From: Flavobacteriia bacterium
GTDB taxonomy: Bacteria > Bacteroidota > Bacteroidia > Flavobacteriales_D > Crocinitomicaceae
DNA length: 64,000 nucleotides
Assembly (NCBI GenBank): GCA_947450325.1
Contig: CANFUT010000020.1
Coordinates: forward strand, 1 to 64,000
Direction of reading: 5' to 3'
Below the pieces are notes generated by a model. It worked only from the letters and a program-made list of their open reading frames with translations, did no database searches and had not been told where the DNA came from. Positions within the stretch are counted from its first letter, which is position 1. Each line of letters begins with the position of its first letter. Below are positions 1-64,000 of the stretch, in pieces. Made by a program: the position numbers and the translations under genes.

Positions 1-107
1 GTTACTGAAATAATTCCTGATTCAACTTCACTAACAACAGCTAATTTAAAGGACATTGAATAATCCTTTTGACTGCGCTTTTCATAAAAGCTTTTCTCTT
101 TTTCCAT
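1..107 (-). CDS. IS3-type transposase OrfA, N-terminal part
   Basis: Partial gene running off the left edge of the window; the 35 visible codons start at the ATG on 105-107. The peptide begins MEKEKSFYEKRSQKDY and continues SMSFKLAVVSEVESG. This start (YEKR, DYS, FKL..VVSEVE) matches, from memory, the helix-turn-helix OrfA of IS3-family elements common in Bacteroidota, where OrfA binds the element ends and is joined by frameshift to the OrfB catalytic protein. The catalytic part lies outside the window, so activity cannot be judged. Too short for confident family assignment by itself; the possible element end at 146 supports it. Confidence 0.65.
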   Translation of the reverse strand, partial: MEKEKSFYEKRSQKDYSMSFKLAVVSEVESGIISV

Positions 108-146
108 AACGATAAAAATTGTGTATCGCTATTTTAGGACTAGACA
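1..146 (-). mobile_element. End of an IS3-like insertion sequence
   Basis: On the minus strand a sequence starting TGTCTAGTCCTAAAATAG (plus coordinates 146 downward) lies 38 bp upstream of the OrfA start. IS3-family ends begin with TG, and this spacing fits a left terminal repeat. The boundary at 146 is inferred; the second end and target duplication are not visible. The element stops just short of the ppiD terminator at 152-188, so it inserted downstream of that gene. Confidence 0.5.
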
Positions 147-151
147 TCTAA

Positions 152-188
152 GCATAAAAAAAGGGTTGAATCAATGATCCAACCCTTT
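152..188 (-). terminator. Rho-independent terminator of ppiD-like gene
   Basis: Nine-base-pair stem (160-168 with 180-188, AAAGGGTTG/CAACCCTTT), 11-nt loop, followed on the minus strand by a T-run (plus-strand A-run ending at 160). It lies just after the stop of the minus-strand gene at 206. Confidence 0.85.
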
Positions 189-205
189 CAAAATTATTAT
201 TTTAA

Positions 206-2410
206 TTAGTCTTCGATTGTGATACCAAGACTATTGAATTTACGGTAATCTTTTACTTCAGCTTTTTTGAATAAAGCTTGACTAACAGAACTTCTGACGT
301 TTCCTCTTGCTGCATTCAACAATTGATTTTTCTCTAAATCATAATTGCTTGTTGCTGGTGCTTTGGTTGTTTTATTCAAACGAATCAAGTAAACACCTTG
401 CAATCCTTTCAAAGGAATAGTCAATTCTCCATTTTTCAATCCTGCGAACAATGAACCTACAACTTCTGGCTCAAAACCACTTCCACCAAATTGAGGATTT
501 GCAAATGTTACTTCAGCTTCTTGCACTGGAGTATTCATTTTTTTGGAAGCTGCTTCAATCGTTCTGCTTCCAAGCATCATTCTTGTGAAACGTTTTGCTT
601 TCAAATCATTCATTACTTCCACTTTCATTCGAGCTTCCACATCTTCGAAATTTGGAACACCTTTTTGACGGATAGAAGAAATAATCGCAATTACATATTT
701 AGAACCATCTTTGATTGGATAAGACATCATTCCAACTTCTGCGTCTTCATCGTAAGCCAATTTCAAAATTTTATCTTTTGCCATTGGAGTTTCAAATGCA
801 TTTACTCTTGGACTTTCTGTCAAGATATCAATTGGTTGAGTAACGAAGAAATCATTTCTTCTAGCCAATGTATCAAACAAGTCTAATTTCGCTTTTGGCG
901 TTGATTTTTTCTCAATTTTTGCGGAGAATTCGTCATACACTTCATAAGCGGCGCTTTTAGCATCATCTTCAGTGTCTTGACTTGGAGTCAATGTTTTTTG
1001 AATGATTGCCAATACCGGGAAGTTTACTTCTCTTTTATCCAATACTTCGATTATGTGGATCCCGAAAGTTGTTTTCGCAGTTCCAATTTTTCCAATTGGA
1101 TTATCAATTGCAAATTGAGAAAACTCAGGAACCATTTCGTAATCTAAGAAATCTTCATAGACACCACCATTTTGTTTCAATCCTGGATCTTCAGAGAATC
1201 TTTGAGCGTATTCAGGGAAATTTGTTTTGTTCAAAGTCACCATGATGCTGTCTGCTTTGCGTTTAGCTTTCACAAATGACAACGTATCACCTTGTTTCGC
1301 ACCAATTAAGATGTGACGTACTTTCAATACATATTTATTGAAATCCAATACTTTCGCAAGTCTTGTGTTTCCTTGATCGTAATATGGTCCAACGATTTGA
1401 CCTTTGCTCGCAGTTTTGAAAATAGTATCCATATACATTGGATAAGTCATTCCTTGTTTCGCTTTAGGATCATTTTCAGGTCTGAAAGTCGCTTGGTGAG
1501 TGCTTGAATAAGCTTTCATATCACTATTAGCCAATACAAATAAACTATCTGTTTTGGTACTAGTTGATTTCGTGAACTGCGTTTTCAAATCGGTCATGAT
1601 TTTCGTAAATTTTGTCGTATCCTCTTTGGAAGGAGCCACTTTAATTTCGAAATACTTCACCGTTCTACCAGCCGTAGCTTCCCATTTTTTCTCATTTTTA
1701 TGCTCTTCGTAATAAGCGCGTACTGCAGCGTCAGATACTTTCACTTGATCATCAGGAATTTCACTGTATCTCTTAGCGATGTATGAAATGCTTTTCAATT
1801 CTTTTTGTGCTTTGTATTCTTCCTCAGCTTCTAAGTCTGTAACATAAACACCTTGAGACAACAATTGAAAATACTTTTCAGATTTGCGTTGCTTTCTTAA
1901 ATCCTTTTTGTTTTGCTCCCATTGTGCAGCTTCGTTAGGATCTTTAGAAGACTCCATTTGTTGAATTCTTTGCTCCAATAATCTTGGATTGAATTTACCA
2001 GTTGAGTCTACAAAAGTTTGAGCCAAATTTTCCATCACAGTGAAACCGTCTGTACCATACAAGTAGGCATCAAGTTCTCTTTGACTCACATCAATTCCTA
2101 ATTCTTCAAATTCTTTTTCGAAAATGATGTCTTCTACAACAGCATTCCAAGCTTTCTCAATAGAGTTTTCTTGATCTTGAGCAGTGTAAGGACGTTGTGC
2201 TTGAGCAGCTTGTTGCTCGTCCATCATTCCTACTTCTCTACTTTTTTGCTCGTAAACATCATATTTTACTTTTTCACCATATACCAAACCTGGACCAACG
2301 TCTGCAACGTTGCTTTTATTAAATTCAGGTAAAATAAATGCTAATAAAGCTAAACCAATAATAATCACCAGTAAACCTGATCTTTCTCGAATTTTTCCAA
2401 TTAGAGCCAT
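206..2410 (-). CDS. ppiD: PpiD-like membrane-anchored peptidyl-prolyl isomerase
   Basis: Periplasmic folding helper anchored in the inner membrane. Residues 12-29 form one hydrophobic segment (LLVIIIGLALLAFILPEF) preceded by basic residues, so the bulk lies in the periplasm. Residues about 40-240 form a SurA/PpiD-type N-terminal chaperone region rich in charged helices. Residues about 365-460 carry a parvulin (PpiC) domain beginning VRHILIGAKQGD and ending GIHIIEVLDKRE, followed by a second chaperone-like half. The 734-residue length fits Bacteroidota SurA_N/PpiC proteins of this type. The ATG at 2410 directly precedes the anchor. Single gene with its own terminator. Likely substrates are outer-membrane and secreted proteins, which are plentiful here; that link is inference. 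Confidence 0.88.
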   Translation of the reverse strand: MALIGKIRERSGLLVIIIGLALLAFILPEFNKSNVADVGPGLVYGEKVKYDVYEQKSREVGMMDEQQAAQAQRPYTAQDQENSIEKAWNAVVEDIIFEKEFEELGIDVSQRELDAYLYGTDGFTVMENLAQTFVDSTGKFNPRLLEQRIQQMESSKDPNEAAQWEQNKKDLRKQRKSEKYFQLLSQGVYVTDLEAEEEYKAQKELKSISYIAKRYSEIPDDQVKVSDAAVRAYYEEHKNEKKWEATAGRTVKYFEIKVAPSKEDTTKFTKIMTDLKTQFTKSTSTKTDSLFVLANSDMKAYSSTHQATFRPENDPKAKQGMTYPMYMDTIFKTASKGQIVGPYYDQGNTRLAKVLDFNKYVLKVRHILIGAKQGDTLSFVKAKRKADSIMVTLNKTNFPEYAQRFSEDPGLKQNGGVYEDFLDYEMVPEFSQFAIDNPIGKIGTAKTTFGIHIIEVLDKREVNFPVLAIIQKTLTPSQDTEDDAKSAAYEVYDEFSAKIEKKSTPKAKLDLFDTLARRNDFFVTQPIDILTESPRVNAFETPMAKDKILKLAYDEDAEVGMMSYPIKDGSKYVIAIISSIRQKGVPNFEDVEARMKVEVMNDLKAKRFTRMMLGSRTIEAASKKMNTPVQEAEVTFANPQFGGSGFEPEVVGSLFAGLKNGELTIPLKGLQGVYLIRLNKTTKAPATSNYDLEKNQLLNAARGNVRSSVSQALFKKAEVKDYRKFNSLGITIED

Positions 2411-2618
2411 TGCTATCTTTTTATTTAAGGGTGCGAATATAATGAGATGAATTGACTAATAAAAATATTCATGGTTAATTATTTTTAAAGCAAGTCGATT
2501 TCTTTAAATTTTTGAACTCAAAAAAATGTCAAAGCAAAAAAAATAATGACTTTTTTGACCGACAAAACGTTCATTTTCAAACTTAAATCCTAAAAAATTA
2601 AAAAAAATTAAAAAAAAA

Positions 2619-2650
2619 TTTGCAAAATAGAAAATCATCATATACATTTG
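2619..2650 (+). promoter_or_regulatory. Bacteroidota-type promoter of the small-RNA unit
   Basis: TTTG at 2619-2622 and TACATTTG at 2643-2650 match the -33 TTTG and -7 TAnnTTTG boxes with a 20-bp spacer. Expected transcription start is about 2654. There is no open reading frame between this promoter and the terminator at 2694-2725. Confidence 0.6.
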
Positions 2651-2653
2651 TCT

Positions 2654-2725
2654 CAGGTTTAGTTGTAAAAGGTAGGTTAGGTTAGGTTAGAAGAGAGTGA
2701 GACGCCCGTCTCACTCTTTTTTTTT
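2654..2725 (+). ncRNA. Candidate small RNA with GG-repeat motif
   Basis: A short transcription unit of about 70 nt bounded by a two-box promoter and a strong terminator, with no coding potential. Its body holds four GG doublets at 2671, 2675, 2680 and 2685 separated by 2, 3 and 3 nt (GGTAGGTTAGGTTAGG), which could form a two-layer G-quadruplex or serve as a repeated single-stranded binding site. I do not recognise an RNA family. Expression is unproven; the unit could also be the remains of a leader that lost its gene. Confidence 0.5.
2694..2725 (+). terminator. Strong rho-independent terminator
   Basis: Ten-base-pair perfect stem AGAGTGAGAC (2694-2703) with GTCTCACTCT (2708-2717), four-base loop GCCC, then nine T (2717-2725). 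It ends the candidate small RNA; no gene lies between it and the IS end on the plus strand. Confidence 0.85.
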
Positions 2726-2818
2726 GTGTTTAATTCAAACTTAAAAACCTGAATTTAAACCAATTGATATAACACTCTTTGATTTAACTTCATTTAGAAA
2801 GATTCTAACCAAATAAAA

Positions 2819-2850
2819 TTTGTAAGTATTGGATTCAAATTTTAACTTTG
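2819..2850 (+). promoter_or_regulatory. Promoter of hmgA
   Basis: TTTG at 2819-2822, 20-bp spacer, TAACTTTG at 2843-2850: a full match to the Bacteroidota TTTG / TAnnTTTG promoter. Predicted start near 2854 leaves an unusually long leader of about 146 nt before the hmgA ATG at 3000. Confidence 0.6.
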
Positions 2851-2853
2851 TGT

Positions 2854-2999
2854 AAAACGAAATCGAAAATGTGGTTAGGACTACTCAGTTATTTAAAGTT
2901 TCTAATCAAGCGCAATCCAGAGTGAAGCGTTTGATAGCTCATAAATTTCATTGTATTTCAAATACTTTGAAGATTGTTAAACTTTAAATAAAAGCAGTT
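2854..2999 (+). promoter_or_regulatory. Foldable 5' leader of hmgA
   Basis: The predicted hmgA leader contains an 11-bp outer stem (ATTTAAAGTTT 2891-2901 with AAACTTTAAAT 2979-2989). Inside it are an 8-bp hairpin (TCAAGCGC 2906-2913 with GCGTTTGA 2927-2934, one G-U pair) and a small hairpin GTATT/AATAC near 2953-2965. Together these could form a branched fold just ahead of the start codon. No known riboswitch class recognised; the role is inference. Confidence 0.4.
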
Positions 3000-4157
3000 A
3001 TGCCATTCTATCACAAACTTGGACGTTTCCCGTCAAAAAGACATACCACTTTCGAAAAGGAAACTGGTGGATATTATTATGAACAATTATTTGGAACAGA
3101 AGGTTTTAGTGGGTTTTCATCCATTTTATACCATGTTCACAGACCAACACAAGTCAAATCTATTTCAAATCCAATAGATTTAACACCTATTGCCGCTTTT
3201 GGAAAAAACATACAATCTCACATGATTCGTGGTTACGAAGTTGAACCACAAGATGACTTTTTAGATAGCCGTGTGATTGTTTTGTTCAACAATGATATCA
3301 ATGTTGCTTGTGCTTCGCCGCGAAAATCTTTGACTTCCTATTTCTACAAAAATGCTGATGCAGATGAAGTAATTTTCATCCATAAGGGAACAGGAAAATT
3401 GAGAACCTTGGTCGGAAATATTCCTTTTGAATATGGCGATTATTTAGTGATTCCAAGAGGAATGATCTATCAAATTGAATTTGATTCAGAAGACAATCGT
3501 TTGTTTATTGTTGAATCGTTCAGCCCTGTATTAACACCCAGAAATTACAGAAACAAATTTGGACAATTACTAGAACATTCTCCTTTTTGTGAACGAGATT
3601 TCAAAATTCCTTCAGAATTAGAAACACACGACGAAAAAGGTGATTTCATTGTGAAAGTGAAAAAGGAAAATATTTTGCACGAAATCGTTTATGCTACGCA
3701 TCCATTTGATGTGGTTGGTTGGGACGGATTCAATTATCCGTATGCTTTCTCTATTCACAATTTTGAACCAATTACAGGTCGCGTGCATTTACCACCGCCA
3801 ATTCACCAAACATTCGAAGGAAACAATTTTGTAATTTGTTCTTTCGTTCCTCGTTTATACGATTACCATCCAAAAGCTGTTCCTGCGCCGTACAATCATA
3901 GCAACATCGATTCTGATGAAGTTTTGTATTACGTAGATGGTGATTTCATGAGTAGAAATCACGTTGAAAAAGGATACATTTCTTTGCATCCAGGTGGAAT
4001 TCCACACGGGCCACACCCAGGAGCAATGGAGCGCAGTATTGGTCAAAAGGAAACTGGAGAATTGGCTGTGATGGTCGATACTTTCAAACCGTTGAAATTG
4101 ACGCAAGCTGCATTGGATCTTTCTGATAAAGATTACTACAAATCTTGGTTGGAATAA
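3000..4157 (+). CDS. hmgA: Homogentisate 1,2-dioxygenase
   Basis: Opens the aromatic ring of homogentisate to maleylacetoacetate in tyrosine/phenylalanine breakdown; a cytosolic Fe(II) enzyme with a double cupin fold. The C-terminal cupin shows His300 in APYNHSNIDSDEV and His336 in the GGIPHGPHPG loop, corresponding to the iron-binding region of the family (PHGP is diagnostic). At 385 residues it is shorter than the animal enzyme (~445), as expected for the Bacteroidota form. The gene starts after a long foldable leader and is followed 63 bp later by hppD, which makes its substrate, so the two probably form an operon. Maleylacetoacetate isomerase and fumarylacetoacetase are not in the window. 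Confidence 0.93.
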   Translation: MPFYHKLGRFPSKRHTTFEKETGGYYYEQLFGTEGFSGFSSILYHVHRPTQVKSISNPIDLTPIAAFGKNIQSHMIRGYEVEPQDDFLDSRVIVLFNNDINVACASPRKSLTSYFYKNADADEVIFIHKGTGKLRTLVGNIPFEYGDYLVIPRGMIYQIEFDSEDNRLFIVESFSPVLTPRNYRNKFGQLLEHSPFCERDFKIPSELETHDEKGDFIVKVKKENILHEIVYATHPFDVVGWDGFNYPYAFSIHNFEPITGRVHLPPPIHQTFEGNNFVICSFVPRLYDYHPKAVPAPYNHSNIDSDEVLYYVDGDFMSRNHVEKGYISLHPGGIPHGPHPGAMERSIGQKETGELAVMVDTFKPLKLTQAALDLSDKDYYKSWLE

Positions 4158-4220
4158 GCCGAAAATCATTTATCAAATTTAAAATCAAGCAAGTAAAACC
4201 TGCTTCAAAATATTAAAATC

Positions 4221-5381
4221 ATGAGTAAAGAAGTAAAAAACGTTGAATACGGATTGGAAAAAATCTTTGAAGGCGCACAAGATTTCCTTCCTTTATTGGG
4301 AACGGATTACGTAGAATTTTATGTAGGAAACGCGAAACAAGCAGCGCATTTCTACAAAACAGCTTTTGGATTTCAATCTCACGCTTACGCTGGATTAGAA
4401 ACTGGTTTGAAAGACCGTACATCATACGTGATCAAACAAGACAAAATTAGATTAGTTTTGACAACTGCCATGAACAGTGAATCTCCTATCGGTGAACACG
4501 TTAAAAAACACGGAGATGGTGTAAAAGTAATCGCTTTGTGGGTTGAAGATTCTAGAAAAGCTTACGAAGAAACTGTAAGTCGTGGCGCGAAATCTTTCAT
4601 GGAACCAACAGTTGAAAAAGACGAGCACGGTGAAGTAATTCGTTCAGGAATTTATACTTACGGTGAAACTGTTCACATTTTTGTTGAGCGTAAAAACTAC
4701 AATGGTTTATTTTTACCTGGATTCTTAGAATGGAAAAGCGATTACAACCCAAAGCCAGTAGGTTTGAAATTTATCGACCACATGGTTGGAAACGTGGGTT
4801 GGAACCAAATGAATGTTTGGGTAAAATGGTACGAAGACATCATGGGATTTGCCAATTTCCTTTCGTTTGATGACAAGCAAATTCACACTGAATATTCAGC
4901 ATTGATGAGTAAAGTAATGAGCAACGGAAATGGTAGAATTAAATTTCCAATCAATGAACCTGCAAAAGGAAACAAACGTTCTCAAATTGAAGAATATTTG
5001 GATTTCTACGAAGGTTCAGGTGTTCAACATTTAGCAGTGGCAACTGACGATATCATTGGAACTGTAGAGCAATTGAAAGCAAGAGGCGTAGAATTTTTAC
5101 CACCGCCACCACAAGCATATTACGATGAAATTCCTGAGCGTTTAGGTGTTCACCGCGACATGATGAAAGAAGACATCAAAGAACTACAAAAATTATCGAT
5201 TTTGGTAGATGCGGATGAAGAAGGTTATTTGTTGCAAATTTTCACCAAACCGGTGGAAGACAGACCAACTTTGTTTTTCGAAATCATTCAAAGAATGGGC
5301 GCAAAAGGATTTGGAGCAGGTAACTTCAAAGCACTTTTTGAATCTATCGAAAGAGAACAAGCATTGAGAGGAACTTTGTAA
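4221..5381 (+). CDS. hppD: 4-Hydroxyphenylpyruvate dioxygenase
   Basis: Converts 4-hydroxyphenylpyruvate to homogentisate, the step before HmgA. The protein has two vicinal-oxygen-chelate halves. The expected Fe(II) triad is visible in the C-terminal half: His187 (FIDHMVGNVG), His270 (GVQHLAVATDDI) and Glu354 (LFFEIIQR). The C-terminal region GAGNFKALFESIEREQ is typical of the family. The 386-residue length is normal. No separate promoter is evident in the 63-bp gap after hmgA, so co-transcription is likely, ending at the hairpin near 5404-5467. Confidence 0.95.
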   Translation: MSKEVKNVEYGLEKIFEGAQDFLPLLGTDYVEFYVGNAKQAAHFYKTAFGFQSHAYAGLETGLKDRTSYVIKQDKIRLVLTTAMNSESPIGEHVKKHGDGVKVIALWVEDSRKAYEETVSRGAKSFMEPTVEKDEHGEVIRSGIYTYGETVHIFVERKNYNGLFLPGFLEWKSDYNPKPVGLKFIDHMVGNVGWNQMNVWVKWYEDIMGFANFLSFDDKQIHTEYSALMSKVMSNGNGRIKFPINEPAKGNKRSQIEEYLDFYEGSGVQHLAVATDDIIGTVEQLKARGVEFLPPPPQAYYDEIPERLGVHRDMMKEDIKELQKLSILVDADEEGYLLQIFTKPVEDRPTLFFEIIQRMGAKGFGAGNFKALFESIEREQALRGTL

Positions 5382-5403
5382 AAGCAGTTCTTTCCAATTT
5401 TTA

Positions 5404-5467
5404 AAGCCGAAAACTTTATTTCGTAGCGGATTTTTCCAAAATGAAATGAAGTCTTCGGCTTTTTTTG
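5404..5467 (+). terminator. Terminator after hppD
   Basis: AAGCCGAA...ACTT near 5404-5416 pairs with AAGT..TTCGGCTT near 5450-5461, followed by a T-run (5460-5466). The long loop makes it weaker than others here, but position and T-run fit termination of the hmgA-hppD operon. Confidence 0.65.
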
Positions 5468-5510
5468 TGTTAAATTTGTAGAAAATGAATCGAAAACAGT
5501 CGCAAAATCA

Positions 5511-5987
5511 ATGAAATATCGCTTATTATCAGACGAGGAATTACGCTTACTAGAAGATGATTTGAAACAATTTTTGGTAGTCAATCAAGTGTATAAAGAA
5601 GAATGGGAGGAAATGAACAAAAGCAATCCCGATTTGGCGCTGGAAATGATTGAACTTTTCAGTGATAATGTGTTGCAAATCGTTTATGAAAAAGTGAAGT
5701 TTTTGGAACACAGAACCATTGACAGTTGCTTTGTTTTCAATTGCGGAGCTGAAAAGTTGGAATTGATAGCAATTCAGAAAAAAAATCCAACTAATTTGGT
5801 TGATTTATCGACGCCTGAAGGAATTCACGACGCATTGACAAAAAACGCAGGTTTATTGAGCTTTTTCACGAATGAAAAGCCATATTCTCAAGTACGAGAA
5901 ACTGAAATTCACCAAATGTTGGAGCAAGGATGCGTCAATTCAACTGAAGAATTTTGGAATGCGTTGGTACAAACCCTCAAAGACTAA
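5511..5987 (+). CDS. DUF6495 family protein
   Basis: Small acidic soluble protein of 158 residues without signal peptide or membrane segment. The start (MKYRLLSDEELRLLEDDLKQFLVVNQV) and the central phrase VFNCGAEKLELIAI resemble, from memory, the Bacteroidota-specific family DUF6495, whose function is unknown. A TAAATTTG box (5471-5478) about 30 bp upstream could be its -7 element. The AraC-type gene begins 15 bp after its stop, so the two may be co-transcribed. Confidence 0.7.
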   Translation: MKYRLLSDEELRLLEDDLKQFLVVNQVYKEEWEEMNKSNPDLALEMIELFSDNVLQIVYEKVKFLEHRTIDSCFVFNCGAEKLELIAIQKKNPTNLVDLSTPEGIHDALTKNAGLLSFFTNEKPYSQVRETEIHQMLEQGCVNSTEEFWNALVQTLKD

Positions 5988-6002
5988 TCAATTCAGTAGC
6001 GG

Positions 6003-6860
6003 ATGTCTTACTTCAGAAACATAGAAAATGTTGACTTAATTATCGACAACAAAAGCGTCAATTTTGCGGTCAAGACTTTTCAAGAAATTGAGGAGAAGAA
6101 AAAAGATACCGACAAAATTGAAGAACCGCACAGACATAATTATTACACCGTTCTTTGGACCATCAACGCTTCCGGAAAACACACGATTGATCTCAACACG
6201 ATTGAAATAAAAAACGACATGTTGTTCTTCATCCATCCAGAGCAAGTGCACCAAGTTGAATCTGAAGATGAAGCACCTGAAGGATTGGCCATTTTATTCA
6301 CGGAGGAATTTTTGATTAAAAATGGATTGACAACTAAATTCATCAATGATTTAAATCTTTTCACTGTGGAAGGAAAAATCAATTTTCTACAACTCGATGA
6401 CTCGCACAATGATGTTAAAAAATTGATCTACAAACTACAAGAAATTTATAACTCTAACCAAAGTTTCACAGAGGAAAAATTCAGTGCCTATTTGAAGTTG
6501 TTTTTGATTGATGCTTGTGAATTGAAATCAAACAAACAATTTGAATCAACGGGAGAAATGCCGCCAGAAATTGTATCACGATTCAAAGTATTGGTGGAAC
6601 AGAAATACATGGAATGGCACAAAGTGAGTGAATATGCCGATAAACTGACCATTTCAGCGAACTATTTAAACGAAATCATCAAGAAAAATACGGGTCGAAC
6701 AGCGAAAGAACACATTCAAAATCGCTTGGTTGCAGAAGCCAAAAGATTGTCGTTTTTTACGCAATTATCTGCCAAAGAAATCGGATTTAAATTGGGTTTC
6801 AATGACCCGTCTCACTTTGCAAAATTTTCGAAGAAGTTCGTTTCGAAAGATAATTCTTGA
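6003..6860 (+). CDS. AraC-family transcriptional regulator
   Basis: DNA-binding regulator of 285 residues. The N-terminal ~125 residues form a cupin sensor domain (EPHRHNYYTVLW, then FFIHPEQVHQVE). The C-terminal ~100 residues carry two helix-turn-helix motifs (VSEYADKLTISANYLNEIIKKNTGRT and ..LSAKEIGFKLGFNDPSHFAKFSKKF). The end is slightly clipped compared with relatives, which usually continue about ten residues after FSKKF. Its last 62 bp overlap the 3' end of the convergent DMT transporter gene. Regulators of this type often control a neighbouring exporter; here that is only inference. Ligand unknown. Confidence 0.88.
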   Translation: MSYFRNIENVDLIIDNKSVNFAVKTFQEIEEKKKDTDKIEEPHRHNYYTVLWTINASGKHTIDLNTIEIKNDMLFFIHPEQVHQVESEDEAPEGLAILFTEEFLIKNGLTTKFINDLNLFTVEGKINFLQLDDSHNDVKKLIYKLQEIYNSNQSFTEEKFSAYLKLFLIDACELKSNKQFESTGEMPPEIVSRFKVLVEQKYMEWHKVSEYADKLTISANYLNEIIKKNTGRTAKEHIQNRLVAEAKRLSFFTQLSAKEIGFKLGFNDPSHFAKFSKKFVSKDNS

Positions 6861-7722
6861 TCACCGCATTGGCAAGCACAACGAAGATGATCAGCGTAGC
6901 ACCGATGTAAAAACTATTGTCCAGTTTTTTGTTTTCTTTCAGCAATAAAATCGCCAAAATAATCGTGTAAACAGGTTCCAAATTGATACTCAAAGTAACT
7001 GTAAACGCACCCAGTTTTTTCACCACTTCGATGGTTGTCAAGAAAGCGATGGAAGTGCAAATGATTCCCAAAAACAGCAACCAAGCCAAATCTTCCCAAC
7101 GCATGATGAACATTTCCGCGTGAATTTTATTTGTCGCCAACATCACAATGGTCATAAAAACGAGTCCAACGCCCATTTCATGAATGGTCAATGCAGAAGC
7201 AGGAACGCCATCTTTGGCCAAACGTGCATTGAAAACAGAAAAAAGTGCGGCGCACAAAGCGGAAGTCAATCCAAAAGCCAAGGCTTCCAATTCCTTGCCT
7301 TTGAAATCATCGGACACGATGTAAATACCATAAATCACCACAACGCCCATCGAAAATTCTAACCAAGAAAATTTGCGTTTCATCACCAACGGTTCAAGCC
7401 AAGTGACATGCAACGTGGTGGTTGACAAACACAAAACGCCCAAAGAAGCCGTTGAAAGTTGTATCGATTGGTAAAAAGTGAGCCAATGTAACGTGACAAA
7501 AACACCCACGCCCAACGTTGCCCAAAACTGTTTTTTGTTTTGGATTTTGATGGGCAATTTCAGCAACCAAAGTCCAACAATCAAAGATAAAAAAGCGATT
7601 AAAATCCTGAACCAAACAATATTAATTGCTTCAAGATGAATCAGCTTGCCTAAAATCCCCGTAAAACCCCAAATGAAAATGGTGATGTGTAGTAAGATGT
7701 AGTATTTATACTTTGAAAACAT
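6799..7722 (-). CDS. DMT-superfamily (EamA) transporter
   Basis: Inner-membrane drug/metabolite transporter of 307 residues with about ten hydrophobic helices in two EamA repeats (first from HITIFIWGFTGILGKL, second from FGLTSALCAALFSVFNARLAKDG). Substrate cannot be told from sequence; relatives export amino acids, amines or metabolites. The gene is convergent with the AraC regulator and shares 62 bp of coding sequence with it. The ATG at 7722 precedes the first helix directly. Confidence 0.85.
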   Translation of the reverse strand: MFSKYKYYILLHITIFIWGFTGILGKLIHLEAINIVWFRILIAFLSLIVGLWLLKLPIKIQNKKQFWATLGVGVFVTLHWLTFYQSIQLSTASLGVLCLSTTTLHVTWLEPLVMKRKFSWLEFSMGVVVIYGIYIVSDDFKGKELEALAFGLTSALCAALFSVFNARLAKDGVPASALTIHEMGVGLVFMTIVMLATNKIHAEMFIMRWEDLAWLLFLGIICTSIAFLTTIEVVKKLGAFTVTLSINLEPVYTIILAILLLKENKKLDNSFYIGATLIIFVVLANAVIKNYLSKRTSSKILQSETGH

Positions 7723-7829
7723 GGGAACGAAATTAGGTTTTATTTTTGGATTAGGTATTCGGGATAAATTTATTTAAATCCAATAATAAATCAGAAAAAA
7801 GTTTAATTTAGCAATAACAATTATTTACC

Positions 7830-8396
7830 ATGTATAAACTTCTTGTCTTCCTATTTTTAGTTACTTCTGCTTGTGCCGTTAGCAAAAAAGAGAAATTTAT
7901 TAAAATGTCCATTGCAGTTTTAGATAAAAATGATTGCAAAGTAGAATTTGAAATTTCGGATAAATACAGGGAATTAGTTAAAAATCAATTAGTAAAGAAC
8001 AAACTAGATATTTCGAAAGAATTCCTTTACGCGAATGATACAATTTTTATCATTAGAGTTCCAGATTCGATGGCAGTACCAGCAATTTTTATTACCAGTG
8101 AATTTTTGCAAATTAATAAAACACCTATTCCGGATTCATTGAGTCAGTATATTATAAAACAATACAAGTACTATAAAACAGAAATCAAAGATATTTCAAT
8201 TTCATCCATTAAAACGGAAGAAAAAGTTGATGTAAGCAAACTCTCCTTCACCATCGTGGAAGAGAATATTAAGATGGTAAATTATGTCTTATTTGTTAAT
8301 AATCGTTCTGTTACAATTGGAATTAGCAGTAATGATGAATCAAAATTGCTACAATTTGATGGCATAATCAAAAGTTTGAAAATAATTTGCAATTAG
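7830..8396 (+). CDS. Hypothetical secreted protein
   Basis: 188 residues, not recognised. An N-terminal signal sequence (MYKLLVFLFLVTSAC) ends in a cysteine at residue 15, giving a weak lipoprotein box (-3 residue T rather than L/V/I); it may be a lipoprotein or a soluble periplasmic protein. The rest alternates charged and aliphatic strands with a second half VSKLSFTIVEENIKMVNYVLFVNNRSVTIG that looks like beta structure. It lies between a divergent transporter gene and an orphan HigA-like gene, 38 bp upstream of the latter. Confidence 0.6.
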   Translation: MYKLLVFLFLVTSACAVSKKEKFIKMSIAVLDKNDCKVEFEISDKYRELVKNQLVKNKLDISKEFLYANDTIFIIRVPDSMAVPAIFITSEFLQINKTPIPDSLSQYIIKQYKYYKTEIKDISISSIKTEEKVDVSKLSFTIVEENIKMVNYVLFVNNRSVTIGISSNDESKLLQFDGIIKSLKIICN

Positions 8397-8434
8397 CCTG
8401 ATTTGACCATCTCACAAGATTAGCAAACTAAAAA

Positions 8435-8734
8435 ATGGAAAAATTAAACAACATTCACCCTGGAGAAATTTTACTTGAAGAATTTTTAATTCCGATGGAA
8501 ATTTCCGCTTATCGTTTGGCGAAAGAGACTTTTTTGCCAGAAACCCGTATTTCAGAAATTATCAAAGGCAAAAGAAGAATTACCGCTGATACCGCATTGC
8601 GATTGGGCAAATATTTTGGAACATCTGCGAAGTTTTGGCTCGGATTGCAAGATGATTTCGATCTAGAGGAAGGCAAAATTCAGAAAGAAAAAGAATTGAA
8701 TGATATTAAACCGATGAAAACCAGTGCAGCTTAA
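8435..8734 (+). CDS. HigA-family helix-turn-helix regulator (orphan)
   Basis: 99 residues with an XRE-type helix-turn-helix of the HigA/VapI group: the start NIHPGEILLEEFLIPMEIS, the recognition part TRISEIIKGKRRITADTALRLGKYFG, and KFWLGLQDDFDL are all typical. HigA antitoxins normally follow a ~90-residue HigB toxin gene. The gene upstream is an unrelated secreted protein and no HigB-like frame is seen within 1 kb either side, so this is an orphan that may act as a stand-alone repressor or be left over from a lost pair. A shared hairpin terminator follows. Confidence 0.85.
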   Translation: MEKLNNIHPGEILLEEFLIPMEISAYRLAKETFLPETRISEIIKGKRRITADTALRLGKYFGTSAKFWLGLQDDFDLEEGKIQKEKELNDIKPMKTSAA

Positions 8735-8771
8735 ATTATGCTGGTAAAGAAACATTGGTTGTTTGAAACAA

Positions 8772-8804
8772 AAAACCGAAGACAATCAACTCATCTTCGG
8801 TTTT
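8772..8804. terminator. Bidirectional terminator
   Basis: Perfect 11-bp stem AAAACCGAAGA (8772-8782) with TCTTCGGTTTT (8794-8804), flanked by A-run on the left and T-run on the right. It lies between convergent genes (8734 plus, 8806 minus) and can serve both. Confidence 0.85.
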
Positions 8805-8805
8805 A

Positions 8806-9396
8806 CTATTTCGCTCGTTTCGGAATATCCAGAGTATTTAAAAATAACCTCCAGGTCTCAAAATCTTTTGGAATATAATTATAGCAATGCATTTTTTGTG
8901 ATTTTGTGATTTTGACAATTAATCCATGTTCAATTTTGCACATATTCTTTAATCTTATCCTAAGTTTTTCGTCAGTATCTGTTTCAAAATGAACATACAA
9001 ATTATGCACGCCCTGAAATGATTCTTGTCCTTTAATTTTCTTCTGAATCCACAAAACAGGGAATTCAGTATTGTCACCTTCACCGGTATGAAGAAGTTTG
9101 CCGATGATTTTTATCTTATTTTGAGTTTCAGTATAATGTAGGTTTTCGAATTTCATTTCATCAAGAATTAAAAATGAAAATGAACATCTATCTACATCAT
9201 CAACCTTATCTAGATCAAAAATGATTTCAAAGTCACAAAAAGATTTTTTTAAACTATTTCGATTTTCTTCCCTATTAAAAGTATCTAATACATCCAGAGT
9301 GACAGGATCACTTTCAACATTTACTGATTTAGTTTTCACTTTAGTGTTACAAGCGAAAAGCTCGAAAATCAAAATGATTAACAGTGCATATTTCAT
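8806..9396 (-). CDS. Hypothetical lipoprotein
   Basis: 196 residues, not recognised. Signal peptide MKYALLIILIFELFAC with Cys16 as the likely lipidated residue. The mature part has no obvious repeats and contains a stretch (KSFCDFEIIFDLDKVDDVDRC) followed by beta-like segments. No homologous family comes to mind. Single gene, convergent with the HigA-like gene; 43 bp separates its start from the stop of the next minus-strand lipoprotein gene, which is also small and secreted. Confidence 0.6.
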   Translation of the reverse strand: MKYALLIILIFELFACNTKVKTKSVNVESDPVTLDVLDTFNREENRNSLKKSFCDFEIIFDLDKVDDVDRCSFSFLILDEMKFENLHYTETQNKIKIIGKLLHTGEGDNTEFPVLWIQKKIKGQESFQGVHNLYVHFETDTDEKLRIRLKNMCKIEHGLIVKITKSQKMHCYNYIPKDFETWRLFLNTLDIPKRAK

Positions 9397-9438
9397 TAAT
9401 TGAATCTCTTAAGATAGTCGCTAATATTTCTGTTTATC

Positions 9439-9978
9439 CTAAACTTTAATCCCTTTCACCACGCGGTCTTTGCGTTTTGTTTTCTTCAATTTTTGAATTG
9501 AAACCATCAAGAAAGTATTTCCTGAAGCTGAATTGGCATAATACGTTTGATTTCCGTAAATCACTTCTCCTCCTTTGTCAGATTTCCAATTGGCATCTAA
9601 ATAAAAACGGCCATTCGCTTGGTTTTGACGAACCGCAAATTTCAAGGTTTTTCCTTGTCCAACTTCGAAACGGATGAAAACTTCTCCTTTATCACCATAT
9701 TTTTCGAAAATACATTTCGTACTTGGGTTGATAATCAAGCGATCTTCTTCATTTTTTTGGTTTTGAACCAATTTTCCATCAGCAGAAATTTCTTGCGAAC
9801 CGTTGCTAGTACTGCGTTGTAAAATAATTTGAGAAGAAGTGTAAAATTGCACTTTTTTCAAATTTTCAGCATTCAAATCGTATTCTTTGCGAATTTCTTC
9901 TGTGTAAGCGATGCGTTTGCTACAGCTGACAACCGTCAGACCCAACACAGCAATCAGAATAAAAGTAATCTTTTTCAT
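9439..9978 (-). CDS. Hypothetical lipoprotein
   Basis: 179 residues. Signal peptide with a good lipobox (GLTVVSC, Cys19). The mature part is basic at its C-terminus (KLKKTKRKDRVVKGIKV) and carries a beta-rich body (SSQIILQRST, VFIRFEVGQGKTLKFAV, YYANSASGNTFLMV). I recall similar small Bacteroidota lipoproteins of unknown role but cannot name the family. Lies downstream of a divergent MBL-hydrolase gene. Confidence 0.65.
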   Translation of the reverse strand: MKKITFILIAVLGLTVVSCSKRIAYTEEIRKEYDLNAENLKKVQFYTSSQIILQRSTSNGSQEISADGKLVQNQKNEEDRLIINPSTKCIFEKYGDKGEVFIRFEVGQGKTLKFAVRQNQANGRFYLDANWKSDKGGEVIYGNQTYYANSASGNTFLMVSIQKLKKTKRKDRVVKGIKV

Positions 9979-10157
9979 TTTAAAGGATTTTAGACTTTTT
10001 CAATTGTGACAAAAGTAATCAAAAGTCGCTAAACAAAAATAATGCCTAAATCAAGGATTGTCAAAATCTACCCTCAGCACAAATTCACTAAGTTCTAGCT
10101 GCGATAAAACCAAAAATGGCCATTAATTCGTACTTTTGCGACAGCAAAAAATTCAAC

Positions 10158-10805
10158 ATGAAATTAACAGTTCAAGGTTTTACGTTCAATCCTTTTCAGG
10201 AAAATTCTTACATTGTTTTCAACGAACAGAAAGAAGCAGTGATTGTCGATCCGGGCTGTTACACGCGTGAAGAACAACAATTCTTTTTGGATTATATTCA
10301 TCAAAATGAATTGCAACCTTTGGCATTGTTGAACACCCATTGTCACATCGATCATGTGATGGGAAACGCTTTCATCATGCGTAATTTTGAAGTAGATTTA
10401 TATGCACACAAATTGGATTTACCAACCTTGGGAATGGTTCAATATTCAGCAAATTTATACGGAATGGACGCTTACGAAGCTTCTCCAGAGCCGACGAAAT
10501 TTTTGGAAGAAGGTGATAAATTGACCTTCGGCGGCATTGAATTGGAAGTCATTTTTGGTCCTGGACACGCGCCTGGACATGTTGCATTTTACAATCTCGA
10601 AAATCAATTTGTTTTGAGCGGAGATATTTTGTTTCAAGGAAGTTTTGGTCGCTACGATTTACCTGGAGGAAGTTTGGAAGTTCTGAAAAAAACAATCCTA
10701 GAGAAAATGTTCCAATTGCCAGAAGAAACATTAGTCTATTCAGGTCACGGCGCAGTAACGACCATTGGAATTGAGAAAATCAATAATCCGATTTTGAATT
10801 ATTGA
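10158..10805 (+). CDS. MBL-fold metal hydrolase (glyoxalase II-like)
   Basis: Metallo-beta-lactamase-fold hydrolase of 215 residues. The zinc site THCHIDH gives His61, His63, Asp65 and His66; further ligands sit in GPGHAPGHVAFY, SGDILFQG and YSGHG. The fold and size fit the glyoxalase II-like group that hydrolyses thioesters such as S-lactoylglutathione or persulfides; substrate not determinable. I chose the ATG at 10158 (MKLTVQGFTFNPFQENSY) over an in-frame ATG at 10116 because the family starts there and a TACTTTTG box (10131-10138) lies between the two. Confidence 0.85.
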   Translation: MKLTVQGFTFNPFQENSYIVFNEQKEAVIVDPGCYTREEQQFFLDYIHQNELQPLALLNTHCHIDHVMGNAFIMRNFEVDLYAHKLDLPTLGMVQYSANLYGMDAYEASPEPTKFLEEGDKLTFGGIELEVIFGPGHAPGHVAFYNLENQFVLSGDILFQGSFGRYDLPGGSLEVLKKTILEKMFQLPEETLVYSGHGAVTTIGIEKINNPILNY

Positions 10806-10851
10806 ACTATCTTCGTTGGTTAATTTGGTTGGTCTTTTCCTCCCCCTTAAT

Positions 10852-10867
10852 CCCCCTCCAAAGGGGG
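10852..10867. repeat. GC-rich intergenic palindrome
   Basis: CCCCCT (10852-10857) pairs with AGGGGG (10862-10867) around loop CCAA, preceded by another C-rich run at 10839-10847. This CCCCCTTAATCCCCCTCCAAAGG-type string stands out in AT-rich surroundings and resembles dispersed repeats seen between genes in other Bacteroidota. It sits between convergent genes but has no T-run. Confidence 0.5.
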
Positions 10868-10875
10868 AAACAAAG

Positions 10876-10911
10876 TCTTAAAATCCTAATTTCTTAAAAT
10901 CTTAATATCTC
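10876..10911. repeat. Phased 8-bp repeat TC(T/C)TAAnn
   Basis: TC dinucleotides recur at exactly 10876, 10884, 10892, 10900 and 10908, giving units TCTTAAAA, TCCTAATT, TCTTAAAA, TCTTAATA and a final TCTC. The array ends at the stop of the biotin-carrier gene. A shorter copy of the same pattern occurs at 47904-47927. Confidence 0.6.
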
Positions 10912-11377
10912 ATTCGAAAGAAATCAAAACAGCACCTTTATCAACTACATCACCCGCTTGGATTTCGATAGACTTTACAATTCCAACACCTTCAGATTTC
11001 AAGACATTTTCCATTTTCATGGCTTCTAAAGTCAATAATGGATTTCCAACTTCAACTTCATCGCCTACTTTCACGTCAATTCCAACAATTCTTCCTGGCA
11101 TCGGAGACTTCAATTGTTGCAATTTGCGCACTTTGATTTTATCCAAACCTAATTCAGAAATCAATTGATCCAATGGACCATCTTTAGAAACAACAAATTC
11201 ACGGTGGTTAATCTTGATTTTCAATTTTCGATCTTCCAAAGATTCTTCCATCAATTCTCCATGAAAAATTTGTCCTTTGTGTTCAACACTGAAAAAGCGA
11301 TCATCTTCCCAAACAACATTGCTTTGGTGATTTACAACAACTTTTTCACCATCTAATTTCCAATTCTGATTTGCCAT
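10910..11377 (-). CDS. Biotin carboxyl carrier protein-like subunit
   Basis: Carries biotin for an acyl-CoA or pyruvate carboxylase. 155 residues; the C-terminal ~75 residues form a biotinyl/lipoyl domain with biotin site EAMKMEN and the flanking SPMPGRIVGIDVKVGDEV. The N-terminal half (VSKDGPLDQLISELGLDK) resembles the linker/hinge of propionyl- or 3-methylcrotonyl-CoA carboxylase alpha subunits. Start taken at 11377 (MANQNWKLDGEK); an upstream in-frame ATG at 11419 adds 14 unlikely residues. No carboxylase or carboxyltransferase gene is near, so its partner is encoded elsewhere. Confidence 0.85.
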   Translation of the reverse strand: MANQNWKLDGEKVVVNHQSNVVWEDDRFFSVEHKGQIFHGELMEESLEDRKLKIKINHREFVVSKDGPLDQLISELGLDKIKVRKLQQLKSPMPGRIVGIDVKVGDEVEVGNPLLTLEAMKMENVLKSEGVGIVKSIEIQAGDVVDKGAVLISFE

Positions 11378-11473
11378 TTGTCCTTGTTTATACTGCAATA
11401 TTACGAACATTTCAGCCATTGTGAATTATTTCCTTGCTTAAAAAGAATAAAATTCTCAGCTTTGACCTATAAA

Positions 11474-14155
11474 ATGAAATTTATGTATCGCATTTACATT
11501 ATTATTGGGTTGGTAATTTTATCAGCTTGTGGAACAACAAACAAGAAAAAAGAATCTGAAATTACTTTTAGCGAAGCGGAAATCGCCGACGAAACTTCTG
11601 GTGATGAAGCTTATGACTTTGATGATGAGTCGTATGAAGAAATGGTGGAAACTGAACGTCCTGTTTATCAAGCAACAGAAACGGTTTTTACAGATTTGAT
11701 ACATACCAAATTAGAAGTAAGTTTTGATTGGTCAAAATCTTGGATGTTTGGGAAAGCTACGATAACTGCAAAACCTCATTTTTATGCTTCCGATAGTTTG
11801 TTTTTAGATGCCAAAGGAATGGAAATCAAAAAAATAAACATTGGCGCACAAGCGTTAAATTTCAAATATTCAGATGATAAATTGCGTATCAAACTAGATA
11901 AAGTTTATTCTAGAAATGACAAATACAACATTGTCATCGAGTACATCGCCAAACCTGACGAAAGAAAAACATCTGGAAGCGAAGCAATCACAAGCGACAA
12001 AGGTTTGTATTTCATCAATCCAAAAGGAGAAGATCCGAATAAAATGCCTCAAATTTGGACACAAGGTGAAACAGAAGCGAGTTCAGTTTGGTTTCCAACG
12101 ATTGATGCACCAAACGTGAAAACAACCGAAGAAATTTACATTACAGTTGACAATAAATTTGCCACTTTATCTAACGGAAAATTAATCAGTTCTACCAAAA
12201 ATGCGGATGGAACAAGAACAGATTATTGGAAACAAGATTTGCCACATGCGCCTTACCTTTTCATGATGGGAATTGGTGAATTTAAAATGGTGAAAGATTT
12301 CTATACACGTCCGAATGGAACGAAAATGGAAGTGAATTACTACGTTGAGCCAGCTTGGGAGCAATCAGCGAAAGCGATTTTTGGAGAGACACCGAAAATG
12401 ATTGAATTTTTCTCCAAATTGACAGGCGTAGAATATCCTTGGGATAAATACAGTCAAATCGTTGTGAGAGAATACGTTTCAGGTGCGATGGAAAATACTG
12501 GAGCAGTTATTTTTGGAGATTATGCCTACAAAAATGCAAGAGAATTATTGGACGATGACGACAATTCAACGATTGCACACGAACTTTTTCACCATTGGTT
12601 TGGAGATTTAGTTACTGCTGAATCATGGTCAAATTTAACACTGAACGAATCTTTCGCCAACTATTCTCAATACTTGTGGGACGAATTCAGATACGGAATT
12701 GACGAAGCAGATTACAATGCGGAGAAAGAAGCAGATGGCTATTTTCAAAGTGCTGACAATGGAACAACGCACGATTTGGTTTGGTTTGAATATGACAATC
12801 AAGAACAAATGTTTGATGCACATTCATACAACAAAGGCGGTAGAATTTTGCACATGTTGCGCAATCATTTGGGTGATGAAGCATTTTTCGCAGGTTTGAA
12901 AAACTACTTGAACACCAATAAATTCAAAGCTGCGGAATTCACACAATTGCGTTTGGCTTTTGAAGAAGTTTCAGGTCAAGATTTAAACTGGTTTTTCAAT
13001 CAGTGGTATTTGGATGAAGGACATCCTGTTATTAACGTAAGTCAATCTCTGAATGAAGAAGCGAATGAAGTAGAAGTTTTCATCAGTCAAGAAACTCAAA
13101 ATGGAACTATTTTTAGATTGCCAATTGAAATCGCGATTCACGATGAAGCGGGTGTAAAATTGCACCAAATTGTTTTGGAAGAAAGTGGAAAAAGTTTTGT
13201 TTTCCCTATGACTGGCGCGCTTAAAACCATCATTTTTGACAACCAACACATGCTATTGGCAAATGTTACCGATGGAAAACCGATGGAACAATTTGTGAAC
13301 CAATACTATTTAGGGAAAAGATATGCTGACAGACGTGATGCATTGTTGTTCGGAATTGACGAAGCAAATCCAATGACAGTTGAGGCAGAAAAAATGGTTT
13401 TGGATGCATTGAAAGATCCTTTTTGGGCAATCAGAAATTTAGCGATTGACAGAGCCAATTTATTGTCTGCTGAATCACAAACGCAAGCAAGTGAAATTAT
13501 CAAAAATATCGCGTTGACTGATTCAAAATCGGCAGTTAGAGCAACAGCAATCACATTTTTACAAGATAAAATCAAAGCTGATGAATTGGAGAAATTAGCA
13601 CTTTCAATCATCGGTAAAGACCAATCTTATTCTGTTTTAAGTTCTGCGTTGGGTGCTTTGAGTAGTTCAAATCCAGATTTAGCGATGGCGGAAGCGAAGA
13701 AATTAGAAACTGAAAATTCTTCTAAAATGCTTTCAGGAATTGCACAATTGTATGCAACACAAGGAAAAGAAAGTGAAATGGCATTTTTTGAAAAAGTAAT
13801 CAAAGAAAATAAATTGAACGGTTTAGATGCACTTTTTGCCATGAACTCAATGACGATTTTCTTGACGCGCCAATCGCCAGCACTTCAAAGTAAAGCTTTA
13901 GGATTGTATAAAAAAGAACAATCAAATGGCGGAATTTATGTAACAATGTTTTTACCACAAAACGTGGATTACATGATAAAAATGGTTTCTGAGCAAATGG
14001 AAAAAACCAAAGCAGAAATCAAGACTTACGAAACAAGTAATAATGTTTTGTATGCAGATCAAGCGCGTAGACAATTGAAAACGCAAGAAACCATTGTAAA
14101 TGAATTGCAAGTGTTTTACGATGAAATCAATGCTGAAAAAGTGGAATTGAAATAA
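11474..14155 (+). CDS. M1-family metallo-aminopeptidase, lipoprotein
   Basis: Zinc aminopeptidase that trims N-terminal residues from peptides, here probably anchored on the cell-envelope side as a lipoprotein: signal peptide MYRIYIIIGLVILSAC with good lipobox, followed by an acidic spacer. Catalytic features are complete: GAMEN at 337-341, HELFHH at 369-374 (HEXXH) and NESFAN about 20 residues later. The N-terminal beta domain precedes the thermolysin-like domain; a helical HEAT-like C-terminal part extends to residue 893. Start at 11474 (or 11483) rather than the upstream ATG at 11378, which would put a non-signal stretch first. Divergent from the biotin-carrier gene, convergent with the pentapeptide gene. 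Confidence 0.93.
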   Translation: MKFMYRIYIIIGLVILSACGTTNKKKESEITFSEAEIADETSGDEAYDFDDESYEEMVETERPVYQATETVFTDLIHTKLEVSFDWSKSWMFGKATITAKPHFYASDSLFLDAKGMEIKKINIGAQALNFKYSDDKLRIKLDKVYSRNDKYNIVIEYIAKPDERKTSGSEAITSDKGLYFINPKGEDPNKMPQIWTQGETEASSVWFPTIDAPNVKTTEEIYITVDNKFATLSNGKLISSTKNADGTRTDYWKQDLPHAPYLFMMGIGEFKMVKDFYTRPNGTKMEVNYYVEPAWEQSAKAIFGETPKMIEFFSKLTGVEYPWDKYSQIVVREYVSGAMENTGAVIFGDYAYKNARELLDDDDNSTIAHELFHHWFGDLVTAESWSNLTLNESFANYSQYLWDEFRYGIDEADYNAEKEADGYFQSADNGTTHDLVWFEYDNQEQMFDAHSYNKGGRILHMLRNHLGDEAFFAGLKNYLNTNKFKAAEFTQLRLAFEEVSGQDLNWFFNQWYLDEGHPVINVSQSLNEEANEVEVFISQETQNGTIFRLPIEIAIHDEAGVKLHQIVLEESGKSFVFPMTGALKTIIFDNQHMLLANVTDGKPMEQFVNQYYLGKRYADRRDALLFGIDEANPMTVEAEKMVLDALKDPFWAIRNLAIDRANLLSAESQTQASEIIKNIALTDSKSAVRATAITFLQDKIKADELEKLALSIIGKDQSYSVLSSALGALSSSNPDLAMAEAKKLETENSSKMLSGIAQLYATQGKESEMAFFEKVIKENKLNGLDALFAMNSMTIFLTRQSPALQSKALGLYKKEQSNGGIYVTMFLPQNVDYMIKMVSEQMEKTKAEIKTYETSNNVLYADQARRQLKTQETIVNELQVFYDEINAEKVELK

Positions 14156-14164
14156 GATTAACTT

Positions 14165-14734
14165 TTAGGAAATCTGAATATCAAATCGATAGAGCAATCC
14201 AGCCAAGTCTTGCGCGCGAAATTTGGCTTTTTTGATGAAATTCTGCGTTGGATCAATCAGAAAATTTGAGCAAGAACGCATGTCAACTCCTGTTAAATTG
14301 GTTTTGTCAAACAACGCACTTGTAAAATCACATTGACTCAATTTAGCTTTGGTAAAGTCTGTTTGCGTGAGATTTGCTTCGTGAAAACGACATTGCTCAA
14401 AGCTGCTTTTGTTTAATTTTTTGCGGTCAAAAGCACTGTAGTCCAAGTTGCAACCAAAAAAGTGAATTTCAAAAGCGAAATCTTTTGTTTGTGTAAAGCT
14501 TGCTCCAACCATTTTACAATCATAAAATTCAACGTTGTCTAATTTACAATTATTGAATTTCACATTGCTTAAATTACAATCCTCGAAAACACAATCGGTG
14601 AAATCAATATTGCCGAAATCTGGAAAGTGACAGTGAACAAAAGCCATGTTTTCACAGCGACTGAAATCCATTCTTTGTTGTGTGAAATCAACATTTTCGA
14701 TGGTTTCAACAATGGTTAATCTTGTTTTCATCAT
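14165..14734 (-). CDS. Pentapeptide-repeat protein
   Basis: 189 residues folding as a right-handed quadrilateral beta-helix: repeated A(D/N)LxF-like units such as FEDCNLSNVKF, FNNCKLDNVEF, EANLTQTDFTKAKLSQCDF and FDKTNLTGVD. The cysteine-rich repeats, the central interruption FGCNLDYSAFDRKKLNK, and the closing NFLIDPTQNFIKKAKF...GLLYRFDIQI match, from memory, a widespread soluble family broadly like Qnr/McbG gyrase-protecting proteins; that activity is not shown here. It lies 3 bp downstream of the outer-membrane barrel gene in the same direction, so both are likely one transcript. Confidence 0.85.
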   Translation of the reverse strand: MMKTRLTIVETIENVDFTQQRMDFSRCENMAFVHCHFPDFGNIDFTDCVFEDCNLSNVKFNNCKLDNVEFYDCKMVGASFTQTKDFAFEIHFFGCNLDYSAFDRKKLNKSSFEQCRFHEANLTQTDFTKAKLSQCDFTSALFDKTNLTGVDMRSCSNFLIDPTQNFIKKAKFRAQDLAGLLYRFDIQIS

Positions 14735-14737
14735 TTC

Positions 14738-17320
14738 TTACTGCGTGATATCTTCTCCTGTTCCTTGACTTTTGCGTTTGAAAAGTACAGCATCAATTTT
14801 TCCAAAAGTATAAGTGAAATTCAATCTCACCATTTGCGGATTGCTGATGCGACTGTAATCTTGTAAAAAGAACGCGCTGTAAGAGTGACTGACACTGTAT
14901 CGAGTTCTGAAAATGTCATTCACGTTGATTGAAACAGACATTTTATTTTTCATGAACGACTTTTTAACCGCAATATCAACAGCGTAAAAAGCTTTGATAT
15001 ATCCTTGAGATGCACTTTGCGCTTGCATGTTTCCGCCGCCGCCGCCAGGTCCTCCTCCTCCACCGCCAGGTCCTTGTCCACCAGAACTTCCACTTGTTGG
15101 GATGTTTGTTTTGGATTGATACAAGGCACTTAATTGGATAGAAAAATTAGCCGGTAATCTGAAATTGGAATTGAATTTGGCAAACCAACTCCACAAAGCA
15201 GCTTGTGATACGGCATTGGTTTGAGAAACATTGATTTTGGAATTGTAAACATTTAAATTGGAGGAAATATCCCACCATTTTGTCAAATAGTTTTGCGCAG
15301 TCAATTCAAGTCCAGTTGCGTAACTTGAATTGGCATTGATGTAGGTATTAATTAATTTACCATTGGAAGCTTGTTCAATGTATCTCGTAATTAAATTGTC
15401 TGTGTATTTGTAATATACCGAAGCCAACAACGTGTTTCTGTTCTTGAATTTTTTCATGTAGGACAATTCAAACGCCTGGGTAAATTCTGGTCTTAGCGCT
15501 GGATTTCCGCGACTGATATTGAATTGATCAACTGAATCCACAAACGGAATCAATTGACGGAAATTTGGACGTTCAATTCTTCTTGTTACACTCAATTGTA
15601 AATCTTGGTCTTTGGGCAAAGTTTTGGTCAAAAAGAGCGAAGGAAACAAACTTATCGGATAGGTATTTCCGAATTTTTCTCCAGTATTGGTAAGTACACC
15701 ACTGTAATTGGAACTCTCAGCTCTCAAACCAACTTTGTAACCAAAAGTTTTGTATTGCTTTGAAATCGTTGCATAAGCTGCATACACATTGTCATCATTG
15801 TTATAATTCGAAGCAGGCGAATAAATTAAATCGTAGGTATTTGTTGATTGATTCAAGATGTAATTTTCGTTCACATTCGTTCTTTTTCGCAAGGCAGCAC
15901 GCGCTCCAGTTTCCAACTTGAAATATTTCATCGGACGAACATAATCCGTTTGAAGCACTAAATTGTCCTCATTTCCAATTCCTTTGATTTTTTGAGAAGT
16001 GTATCTATCTATACTAGAATTTTGACCTGAAGCATAATAATCAGAACGATAAATCGCATCCGAATAATTTCTTCCACGGTTAAAATTGGCATCAAAAGTC
16101 CATTCTTCCCCAGATTTTTGAAACAAATGCTTCATTCCGAAAACCAAACCGTAGTTGTTGATTCCTCGAAGATTTTCAGTATTTCTAGTACTAAATGAAC
16201 TTCCCGAAGCTGCTGTGATCACAGTGTCAGTGAAAATATTCATATCTGAATAGGAATTTCTCGATCCTCTCCAATTGTTTGCAGATAAAGAAACTGTCGA
16301 ACGATTGGTAATCATATAGTCAATCCCAACTTTTCCAAAGTAACCTCCTCCTCCACTTTTATCTTTATTATCTTGATTCAAAATCGTTTGTGAAGCTCCA
16401 TTCAAGTAATTTGTTCTGTCAACTGTACCGTAAGAAATTCCATTATTCAAGCGCGACATCAAACTTCCTGTGAAATTAATTTTATTTTGTCGCAAGTTGA
16501 AATCCGCACCGATATTTCCGCCGCCGTATTGATTGATTCCCAATCTTACACCGCCGTTATAGCCTGTTTTTTTGTTTTTCTTGAGGACAATATTCAAAAT
16601 TCCGCCGCCACCGCCAGAAGCATCATATTTGGCTGATGGATTGGTGATAATTTCAATGGATTCGATTGATTCCGCTGGAATTTGGTCTAAAGTCAATGTC
16701 GTTGGTCGGCCGTCTAGAAATATTTGTGGTGAACTATTTCTCAAAGACACATTTCCGTCCATATCGACATTCACTCCAGGTACATTTTTCATGACATCTG
16801 TTGCCGTACCACCTTCACTCATGGTGTTTTGACCAACATTGAAAACTTTTTTATCGACGTCTAATTTCAGCGTAGATTGAATGGCAGTCACTTCCACTTC
16901 TTCTAATTCATCTACTTTGATTTCCTTGAAAACAATATTCCCTAAATCGCGCTCGATCAATCCTGTTGTTGCATCCGCTGGATCGAAAAAGAAAGGTTTT
17001 TCAATCGTTTCAAATCCGTAAAAAGCAACTTTTATTTTCAATCCTTGCAAGATTTTGACATCTTCAATACTAAATTCTCCATTGTTTTCAGTCGTAGTAG
17101 ATTTTAAAACAAAATCTTTCTTCACTTTCGTGATGGAATCCATTCTATTTTGGAGCAACAAAATATTCACCATCGGAATTGCTTGTCCCTTTTCGTCCAC
17201 TATTTTCCCAAAAACGTGTCCTGTTTTGTTGTTTCCGCCCATGCCTCTGCCGCCTGGATATTGACCTAATATGGCAAAAGAGAGCAACAATGAACTAAGA
17301 AATAATCCGATTTTTAACAT
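14738..17320 (-). CDS. Outer-membrane beta-barrel receptor (TonB-receptor-like)
   Basis: 860 residues with signal peptide (MLKIGLFLSSLLLSFAILGQ), an N-terminal carboxypeptidase-regulatory-like domain (GHVFGKIVDEKGQAIPMVNILL), a plug domain (TATDVMKNVPGVNVDMDGNVSLRN ... SIEIITNPSAKYDASGGGGILNIVLKK) and a long C-terminal barrel of the OMP_b-brl_3 type ending in an aromatic strand region. Substrate unknown. A glycine-rich loop lies at about residues 738-765 (PGGGGGGPGGGGG), visible as a GC-rich patch at 15025-15090. Upstream gene of the pentapeptide protein; divergent from the thioredoxin-domain gene. Confidence 0.9.
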   Translation of the reverse strand: MLKIGLFLSSLLLSFAILGQYPGGRGMGGNNKTGHVFGKIVDEKGQAIPMVNILLLQNRMDSITKVKKDFVLKSTTTENNGEFSIEDVKILQGLKIKVAFYGFETIEKPFFFDPADATTGLIERDLGNIVFKEIKVDELEEVEVTAIQSTLKLDVDKKVFNVGQNTMSEGGTATDVMKNVPGVNVDMDGNVSLRNSSPQIFLDGRPTTLTLDQIPAESIESIEIITNPSAKYDASGGGGGILNIVLKKNKKTGYNGGVRLGINQYGGGNIGADFNLRQNKINFTGSLMSRLNNGISYGTVDRTNYLNGASQTILNQDNKDKSGGGGYFGKVGIDYMITNRSTVSLSANNWRGSRNSYSDMNIFTDTVITAASGSSFSTRNTENLRGINNYGLVFGMKHLFQKSGEEWTFDANFNRGRNYSDAIYRSDYYASGQNSSIDRYTSQKIKGIGNEDNLVLQTDYVRPMKYFKLETGARAALRKRTNVNENYILNQSTNTYDLIYSPASNYNNDDNVYAAYATISKQYKTFGYKVGLRAESSNYSGVLTNTGEKFGNTYPISLFPSLFLTKTLPKDQDLQLSVTRRIERPNFRQLIPFVDSVDQFNISRGNPALRPEFTQAFELSYMKKFKNRNTLLASVYYKYTDNLITRYIEQASNGKLINTYINANSSYATGLELTAQNYLTKWWDISSNLNVYNSKINVSQTNAVSQAALWSWFAKFNSNFRLPANFSIQLSALYQSKTNIPTSGSSGGQGPGGGGGGPGGGGGNMQAQSASQGYIKAFYAVDIAVKKSFMKNKMSVSINVNDIFRTRYSVSHSYSAFFLQDYSRISNPQMVRLNFTYTFGKIDAVLFKRKSQGTGEDITQ

Positions 17321-17481
17321 CCAAATAGTTTTTAGGAAAGAAAATATCTTACAAAGATAAGCTTCTTATATAAATGATTTTTTTAATTTCTTTTTTATAC
17401 TCCTTTGAAGCTATTTATTTACTTTTCACTCAGAATGCTTTTCTCCAATTGAATCAGATTTTTGTACTTACTTTTGCTGTT

Positions 17482-19503
17482 ATGGAGAAATACACCAATG
17501 CACTCATTGAAGAAACTAGTCCTTATTTGTTGCAACACGCGCACAATCCGGTCAATTGGGTTTCATGGTCTGAAGAAGCTTTCGAAAAGGCAAAAGCTGA
17601 AAACAAATTGGTTTTGGTGAGCATTGGTTATTCTGCATGTCATTGGTGTCACGTGATGGAACACGAATCATTCGAAAACGAGGAAGTTGCGGCATTGATG
17701 AACAAATTTTTTGTCTGCATCAAAGTGGATCGCGAAGAGCGTCCAGACGTTGATCAAGTTTACATGACAGCCGTGCAATTGATGACTCAACGCGGTGGTT
17801 GGCCCTTGAATTGTTTCACTTTACCTGATGGACGACCGATTTATGGTGGAACATACTTTCAGCGTGAACAATGGATGCAAGTGCTCAAAAGTCTGGAACA
17901 TTCTTTCAAAAATAAACCTGAAGAAGTGCTGGAATATGCTGAAAAATTACACGATGGAATTCAACAAAGCGAATGGATTCAGACGCCTGAACCTATTGTG
18001 AAATTTGAAGTTGAAAAACTGAAAGAATTGGTTTTGCGTTGGTCGCACAATTTCGATAACCGCGAAGGCGGAAGCAGCAGAGCGCCTAAATTTCCATTGC
18101 CTTCCAACTATGAATTTTTACTTCGCTTCGGCGATTGGCAAAAAGATGAATTGCTGTTGAAACATGTGCATTTGACGCTTGAAAAAATGGCGCAAGGCGG
18201 AATTTATGACCAAATTGGCGGTGGTTTTGCACGCTATTCTGTCGATATGCTTTGGAAAGTGCCACACTTCGAAAAAATGCTTTACGACAATGGACAATTG
18301 GTTTCATTGTACGCCAAAGCTTACCAACAAACACCAAAATCGATTTACAAAAGAATTGCTTACCAAACCGTTGAATGGATAGAACGCGAAATGTTGACTC
18401 CTGAAGGTGCTTTTTTCAGCGCGATTGATGCTGACAGCGAAGGCATTGAAGGAAAGTTTTACGTTTGGCAAAAGGAAGAATTACAGAAACTTTTGGGCGA
18501 AGATTTCAACTGGGTCAAAGATTTCTATTCTGTGAATGGAAAAGGCTATTGGGAGGAAAATAATTACATTTTGTTGAGAGATGCGACAGATGAGCGTTTC
18601 GCCAATCAAATGCGCTGGACATTGGATGAGTTAGAGGAGAATATCCACAGAATCAATGATATTTTGCGCACCGAAAGAGCACATCGCATAAAACCAGGCG
18701 TGGACGACAAATGTTTAACCGCTTGGAATGCTTTAATGCTCAAAGGATGTGTGGACGCTTATTTTGCATTCAATGACGATTACTTCCTACACTTGGCGCT
18801 TAAAAATGCGCGTTGGATCAAACAATTTCAATGTGGAGAAAATGGGAAATTGCGCAGAAATTACAAAAATGGAAAATCAAATATCGACGGATTTTTAGAA
18901 GACTACGCCAATTCAATTGCGGCTTTTATTCGTTTGTATGAAGCAACATTTGATGAAACTTGGATTGAAATAGCGGCTGAATGGCTCGTGTTTACGCAAA
19001 CACATTTTCAAGACGAAAAAAGCAAAATGTTCTATTTCACAAGCAATGAAACAGAATTGATTGCTAGAAAAATGGAGCTCAACGACAACGTGATGCCTGC
19101 AAGTAACAGCGTAATGGCATCGAATTTATTTTTACTTGGAAAATATTTGGAAGTGCCAAGTTATATTCAGGATGCAGAACAAATGATTGCTAATGTTTAT
19201 GATGGCATGGAACATTACGGCTCAGGTTATTCCAATTGGTCAAATGCACTGTTGAATTTTGTTCAACCATTCGGTGAAATTTGTGTGTCAGGACCAAACG
19301 AAGAACAAATCAGGTCTGAAATTGCGAAAGTTTATTTACCAAATGTGATTTTATACGGCGGTCAAAAAGGAACTTTGCCAATTCTAAAAAACAGGATTTC
19401 AAATACAGAAAATCAGGTTTTTGTTTGTCATAATCAAACCTGCTTTCCGCCAGTTTCGGATGCAACATCAGCGATTGATATTGTGAAAAACCTAAACAAT
19501 TAA
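17482..19503 (+). CDS. Thioredoxin-domain protein (YyaL/SSP411, DUF255)
   Basis: 673 residues. N-terminal thioredoxin-like DUF255 domain with CHWC at Cys53-Cys56 ([16 protein letters not shown]) and the family signature [11 protein letters not shown]; then an (alpha/alpha)6-barrel region related to glycosidase/epimerase folds ([14 protein letters not shown]-like motif, [33 protein letters not shown]). Widely conserved from bacteria to mammals (spermatogenesis-associated protein 20); biochemical role unclear. The start at 17482 ([26 protein letters not shown]) matches the family, so the upstream in-frame ATG at 17374 is not used. Confidence 0.92.
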
Positions 19504-19606
19504 TGTACTAAAGTGTTTGTAATTAAAACGTTCAAAATAATTTACAAGTAATTCAAAAATCTTTAATTATCTTCGAATCAAATATTAAAATAAGTCAACT
19601 TATTCA

Positions 19607-21847
19607 ATGAAAAAAAGCATCATTCTTCTACTTTTACTGTTCGTTGGGATTTCAGTAAATTCCCAAATATTAGTTCGAGGTACAGTAAAAGACAACAAAG
19701 GAAAACCAATTAAATTAGCTTCAATTACATTGATTGACACTTATGATGGTGCAACTTCAGATTCTTTGGGTAAATTTTCCTTCAAAACGTATGACAAAGG
19801 CGAATATGCCATTTCTGCTTCACTGATCGGCTATCGCACGCAAACAATTAAAATTCTGCTTGAAAAAGATACCGCAGTGGCAAATTTTATTCTCAAAGAC
19901 GACATCACGGAATTGGATGCTGTGACAATAACTGCTGGTTCTTTTGAAGCGAATGACAAGAAACGAGCAACGGTTTTGAATCCTTTAGATATTGTAACAA
20001 CTGCTGGTGCTGGCGCTGATATTTCTTCCGCATTGCAAACACTTCCGGGTGCGCAACGTGTTGGCGAACAAGAAGGATTGTTCATTCGCGGTGGTTCTGC
20101 AGAAGAAAGTAAAATCATCATTGATGGCGCTGTAGTAAATAATTTTTTTTTCAGTTCAGTTCCAGGAATTCAGCAAAGAGGAAGATTCTCTCCCTTTTTG
20201 TTCAGCAGTACCGCTTTCAGTACAGGAGGCTATAGCGCACTTTACGGTCAAGCATTGAGTGCAGTTTTGAATTTGGAAAGTATCGATATTCCTGATGCTT
20301 CTGAAGTTCAATTTGGAATTTCACCTATTTTCACCAATGCAGGATTTCAGAAAGTAGCCAAATCCAAAAAAGCCAGTTTTGGAATGAGTTATTCATATAC
20401 CAATTTGGAATTATACATGAAATTGATTCCTCAGGGACCAGACTTTTTCAGACCGCCAACTTCTCACAATTTGGACGCGAATTTTAGAATGAAAACTTTC
20501 AAAAATGGAATGGTAAAAGTGTATGGTTATCTAAACACTTCAAGATTGGGATTGAAAAATAATTCATTCGACAGTGTGGGACTTTACAATCAATTTAAGC
20601 TCAACAATGTGAATTGTTTTGTCAATGTAAGTTGGAGACAACCGCTTGGAAAAGGCTGGAAATTATTTGCCGTTACAAGTTACAGCGACAATGTGGACAA
20701 TATCCGCGGTGAAGTACAAGACAAAGACTACAATAGATTACCAATTACTGGAATTGCTGCATTGGATAATAAAAGTTTTGACATCGATGCAAATAAATCT
20801 ATGTTGCAATTTAGAACGGTGGTTGAGAAAAAAATCAAAGGATTAAATGCGATTCGTTTCGGAGGTGAGACTTGGCGAAATGAAGACAGAAGTAATTTTA
20901 AATTCTATTACGCTAATTTTAAAACATTTGTACCAGAAACATATTCCGCAGGATTTGTAGAGTCAGACATTTTCATCAGTAAAAAATTGGCTTTCAGACC
21001 AGGACTTCGATACGAATATTCAGCGTTGACACAAAAAGCAAACATCGCACCAAGAGGAAGTATTTCTTATTTGCTCGCGAAACCAACTCAAATTAGTTTT
21101 GATTACGGTATTTTTTACCAAACGCCTGATCGAAAATACTTGACGCAACAAAGTAATTTTGATTTCACAAGAGCGGATCATTACATCTTGACTTTCCAAC
21201 ATTTTACCAAAGATTACACTTTCAGAGCCCAAGTTTTCGATAAAGAGTACAAAAGCTTATTGAAAACAGATTCAACGAATCAATTTGCGGTGAGTACAGA
21301 TGGATACGGTTACGCACGAGGAATTGAAATCTTTTGGAGAGATAAAAAAACCATCAAAGGATTGGATTATTGGATTAGTTATTCCTACCTTGACACGAAA
21401 AGAAATTACTTGAATTTCCCGATTTATGCACAACCAAATTTTGCTGCCAATCACACTGGAAGTGTTGTGATTAAGAAATTTTGGTCTAAGAAAATGTTTG
21501 GAATCAATTGGAGTTACAATTGGGCAACAGGAAGACCTTATTACAACCCAAATAAACCTTCGGAACAATATTTGAGTGACAGAACGAAATTTTATAGTAC
21601 AAACAATTTCAGTTTCAATTGGATTACCAAAGTAATGAAAAGCAATGCGGTTTTTGTAGTGGGTATAAACAACGTTTTTAATCAAAAGCAAGTTTTTGGT
21701 TATACTTACAGTTCAAGAATCAAAGACGACGCAGGATTATTTTTAAAACAAGCCGTTGGACCACCAGCATCCATGGGCTTTTTCATAGGTTTGTTCATGA
21801 GCTGGGGTGTCGATAGAACGCAACAATCTATCAATAATAATTTGTAA
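19607..21847 (+). CDS. TonB-dependent receptor
   Basis: 746-residue outer-membrane receptor. Signal peptide to about residue 19 (SVNSQ), a carboxypeptidase-regulatory-like domain (VRGTVKDNKGKPIKLASITLIDTYDGA), plug domain (ITAGSFEANDKKRATVLNPLDIVTTAG...LFIRGGSAEESKIIIDGAVVNN) and barrel. The motif LFIRGG and the ASITL start suit the group of Bacteroidota receptors without a SusD partner; no SusD gene follows. Substrate unknown. The small secreted protein gene at 21858 follows after 10 bp, suggesting co-transcription. Confidence 0.92.
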   Translation: MKKSIILLLLLFVGISVNSQILVRGTVKDNKGKPIKLASITLIDTYDGATSDSLGKFSFKTYDKGEYAISASLIGYRTQTIKILLEKDTAVANFILKDDITELDAVTITAGSFEANDKKRATVLNPLDIVTTAGAGADISSALQTLPGAQRVGEQEGLFIRGGSAEESKIIIDGAVVNNFFFSSVPGIQQRGRFSPFLFSSTAFSTGGYSALYGQALSAVLNLESIDIPDASEVQFGISPIFTNAGFQKVAKSKKASFGMSYSYTNLELYMKLIPQGPDFFRPPTSHNLDANFRMKTFKNGMVKVYGYLNTSRLGLKNNSFDSVGLYNQFKLNNVNCFVNVSWRQPLGKGWKLFAVTSYSDNVDNIRGEVQDKDYNRLPITGIAALDNKSFDIDANKSMLQFRTVVEKKIKGLNAIRFGGETWRNEDRSNFKFYYANFKTFVPETYSAGFVESDIFISKKLAFRPGLRYEYSALTQKANIAPRGSISYLLAKPTQISFDYGIFYQTPDRKYLTQQSNFDFTRADHYILTFQHFTKDYTFRAQVFDKEYKSLLKTDSTNQFAVSTDGYGYARGIEIFWRDKKTIKGLDYWISYSYLDTKRNYLNFPIYAQPNFAANHTGSVVIKKFWSKKMFGINWSYNWATGRPYYNPNKPSEQYLSDRTKFYSTNNFSFNWITKVMKSNAVFVVGINNVFNQKQVFGYTYSSRIKDDAGLFLKQAVGPPASMGFFIGLFMSWGVDRTQQSINNNL

Positions 21848-21857
21848 ATTAGAAAGA

Positions 21858-22496
21858 ATGAAAAAAGGATTAATTTTAATGTTTGTGTTGATTACAGGAA
21901 TGTTGTCTGCACAAGAAATGAGCAAGTACGAAGCTGGAATGACCAAAGCTTTGGCAAAAATGAAAACAGATTCAACTATTGCGGATTACACAGCAACTTC
22001 TGCTTTGTTTGAGCGTATTGGTGATGCTGAAAAAGACAAATGGTTGCCTTATTATTACGCTGCATACACCAATTACATGACTGGTTGGATGGACGAAAAA
22101 GCAGACAAAGACAAGATTGCTGAAAAAAGCATTCAATTGATTGAAAAAGCAGAAGCTTTAGACCCTAAAAATGCTGAATTGTTCTGCATGAGAAACATGG
22201 TTGCAGTGCAACAAATGATGGTTGACCCTAGTTCACGTTGGATGAGCTACGGAAGAAAAGCATCAAAAGCATTGGAACAAGCCAAAGATGTGGATCCAAA
22301 CAATCCGCGAATTTACTATTTGGAAGCACAATCAACTTTCAATACGCCAGAAGCATTTGGAGGTGGAAAAAAAGCGGCCAAGCCAAAATTTGAAAAAGCA
22401 GTTGAAATGTATGCTGCGTTCAAACTTCCTTCTACTTTGCATCCAGATTGGGGAAAAGAAGAAGCAACCAAAATGTTGGAAGAGTGCAATAAATAA
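21858..22496 (+). CDS. Secreted TPR-like protein
   Basis: 212 residues with signal peptide MKKGLILMFVLITGMLSAQ. The mature part is helical, with tetratricopeptide-like units (KAEALDPKNAELFCMRNMVAVQQ, AKDVDPNNPRIYYLEAQS). Start at 21858, since the upstream in-frame ATG at 21807 lies inside the receptor gene and would mask the signal peptide. It begins 10 bp after the TonB receptor and ends at a terminator, so it probably works with that receptor in the periplasm; this is inference from position. Confidence 0.8.
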   Translation: MKKGLILMFVLITGMLSAQEMSKYEAGMTKALAKMKTDSTIADYTATSALFERIGDAEKDKWLPYYYAAYTNYMTGWMDEKADKDKIAEKSIQLIEKAEALDPKNAELFCMRNMVAVQQMMVDPSSRWMSYGRKASKALEQAKDVDPNNPRIYYLEAQSTFNTPEAFGGGKKAAKPKFEKAVEMYAAFKLPSTLHPDWGKEEATKMLEECNK

Positions 22497-22516
22497 AAAG
22501 AAATGTTTTGAAAATG

Positions 22517-22545
22517 AAAGGAATCTGAAAAGGTTCCTTTTTTTT
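22517..22545 (+). terminator. Terminator after TPR-like gene
   Basis: AAAGGAA (22517-22523) pairs with TTCCTTT (22534-22540), followed by an uninterrupted T-run to 22545. It separates this gene from the convergent anti-sigma gene. Confidence 0.7.
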
Positions 22546-22558
22546 ATTGATGGATTTT

Positions 22559-23356
22559 TTATACGTTTCCAATCACGCACAATGCCTCCAAGTGTGGCGT
22601 TGGACTTCCACCCTTTGGTTCCAATGTAATAGCGAAGGCTTGACTTTTTGCTATCGATTTCATGGAAATCAAATCATGGTTGGATTTTGAATCAAAAACA
22701 CCAGCATCTATTGGTTTGCCATCCACCAACGCCCACAATTGATATTGTTTTTCGTCAGGCGATTTAGGCAATTCAATTCCAGTTAAAATAACTTGTTTTT
22801 GCTTTTGATTCCAGAAAATTACTGCGTGAGAATCTTTTGAGGCGGGAACACCAGTCAAAGCAACTTTCAAGGTTGATGGATCAGCGATAAGATTCAATTT
22901 GTATTCAATTTGATTCAATGAATCTTTGGTTTTTAAAACTTGTGCATTTAAATCCTTCACTTTTTGAAGATTTGACGCCATTGCTTTTTGGGAAATATTT
23001 AATTCACTGAAAAAATAAATCGCCAAGCTGGAAACTGAAAAAAGAAGTGTAAACGTGGCAGCGTAAGCCAACCAAGAAATGCTTTTTTGATTTTTTTCTG
23101 AATCAGGTTTTAAATTAACCACCGAAGTAGATTCTGCATTCATCGCATTCCAAATTTGCGTTTGAAGTGCATCATTTGGTTCGATGGCATTTTCCATCGC
23201 TACTGTTTGAAATGCTTGTTGGATTTCCAAATACTCTTGTTGAATAGCCAGATTTTCTTGAAACATTTTTTCAACCAAGACAATTTCAGAATCAGAACAT
23301 TCACCTAAAAAATAACGCTCAAGAATCCCAGAGGCAATAAATGATTCGGTTTCCAA
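22559..23356 (-). CDS. Anti-sigma factor (RskA-like)
   Basis: 265-residue membrane protein that should bind and hold the ECF sigma factor encoded 1 bp upstream. The N-terminal ~100 residues are cytoplasmic (YFLGECSDSEIVLVEKMFQEN, a zinc-less anti-sigma domain), one membrane helix at about 92-112 (WLAYAATFTLLFSVSSLAIYF), then a short coiled segment, and a periplasmic RskA-type domain (VILTGIELPKSPDEKQYQLWALVDGKPIDAGVFD ... FAITLEPKGGSPTPHLEALCVIG). Architecture and order match Bacteroidota sigma/anti-sigma pairs. The release signal is unknown. Confidence 0.88.
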   Translation of the reverse strand: METESFIASGILERYFLGECSDSEIVLVEKMFQENLAIQQEYLEIQQAFQTVAMENAIEPNDALQTQIWNAMNAESTSVVNLKPDSEKNQKSISWLAYAATFTLLFSVSSLAIYFFSELNISQKAMASNLQKVKDLNAQVLKTKDSLNQIEYKLNLIADPSTLKVALTGVPASKDSHAVIFWNQKQKQVILTGIELPKSPDEKQYQLWALVDGKPIDAGVFDSKSNHDLISMKSIAKSQAFAITLEPKGGSPTPHLEALCVIGNV

Positions 23357-23357
23357 C

Positions 23358-23903
23358 TTAACTTTCTTTTAAGAGATTTCTCAATTCTAATAAAGCGGCT
23401 CTTGTTCTGGTTTTGACGGTTCCTAAAGGAATCCCAAATTCATCAGCATACTCTTGTTGCGTGAATCCTTTCATGTAAATGAATTCAATCAAATTTTGGT
23501 ATTCTTGACGTAATTTTAAGACCGTTTCTTTCAAACCGATGATGTCCATTTGTGCAGTATTATCAACTTTGTTGTTGTTATCTACGACACGTTCATCCAA
23601 TTGGATTTTATATTTCACATGTTTTGAACGATTTGAGTCAATCGCTGAATTTCTTGCGATGTTTAACATCCACGTAAAAAGTGTTCCTTTTCCTCTTTCG
23701 TACGTTTCAATATTTTTCCAGATTTTGACGAATGTATCTTGCAAAACATCATTGGCTCGTTCTTCGTCGACCACGACGCGAGAAATAATTCCAAGCAACG
23801 CAGCAGCATAATGATCGTAGAGATATGAAAAGGCAGTTTCAGATTTTCCTTTTAGCAAGGAAATCAAATCTTCTTCAGTTATTTTTTGTTCGATTTTTGG
23901 CAT
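23358..23903 (-). CDS. ECF RNA polymerase sigma factor
   Basis: 181-residue sigma-70 family factor with region 2 (YLYDHYAAALLGIISRVV, then DVLQDTFVKIWKNIETYERGKGTLFTWMLNIARNSAIDSNRSK) and region 4 (LIEFIYMKGFTQQEYADEFGIPLGTVKTRTRAALLELR). It should direct polymerase to a small regulon under control of the anti-sigma factor that follows after 1 bp. A TAGTTTTG box (plus 23913-23920) is only 9 bp before the ATG, implying a leader of a few nucleotides. Confidence 0.92.
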   Translation of the reverse strand: MPKIEQKITEEDLISLLKGKSETAFSYLYDHYAAALLGIISRVVVDEERANDVLQDTFVKIWKNIETYERGKGTLFTWMLNIARNSAIDSNRSKHVKYKIQLDERVVDNNNKVDNTAQMDIIGLKETVLKLRQEYQNLIEFIYMKGFTQQEYADEFGIPLGTVKTRTRAALLELRNLLKES

Positions 23904-23912
23904 AGACTAAGA

Positions 23913-23920
23913 CAAAACTA
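23913..23920 (-). promoter_or_regulatory. Possible -7 box of the ECF sigma operon
   Basis: On the minus strand TAGTTTTG (TAnnTTTG) with CTTG 19 bp upstream as a partial -33 box. It predicts a transcription start about 6 nt before the sigma ATG. Confidence 0.4.
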
Positions 23921-24050
23921 ATTAATTGAATCAAAAAACCAAGAGAAATGAATATTTATCCGATTTAGATTTTCAAAAACAAGAATTCAATAACCATTCA
24001 GAAATTTTCCAATTTTTTAATAAAATAGACTGTTCAAAAATTGAAAATGT

Positions 24051-24058
24051 TACCTTTG
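24051..24058 (+). promoter_or_regulatory. Possible -7 box of kbl
   Basis: TACCTTTG fits TAnnTTTG and predicts a start near 24062, after the upstream in-frame TTG/ATG codons at 24041-24049 and before the ATG at 24086. No clear TTTG at -33. Confidence 0.35.
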
Positions 24059-24085
24059 ATTTTCAATAATCAAAAGCAGGGTATC

Positions 24086-25276
24086 ATGTACGGGAAAATG
24101 AAAGATTTTTTGGCAAATGAATTAAAAACGATTGAAGAAGGAGGAATTTTCAAACGAGAAAGAATCATTACATCACCTCAAGGGGCGAAAGTAACTGTTC
24201 AATCTGGAGATGAGGTAGTCATCATGTGTGCCAACAATTATCTCGGACTTTCTTCTCACCCGGAAGTAATTCAAGCAGCGAAAGATACTTTAGATTCTCA
24301 CGGTTATGGAATGTCTTCTGTGCGTTTCATCTGTGGAACCCAAGATATTCACAAAACATTAGAGCGCAAAATTGCTGAGTTTTACGGAACGGAAGATACC
24401 ATTTTGTATGCTGCCGCTTTTGATGCCAATGGAGGTGTTTTTGAACCACTTTTCACTGAAGAAGATGCGATTATTTCTGATGAATTGAATCACGCTTCGA
24501 TTATTGATGGTGTTCGTTTGTGTAAAGCACAACGTTACAGATACAAGCACTCAGACATGGCTGACTTGGAGGCACAACTGATTGCAGCCCAAGCGCAAAG
24601 ATTTAGAATTATCGTAACAGATGGTGTTTTCTCTATGGATGGCGACATTGCCAAAATGGATCAAATCAATGAATTGGCAAAAAAATACGATGCATTGATC
24701 ATGACTGATGAGTGTCACTCCGCTGGATTTATCGGTAAAACAGGTCGCGGTGTTCCTGAATATTGTGGCGTAAACGGTGAAATTGACATCATCACAGGTA
24801 CGCTTGGAAAAGCGCTTGGTGGTGCTATGGGTGGTTACACAACTGGAAGAAAAGAAATCATCGAATTGTTGCGTCAACGTTCTAGACCATATTTGTTTTC
24901 AAATTCACTTGCTCCTGCAATTGTGGGTGCATCGATCAAAGTTTTCGATATTTTGAGTTCAACTACGGAATTGAGAGATAAATTAGAAACCAACACAAAA
25001 TACTTCAAGGAAAGAATCATCGCTGCTGGCTTTGATATCAAACCAGGAGATTCTCCAATTGTTCCAATCATGTTATATGATGCGGCACTTTCCCAGCAAT
25101 TTGCTGATAAACTATTGCAAGAAGGTGTTTACGCAATTGGATTCTTTTATCCAGTGGTTGCCAAAGGTCAAGCGAGAATCAGAACGCAAATTTCTGCGGC
25201 ACATTCGATTGCCGATTTAGATAAAGCAATTGCTGCTTTTATTAAAGTTGGGAAAGAACTAAATGTCATAAATTAA
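24086..25276 (+). CDS. kbl: 2-Amino-3-ketobutyrate CoA ligase (glycine C-acetyltransferase)
   Basis: PLP enzyme that splits 2-amino-3-ketobutyrate with CoA into glycine and acetyl-CoA, the second step of threonine breakdown. Residues match the family closely: [60 protein letters not shown] and the PLP lysine in [15 protein letters not shown]. At 396 residues (start 24086, [13 protein letters not shown]) it aligns end-to-end with the E. coli enzyme. The first-step enzyme, an epimerase-like threonine dehydrogenase, is at 37338-38291 in this window. Confidence 0.95.
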
Positions 25277-25281
25277 TTTTC

Positions 25282-25357
25282 AATTGAATGACAATATTTA
25301 ATTGTCAGAAGACTATCAATTAGGTTTTTAGTTTAAAAATGAATAAGTCATTCAATT
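25282..25357. repeat. Inverted repeat downstream of kbl
   Basis: AATTGAATGAC (25282-25292) recurs inverted as GTCATTCAATT (25347-25357), 54 bp apart. A second hairpin TGACAAT/ATTGTCA (25289-25295, 25301-25307, loop of five) lies in the left arm. No T-run, so not a standard terminator; the rest of the 275-bp gap before the phosphatase gene is plain AT-rich sequence. Confidence 0.5.
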
Positions 25358-25551
25358 AAATCTATTTATAGAAAAATAAGTAAAAGTGACCCTAAAATAT
25401 CTTAAAAATGATTTAACTTTTTTTTTGAAAATGGGGATTATTTATTACCTTGTCAAGAAATTGGAAATAAAAGACTTTTTCAATTTTTATTTTGAATGGT
25501 AATTATCAAAGCGGTAGGTAATTGAAGTTTTAGTAAGGTTTCAAGATTTTT

Positions 25552-28500
25552 ATGGAAAAGTTAGAACTCGAGATTTCACAAAAAGAAAAGGAAAGAATTT
25601 TTGCGCTGCATGATTATGTTGCATTAAATTCTTTTCCTGAGAGAGATTTTGATGAAATCACGAAACTCGTTTCCTTTATTTGTGATGTTCCACTTGCTTT
25701 GATCACCTTTGTTGGTGAAAAAACCATTATTTTTAAATCACATTATGGCACCGATGCTACTGAATCTGCAAGAGAAGGGAGTTTCTGTTCTTATACTTTA
25801 GAGCAAGATGGCGTTTTTGTCGTTCCAAATACAAGAAAAGATAAAAGATTCGTCGATAATGAATTGGTTACTGGAGATTTTGACATTCAGTTTTATGCTG
25901 GTGCTCCTTTAGTTAATAATGATGGATTTGCACTTGGAACTTTATGCGTATTAGACCACAAACCAAGAGAACTTACTGAAAAACAAATCGAAGCCATTAA
26001 AATTCTTTCAAATCAAGTTATTCAATTAATTGAAGTGCGTAAAAAAAATGCACAACTTGAAGAAAGTAAATATGCTTATAAATCACTTTTTGATCAAAAC
26101 CCAGACGCCGTTTTTTCATTTGATATTAACGGACGATTTATTCATGCGAATTCAGCATTGACTAAAATGGTAGAAATTGGTGAAAATGAATTAAAAAGAA
26201 CCACATTTGTGCGATTTGTAGCACCTGAGTATAGAGATAAAGTAACCAACACTTTTAGAAAAGCTGCAAGTGGACTTCCACAACACTATTATGCCGAAAT
26301 TATTTCCACAACAGGAAAAAGAATCATGGCCAGTATTACAAATATTCCAAATATTAAAAATGGAGAAGTAATTGGTGTTTTTGGAATAGCAAAAGACATT
26401 ACTGAAAAACATCATTTACAAGAAAATTTATCCATGATTCTCAACAATACCAGAGAATCTTTTATGATTTTGGATAGAAAGTTGAATGTTGTTTTCTACA
26501 ATGAATCGGCAAAACACCATGCTGAAGTCATTCTTGATCGAGCAATTTATGAAGGAATGAATATCCTTGAAATTGCCACTCCTGATAGAATTCCTCAATT
26601 ATTAGAATTATATAATCGCGTTTTTGAAGGTCAAATTACACAAACGGAAATTCCAATTGAATTTCAAGATCGAGAAACAGTTTGGATTTCAAATGTTTTC
26701 AGTCCTGTTGTGAATGAAAGTGGAGAAATTTACAATGTGATTGTTACCACTTTAGATATTACTGAAAGAAAAAAATCTCAATTAAAACTTGAAAAAAGTG
26801 AACTTGGACTAAAACAAGCGCAAGAAATTTCAAACATTGGAAGCTGGGAAATCGATTTTCTACAATTGAAATCTACTTGGTCTGATGAGATGTACCGAAT
26901 TCTCGGGCTGGAAGTGGGCGAAATTGAACCAAACTTGAGTAATTTCCTTCAATCAATTCATCCTGAAGATGCTGAACGAGTTACAAAAGCTTACAATCAG
27001 CAGCACCACATTGATAAACCTCATAAATCGACACATCGAATTGTGAGACCAAACGGAGAAATTCGCACTGTATATTCTGAAAATAAATTCATCAGTGAGA
27101 ATGATAAAACCATTGGTTTATATGGAATTATCAGAGATATTACAGAAATTCAAGAATCTGAAGAACAGCTGAAAAGCAGTGAACAAAAAACGCGCTTGAT
27201 TATGAACGCGTCACTCGATTCAATCATTTGGATTGAAGCTTCTGGAATCATCACTTTTTGGAATCCCCAAGCTGAAGCATCATTTGGTTGGACGAAAGAA
27301 GAAGCGATTGGACAAAATTTGATTGAATTGATTGCGCCAAGAAGCGACCGAAATTTATATTTCAAATCGATTCGCAATTACATAGAAAAAGAAGATGAAT
27401 CCGCACTCAATGTAATGGTTGAGAAATCTGCAATTACGAAATCGAATCAAGAATTTCCAATTGAGTTAACGGTAATTCCAATCAAACAACACAATGAAAT
27501 TACTTTTTCAGTTTTCATTAGAGACATTTCTGAAAGAAAACGTTTTAGTACTGAATTAGAATTGTCAGAAAAAAGATACCGAAACTTGTTCTATTTGAGT
27601 CCATTACCTATGTGGGTGTACGATTTGACAACTTTCGAATTCTTAGATGTAAACGACGCAGCCGTTCGCCAATATGGTTATACGCATGAAGAGTTTTTGT
27701 CCATGACTTTGGATGAAATCAGACCAGAAGACGAACTTGGAACTTTTGAAAAAGCGCTGAATTATGTGAAAAAATCAGTTGTTTTCCATCGCGGTGACTT
27801 TAGACACAAAAAGAAAAATGGCCAAATCATCGATGTAGACGTTCAAAGTAACATGATTGATTATGCAGGAAAAGATGCCAGACTGATTTTAGCAATTGAT
27901 ATCACTCGTGAACGTGAAAATGAACGCGAACTTAAAAAATTAACCCACAGTCTGGAGCAAAATGTGAAAGAGCGTACACTTGAATTAAATCAAGCAAATC
28001 AATTACTTTCATACCAGCATCAACAAACGCGCGACAGTATCACATACGCGCAAAATATTCAATCGTCTATTTTACACAGTGAATCAGATATTTCATCGCT
28101 ATTTAGAGATTCATTTGTATTATTCAAGGCCAAAGACAAAGTAACAGGAGATTTTTTCTGGTGTCACGAAACGGATGATCATTATTTCTTAGCCGTGTTA
28201 GATTGCACCGGACACGGTGTTCCTGGCGCCATGATTTCAATGGTTGGATTCCAATTACTGAATCAAATTGTGATTATTAATGGAGAGATTTCACCTGCAG
28301 AAGTTTTAAGACAATTGGATTCTGAAGTAGTCAATTTATTTCACCAAAACCAAGAAGAATCTAACTTGGATGGAATGGATATGATTTTCTGTAGAGTCAA
28401 TAAACACAAAAGAGAATTACATTACGCAGGTGCACAAAGACCACTGTTTTACTACACGGATGATGTTTTGCATGAATTGAAAGGCAATAAATCTGCAATC

Positions 28501-28782
28501 GGTGGAAGAACCAGCCACTATTCTGACAAAATCTTTGAAGAAGCAAAATTAGAATACAAAGCAGGCGATGCGATTTTCTTAACTTCTGATGGTTATTATT
28601 CTCAGTTTGGTGGACCGAAAAACAAAATCATGCTGAAAAAACGCATGGTGGATGAATTCTCTAAAGTGGCGCATTTGCCGTCAATTGCACAATACCATCA
28701 CCTGAAAAATTACCTCGAAACTTGGCAAGGGGACGAAGAACAAGTAGATGATATTTTAGTGGTTGGAGTGAAATTGAAATAA
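25552..28782 (+). CDS. GAF/multi-PAS sensor with SpoIIE phosphatase output
   Basis: 1076-residue cytoplasmic signalling protein. Order: GAF (about 29-163, with SFCSYTLEQDGVFVVPNTRKDKRF), PAS1 (177-290), PAS2 (293-408), PAS3 (420-534), PAS4 (546-663), PAS5 (671-793), a short coiled coil (to ~835, starting NERELKKLTHSLEQNVKERTLELNQ), then a PP2C-like SpoIIE serine phosphatase (about 835-1076) with DCTGHGVPGAMIS, LDGMDMIF and LTSDGYYSQFGG. No membrane segment, histidine-kinase domain or receiver is present. It probably senses a cytosolic cue and dephosphorylates an anti-sigma antagonist or similar partner; no such partner is adjacent. It ends 1 bp before the convergent GH3-like gene. Confidence 0.9.
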   Translation: MEKLELEISQKEKERIFALHDYVALNSFPERDFDEITKLVSFICDVPLALITFVGEKTIIFKSHYGTDATESAREGSFCSYTLEQDGVFVVPNTRKDKRFVDNELVTGDFDIQFYAGAPLVNNDGFALGTLCVLDHKPRELTEKQIEAIKILSNQVIQLIEVRKKNAQLEESKYAYKSLFDQNPDAVFSFDINGRFIHANSALTKMVEIGENELKRTTFVRFVAPEYRDKVTNTFRKAASGLPQHYYAEIISTTGKRIMASITNIPNIKNGEVIGVFGIAKDITEKHHLQENLSMILNNTRESFMILDRKLNVVFYNESAKHHAEVILDRAIYEGMNILEIATPDRIPQLLELYNRVFEGQITQTEIPIEFQDRETVWISNVFSPVVNESGEIYNVIVTTLDITERKKSQLKLEKSELGLKQAQEISNIGSWEIDFLQLKSTWSDEMYRILGLEVGEIEPNLSNFLQSIHPEDAERVTKAYNQQHHIDKPHKSTHRIVRPNGEIRTVYSENKFISENDKTIGLYGIIRDITEIQESEEQLKSSEQKTRLIMNASLDSIIWIEASGIITFWNPQAEASFGWTKEEAIGQNLIELIAPRSDRNLYFKSIRNYIEKEDESALNVMVEKSAITKSNQEFPIELTVIPIKQHNEITFSVFIRDISERKRFSTELELSEKRYRNLFYLSPLPMWVYDLTTFEFLDVNDAAVRQYGYTHEEFLSMTLDEIRPEDELGTFEKALNYVKKSVVFHRGDFRHKKKNGQIIDVDVQSNMIDYAGKDARLILAIDITRERENERELKKLTHSLEQNVKERTLELNQANQLLSYQHQQTRDSITYAQNIQSSILHSESDISSLFRDSFVLFKAKDKVTGDFFWCHETDDHYFLAVLDCTGHGVPGAMISMVGFQLLNQIVIINGEISPAEVLRQLDSEVVNLFHQNQEESNLDGMDMIFCRVNKHKRELHYAGAQRPLFYYTDDVLHELKGNKSAIGGRTSHYSDKIFEEAKLEYKAGDAIFLTSDGYYSQFGGPKNKIMLKKRMVDEFSKVAHLPSIAQYHHLKNYLETWQGDEEQVDDILVVGVKLK

Positions 28783-28783
28783 C

Positions 28784-30313
28784 TTAAGATTTTACTTCTT
28801 TTGATTTCAAAAACTGTTGCCATTGTGTTGCCTGGTGCTTATTCATCACCCTAGGAAATTTATTTTGTGACCCCAGTTTTCCTAATTTTTCCATGAATTC
28901 ATAAAAATAATCTGTTGGAACACAGTTCATTTCAGGTTTACCCAAGCTGTATTTTCTTGCAGAGGCGTAATCGTCATTTTTCTCAGCCAAGGTTTTGTCT
29001 ATCAGCTCATTGATTTTTGAAATGTCAACGTCTTCGTTCACGCCCAATGTCCAAAAGTGTTTTTGAGAAACATCATCCGGATAAACACAATATTCTTCAA
29101 ATTCTAATTCTGAGGATTTTCCAACCGAAATGATCGCTTCTTGAATATTGTCCAAAGATAAATGTTCACCCACCAAACTCAAATATTGTTTGATTCTACC
29201 AGTAATTTTTATTTCACACTGCTCAACATCAGTAAATTGAACTAAATCTCCGATGATATAACGCCACAAACCAGCATTGGTAGAAATAATCAATGCGTAA
29301 TCAATATTCGGCTGAACGTTGCTTAAGGTAAATGCTTTGTGTTTATTAATTAAACTTCCATCAGCATTGAAATAGTCGGAATTGAACGGAACAAATTCAT
29401 AAAAAATGCCCGAATTCAAAAGCAATTGCATACCTTGTTTTTTAGGCGTTTTTTGGTATGCAAAATATCCTTCACTTGCTAAATAAGTATCCAATAAATA
29501 TACTTCTTCGCCCAGTAAACGCTCCAATTTTTTGACATAAGGATCAATGAAAACGCCGCCGTGAACATACACTTTGAAATTCGGCCAAATGTCGTGAATT
29601 GAATTTAATTCATATCGAGCAATGATTCTCTCAATCAACATGATACACCAACTTGGAATTCCTGCCATGATGCCAATATCCCATTTTGGAGCGGCTTCCA
29701 CCATGATGTCCAATTTTTTGTTCCAATCTTTGATTTTGGTGGTTTTACTTCCCGGTTTGGTAAAAGGAGAAGCAATCCACGAAGTGTGTTTTTTCAAAAT
29801 TCCACTTAAATCTCCTTCAACGTGGGCACCAACATGCACAAGTTCCGTCGATCCACCAACAATTAATATCGATTTTTGGTAAAATTTCGGCGGTAAATTA
29901 AGATCTGCCAATGAAGTCATTTGCTTTAAACTCGTTTTTTGAAAAGAACGAATCATTTGTTGCGTTACAGGGATTCTTTTACTCGGAGAACCTGTAGTGC
30001 CAGAAGAAAGTGCAAAATAAGTCGTTTTTCCCGGCCAAGTATTGTCGCGGACTCCGTCAATTGTGCGATGCAACCAAGTATCATAAAACTGATCGTAATC
30101 CATCATTGGCACATTGTTTTGAAACGCTAAAAATGGATTCTCATCTTCCAAAATTTGCTCAAAATCATGGCTTGTACCGAAATTGGTTTTTCTAGCCCTG
30201 AAAAGCAATTTGTTGAATGCTTTCAATTGATTATTGATAGAAATCCCCTTTTTAAGACTTCTTTTTTGACCAATTTGAGTTGATGTTTTAATGATTCTTC
30301 CAACAATTTGCAT
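28784..30313 (-). CDS. GH3-family acyl-adenylate-forming enzyme
   Basis: 509-residue member of the GH3 family, known in plants for joining amino acids to auxin or jasmonate through an acyl-adenylate. Visible family features: the nucleotide-binding loop FALSSGTTGSPSKRIPVT, YLASEGYFAYQ, and GLWRYIIGDLVQFTDVEQCEIKITGRIKQYLSLVGEHLS. Bacterial members are common in Bacteroidota but their substrates are unknown. Single gene, 1 bp from the end of the convergent SpoIIE-type phosphatase. Confidence 0.9.
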   Translation of the reverse strand: MQIVGRIIKTSTQIGQKRSLKKGISINNQLKAFNKLLFRARKTNFGTSHDFEQILEDENPFLAFQNNVPMMDYDQFYDTWLHRTIDGVRDNTWPGKTTYFALSSGTTGSPSKRIPVTQQMIRSFQKTSLKQMTSLADLNLPPKFYQKSILIVGGSTELVHVGAHVEGDLSGILKKHTSWIASPFTKPGSKTTKIKDWNKKLDIMVEAAPKWDIGIMAGIPSWCIMLIERIIARYELNSIHDIWPNFKVYVHGGVFIDPYVKKLERLLGEEVYLLDTYLASEGYFAYQKTPKKQGMQLLLNSGIFYEFVPFNSDYFNADGSLINKHKAFTLSNVQPNIDYALIISTNAGLWRYIIGDLVQFTDVEQCEIKITGRIKQYLSLVGEHLSLDNIQEAIISVGKSSELEFEEYCVYPDDVSQKHFWTLGVNEDVDISKINELIDKTLAEKNDDYASARKYSLGKPEMNCVPTDYFYEFMEKLGKLGSQNKFPRVMNKHQATQWQQFLKSKEVKS

Positions 30314-30624
30314 ACTTTCAATTTCTTGTTAAAACAGCTAAAATAAACTTTAGTAGCAGTATTGATTATTTCAAATTTAAGCATTTTGACTATTCTATTT
30401 TCATTCGTCTTTTATAGTAAATACTTTTTACAGCTTTTTAACATAAATTAATTTACTTTTTTCATTCACCATATTCCAATATTTTAAAGGTCTTTGGATT
30501 ATTAACTCTAAAATTCAATTTCAAAAATTTAATGATTTCATAATTTAATCTGATAGAAATCAGTTATACTTTATTTTGATTGTTTAACTTTGTAATGGAT
30601 TTTAAAACCAGAAATTCCAATCCT
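30314..30624. other. AT-rich divergent promoter region
   Basis: 311-bp gap between the divergent GH3-like and universal stress protein genes. Apart from a TAACTTTG box at 30585-30592 (TAnnTTTG, predicted start about 30596, 29 nt before the stress-protein ATG) I see no gene, hairpin or repeat. Confidence 0.5.
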
Positions 30625-31443
30625 ATGAAAAATAAGACATTTATTGTTCCCCACGATTTTACGACAGTTGCTGATAACGCTTTAGATCACGCACTTGCAA
30701 CAGCTGTAATTGTTGACGCAAAGATTTATTTACTGCACGTTGTTTCTAAAGATAAAGAAATTCCTGAAGCTGAAACGCATTTAAAAGCATTGATCGCTGC
30801 AAGAAATTCTTCTATTGAATTAATTCCTGTTGTTAGAGTTGGAAGTATTTTTGAAGACATTGGAGATTTTGCTTCTGAACATCATGCTGACTTGATTTTC
30901 ATGGGTACGCATGGCAGACACGGATGGCAACACATCACTGGAAGTCACGCGTTGAAAGTTATTACACATTCTACAGTTCCTTTTGTTGTGGTTCAAGAAA
31001 AAGGAATCAAACCTTCTGGTTACGATGATATTGTTGTGCCGTTGGATTTGAACAAAGAGACCAAACAAAAATTGGCTTATGTGGCTAATTTGGCAACCTA
31101 TTTCAAATCTCGTGTTCACATTGTGACACCAGATGAAACGGATGAAGTTTTCCGTCAGCAAGTAAAAGTCAATATTCAATTTGCACAAAGATTTTTTGCT
31201 GAAAGAAACATTGAAATCACGACAACGATTGCTCCTGCAAATGGATTCGACAAAGAAGTGGTAAAACACGCAGTACATTTAGATGCAGATTTGATTGCCA
31301 TTATGAACTTGAACAGAAACAATTTATTGGGTGCAATTACTGCAAATCACGAGCAATATATTTTGACGAATGATGCGCAAATTCCAACATTAATTATCAA
31401 TCCAATCGAAAATCCTTACGGATCTAGTATTTTGTTTGGATAA
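30625..31443 (+). CDS. Tandem universal stress protein
   Basis: 272 residues holding two universal-stress (Usp) domains: the first from KTFIVPHDFTTVADNALDHALA to VPFVVVQE, with nucleotide-loop-like GTHGRHGWQHITGSHALKVI; the second from YDDIVVPLDLNKETKQKLAYVANLA to IPTLIINP, whose loop (NLNRNNLLGAITANHEQYIL) lacks the standard G-2x-G-9x-G(S/T) pattern and may not bind ATP. Start at 30625 because the TAACTTTG box lies upstream and the earlier in-frame TTG/ATG codons overlap the promoter. Followed by a clear terminator. Likely a general stress factor. Confidence 0.88.
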   Translation: MKNKTFIVPHDFTTVADNALDHALATAVIVDAKIYLLHVVSKDKEIPEAETHLKALIAARNSSIELIPVVRVGSIFEDIGDFASEHHADLIFMGTHGRHGWQHITGSHALKVITHSTVPFVVVQEKGIKPSGYDDIVVPLDLNKETKQKLAYVANLATYFKSRVHIVTPDETDEVFRQQVKVNIQFAQRFFAERNIEITTTIAPANGFDKEVVKHAVHLDADLIAIMNLNRNNLLGAITANHEQYILTNDAQIPTLIINPIENPYGSSILFG

Positions 31444-31466
31444 AATAAATTTATACTAATTTAGTG

Positions 31467-31498
31467 AAAGGAACTTCAAATTGGAGTTCCTTTTTTTT
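31467..31498 (+). terminator. Terminator after universal stress protein
   Basis: AAAGGAACT (31467-31475) pairs with AGTTCCTTT (31485-31493), nine-base loop, followed by T-run to 31498. Confidence 0.85.
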
Positions 31499-31518
31499 CA
31501 TCAAATATTTGAATCAAA

Positions 31519-32184
31519 ATGTCGTCGCACCACGTTGTTAGAGATCTTCAAGAACCTGCATTAATCATTGCAAATGGCGAAGCTTGCAGCTTAGAATTGT
31601 TGGGCGAATTGCTCGAATGGAGTCCTTACGTGGTGGTGTTGGATGGCGCGATTCATCGGGTGCTCGAACTTGAAATCAAAGTAGATGTGCTCTTGGGTGA
31701 TTTTGACCGAAATGAAATCCCGCTGGAAACAATCAAAGCCAAACAAGACGCGATTGAAATTGTGCATACGCCCGACCAAAACAAAACCGATTTGGAAAAA
31801 GCCATTGATTTTCTAATCCAAAAAGGACACCGCGCGGTGAATGTTTTGTGGGCAACAGGAAAACGCGCAGACCATACTTTGGCGAATATCACAGGAATTG
31901 TACGATTTAAAAATCAAATCACAATTACTATGATCGACGATTATTCTGTCATTTATCAATTGCCTGAAAAGTTTCAAAAATGGTACCCTAAAAACACGCC
32001 GATTTCTTTGATTCCAGTTGGAACGGTGGAAGGAATTGTCACTGAAAACTTGAAATACAACCTGCAAAACGAAAGTTTGACTTTGGGCTATCGAATCGGA
32101 AGCAGCAATGAAGTTGCGGAAGATGGAATCATCAAAATCAGTCACCAAAAAGGCGATTTATTGATGATGGAATGCAAAGATTAA
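31519..32184 (+). CDS. thiN: Thiamine pyrophosphokinase
   Basis: Transfers pyrophosphate from ATP to thiamine to give thiamine diphosphate. 221 residues with family motifs: ALIIANGEAC, VVLDGAIHRVLE, VLLGDFDRNEIP, HTPDQNKTDLEKAIDFL and WATGKRADHTLANI. The C-terminal half (ISLIPVGTVEGIVTENLKYNL...GYRIGSSNEV) is the thiamine-binding beta-sandwich. The gene follows the stress-protein terminator by about 20 bp and is convergent with dusB (7-bp gap, no terminator seen between). Confidence 0.9.
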   Translation: MSSHHVVRDLQEPALIIANGEACSLELLGELLEWSPYVVVLDGAIHRVLELEIKVDVLLGDFDRNEIPLETIKAKQDAIEIVHTPDQNKTDLEKAIDFLIQKGHRAVNVLWATGKRADHTLANITGIVRFKNQITITMIDDYSVIYQLPEKFQKWYPKNTPISLIPVGTVEGIVTENLKYNLQNESLTLGYRIGSSNEVAEDGIIKISHQKGDLLMMECKD

Positions 32185-32191
32185 GCAAGAT

Positions 32192-33184
32192 TTAAGCAAA
32201 CTCAAAATTGGCTTCATTTTCTTGTATGTAGGTCAACGTGTCCATGATTTCTTGCAAATCAAACGACGTCACCAATTTCATTCTGTAATCTTTGATGTGC
32301 GAAATTCCTTTGAAATAGTTGGAATAATGGCGCTTCATTTCAGCGATTCCTAACACTTCGCCTTTCCAATTGACAGACATTTGCAAATGATCTTTTGCCG
32401 CTTGCACGCGTTCTGCAATTCCAGGAGATGCCAAATGTGTTCCCGTATTCAAAAAGTGCTTGATTTCATTGAAAACCCAAGGATAACCGATTGAAGCGCG
32501 GCCAATCATGATTCCGTCAATGCCGTAACGATTTTTATATTCTAGTGCTTTTTCAGGAGAATCGATGTCGCCATTTCCAAAAACTGGAATGCGCATGCGC
32601 GGATTGTTTTTCACATCACCAATCAAGGTCCAATCTGCTTCGCCTTTATACAATTGCTTGCGTGTACGCCCGTGAATAGAAATTGCTTCAATGCCAACGT
32701 CTTGCAGTTTCTCAGCGGTGCTAACCACAAATTTAGTGTCTTCATCCCAGCCCAAACGCGTTTTCACGGTGACTGGCAAATTGGTTGCTTTCACAATTTC
32801 TTCTGTCATGCGCACCAATTTGGGAATGTCTTGTAACATTCCAGCGCCGGCACCTTTGCAAGTGACTTTTTTCACAGGACAACCGAAATTGATGTCGATG
32901 ATATCCGGATTTGTTTTCTCGATAATCTCCGCTGCTTGGCGCATGCTGACGATGTCGTAGCCAAAAATTTGAATACCGACAGGACGTTCATATTCGTAAA
33001 TATCTAATTTTTGAACACTTTTTGCCGCATCGCGAATCAAACCTTCGGAGGAGATAAATTCAGTGTACATCAAATCGGCGCCATGTTTTTTGCACAAGGC
33101 ACGAAAAGGCGGATCGCTCACGTCTTCCATCGGCGCAAGCAACAGGGGAAATTCTCCCAATTCAATATCTCTGATTTTTACCAC
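32192..33184 (-). CDS. dusB: tRNA-dihydrouridine synthase B
   Basis: FMN enzyme reducing uridine to dihydrouridine in the tRNA D-loop. 330 residues with LLAPMEDVSDPPFRALCKKHGADLMYTEF, the catalytic cysteine in NFGCPVKKVTCKGAGAGML, TVKTRLGWDED, ISIHGRTRKQLYKGEADW and GNGDIDSPEKA. Length and motifs fit DusB of Bacteroidota. Single gene. Confidence 0.93.
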   Translation of the reverse strand: MVKIRDIELGEFPLLLAPMEDVSDPPFRALCKKHGADLMYTEFISSEGLIRDAAKSVQKLDIYEYERPVGIQIFGYDIVSMRQAAEIIEKTNPDIIDINFGCPVKKVTCKGAGAGMLQDIPKLVRMTEEIVKATNLPVTVKTRLGWDEDTKFVVSTAEKLQDVGIEAISIHGRTRKQLYKGEADWTLIGDVKNNPRMRIPVFGNGDIDSPEKALEYKNRYGIDGIMIGRASIGYPWVFNEIKHFLNTGTHLASPGIAERVQAAKDHLQMSVNWKGEVLGIAEMKRHYSNYFKGISHIKDYRMKLVTSFDLQEIMDTLTYIQENEANFEFA

Positions 33185-33370
33185 GGCGCAAAGTTAAGGC
33201 AAAGGAATGGGAATTGGAAATAAAAAGCGCATCAAGAAAATTTTGGATTGACTTTGGATTTTTGTGGAGAAGGATTTTTTGAAGATGCATAATTATGCTT
33301 CATTTTTTTGATTTGCGCATTAATTTGCTACTTTTAAATGAACTTTTTTGTGCGTTTGGTAGGAAATTAA

Positions 33371-33520
33371 AGGATAAAATTGGGTAAAGAATTATTCAAA
33401 TCTTTTTTTTCTTCAAATAGAGCACAGTTAAATTTGGAATTTTTAAAAGATGGTGTATATTTAGTAAAAGTATGTTTATCTGATAATCCTGTAATAACCA
33501 AACAAATTCAAAAATTATGA
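33371..33520 (+). pseudogene. Remnant of a T9SS type A sorting domain
   Basis: A 49-codon open frame with no start codon, opened by a stop at 33368-33370. It reads IKLGKELFKSFFSSNRA, then QLNLEFLKDGVYLVKV and ends PVITKQIQKL before TGA. This is the usual ending of a type IX secretion C-terminal domain (LGK..., L..L.DGVYLVK, ...ITKKI.K). The rest of the cargo protein is missing; the 180 bp upstream to the dusB start hold nothing recognisable. Its TGA (33518-33520) overlaps the ATG (33517-33519) of the next lipoprotein gene. Confidence 0.7.
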
Positions 33521-34149
33521 AAAATCTAAGGCTCATTATCTTGTTGTTTTTGATTGCATCTTGCGGAAAAGTTTTAAAAACGCACGTAAAAGGAAAAGTC
33601 CTTAATCCAGTTACGGGACAGGGAATAGAGAATGTTCGCGTAATTTTGCAAAAATCAGGAAGTGGAATACCCTCAGGTTTAAAAACGGTTGAAGCTGTGT
33701 ACACGGATGCGGGCGGGAATTTCGATATTTCTGCCAGAACCTTGAAAGGTCTAACAGCCAGTGTTGTTTTGGATGTAAATGAATACTATTCAATTGGATG
33801 GCAAAAAGATGGGGAGGTGTACTCAATTTTATCTCCAAAAAAAGGGAACGTGACAAATGCTGATTTTCATGCAGTGCCTTTTGGTGACTACCAAATTTCA
33901 ATTATAAATAATTCGTGCAATGGAGTTGGTGATACGATAGTAATTATAGCACAAAATGAAGTCAATTCGTTTTTAGGCAATGAATGGGTTTTAGGAGGTT
34001 GTGTAAATAAAATTACCGCTGTTTCTGAAGTGCCAATGGGTAATATACATACTATTTATACGGTGAAAAAGCTTGGTGTTACAACGGTTTACGAAACAGA
34101 TTTTATGGTTCAGCCTGGTCAATTAAATGTGCAAGTAATAAATTATTGA
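33517..34149 (+). CDS. Lipoprotein with carboxypeptidase-regulatory-like domain
   Basis: 210 residues. Signal peptide and strong lipobox (RLIILLFLIASC, Cys17) followed by a beta-sandwich of the carboxypeptidase-regulatory-like type (THVKGKVLNPVTGQGIENVRVIL ... TDAGGNFDISA). The last ~100 residues are a second beta-rich segment (ISIINNSCNGVGDTIVIIA, TVKKLGVTTVYETDFMV). Likely surface or periplasmic; function unknown. The ATGA overlap with the decayed sorting-domain frame is odd and may be chance or translational coupling. Confidence 0.75.
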   Translation: MKNLRLIILLFLIASCGKVLKTHVKGKVLNPVTGQGIENVRVILQKSGSGIPSGLKTVEAVYTDAGGNFDISARTLKGLTASVVLDVNEYYSIGWQKDGEVYSILSPKKGNVTNADFHAVPFGDYQISIINNSCNGVGDTIVIIAQNEVNSFLGNEWVLGGCVNKITAVSEVPMGNIHTIYTVKKLGVTTVYETDFMVQPGQLNVQVINY

Positions 34150-34236
34150 TTCATAAAACTACCCATTTTCCAATCCCAAACAACTTTTTAATTTAAGCAA
34201 CGTCTTTAGACTATAAATCAACATAAAGCAATACTT

Positions 34237-35706
34237 ATGAAAAGATTATTATTACTCATTGGACTTTCAAGCAGCGTTGCTTTTGGTCAAAATACAATCA
34301 CTGTCACCAAAGCAGAATACCAACAGTTGAAAGCTTCAGGTTTGATAGATCAAAATGCAAGCTATAATTTTTCAGACCTTGCGTTTCCAAGCAATATCAA
34401 ATACGCGGGAACAATGGCGAAAAATGGAGTTTGCGATTGCATGGTTCCTTTGGATTCCACTTTCTTATTGGCGATACAACCAAATGACGATGCTTCGTCT
34501 GATTTAATCAATTTGCCATTTACTTTTGATTTTTACGGAAATCAATACAATTCGCTGTATATCAATAATAACGGAAATATTTCTTTCGTTTCTCCATACA
34601 TTACGTTCACACCAAATCCATTTCCAGATTCATCTTACAACATGATCGCGCCTTTTTGGGCAGATGTGGATACACGTGGACCTTTTGACAGCTTAGGTGT
34701 TCCGATGAGCGATGGTGGAAGTGTTTGGTACAAAATCACACCAACTTCACTGATTGTCAATTGGAATCAAGTAGGATATTTCAGCGGTCATACAGATTTA
34801 TTGTCTACTTTTCAATTAATCATTTCAAACGGTTCTGATTCTTTGGTTTCAGCAGGTGGAAACGTTTCTTTCTGTTACCAAGACATGCAATGGACAACTG
34901 GAGATGCATCTTCAGGAATTGGTGGTTTTGGCGGCGCCCCTGCAACTGTAGGTGTGAATGTTGGAAACGGAACAGATTTCTTCCAAGTGGGTCAATTTGA
35001 TCAAGGTGGAACTACTTTCGATGGTCCAATCAACATGAATGATGGCGTTGATTTCTTGGACGGTCAAGAAATTTATTTCAACGTGGCTGGAATGTCAACT
35101 ACCAACACACCACCGCTTTTGATTAGCAGCACAATTTGCGATACAATCGACGTTTACACAGGAGATACTTTACAAAAAAGTGGCAATTCAATGGATTTTG
35201 GTTTCGGAATCATGACTCCAGAAACGAATCAAACGATTGTTACAACTTATAATACAAATGCTCCAATCGGCGCTTTTTCTTATACTACAAACAACATTGG
35301 AAATCAGTTCTACAACGTGAATGCGACTTTCAATGCAGCAGGCGTTTCTCCAGGAATCTACACAGTTGATTTTACAGCAACAGACGATGGTTTCCCAGTT
35401 GGAATTACAACACAAAGATTTACATTCAATGTGATGTATTCAGCAACTGCAGGTTTGGATGAAAATAGCATGAATGAATTTTCAATTTTCCCAAATCCAA
35501 CGAATGATAAATTCAACATCAGTTTGAAAGCAGGAAACAGCAACGCAAGATTGATTTTGCAAGACGTAACTGGTAAAATCATGCTAGATCAAGCGATTCA
35601 AAACAACCAACAAATTGATTTATCAAATTACACTAACGGAATTTATTTTGCAACTATTCAATCTAACAACACGGTAATTGGTGTTCAAAGAGTAGTTAAG
35701 AAATAG
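34237..35706 (+). CDS. T9SS cargo with nidogen-like domain
   Basis: 489-residue secreted protein. Signal peptide MKRLLLLIGLSSSVAFGQ. After ~60 residues a nidogen-like (NIDO) region follows: LPFTFDFYGNQYNSLYINNNGNISF, MIAPFWADVDTRG and SVWYKITPTSLIVNWNQVGYF. The end is a type A type IX sorting domain (FSIFPNPTNDKFNIS ... LILQDVTGKIML ... QIDLSNYTNGIYFATIQ ... GVQRVVKK). Such proteins cross the outer membrane by T9SS and are attached or released. Function probably adhesive or structural, inferred from the domain. Confidence 0.9.
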   Translation: MKRLLLLIGLSSSVAFGQNTITVTKAEYQQLKASGLIDQNASYNFSDLAFPSNIKYAGTMAKNGVCDCMVPLDSTFLLAIQPNDDASSDLINLPFTFDFYGNQYNSLYINNNGNISFVSPYITFTPNPFPDSSYNMIAPFWADVDTRGPFDSLGVPMSDGGSVWYKITPTSLIVNWNQVGYFSGHTDLLSTFQLIISNGSDSLVSAGGNVSFCYQDMQWTTGDASSGIGGFGGAPATVGVNVGNGTDFFQVGQFDQGGTTFDGPINMNDGVDFLDGQEIYFNVAGMSTTNTPPLLISSTICDTIDVYTGDTLQKSGNSMDFGFGIMTPETNQTIVTTYNTNAPIGAFSYTTNNIGNQFYNVNATFNAAGVSPGIYTVDFTATDDGFPVGITTQRFTFNVMYSATAGLDENSMNEFSIFPNPTNDKFNISLKAGNSNARLILQDVTGKIMLDQAIQNNQQIDLSNYTNGIYFATIQSNNTVIGVQRVVKK

Positions 35707-35730
35707 TAAATCAAAAATGTATATTCAGGA

Positions 35731-35756
35731 AGCGAGGGGAAACTCTCGCTTTTTTT
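35731..35756 (+). terminator. Terminator after T9SS cargo gene
   Basis: AGCGAG (35731-35736) with CTCGCT (35745-35750), loop of eight, followed by T-run to 35756. Lies between convergent genes. Confidence 0.75.
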
Positions 35757-35767
35757 ATGCGCAAAGT

Positions 35768-37195
35768 TTATCCTTCTTTCACTTTCGTCTTTGTGCGCAA
35801 TCCCCAAACTACTTCGCCAGCGTATTTTCTCGTTTTTTCAAGATCAACAATCGGCGCGGGATAATCTTTGCCAATTTCACAATTGAATAATTCTTGTTCC
35901 ATTGCGCTCAATTTCCAAGGTTCATGAATCAAATTCGCGGGAACATCACTTAATTCTGGAACCCACTTTTTGATGAAAATGCCTTCAGCATCGTGCTTTT
36001 CAGAATTTCGAATAGGATTGTAGATGCGGATGATATTTGTTCCCGTTGCGCCAGCTTGCATTTGCAATTGCGGATAATGAATGCCCGGCTCGTAATCCAA
36101 AAATTGTCGCGCCAAAAAATGCAAATCCCGCCAATCTTGCCATAAGTTGAAAACGAAAAACGAAACAACCATGGCGCGCATTCTGAAATTCAAAAAACCC
36201 GTTGCTACCAAACTGCGAATCGAAGCATCCACAATGGGAACGCCCGTTTTGCCCGACTGCCAAGCCAAAATAAACGCTTCATTTTTGGGTTTTTCTACCG
36301 CGTCGTATTTTTTCAAAATAGAATGAAATTCGATATGCACGTTCAATTCTAACTTTTGAATAAAATGGCAATGCCAATGCAATCTAGAAACAAAATTGTC
36401 AATGTCGCGCTTGTTTTTGGACGATTTGTAATGTTGCTGCGTGTATTGATAAACCATGCGCATGCTGATATTTCCGTAGGTCAAATAGGGCGACAATCGA
36501 CTGCAACCTTTGCGACTCAATTCTGGTTTTGAAATGTGTTGGCTGTAATTCTGCACCCGAGATTTCAGAAAACTGTTCAAATATTTCCACGCCCAAGTTT
36601 CGCCACCTTGCTGAAAATTTGGGTCGTGCTGCGTGATATTTTCTGGCAATTTTTCACCGCAATTGGTTTGGTAAAATGTTTCATCCAAAGACAAAATATT
36701 GCCGCCTGATTCAGCAATCATTTGTGGCGGTGCGGTCATTCTTTCTTCCCAAATTTTTCCCCAATCGCGCAAATATTTGAGTCTTCGCACCACGGCATTG
36801 GTCGGAAATTCTTGCCAATTTATGGCGTTTTCTCTGCAAAATCGACCTACGCTTTTGTCTCTGTCGAAAGTGAAATTGGTTCCAGTTTCTTCGTGAGAAA
36901 AGATGTTTACAACTTCGAATTGCGCCGATATCGCATTCAAAACCGGAATTATTTCTTGGTGGAAAATGTAGATTTTCGCATTTCTTTCATCCAATTTGGA
37001 TTGCATGTCTTGCAAAGATTCATACACAAATCGCCAATGACGCACATCGCTGTCTTCGCAAGCCATCACCGAAGGCTCGAAACAATACAGAAGCAAAGTC
37101 GGCAAATTATCTTCCCAAGCAGCACAAAGCGGCGCGTGATCTGTGAACCGCAAATCTCGCTTAAACCAAACTATGTTAATTCGCTGTTTTTCCAT
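35768..37195 (-). CDS. Photolyase/cryptochrome family protein
   Basis: 475-residue FAD flavoprotein that repairs UV-made pyrimidine dimers or senses blue light. N-terminal photolyase domain starts INIVWFKRDLRFTDHAPL; the C-terminal FAD-binding part carries KGCSRLSPYLTYGNISMRMVY, WHCHFIQKLE, WQSGKTGVPIVDASIRSLVATGFLNFRMRAMVVSF and DYEPGIHYPQLQMQAGATGTN, with IYNPIRNSEKHDAEGIFIKKWVPEL near the end. The asparagine usual for DNA photolyases lies in the region LNFRMR. Subclass (CPD, 6-4, DASH) not assigned from memory. No light-related neighbours. Confidence 0.9.
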   Translation of the reverse strand: MEKQRINIVWFKRDLRFTDHAPLCAAWEDNLPTLLLYCFEPSVMACEDSDVRHWRFVYESLQDMQSKLDERNAKIYIFHQEIIPVLNAISAQFEVVNIFSHEETGTNFTFDRDKSVGRFCRENAINWQEFPTNAVVRRLKYLRDWGKIWEERMTAPPQMIAESGGNILSLDETFYQTNCGEKLPENITQHDPNFQQGGETWAWKYLNSFLKSRVQNYSQHISKPELSRKGCSRLSPYLTYGNISMRMVYQYTQQHYKSSKNKRDIDNFVSRLHWHCHFIQKLELNVHIEFHSILKKYDAVEKPKNEAFILAWQSGKTGVPIVDASIRSLVATGFLNFRMRAMVVSFFVFNLWQDWRDLHFLARQFLDYEPGIHYPQLQMQAGATGTNIIRIYNPIRNSEKHDAEGIFIKKWVPELSDVPANLIHEPWKLSAMEQELFNCEIGKDYPAPIVDLEKTRKYAGEVVWGLRTKTKVKEG

Positions 37196-37311
37196 GGATG
37201 AACTAGGTTAGCGTAACATTCAAATAGGCAAAATGTTTGAAGTTGAAGCGTCGTTTTTTTCTTTTTCGGTATAAAAAGACCTTCGTAGATTGCTTTATTC
37301 AATGATTCATT

Positions 37312-37319
37312 TAAATTTG
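37312..37319 (+). promoter_or_regulatory. Possible -7 box of tdh
   Basis: TAAATTTG matches TAnnTTTG, with ATTG 19 bp upstream (37289-37292) as a partial -33 box. The predicted start (~37323) falls 15 nt before the ATG at 37338 and after an in-frame codon at 37290. Confidence 0.4.
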
Positions 37320-37337
37320 TACAACAATCGAAAAAGA

Positions 37338-38291
37338 ATGAAAAAAATATTGGTAATCGGTGCTTGTGGACAAATTGGTACCGAACTCGTTTTGGCTTTG
37401 AGAACCCGTTTTGGTCAAGATAATGTGGTCGCTGCTGACGTAAAACCTGAAGCTACTGACGCTTTGAAATCAGGACCTTACAAGCAACTCGATGCGCTTG
37501 ACAAAGAAAACGTTCGCGCCTACATCATCGATAACCAAATCAATGAAGTTTATTTGTTGGCCGCTTTGTTGTCTGCAACCGCTGAAAAAAATCCAGATTT
37601 TGCTTGGAAATTAAACATGGAAGGTTTGTTCACGATTCTTGATTTAGCCAAAGAAGGACACATTCAAAAAATATTTTGGCCAAGCTCGATTGCTGTTTTC
37701 GGACCAACAACTCCAAGAGATTTGACTCCACAATATACTGTCATGGAACCAACTACGGTTTACGGAATTTCCAAACAAGCGGGAGAAAGATGGTGTGAAT
37801 ATTACTACAACAAATTTGGCGTAGATGTGCGAAGCATCCGCTATCCAGGATTGATTTCTTACACGAGTCTGCCAGGCGGCGGAACAACAGATTACGCCGT
37901 TGACATTTTCTACAACGCCAAAAAATCAGGAAAATACACTTCCTTTTTGAATAGCGAAAGTGCGTTGCCAATGATGTACATGGAAGATGCCATTCGTGCC
38001 ACCATTGAATTGATGGAAGCACCGAAAGAAGAAGTGAAAATCAGATCAAGTTATAACTTGGCAGGAATCAGTTTTACTCCAGCAACCTTGGCTGAGGCGA
38101 TTCAAAAACATTTACCAGATTTTACGTTTGATTATGCGCCAGATTTCAGACAAGCGATTGCTGACAGTTGGCCAAATTCAATTGATGATTCTGCTGCAGC
38201 CAACGATTGGCATTGGAAATTGAAATTCGATTTGGAAGCGATGGTTAAAATTATGTTGGAAAACGTCGATATTTCAAAATTGGAGAATTAA
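37338..38291 (+). CDS. tdh: L-threonine 3-dehydrogenase, SDR (epimerase-like) type
   Basis: NAD-dependent enzyme oxidising threonine to 2-amino-3-ketobutyrate. 317 residues of the extended short-chain dehydrogenase fold: dinucleotide loop GACGQIG (8-14), catalytic Tyr142 and Lys146 in TTVYGISKQAGE, plus RSIRYPGLISYTSLPGGGTTDYAVDIFYNA, which I associate with the UDP-galactose-4-epimerase-like threonine dehydrogenase of Bacteroidota rather than the zinc MDR enzyme of E. coli. Its product is the substrate of Kbl, encoded 13 kb upstream. Start at 37338; the in-frame codon at 37290 precedes the promoter-like box. Confidence 0.9.
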   Translation: MKKILVIGACGQIGTELVLALRTRFGQDNVVAADVKPEATDALKSGPYKQLDALDKENVRAYIIDNQINEVYLLAALLSATAEKNPDFAWKLNMEGLFTILDLAKEGHIQKIFWPSSIAVFGPTTPRDLTPQYTVMEPTTVYGISKQAGERWCEYYYNKFGVDVRSIRYPGLISYTSLPGGGTTDYAVDIFYNAKKSGKYTSFLNSESALPMMYMEDAIRATIELMEAPKEEVKIRSSYNLAGISFTPATLAEAIQKHLPDFTFDYAPDFRQAIADSWPNSIDDSAAANDWHWKLKFDLEAMVKIMLENVDISKLEN

Positions 38292-38335
38292 AACAATTTT
38301 TTTCGTATCTTCCACTCGTTTATCACTAATCAGAC

Positions 38336-39211
38336 ATGTTAAAAGGTTTCATTTTTTTCGTATTTTTCTTCAGCTTTTTTGCTGAAACAGCCCTTTTTGC
38401 TAGCGCGCAAGTAAATCAAAATGATGAGATTAACAAAAGAAGCGCTGATGGAAAAAAACAAGGAAAATGGATTTATTACGGTCAAGATCGACCAAGTGAA
38501 GGTTTTCCAGCAAAAGGAAAAATTGAGGAAGGTGAATACAAAGATGACCGCAGAGTTGGACTTTGGATCATGTATCACAACGATGGCGTTACACCAAAAT
38601 TAAAAGGTGAATACAACAACAATCGACCAAGCGGAAAATACGTCAAATACCACTCAAATGGAAGAATCAAAGAAATTGGAAATTACGAAGACGGCGTTTA
38701 CAGTGATTCTTTGAAAATGTATCATCCCAATGGAAAATTGGAATATGAGGCTTCATACAACAGTACCGGAAAAGAAAATGGAAAAGTCAGATTTTTCTAT
38801 CCAAACGGTCAAGTTGAATATGAATACACTGCTATGAATGGCGTTGCAAGTGGAAAAGCAACACGCTATTACGAAAATGGCGACATCAAAGAAATGATTG
38901 AATACAACAGCGATGGAACTTTGAAAAACAGTGTCGAGAAAGAAATGGAAAGACCTAAAGTAAAAGTGGCTAGTCCAACTGTTGCTGCTGAAACCGCACC
39001 AAAAATCACCAAACCAATTGTCAAAAACGGCAAGTTTCAACCGAATGGTTACAACAAAGTGTATAACGTTGACGGCGAAATTTGGCAAGACGGCGATTTC
39101 AAAGAAGGAAAACTTTTTAATGGAAAAGTCTATGTTTACGACCGAGACGGAATTCTATTGAAAGTAAAGGTTTTCAAAAATGGCGTTTATCATTCAGATG
39201 GACAATTGTAA
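38336..39211 (+). CDS. MORN-variant (YwqK-like) secreted protein
   Basis: 291 residues: signal peptide (to about residue 24, FASAQ), then MORN-variant repeats such as GKWIYYG, GEYKDDRRVGLWIMYHNDG, GEYNNNRPSGKYVKYHSNGRIKEIGNY, KMYHPNGKLEYEASY, VRFFYPNGQVEYEY and TRYYENGDIKEM, and a final divergent unit (GEIWQDGDFKEGKLFNGKVYVYDRDG). In databases these repeats are labelled toxin-antitoxin YwqK antitoxin, but here with a signal peptide and no toxin neighbour a role in the envelope is more likely. Function unknown. Convergent with ispD (7-bp gap). Confidence 0.82.
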   Translation: MLKGFIFFVFFFSFFAETALFASAQVNQNDEINKRSADGKKQGKWIYYGQDRPSEGFPAKGKIEEGEYKDDRRVGLWIMYHNDGVTPKLKGEYNNNRPSGKYVKYHSNGRIKEIGNYEDGVYSDSLKMYHPNGKLEYEASYNSTGKENGKVRFFYPNGQVEYEYTAMNGVASGKATRYYENGDIKEMIEYNSDGTLKNSVEKEMERPKVKVASPTVAAETAPKITKPIVKNGKFQPNGYNKVYNVDGEIWQDGDFKEGKLFNGKVYVYDRDGILLKVKVFKNGVYHSDGQL

Positions 39212-39218
39212 AAAGCGA

Positions 39219-39890
39219 TTAAAGCTTTTCTGTACGCATTAATATTTCTGCCAATTGCAAATCAACGGGCGTTGTAATTTTGATATTGCCATCATTTCCG
39301 TCAATTAAATGAATTTGAATTCCCATGGCTTCTACTAGAGAAGCGTCATCTGTTATTGCGGAGTGATAGGTTTGTTTGTAGGCTTTTTTCAAAATATCTG
39401 CGGTAAAACATTGTGGCGTTTGCACCAATCGATATTCGCTTCTTACGAGCGCCGTTGAGCTATGATTTTCGAGTTTTCGCAAAGATTCTTTTACTTCCAC
39501 AACTGGAATTGCATTTCCTTTGGCTTTAGCTGTGTGAAAACATTTTTCAATGGTTGAAATACTCACCAATGGTCGGACGCCGTCGTGCACAGCAATTAAT
39601 TCTCCATGAGCAATTTGCAAAGCATTTTGAATAGAGTGAAAACGTTCTTTTCCGCCGTCAATGATTTCATGAGAAATATCAAAATCGGCATTGTAACAAC
39701 ATTCTTCCCAGTAATCTTTCCATTCATTTGGCAAAGTGAGGATGATTTGCGCATGATTGTCGAATTGATAAAACCGCTCAATCGCATGCATCAAAACTGG
39801 CTTTCCGGCCAACAAAAGAAACTGTTTAGGGATTTCACTTCCCATTCTTTTGCCAATTCCTCCAGCTGTTATGATGATTGTATGCTTCAT
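39219..39890 (-). CDS. ispD: 2-C-methyl-D-erythritol 4-phosphate cytidylyltransferase
   Basis: Third step of the MEP isoprenoid pathway, joining CTP to MEP. 223 residues from the ATG at 39890 (MKHTIIITAGGIGKRMGSEIPKQF, the nucleotide-binding signature), followed by VLMHAIERF, AVHDGVRPLVS, VEVKESLRK, QTPQCFTADILKKAY and TDDASLVEAMGIQIHLIDG. An in-frame ATG at 39914 would add eight residues before the family start. Confidence 0.93.
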   Translation of the reverse strand: MKHTIIITAGGIGKRMGSEIPKQFLLLAGKPVLMHAIERFYQFDNHAQIILTLPNEWKDYWEECCYNADFDISHEIIDGGKERFHSIQNALQIAHGELIAVHDGVRPLVSISTIEKCFHTAKAKGNAIPVVEVKESLRKLENHSSTALVRSEYRLVQTPQCFTADILKKAYKQTYHSAITDDASLVEAMGIQIHLIDGNDGNIKITTPVDLQLAEILMRTEKL

Positions 39891-39912
39891 GATTTTACAA
39901 ATTTTGACAAAC

Positions 39913-39941
39913 AAAAAAAGGTTGCCTAATTATGACAACCT
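39913..39941 (-). terminator. Terminator of the small membrane-protein gene
   Basis: AGGTTG (39919-39924) with CAACCT (39936-39941); on the minus strand this is followed by a T-run (plus A-run 39913-39919). It ends the transcript from 40151 just before ispD begins. Confidence 0.7.
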
Positions 39942-39962
39942 CAAATTTATGTTTAAAATAAA

Positions 39963-40151
39963 TTAATTTTTCCCTTTGTCTTTAAATTCTTCTAAATTGA
40001 ATTTACGTTGTAAGTTCAACCAATAGAAAAGACCAATAAATCCAAGAACAATGCAAGAATAATTGAAAATATTACCAATATTATCGTAAAACATGCCTAA
40101 AAATGATTGTAAACCATCTCCGACTGACCACCATATTTCTCTTGAATTCAT
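39963..40151 (-). CDS. Small membrane protein, DUF6341-like
   Basis: 62 residues with an amphipathic N-terminal part (REIWWSVGDGLQSFLGMFYDNIGNIF) and one membrane helix (YSCIVLGFIGLFYWLNL), ending in a charged tail. Size, topology and position beside a DUF6427-like gene and purD match, from memory, the DUF6341 family of Flavobacteriales. Function unknown. Divergent from the DUF6427-like gene. Confidence 0.65.
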   Translation of the reverse strand: MNSREIWWSVGDGLQSFLGMFYDNIGNIFNYSCIVLGFIGLFYWLNLQRKFNLEEFKDKGKN

Positions 40152-40336
40152 AATTTCTATTTTTTAAACTTAGGACAAAGTAAAACATTTTTTAAGTAAT
40201 TATCAACATTCTTTATTAAAAAAGTGAATAACTAAATTAGAATGGAATTCTTCTAAATAAAAAGCGTGTAAAAAAGTCCGAAATAAGCAGATATTTGGCA
40301 GATAAAGCACAAAAAAAATGTTCTATCAGTTCGCTT

Positions 40337-40368
40337 TTTCGATAGCTTAACAGATTTCATTAACTTTG
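40337..40368 (+). promoter_or_regulatory. Promoter of DUF6427-like gene
   Basis: TTTC (40337-40340), 20-bp spacer, TAACTTTG (40361-40368). The predicted start is about 40372, only ~3 nt before the ATG at 40375, suggesting a nearly leaderless mRNA. Confidence 0.5.
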
Positions 40369-40374
40369 GCGTCC

Positions 40375-41361
40375 ATGATCAGAATATTTCTCGGAAATCA
40401 GTTGTTGGTATTGTTCTTATTGCCTTTGGTGATAGGAGGATATATCATGCTCAATAGCGGGATGTTAAGTTCTGAAACGATTTTCTTTGAAATTTCTCGA
40501 GAAATGGATTTGGGACTTTGGGGAAGTTTTACGCTTCCAAATTCAGTTGACTTGGGATTCGATTGGGTTCAATTCATTCCAGGGATTTTTGTATTGTTGA
40601 ATGCCTTGTTGCTCAATTTCTTGTTCAACATCAATACGTTTTACGACAAAAACACCTACGTCGTTTCGCTTCTTTATACCGTTTTAATGAGTTTTTATCA
40701 CTCATTTTATCAAATCGACGGTGTTCTCATTGCGCACACATTTTTGATTCTTTCTCTGTTTCAATTATTTGAATTGGAAAACAATTTAGATGGAAGAAAA
40801 ATCGCTTTCAATGCAGGTTTTCTTTATGGTTGCGCAGCAAGTTTTCATCCACCGTTGATTTTTGGTTTTCCGATGATTTGGTTCATGATTACTCGAATCA
40901 GGCCTTTTGTATTCAGAGAAACTTTTCTTTCTACCATTGGTTTCATCACTCCGCTGATTTATGGCTTCATCATGGTGCTTTGGAACAAAAATCAAATCAA
41001 TTGGAATTTCATTGAAACGTCTGTCAATTACACCCAAAAACAATTGTTGTTCTTGATTTCCATGGGACTTTTTGCCTTTTCTGCCTTGCTGAGTTTGTGG
41101 GGAATTAGAATCAAAAACGCCAAAAGTTCTATCCGTTTTAGAAAATTAACTGCGATTATATTCCTGTTTTTATTCATCGGAATTGGCTTGGGAACAGTAG
41201 AAATTTTATTTTTAAAACAATACGAATGGTTTAGTTTTGGAATGATTGCGTTGGTACTTTTTCTGCCATTTTCATTCTTTCATAAATCGACTCACATGTT
41301 TGCGACCATCCTTTTTTACGCTACTTTTTTCTTCTCAATAGGCAAGTTTTTTATCAAATAA
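40375..41361 (+). CDS. Multi-spanning membrane protein, DUF6427-like
   Basis: 328 residues with about nine hydrophobic helices, beginning MIRIFLGNQLLVLFLLPLVIGGYIML. Features such as LLYTVLMSFYHSFYQIDGVLIAHTFLILSLFQLFEL and FLYGCAASFHPPLIFGFPMIWFMI recall the Bacteroidota family DUF6427, usually encoded next to DUF6341 and purD as here. Role unknown. ATG at 40375 preferred over the in-frame TTG at 40366, which lies inside the -7 box. Confidence 0.7.
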   Translation: MIRIFLGNQLLVLFLLPLVIGGYIMLNSGMLSSETIFFEISREMDLGLWGSFTLPNSVDLGFDWVQFIPGIFVLLNALLLNFLFNINTFYDKNTYVVSLLYTVLMSFYHSFYQIDGVLIAHTFLILSLFQLFELENNLDGRKIAFNAGFLYGCAASFHPPLIFGFPMIWFMITRIRPFVFRETFLSTIGFITPLIYGFIMVLWNKNQINWNFIETSVNYTQKQLLFLISMGLFAFSALLSLWGIRIKNAKSSIRFRKLTAIIFLFLFIGIGLGTVEILFLKQYEWFSFGMIALVLFLPFSFFHKSTHMFATILFYATFFFSIGKFFIK

Positions 41362-41465
41362 GGAGTAAAAAAGTACCTAAATACAACATTGATTTCTAAA
41401 TTATACATTGGAATTTTCGTTCAAAAAAAAGTCAAAATTATCGTTTCAGATGGCTTTGAAATGAC

Positions 41466-41473
41466 TACTTTTG
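41466..41473 (+). promoter_or_regulatory. Possible -7 box of purQ
   Basis: TACTTTTG fits TAnnTTTG; TTTC 18 bp upstream is a partial -33 box. Predicted start about 41477 gives a 47-nt leader. Confidence 0.35.
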
Positions 41474-41523
41474 TATCAATTTTTAAGAAGTAATTCTTAC
41501 AGTTCAAAAATAAATTGATACAC

Positions 41524-42210
41524 ATGAAATTTGGTGTTGTTACATTCCCTGGTTCAAATTGCGATGAAGACATGGTTTACGTGTTGGAAACTTTGATGGG
41601 ACAAAAAGTAGAAAAACTTTGGCACAAAGAAGCCGATTTAAGAGGCGTTGATTTTGTGGTTCTTCCAGGTGGATTTTCCTACGGAGATTACTTGCGTTCT
41701 GGTGCAATTGCCAAACTTTCTCCAATCATGGGAGAAGTTATCAATCATGCAAACAAAGGCGGATATGTATTGGGAGTCTGCAACGGTTTTCAAATTTTGA
41801 CAGAATCAGGTTTGTTGGATGGCGCTTTGTTGCACAACAACAATCAGAAATTCATTTGTAAAAATGTTTATCTAAAACCTGCTTCAAACGATTCTGCAAT
41901 CACGAAAGATTTAGACTTAAATCGCGCTTATCAAATTCCAATCGCTCATGGCGAAGGAAGATTTTATGCAGGTGAAGATACTTTGAAAAAAATCTATGAC
42001 AACAACCAAGTCATTTTTCAATATTGTTCTGAAAATGGTGAAATCGCACCAGAGTTCAATCCAAATGGAGCAGTCAACAACATCGCTGGAATTCGCAATG
42101 TTGGGAAAAATGTTTTCGGAATGATGCCGCATCCAGAAAGAGCAGCAGATCAAGCGCTGAATAATGAAGATGGAAAAATCCTTTTCGAATCGTTATTGAA
42201 AAATTGCTAA
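41524..42210 (+). CDS. purQ: Phosphoribosylformylglycinamidine synthase, glutaminase subunit
   Basis: Releases ammonia from glutamine for the fourth step of purine synthesis, working with PurL and PurS. 228 residues, class I glutamine amidotransferase: start MKFGVVTFPGSNCDEDMVYVL, FVVLPGGFSYGDYLRSGAIAKLSP, nucleophile Cys in GVCNGFQILTESGLL, and HPERAAD near the end carrying the catalytic His/Glu. purD follows after 41 bp. PurL and PurS are not in the window. ATG at 41524 preferred to the in-frame TTG at 41515. Confidence 0.94.
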   Translation: MKFGVVTFPGSNCDEDMVYVLETLMGQKVEKLWHKEADLRGVDFVVLPGGFSYGDYLRSGAIAKLSPIMGEVINHANKGGYVLGVCNGFQILTESGLLDGALLHNNNQKFICKNVYLKPASNDSAITKDLDLNRAYQIPIAHGEGRFYAGEDTLKKIYDNNQVIFQYCSENGEIAPEFNPNGAVNNIAGIRNVGKNVFGMMPHPERAADQALNNEDGKILFESLLKNC

Positions 42211-42251
42211 TCTAAATTACAGATTTTACCGAATTCAATTTCCAATCAATT

Positions 42252-43526
42252 ATGAGAGTTTTATTACTAGGATCAGGAGGAAGAGAACATGCATTGGCAT
42301 GGAAAATGGCGAAAAGCTCGCAATTAGATCAATTATACATCGCACCAGGAAATGCAGGAACACGCAATCACGGGACAAATGTAGCATTGAAGCCAACTGA
42401 TTTTGAAGGAATAAAAGCTTTCGTTTTGGAAAATGATGTCAACATGGTAGTTGTTGGTCCAGAAGATCCTTTGGTAGCTGGAATTTATGACTTCTTTGTG
42501 GCTGATGCAGAATTGATGAAAGTTCCTGTCATAGGACCTTCGAAAGCTGCAGCTCAATTGGAGGGAAGCAAAGATTTTGCGAAAGAATTTATGATGCGTC
42601 ACAATATCCCAACAGCAAAATATGCCACTTTTACCAAAGATACTTTAGAAAAAGGCTATAAGTTTTTGGAATCAATGAAAGCGCCTTACGTATTGAAAGC
42701 AGACGGTTTAGCTGCTGGAAAAGGTGTTTTGATTTTAGAAACATTGGAAGAAGCCAAACAAGAATTGAAATCCATGTTGGCCGATGCAAAATTTGGTGAT
42801 GCAAGTTCACGCGTTGTCATCGAACAATTCTTAAAAGGAATTGAAATGTCAGCATTTGTCATTACAGATGGCGATTCATACAAAACTTTGCCTGAAGCGA
42901 AAGATTATAAGCGTATTGGCGAAGGCGACCAAGGCCTGAATACCGGCGGAATGGGGGCCGTTTCTCCAGTTCCTTTTGCAGATGCAACATTCAAAGATAA
43001 AATCGAAAATCAAATCATTATTCCAACTGTCAAAGGTTTGAAAGCAGAAGGTTTGGTTTACAAAGGTTTCATCTTTTTTGGAATTATCAATGTGAAAGGC
43101 GAACCGTATGTAATTGAATATAATTGTAGAATGGGAGATCCTGAAACAGAGGTTGTTATTCCACGTTTGAAATCGGATTTATTGGATTTATTTGAAGGCG
43201 TTGCATCTAATACACTCTCAGAAAGAGACATTCAATTCGACGAAAGAAGTGCGACAACTGTGATGATGGTTTCTGGCGGTTATCCAGAAGAATATGAAAC
43301 CGGAAAAGTGATTTACGGTTTGAATAGCGTTACAGACAGTTTGGTTTTCCACGCTGGTACAAGTGCTGATGGTCCTGCGATCATGTCAGCTGGAGGACGC
43401 GTTTTGGCAATTACTTCTTACGGGAAAAATATTGAAAATGCGCTTCTTAGATCCTACGGAACAATCGAAAATATTGAATTCGAGAAAGCTTACTTTAGAA
43501 AAGACATCGGATTTGATGTTGTGTAA
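42252..43526 (+). CDS. purD: Phosphoribosylamine-glycine ligase (GARS)
   Basis: ATP-grasp enzyme joining glycine to phosphoribosylamine, the second purine step. 424 residues with MRVLLLGSGGREHALAWKMAKS, GPEDPLVAGIYDFF, YVLKADGLAAGKGVLIL, EFLKGIEMSAF-like ATP-grasp region, GGMGAVSPVPFAD, and EYNCRMGDPETEVVIPRLKSDLLDLFEG. Full length; likely co-transcribed with purQ. Confidence 0.95.
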   Translation: MRVLLLGSGGREHALAWKMAKSSQLDQLYIAPGNAGTRNHGTNVALKPTDFEGIKAFVLENDVNMVVVGPEDPLVAGIYDFFVADAELMKVPVIGPSKAAAQLEGSKDFAKEFMMRHNIPTAKYATFTKDTLEKGYKFLESMKAPYVLKADGLAAGKGVLILETLEEAKQELKSMLADAKFGDASSRVVIEQFLKGIEMSAFVITDGDSYKTLPEAKDYKRIGEGDQGLNTGGMGAVSPVPFADATFKDKIENQIIIPTVKGLKAEGLVYKGFIFFGIINVKGEPYVIEYNCRMGDPETEVVIPRLKSDLLDLFEGVASNTLSERDIQFDERSATTVMMVSGGYPEEYETGKVIYGLNSVTDSLVFHAGTSADGPAIMSAGGRVLAITSYGKNIENALLRSYGTIENIEFEKAYFRKDIGFDVV

Positions 43527-43602
43527 ATGAAGAAATTAGTGCAAAAAATTTTTGTGCTGATTTTTAATTTTATTCTTATCTTTCCCCTTGCAAGTTTTGT
43601 AA

Positions 43603-44871
43603 ATGGACTCACCCGATCTGATAATTATTATTAGTACCCTCATTCTTTCTGCGTTTTTTTCAGGAGTTGAAATTGCTTTTATTTCCTCCAACCGATTGAA
43701 AATCGAATTAGACAAAAACAAAGGTTCATTGAATGGTCGAATTGTCGGCTTTTTTTACAGCAAAGAAGCCAATTTTATAGCTACTTTATCGCTTGGAAAT
43801 AACATTGCACTTGTACTTTTTGCCATTTTCATCGCCAAAGTTTTAGGCGCTCCGATTGTTGGGTGGAATATTGGAATTACCACTGGATCAATCAGTTTGT
43901 TGATAGTACAAACCATTATTTCTGCACTGATCATTTTAATTACAGTAGAATTTTCGCCCAAAGCCATTTTTCAATTGAATCCAAATGGTTTTATGAAAAC
44001 ATTGGCAATTCCTACGTTGGTACTGTATTGGTTGCTGTTTATTCCAACGACTTTTGTGTTGTTAATCAGTAAATTGTTTTTCATGTTGATGCGCGTTGAA
44101 ATCACCAATTCTGAAAAAGTATTTTCTAAAGTCGACTTAGAACATTACCTCCAAGACTTGAAACAACGAAGCAACGAAGAAGAAGATTTTGGAAATGAAA
44201 TGCAAATCTTGCAAAACGCCTTGGATTTTTCGAAAATCAGAGCGCGCGATTGCATGGTGCCACGACCAGAAATTATTTGCCTAGAAGTAGATGATTCAAT
44301 CGAAAATTTGAGCAATCTTTTTGTTTCCAAAGGAATATCCAAAGTGATCATTTACCGCGACAATATTGACAATATCATCGGTTATGTACATTCATTTGAA
44401 ATGTTCAAAAAACCAACTGCAATCAATCAAATCATGCGTCCAATTGCGTTCGTTCCTGCGGCGATTCCAGGGAAAGAATTGTTGGAAATGTTCACCAAAC
44501 AATCTGCGAATATTTCAGTCGTTGTGGATGAATACGGCGGAACAGCAGGGATTGTGACGATTGAAGATGTCATCGAGGAAATTTTCGGAGAAATTGAAGA
44601 CGAACACGATGTGGAAGATTGGTTGGAAGAGCAAATCAACGAAAATGAATACCGCTTTTCTGCCCGCATTGAAATTGATTATCTAAATGAAAACTACAAG
44701 TTTGATTTCGAAGAATCAGACGAATATGAAACTTTGGGCGGACTGATAATTCACCATTTGGCTTCCATTCCCGAAGCGGGCGACACATTGGATTTGGGTA
44801 AATATCATTTCACGATTGAAGCCGTTTCTGATAGACGAATTGAGTTGGTAAGATTGGTGATTAATGGTTAA
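43603..44871 (+). CDS. CNNM/CorC-type transporter with CBS pair
   Basis: 422-residue inner-membrane protein. N-terminal DUF21 (CNNM) domain with about four helices (1-190, starting LIIIISTLILSAFFSGVEIAFISSNR and containing SLGNNIALVLFA), a CBS pair (about 205-330, RARDCMVPRPEIICLEVDDS ... ISVVVDEYGGTAGIVTIEDVIEEIFGEIEDEHD) and a CorC/HlyC C-terminal domain (345-420). The family exports magnesium or cobalt. The related gliding protein GldE shares this layout, but nothing in the surroundings points to gliding, so the generic name is kept. Confidence 0.88.
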   Translation: MDSPDLIIIISTLILSAFFSGVEIAFISSNRLKIELDKNKGSLNGRIVGFFYSKEANFIATLSLGNNIALVLFAIFIAKVLGAPIVGWNIGITTGSISLLIVQTIISALIILITVEFSPKAIFQLNPNGFMKTLAIPTLVLYWLLFIPTTFVLLISKLFFMLMRVEITNSEKVFSKVDLEHYLQDLKQRSNEEEDFGNEMQILQNALDFSKIRARDCMVPRPEIICLEVDDSIENLSNLFVSKGISKVIIYRDNIDNIIGYVHSFEMFKKPTAINQIMRPIAFVPAAIPGKELLEMFTKQSANISVVVDEYGGTAGIVTIEDVIEEIFGEIEDEHDVEDWLEEQINENEYRFSARIEIDYLNENYKFDFEESDEYETLGGLIIHHLASIPEAGDTLDLGKYHFTIEAVSDRRIELVRLVING

Positions 44872-44881
44872 AAATCAAAAA

Positions 44882-45544
44882 ATGAGCAACACAGAAACTG
44901 ATATTCTAGACCAATTTTCAAGTGCGAAAGTTAGCTTTCCAAAAACGACCTATTTCGGAATTGCCTTACTTGGATTTTTTATTTTAATTAGAGTTATCAT
45001 CCCAGGGTTTTATCCATCAAGTTCAGTAAGGTTTTTGAGTTTAGCAATTTATGGTGTTGCTAGTTTTGGTTTAATGATTTATGGTCAAAATATCATCAAA
45101 AAACTAAACCGAGACTACACGATTTGGGCAATTTTTCTATTCTTCTTCACTGGATTGGCGCTCATCATCATTGGACAATTAAACAAAAAAGACATCGATA
45201 CCATTGTCGTAGAAATGAAACCAAAGGAAAAAGGTTCAAACCTTAATAGTTTACCAGAAATTACTTTTGGAACATCGTCTGAATTGCTAATGAATGCATT
45301 GCAAAACACATCGTTTACTTTGATGCACATGATCAAAAACTTCAAAGATTACACCAAAGAAAACACTATGCTTTTCCCCATAATGGCCGCTTATGAACTC
45401 AATGATAGAGAAGAAATTTTAACACCTGAAGCCTTAAAAGCCTTAGATGATTTTGCTGAAATGCAAGAATATAGTGATTTTCAAGAATTGTTGAATGAGC
45501 TTCAAAAATTAACTCCTGAACAAATTCGAATGAAATTTGAATGA
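44882..45544 (+). CDS. Hypothetical membrane protein
   Basis: 220 residues, not recognised. Three membrane helices in the N-terminal half (YFGIALLGFFILIRVIIPGF, FLSLAIYGVASFGLMIYG, WAIFLFFFTGLALIIIG), then a cytoplasmic helical part ending DDFAEMQEYSDFQELLNELQKLTPEQIRMKFE. Two starts possible: 44864, overlapping the CorC-type gene end by 8 bp, or 44882 (MSNTETD), 11 bp after it; the second is used here. Either way it is probably in an operon with the transporter. Confidence 0.6.
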   Translation: MSNTETDILDQFSSAKVSFPKTTYFGIALLGFFILIRVIIPGFYPSSSVRFLSLAIYGVASFGLMIYGQNIIKKLNRDYTIWAIFLFFFTGLALIIIGQLNKKDIDTIVVEMKPKEKGSNLNSLPEITFGTSSELLMNALQNTSFTLMHMIKNFKDYTKENTMLFPIMAAYELNDREEILTPEALKALDDFAEMQEYSDFQELLNELQKLTPEQIRMKFE

Positions 45545-45570
45545 GGTCTTTTGATTTGAAAAAGAATTTA

Positions 45571-45809
45571 TTTTGCCCACGCTGGGGCAATTAAAACGAA
45601 AAAAACATTTTTTTTCTAAGATTGTTCAGCCTCTCTGAGGCTTTTTATTCATACAAACAATGATAAATTGCAAATTAACCCAAAGTCCTACAATGGCTAT
45701 CAAATTTTGATAGACAATGACATTTTGAAAATCTACCTTCAGCCCTAGAAGTGCTATACTACTTTAAAAAACGCTATACCTACAAATCTTTGCCCCAGAG
45801 CGGGCAAAA
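45571..45809. mobile_element. MITE-like element with 20-bp inverted ends
   Basis: The 20 bp at 45571-45590 (TTTTGCCC...GGGGCAA) recur inverted at 45790-45809 with 18 of 20 matches, each itself a small palindrome (GCCC/GGGC). Near the exact centre is a palindrome CTATCAAA/TTTGATAG (45697-45713), with further short hairpins at 45628-45642 and near 45742. The layout suggests a small non-coding mobile or dispersed repeat. No target duplication identified. Confidence 0.45.
45628..45648 (+). terminator. Terminator of the CorC-type operon
   Basis: AGCCTC (45628-45633), loop TCT, GAGGCT (45637-45642), followed by a T-run (TTTTTATT). It lies inside the inverted-end element, which may therefore supply the terminator. 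Confidence 0.6.
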
Positions 45810-45824
45810 CTTAGAGAAATTATA

Positions 45825-45859
45825 AAAAAACACCGCTCAAACCAAGTTCAAACGGTGTT
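45825..45859 (-). terminator. Terminator of the alcohol dehydrogenase gene
   Basis: AACACCG (45829-45835) with CGGTGTT (45853-45859); on the minus strand the T-run is the plus A-run at 45823-45830. Confidence 0.75.
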
Positions 45860-45877
45860 CAATCATTATAATTTCGA

Positions 45878-47041
45878 CTACTGCGCGTTTGTCACGATTT
45901 TCTCCACCTCATCGAGCGTTAAATCTTGTCTTTCACCCATGGCAATCCACTGACGTTCAGCGAAACGGGATTTGATGATTTGCGCGGCATCTTTGCCTTC
46001 AGACGTGTAATCCGAAATGTGCGTTTTGATTCCCAATGAATGGAAAAACGATTCCGTTTTTGCGATCGCTTCGCCAGCAACATTATCGCCAGTTAGGTGC
46101 CAAACACGTTTTCCGTATTGTTCTAATTTTGCTTTTTTGTTTTCGAATTTTACTTCAAACAAGCGCGGACAAATAATTGCCAACGATTGCGCATGGTCAA
46201 TGCCATACAATGCCGTCAATTCATGTCCAATCATGTGCGTCGACCAATCCGTTGGAACACCGCAACGCAAATTTCCATTCAATGCATGATTTGCACACCA
46301 CATCAAGTTCGCGGCAGCTTCGTAATCAGCAGGATTTTCCAACACTTTCGGAGCAATCTCAATCAAGGTTGACAACACGGCTTCCGCTTCTCTTTCTTGC
46401 AATAAATTAGCTGTTGGATAAGTTAAATACTGTTCCAAAGTGTGCATGAAAGCATCCGTAATTCCATTCGCCAATTGTCGTTTCGGCAAAGTAGCCACTA
46501 CTGTTGGATCTAAAAAAGAAAATACTGGGAAAAATAGTGGTCCGCCCATCGTGCGTTTTTCTTTCAAAGACGAACGACTAATCACCGCGCCACTGTTGGC
46601 TTCTGAACCAGTTGCAGGGATTGTCAACACACTACCAAATGGAACGGCAGAAGAGAAAACTTTTCCTTCTTCGCGCAACAAAACTTCCCACGGATCGCCA
46701 GCGTAGTTGATTGCACCTGAGATAAATTTCACGCCATCAATCACCGAACCACCTCCAACTGCGAGGATGAATCCGATGTTTCTAGTACGACAAACTTCAA
46801 CTGCTTGCATCAACGTGTCGAATTCAGGATTTGCTTCGATGCCACCAAATTCGATGATTTCAAAATCATGTAATTCAGTTCTGATTTTATCTAATAAGCC
46901 GATTTTTTCAGCGCTTCCACCTCCGTATGCCAACAAGATTTTTTTGGAATCTGTGGCGTTGGAAATATATTGGGCAAGTTTACTTAATTGGTCTTTTCCG
47001 AAAACGATTTTGGTAGGATTGTGAATTTCAAAATTGAGCAT
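45878..47041 (-). CDS. Iron-containing alcohol dehydrogenase (YqhD/BDH type)
   Basis: 387-residue group III alcohol dehydrogenase reducing aldehydes with NAD(P)H. N-terminal nucleotide domain with ILLAYGGGSAEKIGLLD and ILAVGGGSVIDGVKFIS; metal ligands lie in GITDAFMHTLEQYL (about 195-205) and HMIGHELTALYGIDHAQSL (about 267-285). Start (LNFEIHNPTKIVFGKDQL) and length match the YqhD/butanol-dehydrogenase branch, often linked to aldehyde detoxification. Single gene with its own terminator. Confidence 0.92.
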   Translation of the reverse strand: MLNFEIHNPTKIVFGKDQLSKLAQYISNATDSKKILLAYGGGSAEKIGLLDKIRTELHDFEIIEFGGIEANPEFDTLMQAVEVCRTRNIGFILAVGGGSVIDGVKFISGAINYAGDPWEVLLREEGKVFSSAVPFGSVLTIPATGSEANSGAVISRSSLKEKRTMGGPLFFPVFSFLDPTVVATLPKRQLANGITDAFMHTLEQYLTYPTANLLQEREAEAVLSTLIEIAPKVLENPADYEAAANLMWCANHALNGNLRCGVPTDWSTHMIGHELTALYGIDHAQSLAIICPRLFEVKFENKKAKLEQYGKRVWHLTGDNVAGEAIAKTESFFHSLGIKTHISDYTSEGKDAAQIIKSRFAERQWIAMGERQDLTLDEVEKIVTNAQ

Positions 47042-47150
47042 TTTTTTATATTTTAATTGGATGAATAAATACTATTCAATATTAACAAAACATTGGTTTC
47101 GATGTTTTGATTTGTGAAAATTTGTGCTTTAAACCATGCCTAAAACAAAA

Positions 47151-47181
47151 AAGGATTGCAAACTCAAAGCTTACAATCCTT
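47151..47181 (-). terminator. Terminator of the bacilliredoxin gene
   Basis: AAGGATTG (47151-47158) with CAATCCTT (47174-47181), 15-base loop, followed on the minus strand by a T-run (plus 47145-47152). Confidence 0.75.
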
Positions 47182-47201
47182 TCAAAATTTGAATCGATGA
47201 A

Positions 47202-47615
47202 TTAACAGAATTCGTTGTATGCTTCTGCCAAATTATCAGCAATCATTTGCGCTGTTCCGCCTTCAATGTGGTGTCTTTCTAAAAAATGAACCAATTCGCC
47301 ATCTTTGAAAAGTGCAATTGATGGAGATGATGGAGGATAAGGCAAAAAGTATTTTCTTGCTTGCGCCACTGCTTCACCGTCAACACCTGCAAACACAGTT
47401 GTCAAATTAGCAGGAACTTTATCATTCGACAAAGATAATTTTACGCCTGGACGCATATTTCCTGCAGCACAACCACATACAGAATTAACAACGACCAACA
47501 CAGTTCCTTTAGAATCTGGAATGGAAGCGTCAACTTCTGACGGAGTAACTAATTGTTTAAAGCCCACTTTAATAAGGTCTTCTTTCATCGGGGCAACTAA
47601 TTGTTCTGGATACAT
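47202..47615 (-). CDS. Bacilliredoxin (BrxA/BrxB, DUF1094)
   Basis: 137-residue thioredoxin-fold protein. The active motif is CGC at Cys47 and Cys49 (VVNSVCGCAAGNMRPG); the start MYPEQLVAPMKEDLIKVGF and FAGVDGEAVAQARKYFLPYPPSSPSIALFKDGELVHFLERHHIEG are characteristic. In Bacillus these proteins remove bacillithiol from proteins. Bacteroidota often carry the family, and their thiol partner may be bacillithiol; no biosynthesis genes are visible here. Confidence 0.92.
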   Translation of the reverse strand: MYPEQLVAPMKEDLIKVGFKQLVTPSEVDASIPDSKGTVLVVVNSVCGCAAGNMRPGVKLSLSNDKVPANLTTVFAGVDGEAVAQARKYFLPYPPSSPSIALFKDGELVHFLERHHIEGGTAQMIADNLAEAYNEFC

Positions 47616-47730
47616 AACTTCTAAATTTGATAAACAAAGTTTAAATTAAACTAAGTGTTTTATTATTATATACAAAAGTAATCAATTATCAAATTGATAT
47701 TATTTTTATCCTTTGAATTTTTAAGATATC

Positions 47731-47772
47731 GGACAAAAGACAATAGACCGGAGACATTAGACTATAGACATT
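47731..47772. repeat. AGACnnn heptad array
   Basis: AGAC occurs at 47738, 47745, 47752, 47759 and 47766, exactly 7 bp apart, with GGAC at 47731 as a one-mismatch sixth unit. Same pattern at 59779-59820. Confidence 0.65.
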
Positions 47773-47812
47773 TGCTAAAACACATCATATTGTCGACAAT
47801 CCAAAATTCTAA

Positions 47813-47860
47813 CACCGACGAAGTCAGCCACGAAGTGAGCGCGTAGCACCGACGAAGTCA
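47813..47860. repeat. 14-bp direct repeat
   Basis: CACCGACGAAGTCA at 47813-47826 and again at 47847-47860, 34 bp apart, in a GC-rich patch (with CACGAAGTGAGCGCGTAG between). Confidence 0.6.
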
Positions 47861-47948
47861 ATCTAATAATCTATTATTAGTCTTAAAGTTGCTTAGCAAC
47901 GTGTCCTAATATCTTAAAATCCTAAAGCGTAGCGGGTCTTTTTTTTAG

Positions 47949-47956
47949 TATTTTTG
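47949..47956 (+). promoter_or_regulatory. Possible -7 box of hemJ-like gene
   Basis: TATTTTTG fits TAnnTTTG and ends 4 nt before the ATG at 47961, so any transcript from it would be leaderless. No -33 TTTG is visible and the box sits in a T-rich run, so support is weak. Confidence 0.25.
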
Positions 47957-47960
47957 TCAC

Positions 47961-48497
47961 ATGGATTTATTAACAGTTAAGGCTTTACATATCATTTTTG
48001 TGGTGAGTTGGTTTGCGGGGTTATTTTACATGGTTCGTTTGTTTATTTATCATGTGGAAGCGCAAGCAAAATCTGACGTTGAGAAAGAAATTCTTTCCAA
48101 TCAATTTGTCATCATGGAGAAAAAATTATGGTGGATCATTACCACGCCAGCCATGGTTTTGACCGTCATTTTTGGTACTTGGATGGTGATTCTAAATCCA
48201 AGTTATTTGTATGCGCCTTGGTTTCAAATCAAGTTGGTTTTTGTTGTGTTGCTTTTGATTTACCATTTTTTGTGTCAAAACATCATGGTGAAATTCAAAC
48301 AAAATATTTTCCGATGGAAATCGACACAATTGCGCTTGTGGAACGAATTAGCCACTTTGTTTTTGGTGGCCATCGTTTTTCTCGTTGTTTTGAAATCAAC
48401 TTTCAATTGGATTGCCGGAACACTCGGATTTTTTGGCGTGGCAGTTGGACTCATGATTGCCATTCAAATCTACAAACGTTTGCGTTCTAAAAAATGA
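47961..48497 (+). CDS. hemJ: HemJ-like membrane protein (CopD family)
   Basis: 178-residue membrane protein with four to five helices. The start LTVKALHIIFVVSWFAGLFYMVRLFIYHVEA matches HemJ, the membrane protoporphyrinogen IX oxidase of many bacteria that lack HemY/HemG; the conserved His of KALHIIF is present. Databases often label it CopD family. The stop overlaps the next start by 4 bp (ATGA), implying coupled translation with the GT39 gene. Confidence 0.75.
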   Translation: MDLLTVKALHIIFVVSWFAGLFYMVRLFIYHVEAQAKSDVEKEILSNQFVIMEKKLWWIITTPAMVLTVIFGTWMVILNPSYLYAPWFQIKLVFVVLLLIYHFLCQNIMVKFKQNIFRWKSTQLRLWNELATLFLVAIVFLVVLKSTFNWIAGTLGFFGVAVGLMIAIQIYKRLRSKK

Positions 48498-49999
48498 TTG
48501 AATCCATCCAAAATATCGGAAATCATTCTTTGATTCTCTTAATTTGTTGGCTGATTTTTCTTGGTTTTACCATTTTTTCCTATTTCAAATTTCTAAAATT
48601 TACTTCGGTTCTACTCTTTTTAACAGCGTTCTTTTTAGCTGCTGCTTTTGCGATGTTTGCGCCGTATTTCTTCACTTGGGATGAACAATTTCATGCATTG
48701 GTCGGAAAAAATTTAGCCGAAAATCCATTTGTTCCAAGGTTGTTTATAAACGAACCTTTGGGTTTAAATCCTGAAAATTGGGTCAATGCACAAGTTTGGC
48801 TACACAAACAACCGCTTTTCACATGGCAAATGGCGTTGAGTATCAAACTTTTTGGAAACAATGTTTTTGCCGTGCGATTTCCTTCGGTGCTTTTTCACGG
48901 TCTACTAGTCGCTGCAATTTTTAGAATGGGAACCTTGATTTTCAATCGAAAAACTGGTTTTTTAGCGGCGTTGATAGCGATGCATTCCAGCTTTTTACTT
49001 GGATTATTGTCTGGAAGAATTGGCACTGATCACAACGATTTCATTTTTCTTTGCTACATCACATTTTCATTTTGGGCATGGTTCGAATTTCAAAATTCTC
49101 AAAAACAAAAATGGTTGATTTGGATTGGCGTTTTCGCTGGTTGCGCTGTTTTGACAAAATGGTTGGTCGGTTTACTCGTTTTTGGCGCTTGGGGATTTGT
49201 GCTTTTACAACAATTCAAACAAGAAAATTTTTGGAAAGAAATCATACATTATTTAAAAGCCATAGGAATTACGTGCTTGGTTTTCATTCCTTGGCAGATT
49301 TATACTTTCACCAAATTTCCTGCCGAAGCAGCACACGAAATGGCTTACAATACCAAACACATTTCCGATGTAATTGAAAAACACGAAGGTTCTTCTTGGT
49401 TTCATTACGATCAAATTCAGACAGTGTACTTTCATCAAACGGAGTTTTTCATTTTCTTGCTATTGGGCATTATAGCCCTTTTTTTAGCGAAAATTTCGAA
49501 GAAAAACATCCTTTTCATGCTTTCAAGTTTAATCCTTGTTTATGGATTTTTTACTTACGTTCCCACCAAAATGCCTGCTTTTGCAATTCCAGTTTTCAGT
49601 TTTATCGCCCTGATTATCGCTTTTGGTTTGACCCATTTTTCATCTTTGATTAAAATAAATTGGGTACGTCGATTAACTCTAACTTTGTTTGCATTGTTGA
49701 TTTTGAATTGGATGTTCAAACCGGGACCGACGCTCACAGCTTATGGCTTTAAAAACGACACCATGGAACAATCTGGTCGAATCTCAAGAATTGAAGCGCA
49801 AAATTTCATCGCCAAAAATGGACAAAATAATCCCAAAAGAATTGTTTTTGGAATCAATGATTTTGAATATGCCAATATTTCTTGGATGTTCTTTCACAAT
49901 GAAATTGCCTATCCATTTATCCCAGCGGATGAAGAGTTGAAAAAATTGCAAAAAATGGGTTTTCAAACGTTAGTTTTTAAATCGAAAAAGGATTTTTAG
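48494..49999 (+). CDS. GT39-family glycosyltransferase
   Basis: 501-residue integral membrane protein with about ten helices. The luminal/periplasmic acidic motif after the first helices, FFTWDEQFHALVGKNLAENPF, is the Asp-Glu site of GT39/ArnT-like enzymes that transfer sugars from lipid carriers. Further: SVLFHGLLVAAIFRMG and LIAMHSSFLLGLLSGRIGTDHNDFIFLCYITFSFWAWFEF. Acceptor unknown. ATGA overlap with the HemJ-like gene. Confidence 0.85.
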   Translation: MIESIQNIGNHSLILLICWLIFLGFTIFSYFKFLKFTSVLLFLTAFFLAAAFAMFAPYFFTWDEQFHALVGKNLAENPFVPRLFINEPLGLNPENWVNAQVWLHKQPLFTWQMALSIKLFGNNVFAVRFPSVLFHGLLVAAIFRMGTLIFNRKTGFLAALIAMHSSFLLGLLSGRIGTDHNDFIFLCYITFSFWAWFEFQNSQKQKWLIWIGVFAGCAVLTKWLVGLLVFGAWGFVLLQQFKQENFWKEIIHYLKAIGITCLVFIPWQIYTFTKFPAEAAHEMAYNTKHISDVIEKHEGSSWFHYDQIQTVYFHQTEFFIFLLLGIIALFLAKISKKNILFMLSSLILVYGFFTYVPTKMPAFAIPVFSFIALIIAFGLTHFSSLIKINWVRRLTLTLFALLILNWMFKPGPTLTAYGFKNDTMEQSGRISRIEAQNFIAKNGQNNPKRIVFGINDFEYANISWMFFHNEIAYPFIPADEELKKLQKMGFQTLVFKSKKDF

Positions 50000-50094
50000 G
50001 GTGTTCGGATGTAGCACTGAAAAAATAAATCCTCCCTCATTTCATCCTTTCCTTGACTGATATTTTTATCTTTACAATGAAAATTTTACAAATC

Positions 50095-50874
50095 ATGGCA
50101 TACAACAATATTATTTCAGAACAAAAAGGTCAAATTCTTTGGATTACAATCAATCGTCCATCGCAATTGAACGCTTTGAACAAAGAAACAATCCAAGAAT
50201 TGAGATTGGCTTTAGACGCAGCAAACAACGATTCCAAAACAGGCGTTGTGATTTTAACAGGTTCAGGCGAAAAATCTTTCGTTGCAGGCGCTGACATCAA
50301 AGAATTCGCTGATTTTGACACTGCTCAAGGAAGGGAATTGGCTGCAAAAGGCCAAGCTTTATTGTTTGATTTTATTGAAAATATGAGCAAGCCTGTCATC
50401 GCTGCAGTGAATGGTTTTGCATTGGGTGGCGGATTGGAATTGGCCATGTCTTGTCATGTCAGAATCGCTTCATCTAACGCTAAAATGGGACTTCCAGAAG
50501 TTTCCTTGGGATTGATTCCTGGTTACGGTGGAACACAACGTTTGCCACAATTGGTAGGACGTGGAAAAGCAAATGAAATGGTTTTCACAGCAGGAATGAT
50601 TCCAGCTGAAGAGGCACTGAAATGGGGATTGGTAAACGATGTTTGCGCCTTGGAAGAACTGCATGCAACTGCTGAGAAAATGGCAAATAAAATTCTAAAT
50701 AATTCCGCAACTGCAATCGCTAGTGCAATTGCTTCAGTAAATGCCAATTTCAAAAGTGGCGTGAATGGTTTTGAAGTCGAAATCGCTGAATTTGGCGCTT
50801 GTTTTGGAACCGCTGATTTCACTGAGGGAACAACGGCATTTATCGAAAAAAGAAAACCAAATTTTCGCGCTTAA
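50095..50874 (+). CDS. Enoyl-CoA hydratase/isomerase
   Basis: 259-residue crotonase-fold enzyme that hydrates enoyl-CoA in fatty-acid or amino-acid breakdown. Oxyanion-hole segment SFVAGADIKEFADFD; both catalytic glutamates are present, in ALGGGLELAMSCHVRIAS and MGLPEVSLGLIPGYGGTQRLPQLVG. Start at 50095 (MAYNNIISEQKGQILWITINRPSQLNALN) rather than in-frame 50053. The flippase gene begins directly at the next base after the stop. Confidence 0.92.
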   Translation: MAYNNIISEQKGQILWITINRPSQLNALNKETIQELRLALDAANNDSKTGVVILTGSGEKSFVAGADIKEFADFDTAQGRELAAKGQALLFDFIENMSKPVIAAVNGFALGGGLELAMSCHVRIASSNAKMGLPEVSLGLIPGYGGTQRLPQLVGRGKANEMVFTAGMIPAEEALKWGLVNDVCALEELHATAEKMANKILNNSATAIASAIASVNANFKSGVNGFEVEIAEFGACFGTADFTEGTTAFIEKRKPNFRA

Positions 50875-52326
50875 TTGAATCCAATTAAAAAACTTTTAGG
50901 GCAAACAGCCATTTATGGACTTCCTAGTATTTTGGGACGTCTGTTAAATTATTTGCTCGTTCCGTTGCACACCAAAGTGATCGACCCTGAAAAATACGGC
51001 GTCGTTTCCGAATTATATGCATGGGTTGCGTTTTTAATTGTCATTCTAACTTTTGGAATGGAAACTTCTTTTTTCAAATTTTTGCATGAAAAAGAAGACC
51101 GCGAAGAAGTTTTTCGAAATAGTTTTCTCACAGTCATCGGAATCAATATTGCATTTTTTGCAATCATGATTTTTTTCAATCAAAACATTGCCGATGCGAT
51201 GCTGTATTCAGATCACAATGAATACATTATTTTACTAATTACCATTGTCTGCATTGATGCGGTTACTAGCTTGCCTTTAGCAAAATTGCGGGCAGAAGAA
51301 AAAGCAGTGAAATTTGCAACGATTCAATTTACTTCCATCGGAGTCAACATTTTACTCAATGTTATTTTGATTGGTTTTGTGGTAGATCGAAGCAATCCAG
51401 AAGAAGCTGTTTTCTTTATTTTGATTGCCAATTTATTGTCTTCCTTGGTGAAACCTGTGATGTTGTACAAAGATTTCCTGTATCTTAAATGGACGTACAA
51501 TGTTGAACTTGCCAAGGAAATGCTGAAATATGCAGCGCCATTGGTCATTGCTGGTTTCGCAGGAATTATCAATGAAACGATAGACCGAATTTTGCTCAAA
51601 CACGTTACACATGCGAGTGGACATTCGATTGAATATTCTATGATTCAGGTGGGAATTTACAGTGCCTGCTACAAATTAGCGATGTTGGTCACGATTTTAT
51701 TGCAAGCATATCGTTATGCCGCGGAACCGTTTTTCTTTTCGCAGGCTAAAAATCAAGACAAAAACAAAGTATATATCAAAGTGATGAATTATTTCATCGC
51801 AATGGTTTGCGTCGTGTTTTTATTAGTGACTTTGAACATTGATATTTTTAAACATTTCATCAGCAAAGAAAGCTACTGGGTTGGGTTGAGCGTTGTACCT
51901 GTTTTGTTGCTCGGAAACATTTTTTTAGGAATTTATTACAACCAAAGTATTTGGTACAAACTGAGCGGACAAACTAAATTTGGCGCTTACATTGCTATTG
52001 GCGGAGCGAGTTTGACAATCATCATCAATTTGCTTTTTATACCAAAATATGGCTACATGGCATGCGCTTGGGCAACGATGATTGTATATGGTGCTCAAAT
52101 GGTTGCGTCTTATTTACTCGGACAAAAATATTATCCAATCAAATACAATTTGCGCAAATTTGCGGTTTATCTTGGAAGCAGTTTATTGCTTTTTTGGATT
52201 TCAACTTGGTTTAGTTTTGAGACTGGAGGAATCGTGAAATTTTTCTTCAACAATTTCTTGTTGCTCTTATTCGTTGGAATATTTTGGGTTTTGGAAGATC
52301 CTTTGAAAAGTTTCAAAAAAGGATAA
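50875..52326 (+). CDS. Polysaccharide flippase (MATE/MOP superfamily)
   Basis: 483-residue protein with about 12-14 helices, start NPIKKLLGQTAIYGLPSILGRLLNYLLVPLHTKVIDPEKYGVVSELYAW, typical of Wzx-like lipid-linked saccharide or peptidoglycan-precursor flippases. The start codon must be TTG at 50875: the codon before it is the in-frame stop of the previous gene, and the next in-frame ATG would remove the first two helices. No capsule or O-antigen genes lie alongside, so substrate is open. Confidence 0.85.
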   Translation: MNPIKKLLGQTAIYGLPSILGRLLNYLLVPLHTKVIDPEKYGVVSELYAWVAFLIVILTFGMETSFFKFLHEKEDREEVFRNSFLTVIGINIAFFAIMIFFNQNIADAMLYSDHNEYIILLITIVCIDAVTSLPLAKLRAEEKAVKFATIQFTSIGVNILLNVILIGFVVDRSNPEEAVFFILIANLLSSLVKPVMLYKDFLYLKWTYNVELAKEMLKYAAPLVIAGFAGIINETIDRILLKHVTHASGHSIEYSMIQVGIYSACYKLAMLVTILLQAYRYAAEPFFFSQAKNQDKNKVYIKVMNYFIAMVCVVFLLVTLNIDIFKHFISKESYWVGLSVVPVLLLGNIFLGIYYNQSIWYKLSGQTKFGAYIAIGGASLTIIINLLFIPKYGYMACAWATMIVYGAQMVASYLLGQKYYPIKYNLRKFAVYLGSSLLLFWISTWFSFETGGIVKFFFNNFLLLLFVGIFWVLEDPLKSFKKG

Positions 52327-52461
52327 AATGCGATATAGATAATCAACTGATTCATATTTTAATACCTATCAAAACAATTCCGTACTCAACTTGTTTCTAA
52401 AAAGAATTGGAATCCCAAATATTTCGTAATTTCACACTTCAATAAAATTAAAAAAATCAAA

Positions 52462-53319
52462 ATGAAAAAAGTTATCTCAGCATTTTTGACATTATTTGTC
52501 GCGGTTGGATTTGGTTTTAACAGCCAAGCACAATCAATTAAAACACCAACTTTAAGTCCTTTTTCAACTGTAAAACAAAACTTTGGTTTGACTGAATTGA
52601 CTGTTGAATACAGCAGACCAAGCGCGCGTGGACGTGCAGTTTTTGGAGATGTAGTTCCTTTTGATGCCGTATGGAGAACTGGTGCGAATGCTTGTACAAA
52701 AATCACTTTTGGTGAAGATGTGAAAATCGAAGGTAAAGCAGTGCCAGCTGGAACTTATTCTTTGTTTACGATTCCTAGCAAAACAGAATGGACGATTATT
52801 TTGAACAAAAACACCAAATTGAGCGGCGCTTTTGGCTATTCTGAAGCAGAAGATTTGATGCGTTTCAAAGCAGCAGTGAAAACCAAAGCAGAAAAAACAG
52901 AAACGTTTACTATCGATTTCGCGAACTTAAAACCATTGCAAGCAACACTAGAAATGTCTTGGGAAAATACGGTTATTGCTTTTGATATCACTACAGAAGT
53001 AGATGAGCGCGTGATGAAAAACATCGAAACGACGATGGCGAAAGATGCAAGACCTTTTTACACGGCTGCTTCGTATTACTACGATAACAAAAAAGACATG
53101 AAACAAGCCTTGGATTGGGCAACAAAAGCGTTTGAATTAAATCCTGATGCTTATTGGGTAGCGAATTTGAAAGCTAAAATTCAATTGGAATTGAAAGACT
53201 ACAAAAACGCCATGGCGACTGCTGAAATCGTGAAAAAATTAGCGACAGCAGATGGAGACAATGCCTATGTTAAAATGGCTGATGAAATCATTGCAACAGC
53301 GAAAAAAGGCGGAAAATAA
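52462..53319 (+). CDS. DUF2911 protein with TPR-like C-terminus
   Basis: 285 residues. Signal peptide (ending NSQAQS), DUF2911 domain: LTVEYSRPSARGRAVFGDVVPFDAVWRTGANACTKITFGEDVKIEGKAVPAGTYSLFTIPSKTEWTIILNK. The last ~90 residues hold TPR-like helices (YTAASYYYDNKKDMKQALDWATKAFELNPDAYWVANLKAKI). Common in Bacteroidota, function unknown, periplasmic or outer-membrane associated. Ends at a strong double-stem terminator. Confidence 0.9.
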   Translation: MKKVISAFLTLFVAVGFGFNSQAQSIKTPTLSPFSTVKQNFGLTELTVEYSRPSARGRAVFGDVVPFDAVWRTGANACTKITFGEDVKIEGKAVPAGTYSLFTIPSKTEWTIILNKNTKLSGAFGYSEAEDLMRFKAAVKTKAEKTETFTIDFANLKPLQATLEMSWENTVIAFDITTEVDERVMKNIETTMAKDARPFYTAASYYYDNKKDMKQALDWATKAFELNPDAYWVANLKAKIQLELKDYKNAMATAEIVKKLATADGDNAYVKMADEIIATAKKGGK

Positions 53320-53338
53320 TATTCATATTTTATTCTTC

Positions 53339-53379
53339 AAGGGATGATTACGGTTGGTAATTGTCCCTTTTTTTTTGTT
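53339..53379 (+). terminator. Terminator after DUF2911 gene
   Basis: AAGGGA (53339-53344) with TCCCTT (53364-53369) and an inner stem ATTAC/GTAAT (53347-53351, 53357-53361), followed by nine or more T. Confidence 0.8.
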
Positions 53380-53444
53380 AAAACATAAATCTTACAATTG
53401 AACAATTGGTTTTCTTATTACATTTAGCTCATAAATAAGCAAAT

Positions 53445-55280
53445 ATGAACGCAAGAATACTTTCTGTCATCTTTTTGATACTGACTAATGTTGGCGCAAT
53501 TCAATCACAAACTGTTTCCACACAATTCGGTTCTATCCAAGGTGCTCAAAATGGAAATGTAATTCAATTTTTGGGAATTCCTTATGCGAAACCTCCTGTC
53601 AATGACTTGCGATGGAAGGCACCAGAAAATCCGAACAATTGGGTAAATACTTTAGCAACAACAAGTTTTGCTCCCGTTTGTCCACAGAAACTTTTTCAAC
53701 AAGGCGATACAACTTCGACGATTGTTGGAAATGAAGATTGCTTGTATCTCAATGTTTGGACACCGCAAGTGGGCGCTGGAACGAGACCAGTTTTGGTTTT
53801 TATCCACGGAGGCGGTAATCAACAAGGAAGCGCGAATGAAGTGAATGGCGGAACGCAAATGTATTTCGGTAAAAACATGGCGGAACGTGGCGATGCGGTA
53901 ATCGTAACAATTCAGTACAGATTGGGTCCTTTGGGATTTTTAGTTCACCCAGGTTTGGAACCTGAAAATGCGAATGGAACTGCTGGAAATTACGCCGTTT
54001 TGGACCAAATTTTAGCGTTAAAATGGGTACAAAATAACATTGCTAATTTTGGTGGAGATCCGACCAAAGTGATGATTTTCGGTGAAAGTGCTGGCGGAAT
54101 AAACGTTGGAAACTTGCTCACGACACCTCTTGCTGCTGGATTGTTTCAACGTGCTTGTATTCAAAGTGCGATGCCAGTGGTAAATACTTACAGCGATTCT
54201 AAAACCAAAGGAATCAACTACGTCGCAGACTTTACAACAACAGGAAATGACGTTCAAAAAATCGCATACATGCGTTCATTGCCGAGTGATAGTTTGGTGA
54301 AATACGAAACTTCTCCCCTTTCTGGTGGCGCAGTGCAATTGGCATGGCAACCAGTCATCGACAATTTGGTTTTTTCAAATTATCCTTTGCAAACCATTCA
54401 AAGTGGTAATTACAATAAAGTTCCTTTGATTATTGGTTCAAACGCAGATGAAATGAGTTTGTCTGCACCTCAAACTGTGCTTCCAGCAATGGTTACTGCA
54501 TTGATCAACGCATCGGTTCCAGCGGCAAATCAAGCAACTGCAACTGCGCTTTATCCTCCAGGGTCAAACACAACGCAAGCCAAACAATCATATATTGGTT
54601 TGTTGACGGATTCGCAATTCACAGCTACGACAAGAAGAACAGCACAATGCGTAAGTCAAAATCAAACAGAGCCTGTTTGGAGGTATTTCTTCAGCCACAA
54701 ACATACCTTGGCAGCGCTTGCAAATTATGGAAGTTACCATGGAATGGAACTTTTTTATGTTTTCAATAATTGGGAAAATGCCACTGCAGGTTCTGGAATT
54801 TTATTCAAACCAGCTGACGATTCTGTACAAGTAAATATGTTGAATTATTGGGTCAATTTTGCCAAAACAGGAAATCCAAATGGAACAGATTTGGTCGCTT
54901 GGCCGCAGTACAACGCATCAACAGATTGCTATTTGGAAATCAAAGCTACACCAAATGGTAGTCAGTGCGGATTAAGAACAGCGCAATCAGATTTGTGGGA
55001 TGATGTGGTGAATTTTGTGCCTTGTACAAGTTCTTTGTCATTGGAAGAAAATGAAAATGAAGACTTTAAAATCTATCCAAATCCAACGCAAAACATCGTT
55101 CACATAGATGCAAAATCCGGTGAATTTAAGGTTGAACTTTTCGATTTTACAGGAAAAAGCATCTTTGAAAGCACGAATGCAAAAAGCATTGATTTTGGAA
55201 ATTTTGCTCCTGGAATTTATCTAATTCAGTTGCAACAAGGTGAAAAAATCTCAACTTTCAAAGTGGTAAAACAAGATTAA
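53445..55280 (+). CDS. T9SS-exported type B carboxylesterase
   Basis: 611-residue secreted esterase. Signal peptide (to about residue 21, GAIQSQ), alpha/beta-hydrolase of the carboxylesterase/lipase type B family: GIPYAKPPVNDLRWKAPENP, oxyanion HGGGNQQGS, nucleophile Ser215 in FGESAGG, and catalytic His in YGSYHGMELFYVF. Ends in a T9SS type A sorting domain (FKIYPNPTQNIVHIDAKSG ... VELFDFTGKSIFES ... FAPGIYLIQLQQGEKISTFKVVKQD). Thus likely exported to the cell surface. Substrate unknown. Confidence 0.93.
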   Translation: MNARILSVIFLILTNVGAIQSQTVSTQFGSIQGAQNGNVIQFLGIPYAKPPVNDLRWKAPENPNNWVNTLATTSFAPVCPQKLFQQGDTTSTIVGNEDCLYLNVWTPQVGAGTRPVLVFIHGGGNQQGSANEVNGGTQMYFGKNMAERGDAVIVTIQYRLGPLGFLVHPGLEPENANGTAGNYAVLDQILALKWVQNNIANFGGDPTKVMIFGESAGGINVGNLLTTPLAAGLFQRACIQSAMPVVNTYSDSKTKGINYVADFTTTGNDVQKIAYMRSLPSDSLVKYETSPLSGGAVQLAWQPVIDNLVFSNYPLQTIQSGNYNKVPLIIGSNADEMSLSAPQTVLPAMVTALINASVPAANQATATALYPPGSNTTQAKQSYIGLLTDSQFTATTRRTAQCVSQNQTEPVWRYFFSHKHTLAALANYGSYHGMELFYVFNNWENATAGSGILFKPADDSVQVNMLNYWVNFAKTGNPNGTDLVAWPQYNASTDCYLEIKATPNGSQCGLRTAQSDLWDDVVNFVPCTSSLSLEENENEDFKIYPNPTQNIVHIDAKSGEFKVELFDFTGKSIFESTNAKSIDFGNFAPGIYLIQLQQGEKISTFKVVKQD

Positions 55281-55356
55281 AATTAAATTTTTTAGTCTAA
55301 TTAAATATCGTACATTTGATTAAATGCAACTTCAAAGGTTGTTCTGTTTTTAGCTT

Positions 55357-56031
55357 ATGAAAAATTTGATTGTCTTGCTGATTGTGGGTTTATTTGCAAA
55401 TTTTTTGCAAGCACAAACCACGTTTTTAGTCACTGATGGTGAAGGAATTCCAATTGTAAATGTTGAGGTCATTAGCAGTAAAACGAATATTGGCAAAACC
55501 GACAAAGAAGGAATGATTAAAGTAGCTTCTGTCAAAAAAAATGACACGATCATTTTCAAAGCGAGCAACGATTATGAGACCTATTTCTATATTGCCACTA
55601 AGAATAATCCAAAAGATTTACAAGAGATTGAATTGGAAGTGAAAACGATTGAAGAACGATTGGGCTTGGATTTCAATGTCGCTGTTCCTGAACCAGATTA
55701 TAGTCAAGACGAAGAAAAAATTTATGACGCTCCAGAAGTTACCGCATCGTTTCCTGGAGGACCAGACAAAATGAATTTATACATTTCAAAGATGCTTCAA
55801 AAACCGGAGATTGAACATGACGGTAGAACCAAATTAACGTGTCATGTGAAAATGGTCGTTGAAAAAGATGGAATGTTGTCCAATACTCAAATAGTCAAAG
55901 GCGTCGCCAATTGTCCTGAATGCGACAAAGAAGCCTTACGTGTTGTGAAATCAATGCCGAAATGGATTCCTGCAATTAATAATGGTCGAAGAGTAAGATC
56001 ATACTTCATCTTTCCAGTGAAATTTGATTAA
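55357..56031 (+). CDS. Secreted protein with TonB C-terminal domain
   Basis: 224 residues. Signal peptide (MKNLIVLLIVGLFANFLQAQ), a short carboxypeptidase-regulatory-like part (FLVTDGEGIPIVNVEVISSKTNIGKTDKEGMIKV), linker, and a C-terminal TonB-type domain (EVTASFPGGPDKMNLYISKML ... KLTCHVKMVVEKDGMLSNTQIVKGVANCPECDKEALRVVKSMPKWIPAINNGRRVRSYFIFPVKF). Unlike a true TonB it has no membrane anchor or proline-rich linker, so its role may differ from energy transfer. A TACATTTG box lies at 55312-55319. Its stop overlaps by 4 bp the stop of the convergent gene. Confidence 0.85.
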   Translation: MKNLIVLLIVGLFANFLQAQTTFLVTDGEGIPIVNVEVISSKTNIGKTDKEGMIKVASVKKNDTIIFKASNDYETYFYIATKNNPKDLQEIELEVKTIEERLGLDFNVAVPEPDYSQDEEKIYDAPEVTASFPGGPDKMNLYISKMLQKPEIEHDGRTKLTCHVKMVVEKDGMLSNTQIVKGVANCPECDKEALRVVKSMPKWIPAINNGRRVRSYFIFPVKFD

Positions 56032-56399
56032 CGCACGAGATTAAAATATCCTTGGTATTTATTCTGTGACATTTTATCTGTGAAAATGTAAAAATAAGTA
56101 CCGCTTTCAATCAACGTTTCAGGGTCATTTTTGCTTTTGCCTTTGACAGTGCAATTCCAATTTCCTTTGTATGGAGAAGCTTTGTAAACTTCGTTTCCCC
56201 ATCTATTGAAAATAACCAATTCATTTTCAGGGAAAAAACTTAAATTTTTAACCGTAAAGAAAGGATTGTCAGAATTTGGTGTCACCGTTTGACTAAAAAC
56301 TGGAGTCAATTGAAGTGATTCTGTATTTTCTACTTGACCAATAAGATTGAAAAACACAAATGAAAAAATGAGAACAGAAAAATACTTTTTTGAGATCAT
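56028..56399 (-). CDS. Miniature T9SS type B (CHU_C) protein
   Basis: 123 residues. Signal peptide (MISKKYFSVLIFSFVFFNLIGQ), then almost immediately a gliding-motility-associated C-terminal (CHU_C, T9SS type B) domain: TPNSDNPFFTVKNLSFFPENELVIFNRWGNEVYKASPYKGNWNCTVKG ... ESGTYFYIFTDKMSQNKYQGYFNLVR. Normally this domain is the last ~90 residues of proteins of many hundreds of residues; here there is no other module. The last four bases (TTAA) are shared with the stop of the convergent gene. Confidence 0.8.
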   Translation of the reverse strand: MISKKYFSVLIFSFVFFNLIGQVENTESLQLTPVFSQTVTPNSDNPFFTVKNLSFFPENELVIFNRWGNEVYKASPYKGNWNCTVKGKSKNDPETLIESGTYFYIFTDKMSQNKYQGYFNLVR

Positions 56400-56672
56400 A
56401 TTTGGCGATTTAAAATTTATAGTACCACAATTTAACTAGAAAAAAGATCAATTTTAATAAGTTAACAAAAGTAGTGATAAATAAAACAATTTCATTTCAA
56501 TTAAAGCTTTGTTTATCATCAATTTAATTGAATTTTTTTAAAAATTAAACTAATTATTAAATTTCTGTAAATTGTTGATAAAGTGGTATAATTTTGTTCT
56601 TATTCCAAATTATTTTGAATTATATTTGTCAGCAATTGTTGATGAGACAAAAGTCTCGAAAAAGTTAAAATT

Positions 56673-57053
56673 ATGTCACAAGAAAAAACAAGATATTCTG
56701 ACGCTGAATTGGATGAATTTAGAATTTTGATCAACGAAAAGTTGAAAGAAGCGCAAGAAGATTATGATATGTTGAAAAGTTCACTTTCAAACAGTGACAA
56801 TCACGGAACAGACGATACAGGTCGTACTTTCAATATGATGGAAGATGGTTCTGAAACGCTTTCTCGTGAGGAAGTTGCTCAATTGAGTGCTCGTCAGGAA
56901 AAATTCATTCAAAATTTACAAAGTGCTTTGATGCGCATTGAAAATAAAACTTACGGGATTTGTCGCGTAACAGGAAAATTGATCCAAAAGGAAAGATTGC
57001 GTTTGGTTCCTCATGCTACTCTAAGCATTGATGCCAAAAATGCTCAAAAATAA
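56673..57053 (+). CDS. DksA/TraR-family protein with degenerate zinc finger
   Basis: 126 residues: coiled-coil N-terminal part (SDAELDEFRILINEKLKEAQEDYDMLKSSL, DDTGRTFNMMEDGSETLSREEVAQLSARQEKF) and the DksA-like tail IENKTYGICRVTGKLIQKERLRLVPHATLSIDAKNAQ. Only one cysteine (in GICRVTG) remains of the C4 zinc finger, though the ATLSIDAK end is kept. Bacteroidota relatives show the same loss. May bind RNA polymerase, unproven. lspA begins 1 bp after its stop, so the two are one operon. A TATATTTG box (56621-56628) lies about 44 bp upstream. Confidence 0.85.
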   Translation: MSQEKTRYSDAELDEFRILINEKLKEAQEDYDMLKSSLSNSDNHGTDDTGRTFNMMEDGSETLSREEVAQLSARQEKFIQNLQSALMRIENKTYGICRVTGKLIQKERLRLVPHATLSIDAKNAQK

Positions 57054-57054
57054 C

Positions 57055-57768
57055 ATGGTGAGAAAAAAATTAATTATTGTAGGGGCTGTCGTGGCCCTTA
57101 TTTTGTTATTGGACCAAATAATCAAAATTTGGGTGAAAACGTCCGTTTCAACCATGGATCAGCCAATCAATTTAATTGGAAATTGGTTCAAAATTGTATA
57201 TGTTGAAAATCAAGGAATGGCTTTTGGCACCACTTTCGGTTCAGGAATTTGGGGAAAATTGGCCTTGAGTATTTTCAGAATTATCGCTATTGGTGGAATT
57301 GGATATTATTGGTTAAAACAGGCCAAAGCAGGAATGAAAATGGAGTTTCTAATCGCCATCGGATTTATTTTCGCTGGAGCCACTGGTAACCTCATCGATT
57401 CCATGTGCTACGATTTTATTTTTCCTTTCAAACCTTGCATGTCTTTCAATCAATTAGAAGGTTCTGGCGTTTTTGCCAACTGTGATTTCTACGGAAAAGT
57501 AGAGGTTCGACACGCTGGATTTTTACTTGGAAATGTGGTCGACATGTTTCAATTTGATTTCACTTGGCCATCTTGGATTCCATGGTTGGGAGGCAAGGAT
57601 GTTTTTCCAGCAGTTTGGAACGTTGCGGATGGTTCAATTTCTTGTGGCGTCGTGTTGATTTTAATCAGACAAAGAAGTTACTTCCCAAGAAAAAAGAAAA
57701 ATACAGTTGCAATTGAAAACATTTCTGAAAATACAGAAGATGGAAATGAAACGGAAGTAATCTCTTGA
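57055..57768 (+). CDS. lspA: Signal peptidase II (prolipoprotein)
   Basis: Cleaves lipoprotein signal peptides in the inner membrane. 237 residues, four helices, with the family boxes: LLDQIIKIWVKTS, VENQGMAFG, GATGNLIDSMCYDFIF (first Asp) and WNVADGSISCGVVLIL (second Asp). About 70 residues longer than the E. coli enzyme, mainly an insert between the two aspartate motifs (FKPCMSFNQLEGSGVFANCDFYGKVEVRHAG) and a charged tail. Start at 57055, 1 bp after the DksA-like stop. Many lipoproteins in this window would be its substrates. Confidence 0.94.
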   Translation: MVRKKLIIVGAVVALILLLDQIIKIWVKTSVSTMDQPINLIGNWFKIVYVENQGMAFGTTFGSGIWGKLALSIFRIIAIGGIGYYWLKQAKAGMKMEFLIAIGFIFAGATGNLIDSMCYDFIFPFKPCMSFNQLEGSGVFANCDFYGKVEVRHAGFLLGNVVDMFQFDFTWPSWIPWLGGKDVFPAVWNVADGSISCGVVLILIRQRSYFPRKKKNTVAIENISENTEDGNETEVIS

Positions 57769-57846
57769 TTAAAAGTTTTTTACAACTGATTTAGCTGAAT
57801 TCTTTTTTATTCCTTTCCTTAAATTGTAATCCCTGTATTTTATAAG

Positions 57847-57854
57847 TATCTTTG
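57847..57854 (+). promoter_or_regulatory. Promoter -7 box of purF
   Basis: TATCTTTG fits TAnnTTTG, with ATTG 20 bp upstream (57823-57826). Predicted start about 57858, 18 nt before the ATG at 57876 and after an in-frame TTG at 57852. Confidence 0.45.
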
Positions 57855-57875
57855 CAAAAAATTTCAGGAAGAGCC

Positions 57876-59777
57876 ATGAGTGATCCGATCAAACATGAGT
57901 GCGGAATAGCACTGTTAAGATTGAAAAAACCCCTTCAATTTTATCTCGAAAAATATGGGACTGCCTTTTATGGTTTGAGCAAACTGCATCTTTTGATGGA
58001 GAAACAAATCAACCGCGGACAAGACGGAGCCGGCGTAGCAAATATTAAATTTGACATGCAACCTGGCGAGCGTTATATTTCTCGCTACCGTTCCATCGAC
58101 AGCAAACCCATTCAAGACATTTTTGATCACATCAACAGTCGATTTAAACAAATCGAAGAAGAGGATCCTTCAAAATTGAAAGATGTTGAATACTTAAAGA
58201 AAAACGCTGGATTTACCGGAGAACTATATTTAGGACATTTAAGATACGGCACTTACGGTAGAAATAGCATAGAAAGTTGTCATCCATTTTTGAGACAAAA
58301 TAACTGGATTACTAGAAATTTAGCCGTTGCAGGAAATTTTAATCTGACCAATGTTGACGAGCTTTTTGATGTACTGTTAGAAATCGGACAACATCCAAAA
58401 GAAAAATCTGACACCGTTACTGTACTTGAAAAAATCGGTCACTTTTTGGATGAAGAAAACGACGAAATGTTGCAATCTTTGACCGCACAAGGTTTCTCCA
58501 TTCCTGAGATTTATGAGCGCATTGCCAAAAATTTAAACATCGAAAAAATCCTAAAAAGAGCTTCTTCAGATTGGGATGGTGGATATGCAATGGCAGGTTT
58601 ATTTGGACACGGTGATGCATTTGTATTGCGCGACCCTTCTGGAATCAGACCAGCATTTTGGTACGAAGATGAAGAAGTTTGCGTCGTAGCGTCTGAACGA
58701 TCAGTGATTCAAACTGCTTTCCGTTTGAAATACGACCAAGTTCAAGAATTGACGCCAGGAAGCGCGTTGATTATCAAAAAATCAGGTGCTGTAAATGAAG
58801 TAAAAATCAACGAACCTCGTGAAAGAAAAAGTTGTTCTTTTGAGCGCATTTATTTCTCCAGAGGAAACGATATCGATATCTACAAAGAGCGTATCAATTT
58901 GGGGAAACTGGTCGTGAATCAAGTATTGAAATCTGTAGATTATGATTTAGATAATTCCGTTTTTTCATTCATTCCAAATACTGCTGAAACATCTTTTTAT
59001 GGTTTGATTAAAGGATTGGAAGATTACCTTAATGATAGAAAATTTCAAGCAATTTTGGATTTGGGAGCCAATCCAACTCCAGAACAATTGAAAGAAATCA
59101 TTTACCAACGAGCAAGAATTGAAAAAATCGCCATCAAAGATGCAAAATTGAGAACCTTCATCACGCAAGATGATGCACGCGACGATTTGGTGGCACATGT
59201 TTACGATATTACCTATGGAACAGTTGTTCGGGGAAAAGACAATCTAGTTGTAATTGACGACAGTATCGTTCGTGGAACTACTTTGAAGCAAAGTATTTTA
59301 CGCATTTTAGACAGACTTGAACCTGTAAAAATCGTTGTTGTTTCTTCTGCTCCACAAATTCGTTATCCAGATTGCTATGGAATTGACATGGCGAAAATGG
59401 GCGATTTTATTGCCTTCGAAGCTGCCATTCAATTGTTGAAAGATCAAGGAAAAGGACACATCATTGACGATGTTTACAGAAAATGTTTGGATCAAGCCAA
59501 ATTACCGAAAGAGCAAATCAAAAATTACGTCAAAGAAATTTACGCGCCTTTCACTGCGGAAGAAATCTCCGCAAAAATCGCTGAATTATTGACGCCTGCA
59601 AACATTCAAGCAAAAGTTGAAATTGTATATCAAACAATTGAAAACTTACACGCAGCCATTCCAAATCACTTAGGAGATTGGTACTTCACAGGAAATTACC
59701 CAACTCCAGGTGGAAATAAAGTGGTCAACCGTGCATTTATCAATTTTGTTGAAGGAAAAAACGAAAGAGCTTATTAG
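57876..59777 (+). CDS. purF: Amidophosphoribosyltransferase, long Bacteroidota form
   Basis: First committed step of purine synthesis: glutamine plus PRPP to phosphoribosylamine. 633 residues from ATG 57876 (MSDPIKHECGIALLRL). N-terminal class II glutaminase with the Cys9 nucleophile after a short propeptide, GHLRYGTYGRN; C-terminal phosphoribosyltransferase domain with ERIYFSRGNDIDIYKERINLGK and PRPP loop VVIDDSIVRGTTLKQSILR. Longer than the ~500-residue classical PurF, as in other Bacteroidota, where a second shorter copy may exist elsewhere. Purine neighbours purQ/purD lie 15 kb away. Confidence 0.9.
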   Translation: MSDPIKHECGIALLRLKKPLQFYLEKYGTAFYGLSKLHLLMEKQINRGQDGAGVANIKFDMQPGERYISRYRSIDSKPIQDIFDHINSRFKQIEEEDPSKLKDVEYLKKNAGFTGELYLGHLRYGTYGRNSIESCHPFLRQNNWITRNLAVAGNFNLTNVDELFDVLLEIGQHPKEKSDTVTVLEKIGHFLDEENDEMLQSLTAQGFSIPEIYERIAKNLNIEKILKRASSDWDGGYAMAGLFGHGDAFVLRDPSGIRPAFWYEDEEVCVVASERSVIQTAFRLKYDQVQELTPGSALIIKKSGAVNEVKINEPRERKSCSFERIYFSRGNDIDIYKERINLGKLVVNQVLKSVDYDLDNSVFSFIPNTAETSFYGLIKGLEDYLNDRKFQAILDLGANPTPEQLKEIIYQRARIEKIAIKDAKLRTFITQDDARDDLVAHVYDITYGTVVRGKDNLVVIDDSIVRGTTLKQSILRILDRLEPVKIVVVSSAPQIRYPDCYGIDMAKMGDFIAFEAAIQLLKDQGKGHIIDDVYRKCLDQAKLPKEQIKNYVKEIYAPFTAEEISAKIAELLTPANIQAKVEIVYQTIENLHAAIPNHLGDWYFTGNYPTPGGNKVVNRAFINFVEGKNERAY

Positions 59778-59778
59778 G

Positions 59779-59820
59779 AGACAATAGACTGAAGACATTA
59801 GACTCTAGACGGAAGACACT
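59779..59820. repeat. AGACnnn heptad array, left arm
   Basis: AGAC at 59779, 59786, 59793, 59800, 59807 and 59814, exactly 7 bp apart; starts 2 bp after the purF stop. A related array in inverse orientation follows at 59901-59935. Confidence 0.7.
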
Positions 59821-59900
59821 AGAAATTAAATAGGTTGTACCACGATATTTTAGGTCTTCGTCATAAAACAAGAAGTATTATTTTAGTCAAAAATTAAAAG

Positions 59901-59935
59901 TCTTATATCTTGAGTCTTTCCTCTTAAGTCTTTTT
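59901..59935. repeat. TCTTnnn heptad array, right arm
   Basis: TCTT at 59901, 59908, 59915, 59922 and 59929, exactly 7 bp apart. Read on the other strand it gives AGAC/AGAG/AGAC/AGAT/AGAC-type heptads, so it is the inverse of the left arm, about 80 bp away. Confidence 0.65.
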
Positions 59936-60004
59936 TAACAAATAATTTACATTTTAGCACGGTTTTTGTTACGTAATTTTGTACTCAAAAATCAGCAATA
60001 AAAA

Positions 60005-60895
60005 ATGAAAAAACAGACGGCATTATTCTTTTATATTCTTGGAATATATGTCGTTTTGCAATTTGCTTGGTGGGGATTTCACTTGATACAAATTACCAAT
60101 GAATTGCAGGCTGTAAACGGAAAAGCCAACAACAAAGCCATCATGATTGTGGGCGAAGGTGTCGTTTTCTTTTCAATTCTACTTTTCGGACTTTGGCGAA
60201 TCAAACTTTCGATCAAAAAAGACCAACAACTTTCGGAAAGACAAAGCAACTTCTTACTTTCCGTTACACATGAGTTAAAAACACCGCTAGCTTCCACAAA
60301 ATTGTATTTGCAAACTTTAATTAAGCGAGATTTCTCAACTGAAAAAAGAGAAGAAATGTTGCAAAAAGCCATCATTGAAAACCAACGATTAGAAGAAATT
60401 GTTGAATCGATTTTAACCGCAACAAGATTAGAGAATCGTACTTTAAAATTGCACAAAGAATGGATTGATTTAAATGAATTGATTCAGCAATTAATTGACA
60501 ATTATAATATTACCTCAGGAAAAAATTGGATTGTATTTGAAAATCAAGTCGCAGTAAAAATTGAGGCGGATGCATTTATGATTAAAACAATCTTGAGAAA
60601 TTTGATAGAAAATGGTTTGAAATATGCTTCCAATTCAGAGCAATTCACTGTCTTCTTGAAAAGAGAATTAAACCATGTAAAATTCGGAACAAAAGACAAC
60701 GGTCCAGGTGTTCCTTTAGATTTACAAAAAGACATATTTAAAAAGTTTTTTCGCGTTGAAAACGAAGAAACACGCTCTCAAAAAGGAACCGGCTTGGGTT
60801 TGTTCATCGCTGCTGAATTTACCAAATTGAACGGAGGAAGATTAAATTATTATCCTAACAAACCAACTGGGTCAATTTTTGAAATAACATTATGA
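60005..60895 (+). CDS. Sensor histidine kinase (no response regulator adjacent)
   Basis: 296-residue two-component kinase. Two N-terminal helices (LFFYILGIYVVLQFAWWGFHL and AIMIVGEGVVFFSILLFGLWRI) with a ~15-residue loop between and no periplasmic domain, then HisKA with His89 (SVTHELKTPLASTKLYL), and a HATPase_c domain with N-box NLIENGLKYAS, DNGPGVP and KKFFRVENEETRSQKGTGLGLFIAAEF. A TAATTTTG box lies at 59974-59981. Its usual partner, a response regulator, is not within the window; the gene is followed after 22 bp by gpmI. Confidence 0.92.
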   Translation: MKKQTALFFYILGIYVVLQFAWWGFHLIQITNELQAVNGKANNKAIMIVGEGVVFFSILLFGLWRIKLSIKKDQQLSERQSNFLLSVTHELKTPLASTKLYLQTLIKRDFSTEKREEMLQKAIIENQRLEEIVESILTATRLENRTLKLHKEWIDLNELIQQLIDNYNITSGKNWIVFENQVAVKIEADAFMIKTILRNLIENGLKYASNSEQFTVFLKRELNHVKFGTKDNGPGVPLDLQKDIFKKFFRVENEETRSQKGTGLGLFIAAEFTKLNGGRLNYYPNKPTGSIFEITL

Positions 60896-60917
60896 TATTC
60901 AATAATTTAAAATACTT

Positions 60918-62444
60918 ATGGAAATGACCAATCACTTTGGCTTAATCATTTTAGACGGATGGGGAATCGGTGATCATTCTAAATCGGATGCGGTTTACAA
61001 TGCCAATACTCCGTTTATGGATGCTTTGATGGCCAAATACCCAACGGCGCAATTGAAAACTTGCGGTGAAGATGTTGGTCTACCCGAAGGTCAGATGGGA
61101 AATTCTGAAGTGGGACATTTGAATATAGGCGCTGGAAGAATTGTTTACCAAGAATTGACGCGCATCAATAAATCGATCCGCGAGAAAGAATTTTTCAAAA
61201 ATGAAGCGCTGATTTTAGCGATGGAAACTGCTAAGAAAAATGATGTTGCACTACATTTAATGGGTTTGGTTTCCAAAGGTGGCGTGCATTCTTCTCAAGA
61301 ACACGTATACGCATTGTGTGAAATGGCGCATACATACGGATTGAAAAAAGTTTTCATTCACGCTTTTACAGATGGTCGTGATTGTGACCCAAAAAGTGGT
61401 TTGGGATTCATACAAGAATTGGAACAAAATATCGCAAAAACTACTGGGAAAATTGCTTCGGTTATCGGTCGCTATTACGCAATGGACAGAGATACACGCT
61501 GGGAAAGAGTGAAAAAAGCTTACGATTTGATGGTTCACGGAACTGGTCAAGCTTTTCCTTCAGCAAGTGAAGCGATTGAAGCTGCGTATGCCGCAAACAT
61601 TACGGATGAATTTATCGAACCTGCTGTTATCACTGAAAACGGAAATCCTATTACTACGATTCAAGACGGAGATGTGTTGATTTCATTCAACTTTAGAACA
61701 GACAGACCGCGTGAAATCGTGACAACCTTGACTCAAAAAGATTTTCATGAATTCAATATGCATGCTCTTGATTTGCATTTATTTACAATGACAAATTACG
61801 ATGCAACTTATAAAAATGTCCATGTAATTTTCGACAAAGACAATTTGCAAAACACCTTGGGAGAAGTCCTTTCAAAATTAGACCGTACACAAGTTCGGAT
61901 TGCCGAAACGGAGAAATATCCGCACGTAACTTTCTTTTTCAGTGGAGGAAGAGAAGAAACATTCAGAGATGAAAGTCGGTTGATGGTCAATTCTCCTAAA
62001 GTAGCGACCTACGATTTGCAACCTGAAATGAGTGCTTTTGGCGTACGAGATACAATAATCAAAAGCATGGAAACAGATAAACCGAATTTTTTCTGTCTAA
62101 ACTTTGCGAATCCAGACATGGTTGGTCATACTGGCGTTTATGAAGCGATTGTAAAAGCAGTGGAAACGGTAGATTCTTGTCTGCAAGCTGTGGTTGAATG
62201 TGGACAAAAATTAGGCTATGAATTCTTGGTCATCGCTGACCATGGAAATGCAGATTTTGCGATAAATCCTGATGGTTCGCCAAATACAGCACATTCTTTG
62301 AATCCAGTTCCAGTAGTTTTGGTGACGGAAAATCACTTGAAACTGAACAATGGAATTTTAGCGGATGTTGCACCCACGATTTTGAATCGCATGGGTATGG
62401 CAGCACCTATGGAAATGACAGGAAGAAGTTTGGTAGAATATTAA
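60918..62444 (+). CDS. gpmI: Phosphoglycerate mutase, cofactor-independent
   Basis: Interconverts 3- and 2-phosphoglycerate in glycolysis/gluconeogenesis using two Mn ions. 508 residues: LIILDGWGIGD, Ser63 nucleophile in QMGNSEVGHLNIGAGR, GLVSKGGVHSSQEHVYAL, HAFTDGRDCDPKSG, SVIGRYYAMDRDTRWERVKKAY, FNFRTDRPREI and ADHGNADF near the end. Complete. ATG at 60918, with a second ATG two codons later. Confidence 0.95.
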   Translation: MEMTNHFGLIILDGWGIGDHSKSDAVYNANTPFMDALMAKYPTAQLKTCGEDVGLPEGQMGNSEVGHLNIGAGRIVYQELTRINKSIREKEFFKNEALILAMETAKKNDVALHLMGLVSKGGVHSSQEHVYALCEMAHTYGLKKVFIHAFTDGRDCDPKSGLGFIQELEQNIAKTTGKIASVIGRYYAMDRDTRWERVKKAYDLMVHGTGQAFPSASEAIEAAYAANITDEFIEPAVITENGNPITTIQDGDVLISFNFRTDRPREIVTTLTQKDFHEFNMHALDLHLFTMTNYDATYKNVHVIFDKDNLQNTLGEVLSKLDRTQVRIAETEKYPHVTFFFSGGREETFRDESRLMVNSPKVATYDLQPEMSAFGVRDTIIKSMETDKPNFFCLNFANPDMVGHTGVYEAIVKAVETVDSCLQAVVECGQKLGYEFLVIADHGNADFAINPDGSPNTAHSLNPVPVVLVTENHLKLNNGILADVAPTILNRMGMAAPMEMTGRSLVEY

Positions 62445-62898
62445 AACGATTATCGACAAAATAATATCTTTTGTTCCTTTTGCTTGATCAAAACGAACCC
62501 AAAAATCAAGGCTGAGTCATCAAGTTAAAGCGCAAATCTTTTCCTCAAAGTAAATTTTCTCTCAGTGCGCTTTATTTTAAAAGCTTCTGAAAACGTGATT
62601 TTGTCGGTGATCTACTCCATTAGCATTGCGTAGCTTCCTCCAAAAGTCTACATTTTCAGTGCACCTTTAAAAACCTTTCTTCCAAGGCCAAAAATGTACA
62701 AAATCGTTATTTAGATCCTAAAAATTACAAATTAAATTAAAAATAAAGTTCTTAACTCTTCTAATAATCAGGAGATTTTATTTAATTGGAGAACCTAATA
62801 AATCTTTTTTTATGTTTCGATGAACCTTTGATGGTCCGTTGAGTATTACTTTCGAACGCAGAAAACGAGGTGCACCTGTTTTTATAAAAATCGAAAGT
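62445..62898. other. Gene-free gap with two palindromes
   Basis: 454-bp gap after gpmI. It contains GTTCCTTTTG/CAAAACGAAC (62473-62482, 62489-62498, one mismatch, loop CTTGAT), resembling a palindrome common between genes in other Bacteroidota, and TAAAGCGCA/TGCGCTTTA (62526-62534, 62566-62574). The word GTGCACCT occurs at 62660 and 62872. I see no gene or clear promoter in it. Confidence 0.55.
62473..62498. repeat. Intergenic palindrome after gpmI
   Basis: Ten-base-pair stem with one mismatch and six-base loop, 28 bp after the gpmI stop. May act as a processing or termination structure, though there is no strong T-run after it. Confidence 0.5.
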
Positions 62899-64000
62899 AT
62901 GAGAAAAATCTTTTTTGTTTTATTTTGCTTGCAATCAATCTTATTACAAGCACAAAAACCAGAAACTGTTTACAGTGTTGCCCGTGAGCAAAGATCCATG
63001 GATTGGTATCTGACACAACAAAAATTGTGGAAAGACGAAACTGTAAAAAACAAATTAAACGCGAATGCGTGGTACAATTATTATAGTGCGACACGTGCAT
63101 TGAAAAATTCTTGTTACGATATTAAAGATCCTGAAGGTTCTGCCAAAAAAAAGGAGGAATTTATCAAACAAGGAAATCAAATTGTTGAGGAAGCTTACAA
63201 AACCATTCCAAATAGTTTTGAAGCCAATCACATGAAATGGTGGGACGGAAACAACAATCCTGAATTGCTGCCTTTCTTGATGAAAGCCTATGAAATTGAC
63301 CCAAACGATGTCCGTGCTTATGATGATATTATGATTCAATATGAGATACGACGAGACAAAACGAAGTTCAAACAATTCGCGAATCAATTGTATTTAGCCA
63401 ATGATTTGCCAGCAAGTTTATTGAATTGGGGTTATAATTTACTCTCAGAACTAGATCAAAATGCAATTGTCTTTACAGCAGGAGACAATGATACATATGC
63501 TGGTTGGACTGTGCAAGGAGCCAAAAATTTTCGAGAAGATGTGACTGTTATCAATTGCTACTTAATCACTGACGACGATTACAGAAACAAACTTTTTCAA
63601 GAATTACATATTCCAGCACTTGACATCAAAGTAAACAAAGGTCCACAAGAAGATTTGAGCAAAAATCAAGAAATTGTATTTGAGCACATTCTAAAAAACA
63701 AAGTGGGAATTCCGGTGTATGTATCCACCACGGCGATTTCTTATTTTGAGAACAAGTTTGCAGATAATCTATTTTTGACCGGATTGAGTTACAAATACAG
63801 TGAAGATAAATTTGACAATATTTCCATCATTCAGCGCAATTATGAAAGCCGCTATTTGTTGGATTATTTGAAACAAAACTTCTCTTTTCACCAAATGAAT
63901 AACCATGCTAAATATTTTGATGAAACATACATTCCTTCGATGTTAAAGCTTTACAAACATTACCAAGAAAGTGAATCGATTTACAAAATGAAAGCCTTAG
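62899..64000 (+). CDS. Secreted protein with a DUF2723-like motif, 3' end outside window
   Basis: Open frame of 367 codons running off the right edge; starts at ATG 62899-62901. Signal peptide MRKIFFVLFCLQSILLQAQ, then a helical TPR-like region (LPFLMKAYEIDPNDVRAYDD) and the phrase AIVFTAGDNDTYAGWTVQGAKNFREDVTVINCYL. The FTxGDNDTY..W..Q....R.DV.V.N motif is also seen, as I recall, in DUF2723 membrane proteins of Bacteroidota. Function unknown. No stop seen within the window, so length and C-terminal domains are open. Confidence 0.8.
   Translation, partial: MRKIFFVLFCLQSILLQAQKPETVYSVAREQRSMDWYLTQQKLWKDETVKNKLNANAWYNYYSATRALKNSCYDIKDPEGSAKKKEEFIKQGNQIVEEAYKTIPNSFEANHMKWWDGNNNPELLPFLMKAYEIDPNDVRAYDDIMIQYEIRRDKTKFKQFANQLYLANDLPASLLNWGYNLLSELDQNAIVFTAGDNDTYAGWTVQGAKNFREDVTVINCYLITDDDYRNKLFQELHIPALDIKVNKGPQEDLSKNQEIVFEHILKNKVGIPVYVSTTAISYFENKFADNLFLTGLSYKYSEDKFDNISIIQRNYESRYLLDYLKQNFSFHQMNNHAKYFDETYIPSMLKLYKHYQESESIYKMKAL

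Follow-up and report, generated by a model that had tools for sequence, protein, structure and literature searches.

The window analysed here is a stretch of 64,000 nucleotides from a Flavobacteriia bacterium of the family Crocinitomicaceae (positions 1 to 64,000 of contig CANFUT010000020.1, assembly GCA_947450325.1). Near its left end, the start of a ppiD-like foldase gene on the minus strand (position 2410) and the start of hmgA on the plus strand (position 3000) leave an intergenic gap of 589 bp, and in this gap, as an earlier note made from the letters had described, a small unit stands alone. The features of the locus are as follows.

206 to 2410, minus strand: ppiD-like foldase gene (SurA_N/rotamase), divergent neighbour
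2619 to 2622, plus strand: promoter box TTTG (-33), read from the letters 20 nt 5' of the -7 box
2643 to 2650, plus strand: promoter box TACATTTG (-7; Bacteroidota sigma-A TAnnTTTG), read from the letters
2655 to 2725, plus strand: sRNA gene of about 70 nt, its 5' end placed by promoter spacing and the edge of conservation
2656 to 2681, plus strand: single-stranded 5' block GGTTTAGTTGTAAAAGGTAGGTTAGG, almost invariant in the aligned copies, directly behind the TAnnTTTG box
2671 to 2690, plus strand: UAG-repeat block GGTAGGTTAGGTTAGGTTAG, read from the sequence and proposed as an RRM-protein site
2691 to 2725, plus strand: Rho-independent terminator, a hairpin with a GCCC loop closed by AC/GT, then T9
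3000 to 4157, plus strand: hmgA, homogentisate 1,2-dioxygenase-like downstream gene

The two-box promoter proposed in the earlier note is read at 2619-2650 as TTTG-N20-TACATTTG, and its -7 box follows the TAnnTTTG consensus of the Bacteroidota (PMC9723704). The arms of the terminator occupy 2691-2704 and 2707-2720, with the T run at 2717-2725. No plus-strand ORF of at least 30 amino acids was found in the unit, in agreement with the description of a body of about 70 nt without coding potential. The unit folds at -20.6 kcal/mol (z = -2.26 against shuffles), and the predicted fold of the 74-nt RNA is the terminator hairpin and nothing else; the 5' half of the sRNA is therefore predicted to be single-stranded. 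The four GG doublets are as described earlier (2671-72, 2675-76, 2680-81, and 2685-86, with spacers of 2, 3, and 3 nt), and four UAG triplets stand at an exact 5-nt spacing (2673, 2678, 2683, and 2688), with a fifth at 2660; the octamer GUAGGUUA lies inside the UAG-repeat block, at 2672-2679. An sRNA gene of about 70 nt within the unit at 2619-2725 is well supported, and the signals in the sequence point to its transcription. It should be mentioned that a perfect 13-bp inverted repeat, TTATTTAAAGTTT / AAACTTTAAATAA (window 2889-2901 and 2979-2991, 77 nt apart), lies just 5' of hmgA and is possibly a leader structure or an operator.

Conservation across the Crocinitomicaceae

The 26-nt 5' block, GGUUUAGUUGUAAAAGGUAGGUUAGG, is nearly unchanged throughout the Crocinitomicaceae, whose members are aquatic bacteria. 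The 121-bp unit matches 17 of 59 relatives by BLAST, and a covariance model (R1), built from 12 sequences with the window copy among them, scores 79.7 bits on the window (2654-2728, E = 2.7e-14). At E <= 0.01, R1 has matches in 138 of 200 family genomes, a count that takes in weaker paralogs, and in 19 of 24 genera; the strong type, type A, is usually single-copy per genome. Among 43 copies of the same length, nearly all columns of the 26-nt block are 0.98-1.00 identical, a figure that is partly circular because 41 of the loci were picked by an exact 25-mer search and the identity tally demanded a near-exact pattern; the promoter spacer and the terminator arms of the same copies mostly show identities of about 0.35-0.6. 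The BLAST set and the covariance-model set are independent of this selection, and their strong copies almost all keep the exact block, as do nearly all of the best 30 R1 loci, which were not selected by pattern. The exceptions (e.g., L013, L017, L018, and L165) differ in one to a few letters. Judged from these sequences, the conservation is far beyond chance.

A TAnnTTnG box precedes GGTTTAG by 12-14 nt in the majority of the 45 distinct copies, and a TTTG/TTG-like element is seen in the relatives about 35 nt 5' of the GG start, with identities of 0.79-0.81. In the terminator stem, 9 of 12 pairs have changed on both sides and 95.1% of the cells pair; the stem reaches a covariation score of 0.641, where shuffles give 0.298 and slid versions 0.235 at most. 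The terminator keeps its shape while its letters drift, with compensatory changes. The stem of the terminator that the earlier note had described covaries across genera.

The genomic setting of the window copy is a local variant. The most frequent neighbours are a divergent fabG upstream (32 of 41 named loci) and a convergent Porin_10 gene downstream (31 of 41); apart from the window, two of the closest relatives have the ppiD-hmgA arrangement, and a fourth genome of the same genus (L084) retains fabG. The unit is an orphan in its immediate surroundings only, given its relatives across the family and two paralogs in its own genome. The named carriers are Crocinitomicaceae, Fluviicola, Lishizhenia, and Taishania, together with a few MAG records under other labels; one record titled Chryseobacterium gleum (L110) looks mislabelled. 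Beyond the Crocinitomicaceae there are weak or different relatives only, and the RNA in its full form has so far been seen in this family alone. Carriage by phages was considered and set aside, the exact block being absent from the viral contigs.

Paralogs and known small RNAs

The genome of the window holds two paralogs, a type B RNA at C39:6332 (GTTTTCATAAGTAGTAGTTAGGTTAGGTTTTAG plus terminator) and a type C RNA at C11:38311 (CAGTAGTAGTAGGTTAGGTTGATTAGTGTAGC plus terminator, with its own TACATTTG upstream), and other genera have a type D RNA (GATTTAGGTGGTTAGGTTAGGTTGATTA) as well as type B copies in tandem. The three RNAs of this genome have in common UAGGUUAGGUU-like repeats and an excess of UAG (5, 5, and 6, against about 1.0-1.5 in shuffled sequences; p = 0.008, 0.0006, and 0.0001); for the window RNA, the count of 5 compares with 1.49 in mononucleotide shuffles. 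Lishizhenia has a shorter repeat with three UAGs (p = 0.12), and the UAG excess of the type D paralogs is not significant (p = 0.11). The terminators of the three RNAs have a GCCC/GCCA-type loop with the same or nearly the same closing letters, and a UAGGUUAGGUU-like block recurs in several otherwise different paralog types of other genera. The paralogs retain the UAG block and the terminator and differ in the 5' part. In type B, this part contains UUUUCAU, the reverse complement of AUGAAAA. Over the 364 gene starts sampled, type B has 9 matches of at least 10 nt where 0.57 would be expected; the excess sits on the start codon and is missing from two control stretches. The upstream extension CTT/ACTT 5' of ATGAAA is over-represented (6 versus 1.4, p = 0.0008), and the genes concerned mostly encode products starting with a signal-peptide-like stretch. 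One gene family in L125 contributes several of these genes as tandem copies, so that fewer of them are independent; exported proteins are a candidate target group.

In Rfam, no family reached its gathering threshold in the window, in line with the earlier note, which had recognised no known RNA family. The best weak matches at the site, L20_leader (21.0 bits; gathering threshold 58.7) and FopS (17.1 bits; 56), were rejected as memberships, being below gathering and mostly generic terminator matches. On a 261-base stretch the FopS hit had an E-value of 2.3 and covered positions 25-71 only, and the best match of this model elsewhere in the genome reached 27 bits. A search of open-access papers, outside which most subscription literature lies, found no description of the RNA.

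FopS (RF04319) nevertheless resembles the window RNA in design: about 65-70 nt, a sigma-A promoter, a conserved single-stranded 5' half with UUAG/AGGUUA, a Rho-independent terminator, and several paralogs per genome (PMC11697453). Its known partner is an RRM protein, and in Bacteroides it acts by start-codon pairing (PMC11697453). On the contrary, the FopS 5' end GUGUUUUUCAUgGU, which includes a CAU able to face start codons, is missing from the window RNA (there is no CAU in 2655-2690), and the terminators differ. Type B, with its UUUUCAU, looks nearer to FopS but still gives no model match at E <= 1. GibS is longer (145 nt) and has the same design of a single-stranded 5' seed followed by a terminator (PMC7366714). 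Rfp18 of Flavobacterium psychrophilum is also an intergenic regulatory sRNA in the Flavobacteriales, but it is strongly folded and pairs via its third stem-loop, whereas the terminator is the sole hairpin of the window RNA; a link was set aside on the published description of Rfp18 alone (PMC9723704). We regard the RNA as a new family of sRNAs, though of a kind already known: it resembles FopS in design but scores below the gathering threshold of that model and lacks its start-codon seed. For genome annotation, it supplies an RNA family that is not yet listed.

RRM proteins, base pairing, and the UAG repeats

Hfq, ProQ, and CsrA are all absent from Bacteroides (PMC12119571). In bacteria of this sort, RRM proteins are leading candidates for the way in which sRNAs act, but very few species have a known RRM ligand. 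In the genome of the window, no Hfq match was detected and CsrA (PF02599) gave no match, whereas control genomes do match; on these grounds both were rejected as partners. The genome encodes two RRM_1 proteins (C6:107302-107511 and C11:4089-4298; 82.1 and 76.7 bits), and one of the two gives a good alignment with solved RRMs, including that of hnRNP A1. In Bacteroides thetaiotaomicron, the FopS sRNAs are in vivo ligands of RbpB, which contacts them in their single-stranded 5' part (PMC11697453). The RbpB ligand GUAGGAUA, which comes from a distant genus and whose KD is given second-hand in PMC12119571 as 5.1 uM, agrees with GUAGGUUA in 7 of 8 letters. Motifs of the GUAGGUUA type are absent from the leaders of the RRM mRNAs, and RRM autoregulation through such a motif was dropped; nor is the sense motif enriched near gene starts in the sampled stretches.

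We propose, with slightly less than even confidence, that the UAG-repeat RNA occupies or titrates RRM proteins that serve FopS-like sRNAs. A standard Bacteroidota sigma-A promoter and a terminator of its own would delimit a stand-alone RNA of about 70 nt, whose unstructured 5' half would display the UAG repeats GUAGGUUAGGUUAGGUUAG. These repeats are proposed as landing sites for a single-RRM protein of the RbpA/RbpB type, and an RNA holding one or several RRM copies would compete with FopS-like sRNAs and mRNAs for the same protein; both binding and competition are what we infer. CsrB-type RNAs titrate CsrA, and the proposed sponge would parallel them with another protein and another motif. As in CsrB/RsmY, a short protein-recognition motif recurs in a small RNA, which would titrate a global RNA-binding protein; unlike them, the window RNA has no GGA hairpin loops, its UAG repeats are in single strand, and the proposed partner is an RRM protein. 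Two ideas of the earlier note, the small RNA and its alternative of a repeated protein- or RNA-binding site, are supported by the conservation of the family, with its near-invariant single-stranded block, retained promoter, and covarying terminator.

At this same level of confidence, we rank protein titration or occupancy first and regard base pairing as the main rival, because type A has neither a start element nor a surplus of complementarity where tested, GUAGGUUA is close to GUAGGAUA, and two RRM_1 proteins, but no Hfq or CsrA, were detected in the genome. A trans-acting RNA, whose 26-nt block would be an extended seed blocking translation of one or a few mRNAs as in FopS and GibS, is a possible but rather doubtful reading. 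Its anatomy, a long conserved single-stranded 5' end plus a terminator, is that of GibS and FopS (PMC7366714, PMC11697453), the conserved non-repeat letters UUUAGUUGUAAAA would suit a seed, and the type B sibling in the same genome has one. Yet the sibling shows its clear surplus of start-codon matches at the very 364 gene starts where the window RNA shows none, in duplex energy or in contiguous matches; the fabG and porin starts offer no complementarity either, and the CAU anti-start element is lacking. Pairing near starts was rejected on this sample, which comes from 464 kb, about 13% of the genome, so that a few genuine mRNA targets could be missed. It is noteworthy that UUUAGUUGUAAAA is as conserved as the UAG repeats: 26 conserved nucleotides, UUUAGUUGUAAAA included, exceed the 3-5 nt that a protein motif requires, and therefore part of the block probably serves another job, possibly base pairing. 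An RNA of dual function, in which the 5' part GGUUUAGUUGUAAAAG pairs with an mRNA and the UAG block attracts an RRM protein that either promotes or prevents this pairing, would account for this two-part conservation and for paralogs that preserve the UAG block and terminator and vary the 5' part, and RbpB is reported to counteract FopS in B. thetaiotaomicron (PMC11697453); the sampled gene starts, however, yielded no targets of the 5' part, and we consider such an arrangement unlikely.

Two further readings fare much worse. The quadruplex-capable core of the earlier note, a two-layer RNA G-quadruplex from the four GG doublets, finds its loops of 2, 3, and 3 nt here and in close relatives, but it is not supported: no more than 17 of the 45 distinct copies keep the tight run GG-TA-GG-TTA-GG-TTA-GG, and many positions other than G do not vary. 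Any two-layer quadruplex with loops of up to 7 nt is available in 29 of 45, Lishizhenia (L009) lacks the third GG of the run, and UUUAGUUGUAAAA, which a quadruplex does not need, is conserved throughout; this structure is very improbable. Least probable of all, and scarcely credible, is pairing with the anti-Shine-Dalgarno sequence of 16S rRNA through AAAGGU-AGGU: by eye one can sketch 9 bp with a single bulge, but the best duplex energy (-10.3) hardly differs from that of shuffled seeds (-9.9, sd 2.3; 39% of shuffles do as well), and AAAGGUAGGU is missing from the paralogs.

Returning to titration or occupancy, I speculate, and the idea is rather less likely than the sponge itself, that the Crocinitomicaceae possess a network of paralogous sRNAs whose common base is a UAG-repeat landing pad for RRM proteins. 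Type B would add a start-codon antisense seed, in places in tandem behind sigma-54-like promoters, and type A, without a seed, would be the sponge that sets the available RRM protein. If true, the type A/B network would be an RRM-based equivalent of the CsrA/CsrB system. The near-frozen 5' letters, and siblings that share the UAG block but not the pairing part, allow a direct mutational test of UAG.

Further observations on type B and related RNAs

The type B seed UUUUCAUAAGUAGUAG (C39:6332-6394, L039) shows complementarity to start codons in genes for signal-peptide-like proteins. Within the 464 kb that were sampled, its matches include TACTTATGAAAA twice and ACTTATGAAAA twice, and the matched gene starts lie in the window (plus strand, about 34237 and 55357) and also in L125. 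In the genus of the window, the type B copies (L039, L022, and L025) have no clear TAnnTTTG box and lie between two same-strand genes, and for these reasons they may be 3'-UTR-derived. Tandem type B arrays occur at L145-L149 (G157:C115, G142:C31, G129:C29/C37, and G209:C199) and L178; many of the tandem copies lie behind TTTGGCACG-N-TTTG, a sigma-54-like element (TGGCAC-N5-TTGc, with the last C changed), and the arrays recall multi-copy Qrr-type RNAs. In another family of the order (L175 and L177), a related RNA with UUUCAUUAAUAAGGUUUAAUUGGUGAUUAAGGUAG 5' of its terminator resembles both FopS and type B, which suggests a wider FopS-like group in the Bacteroidota.
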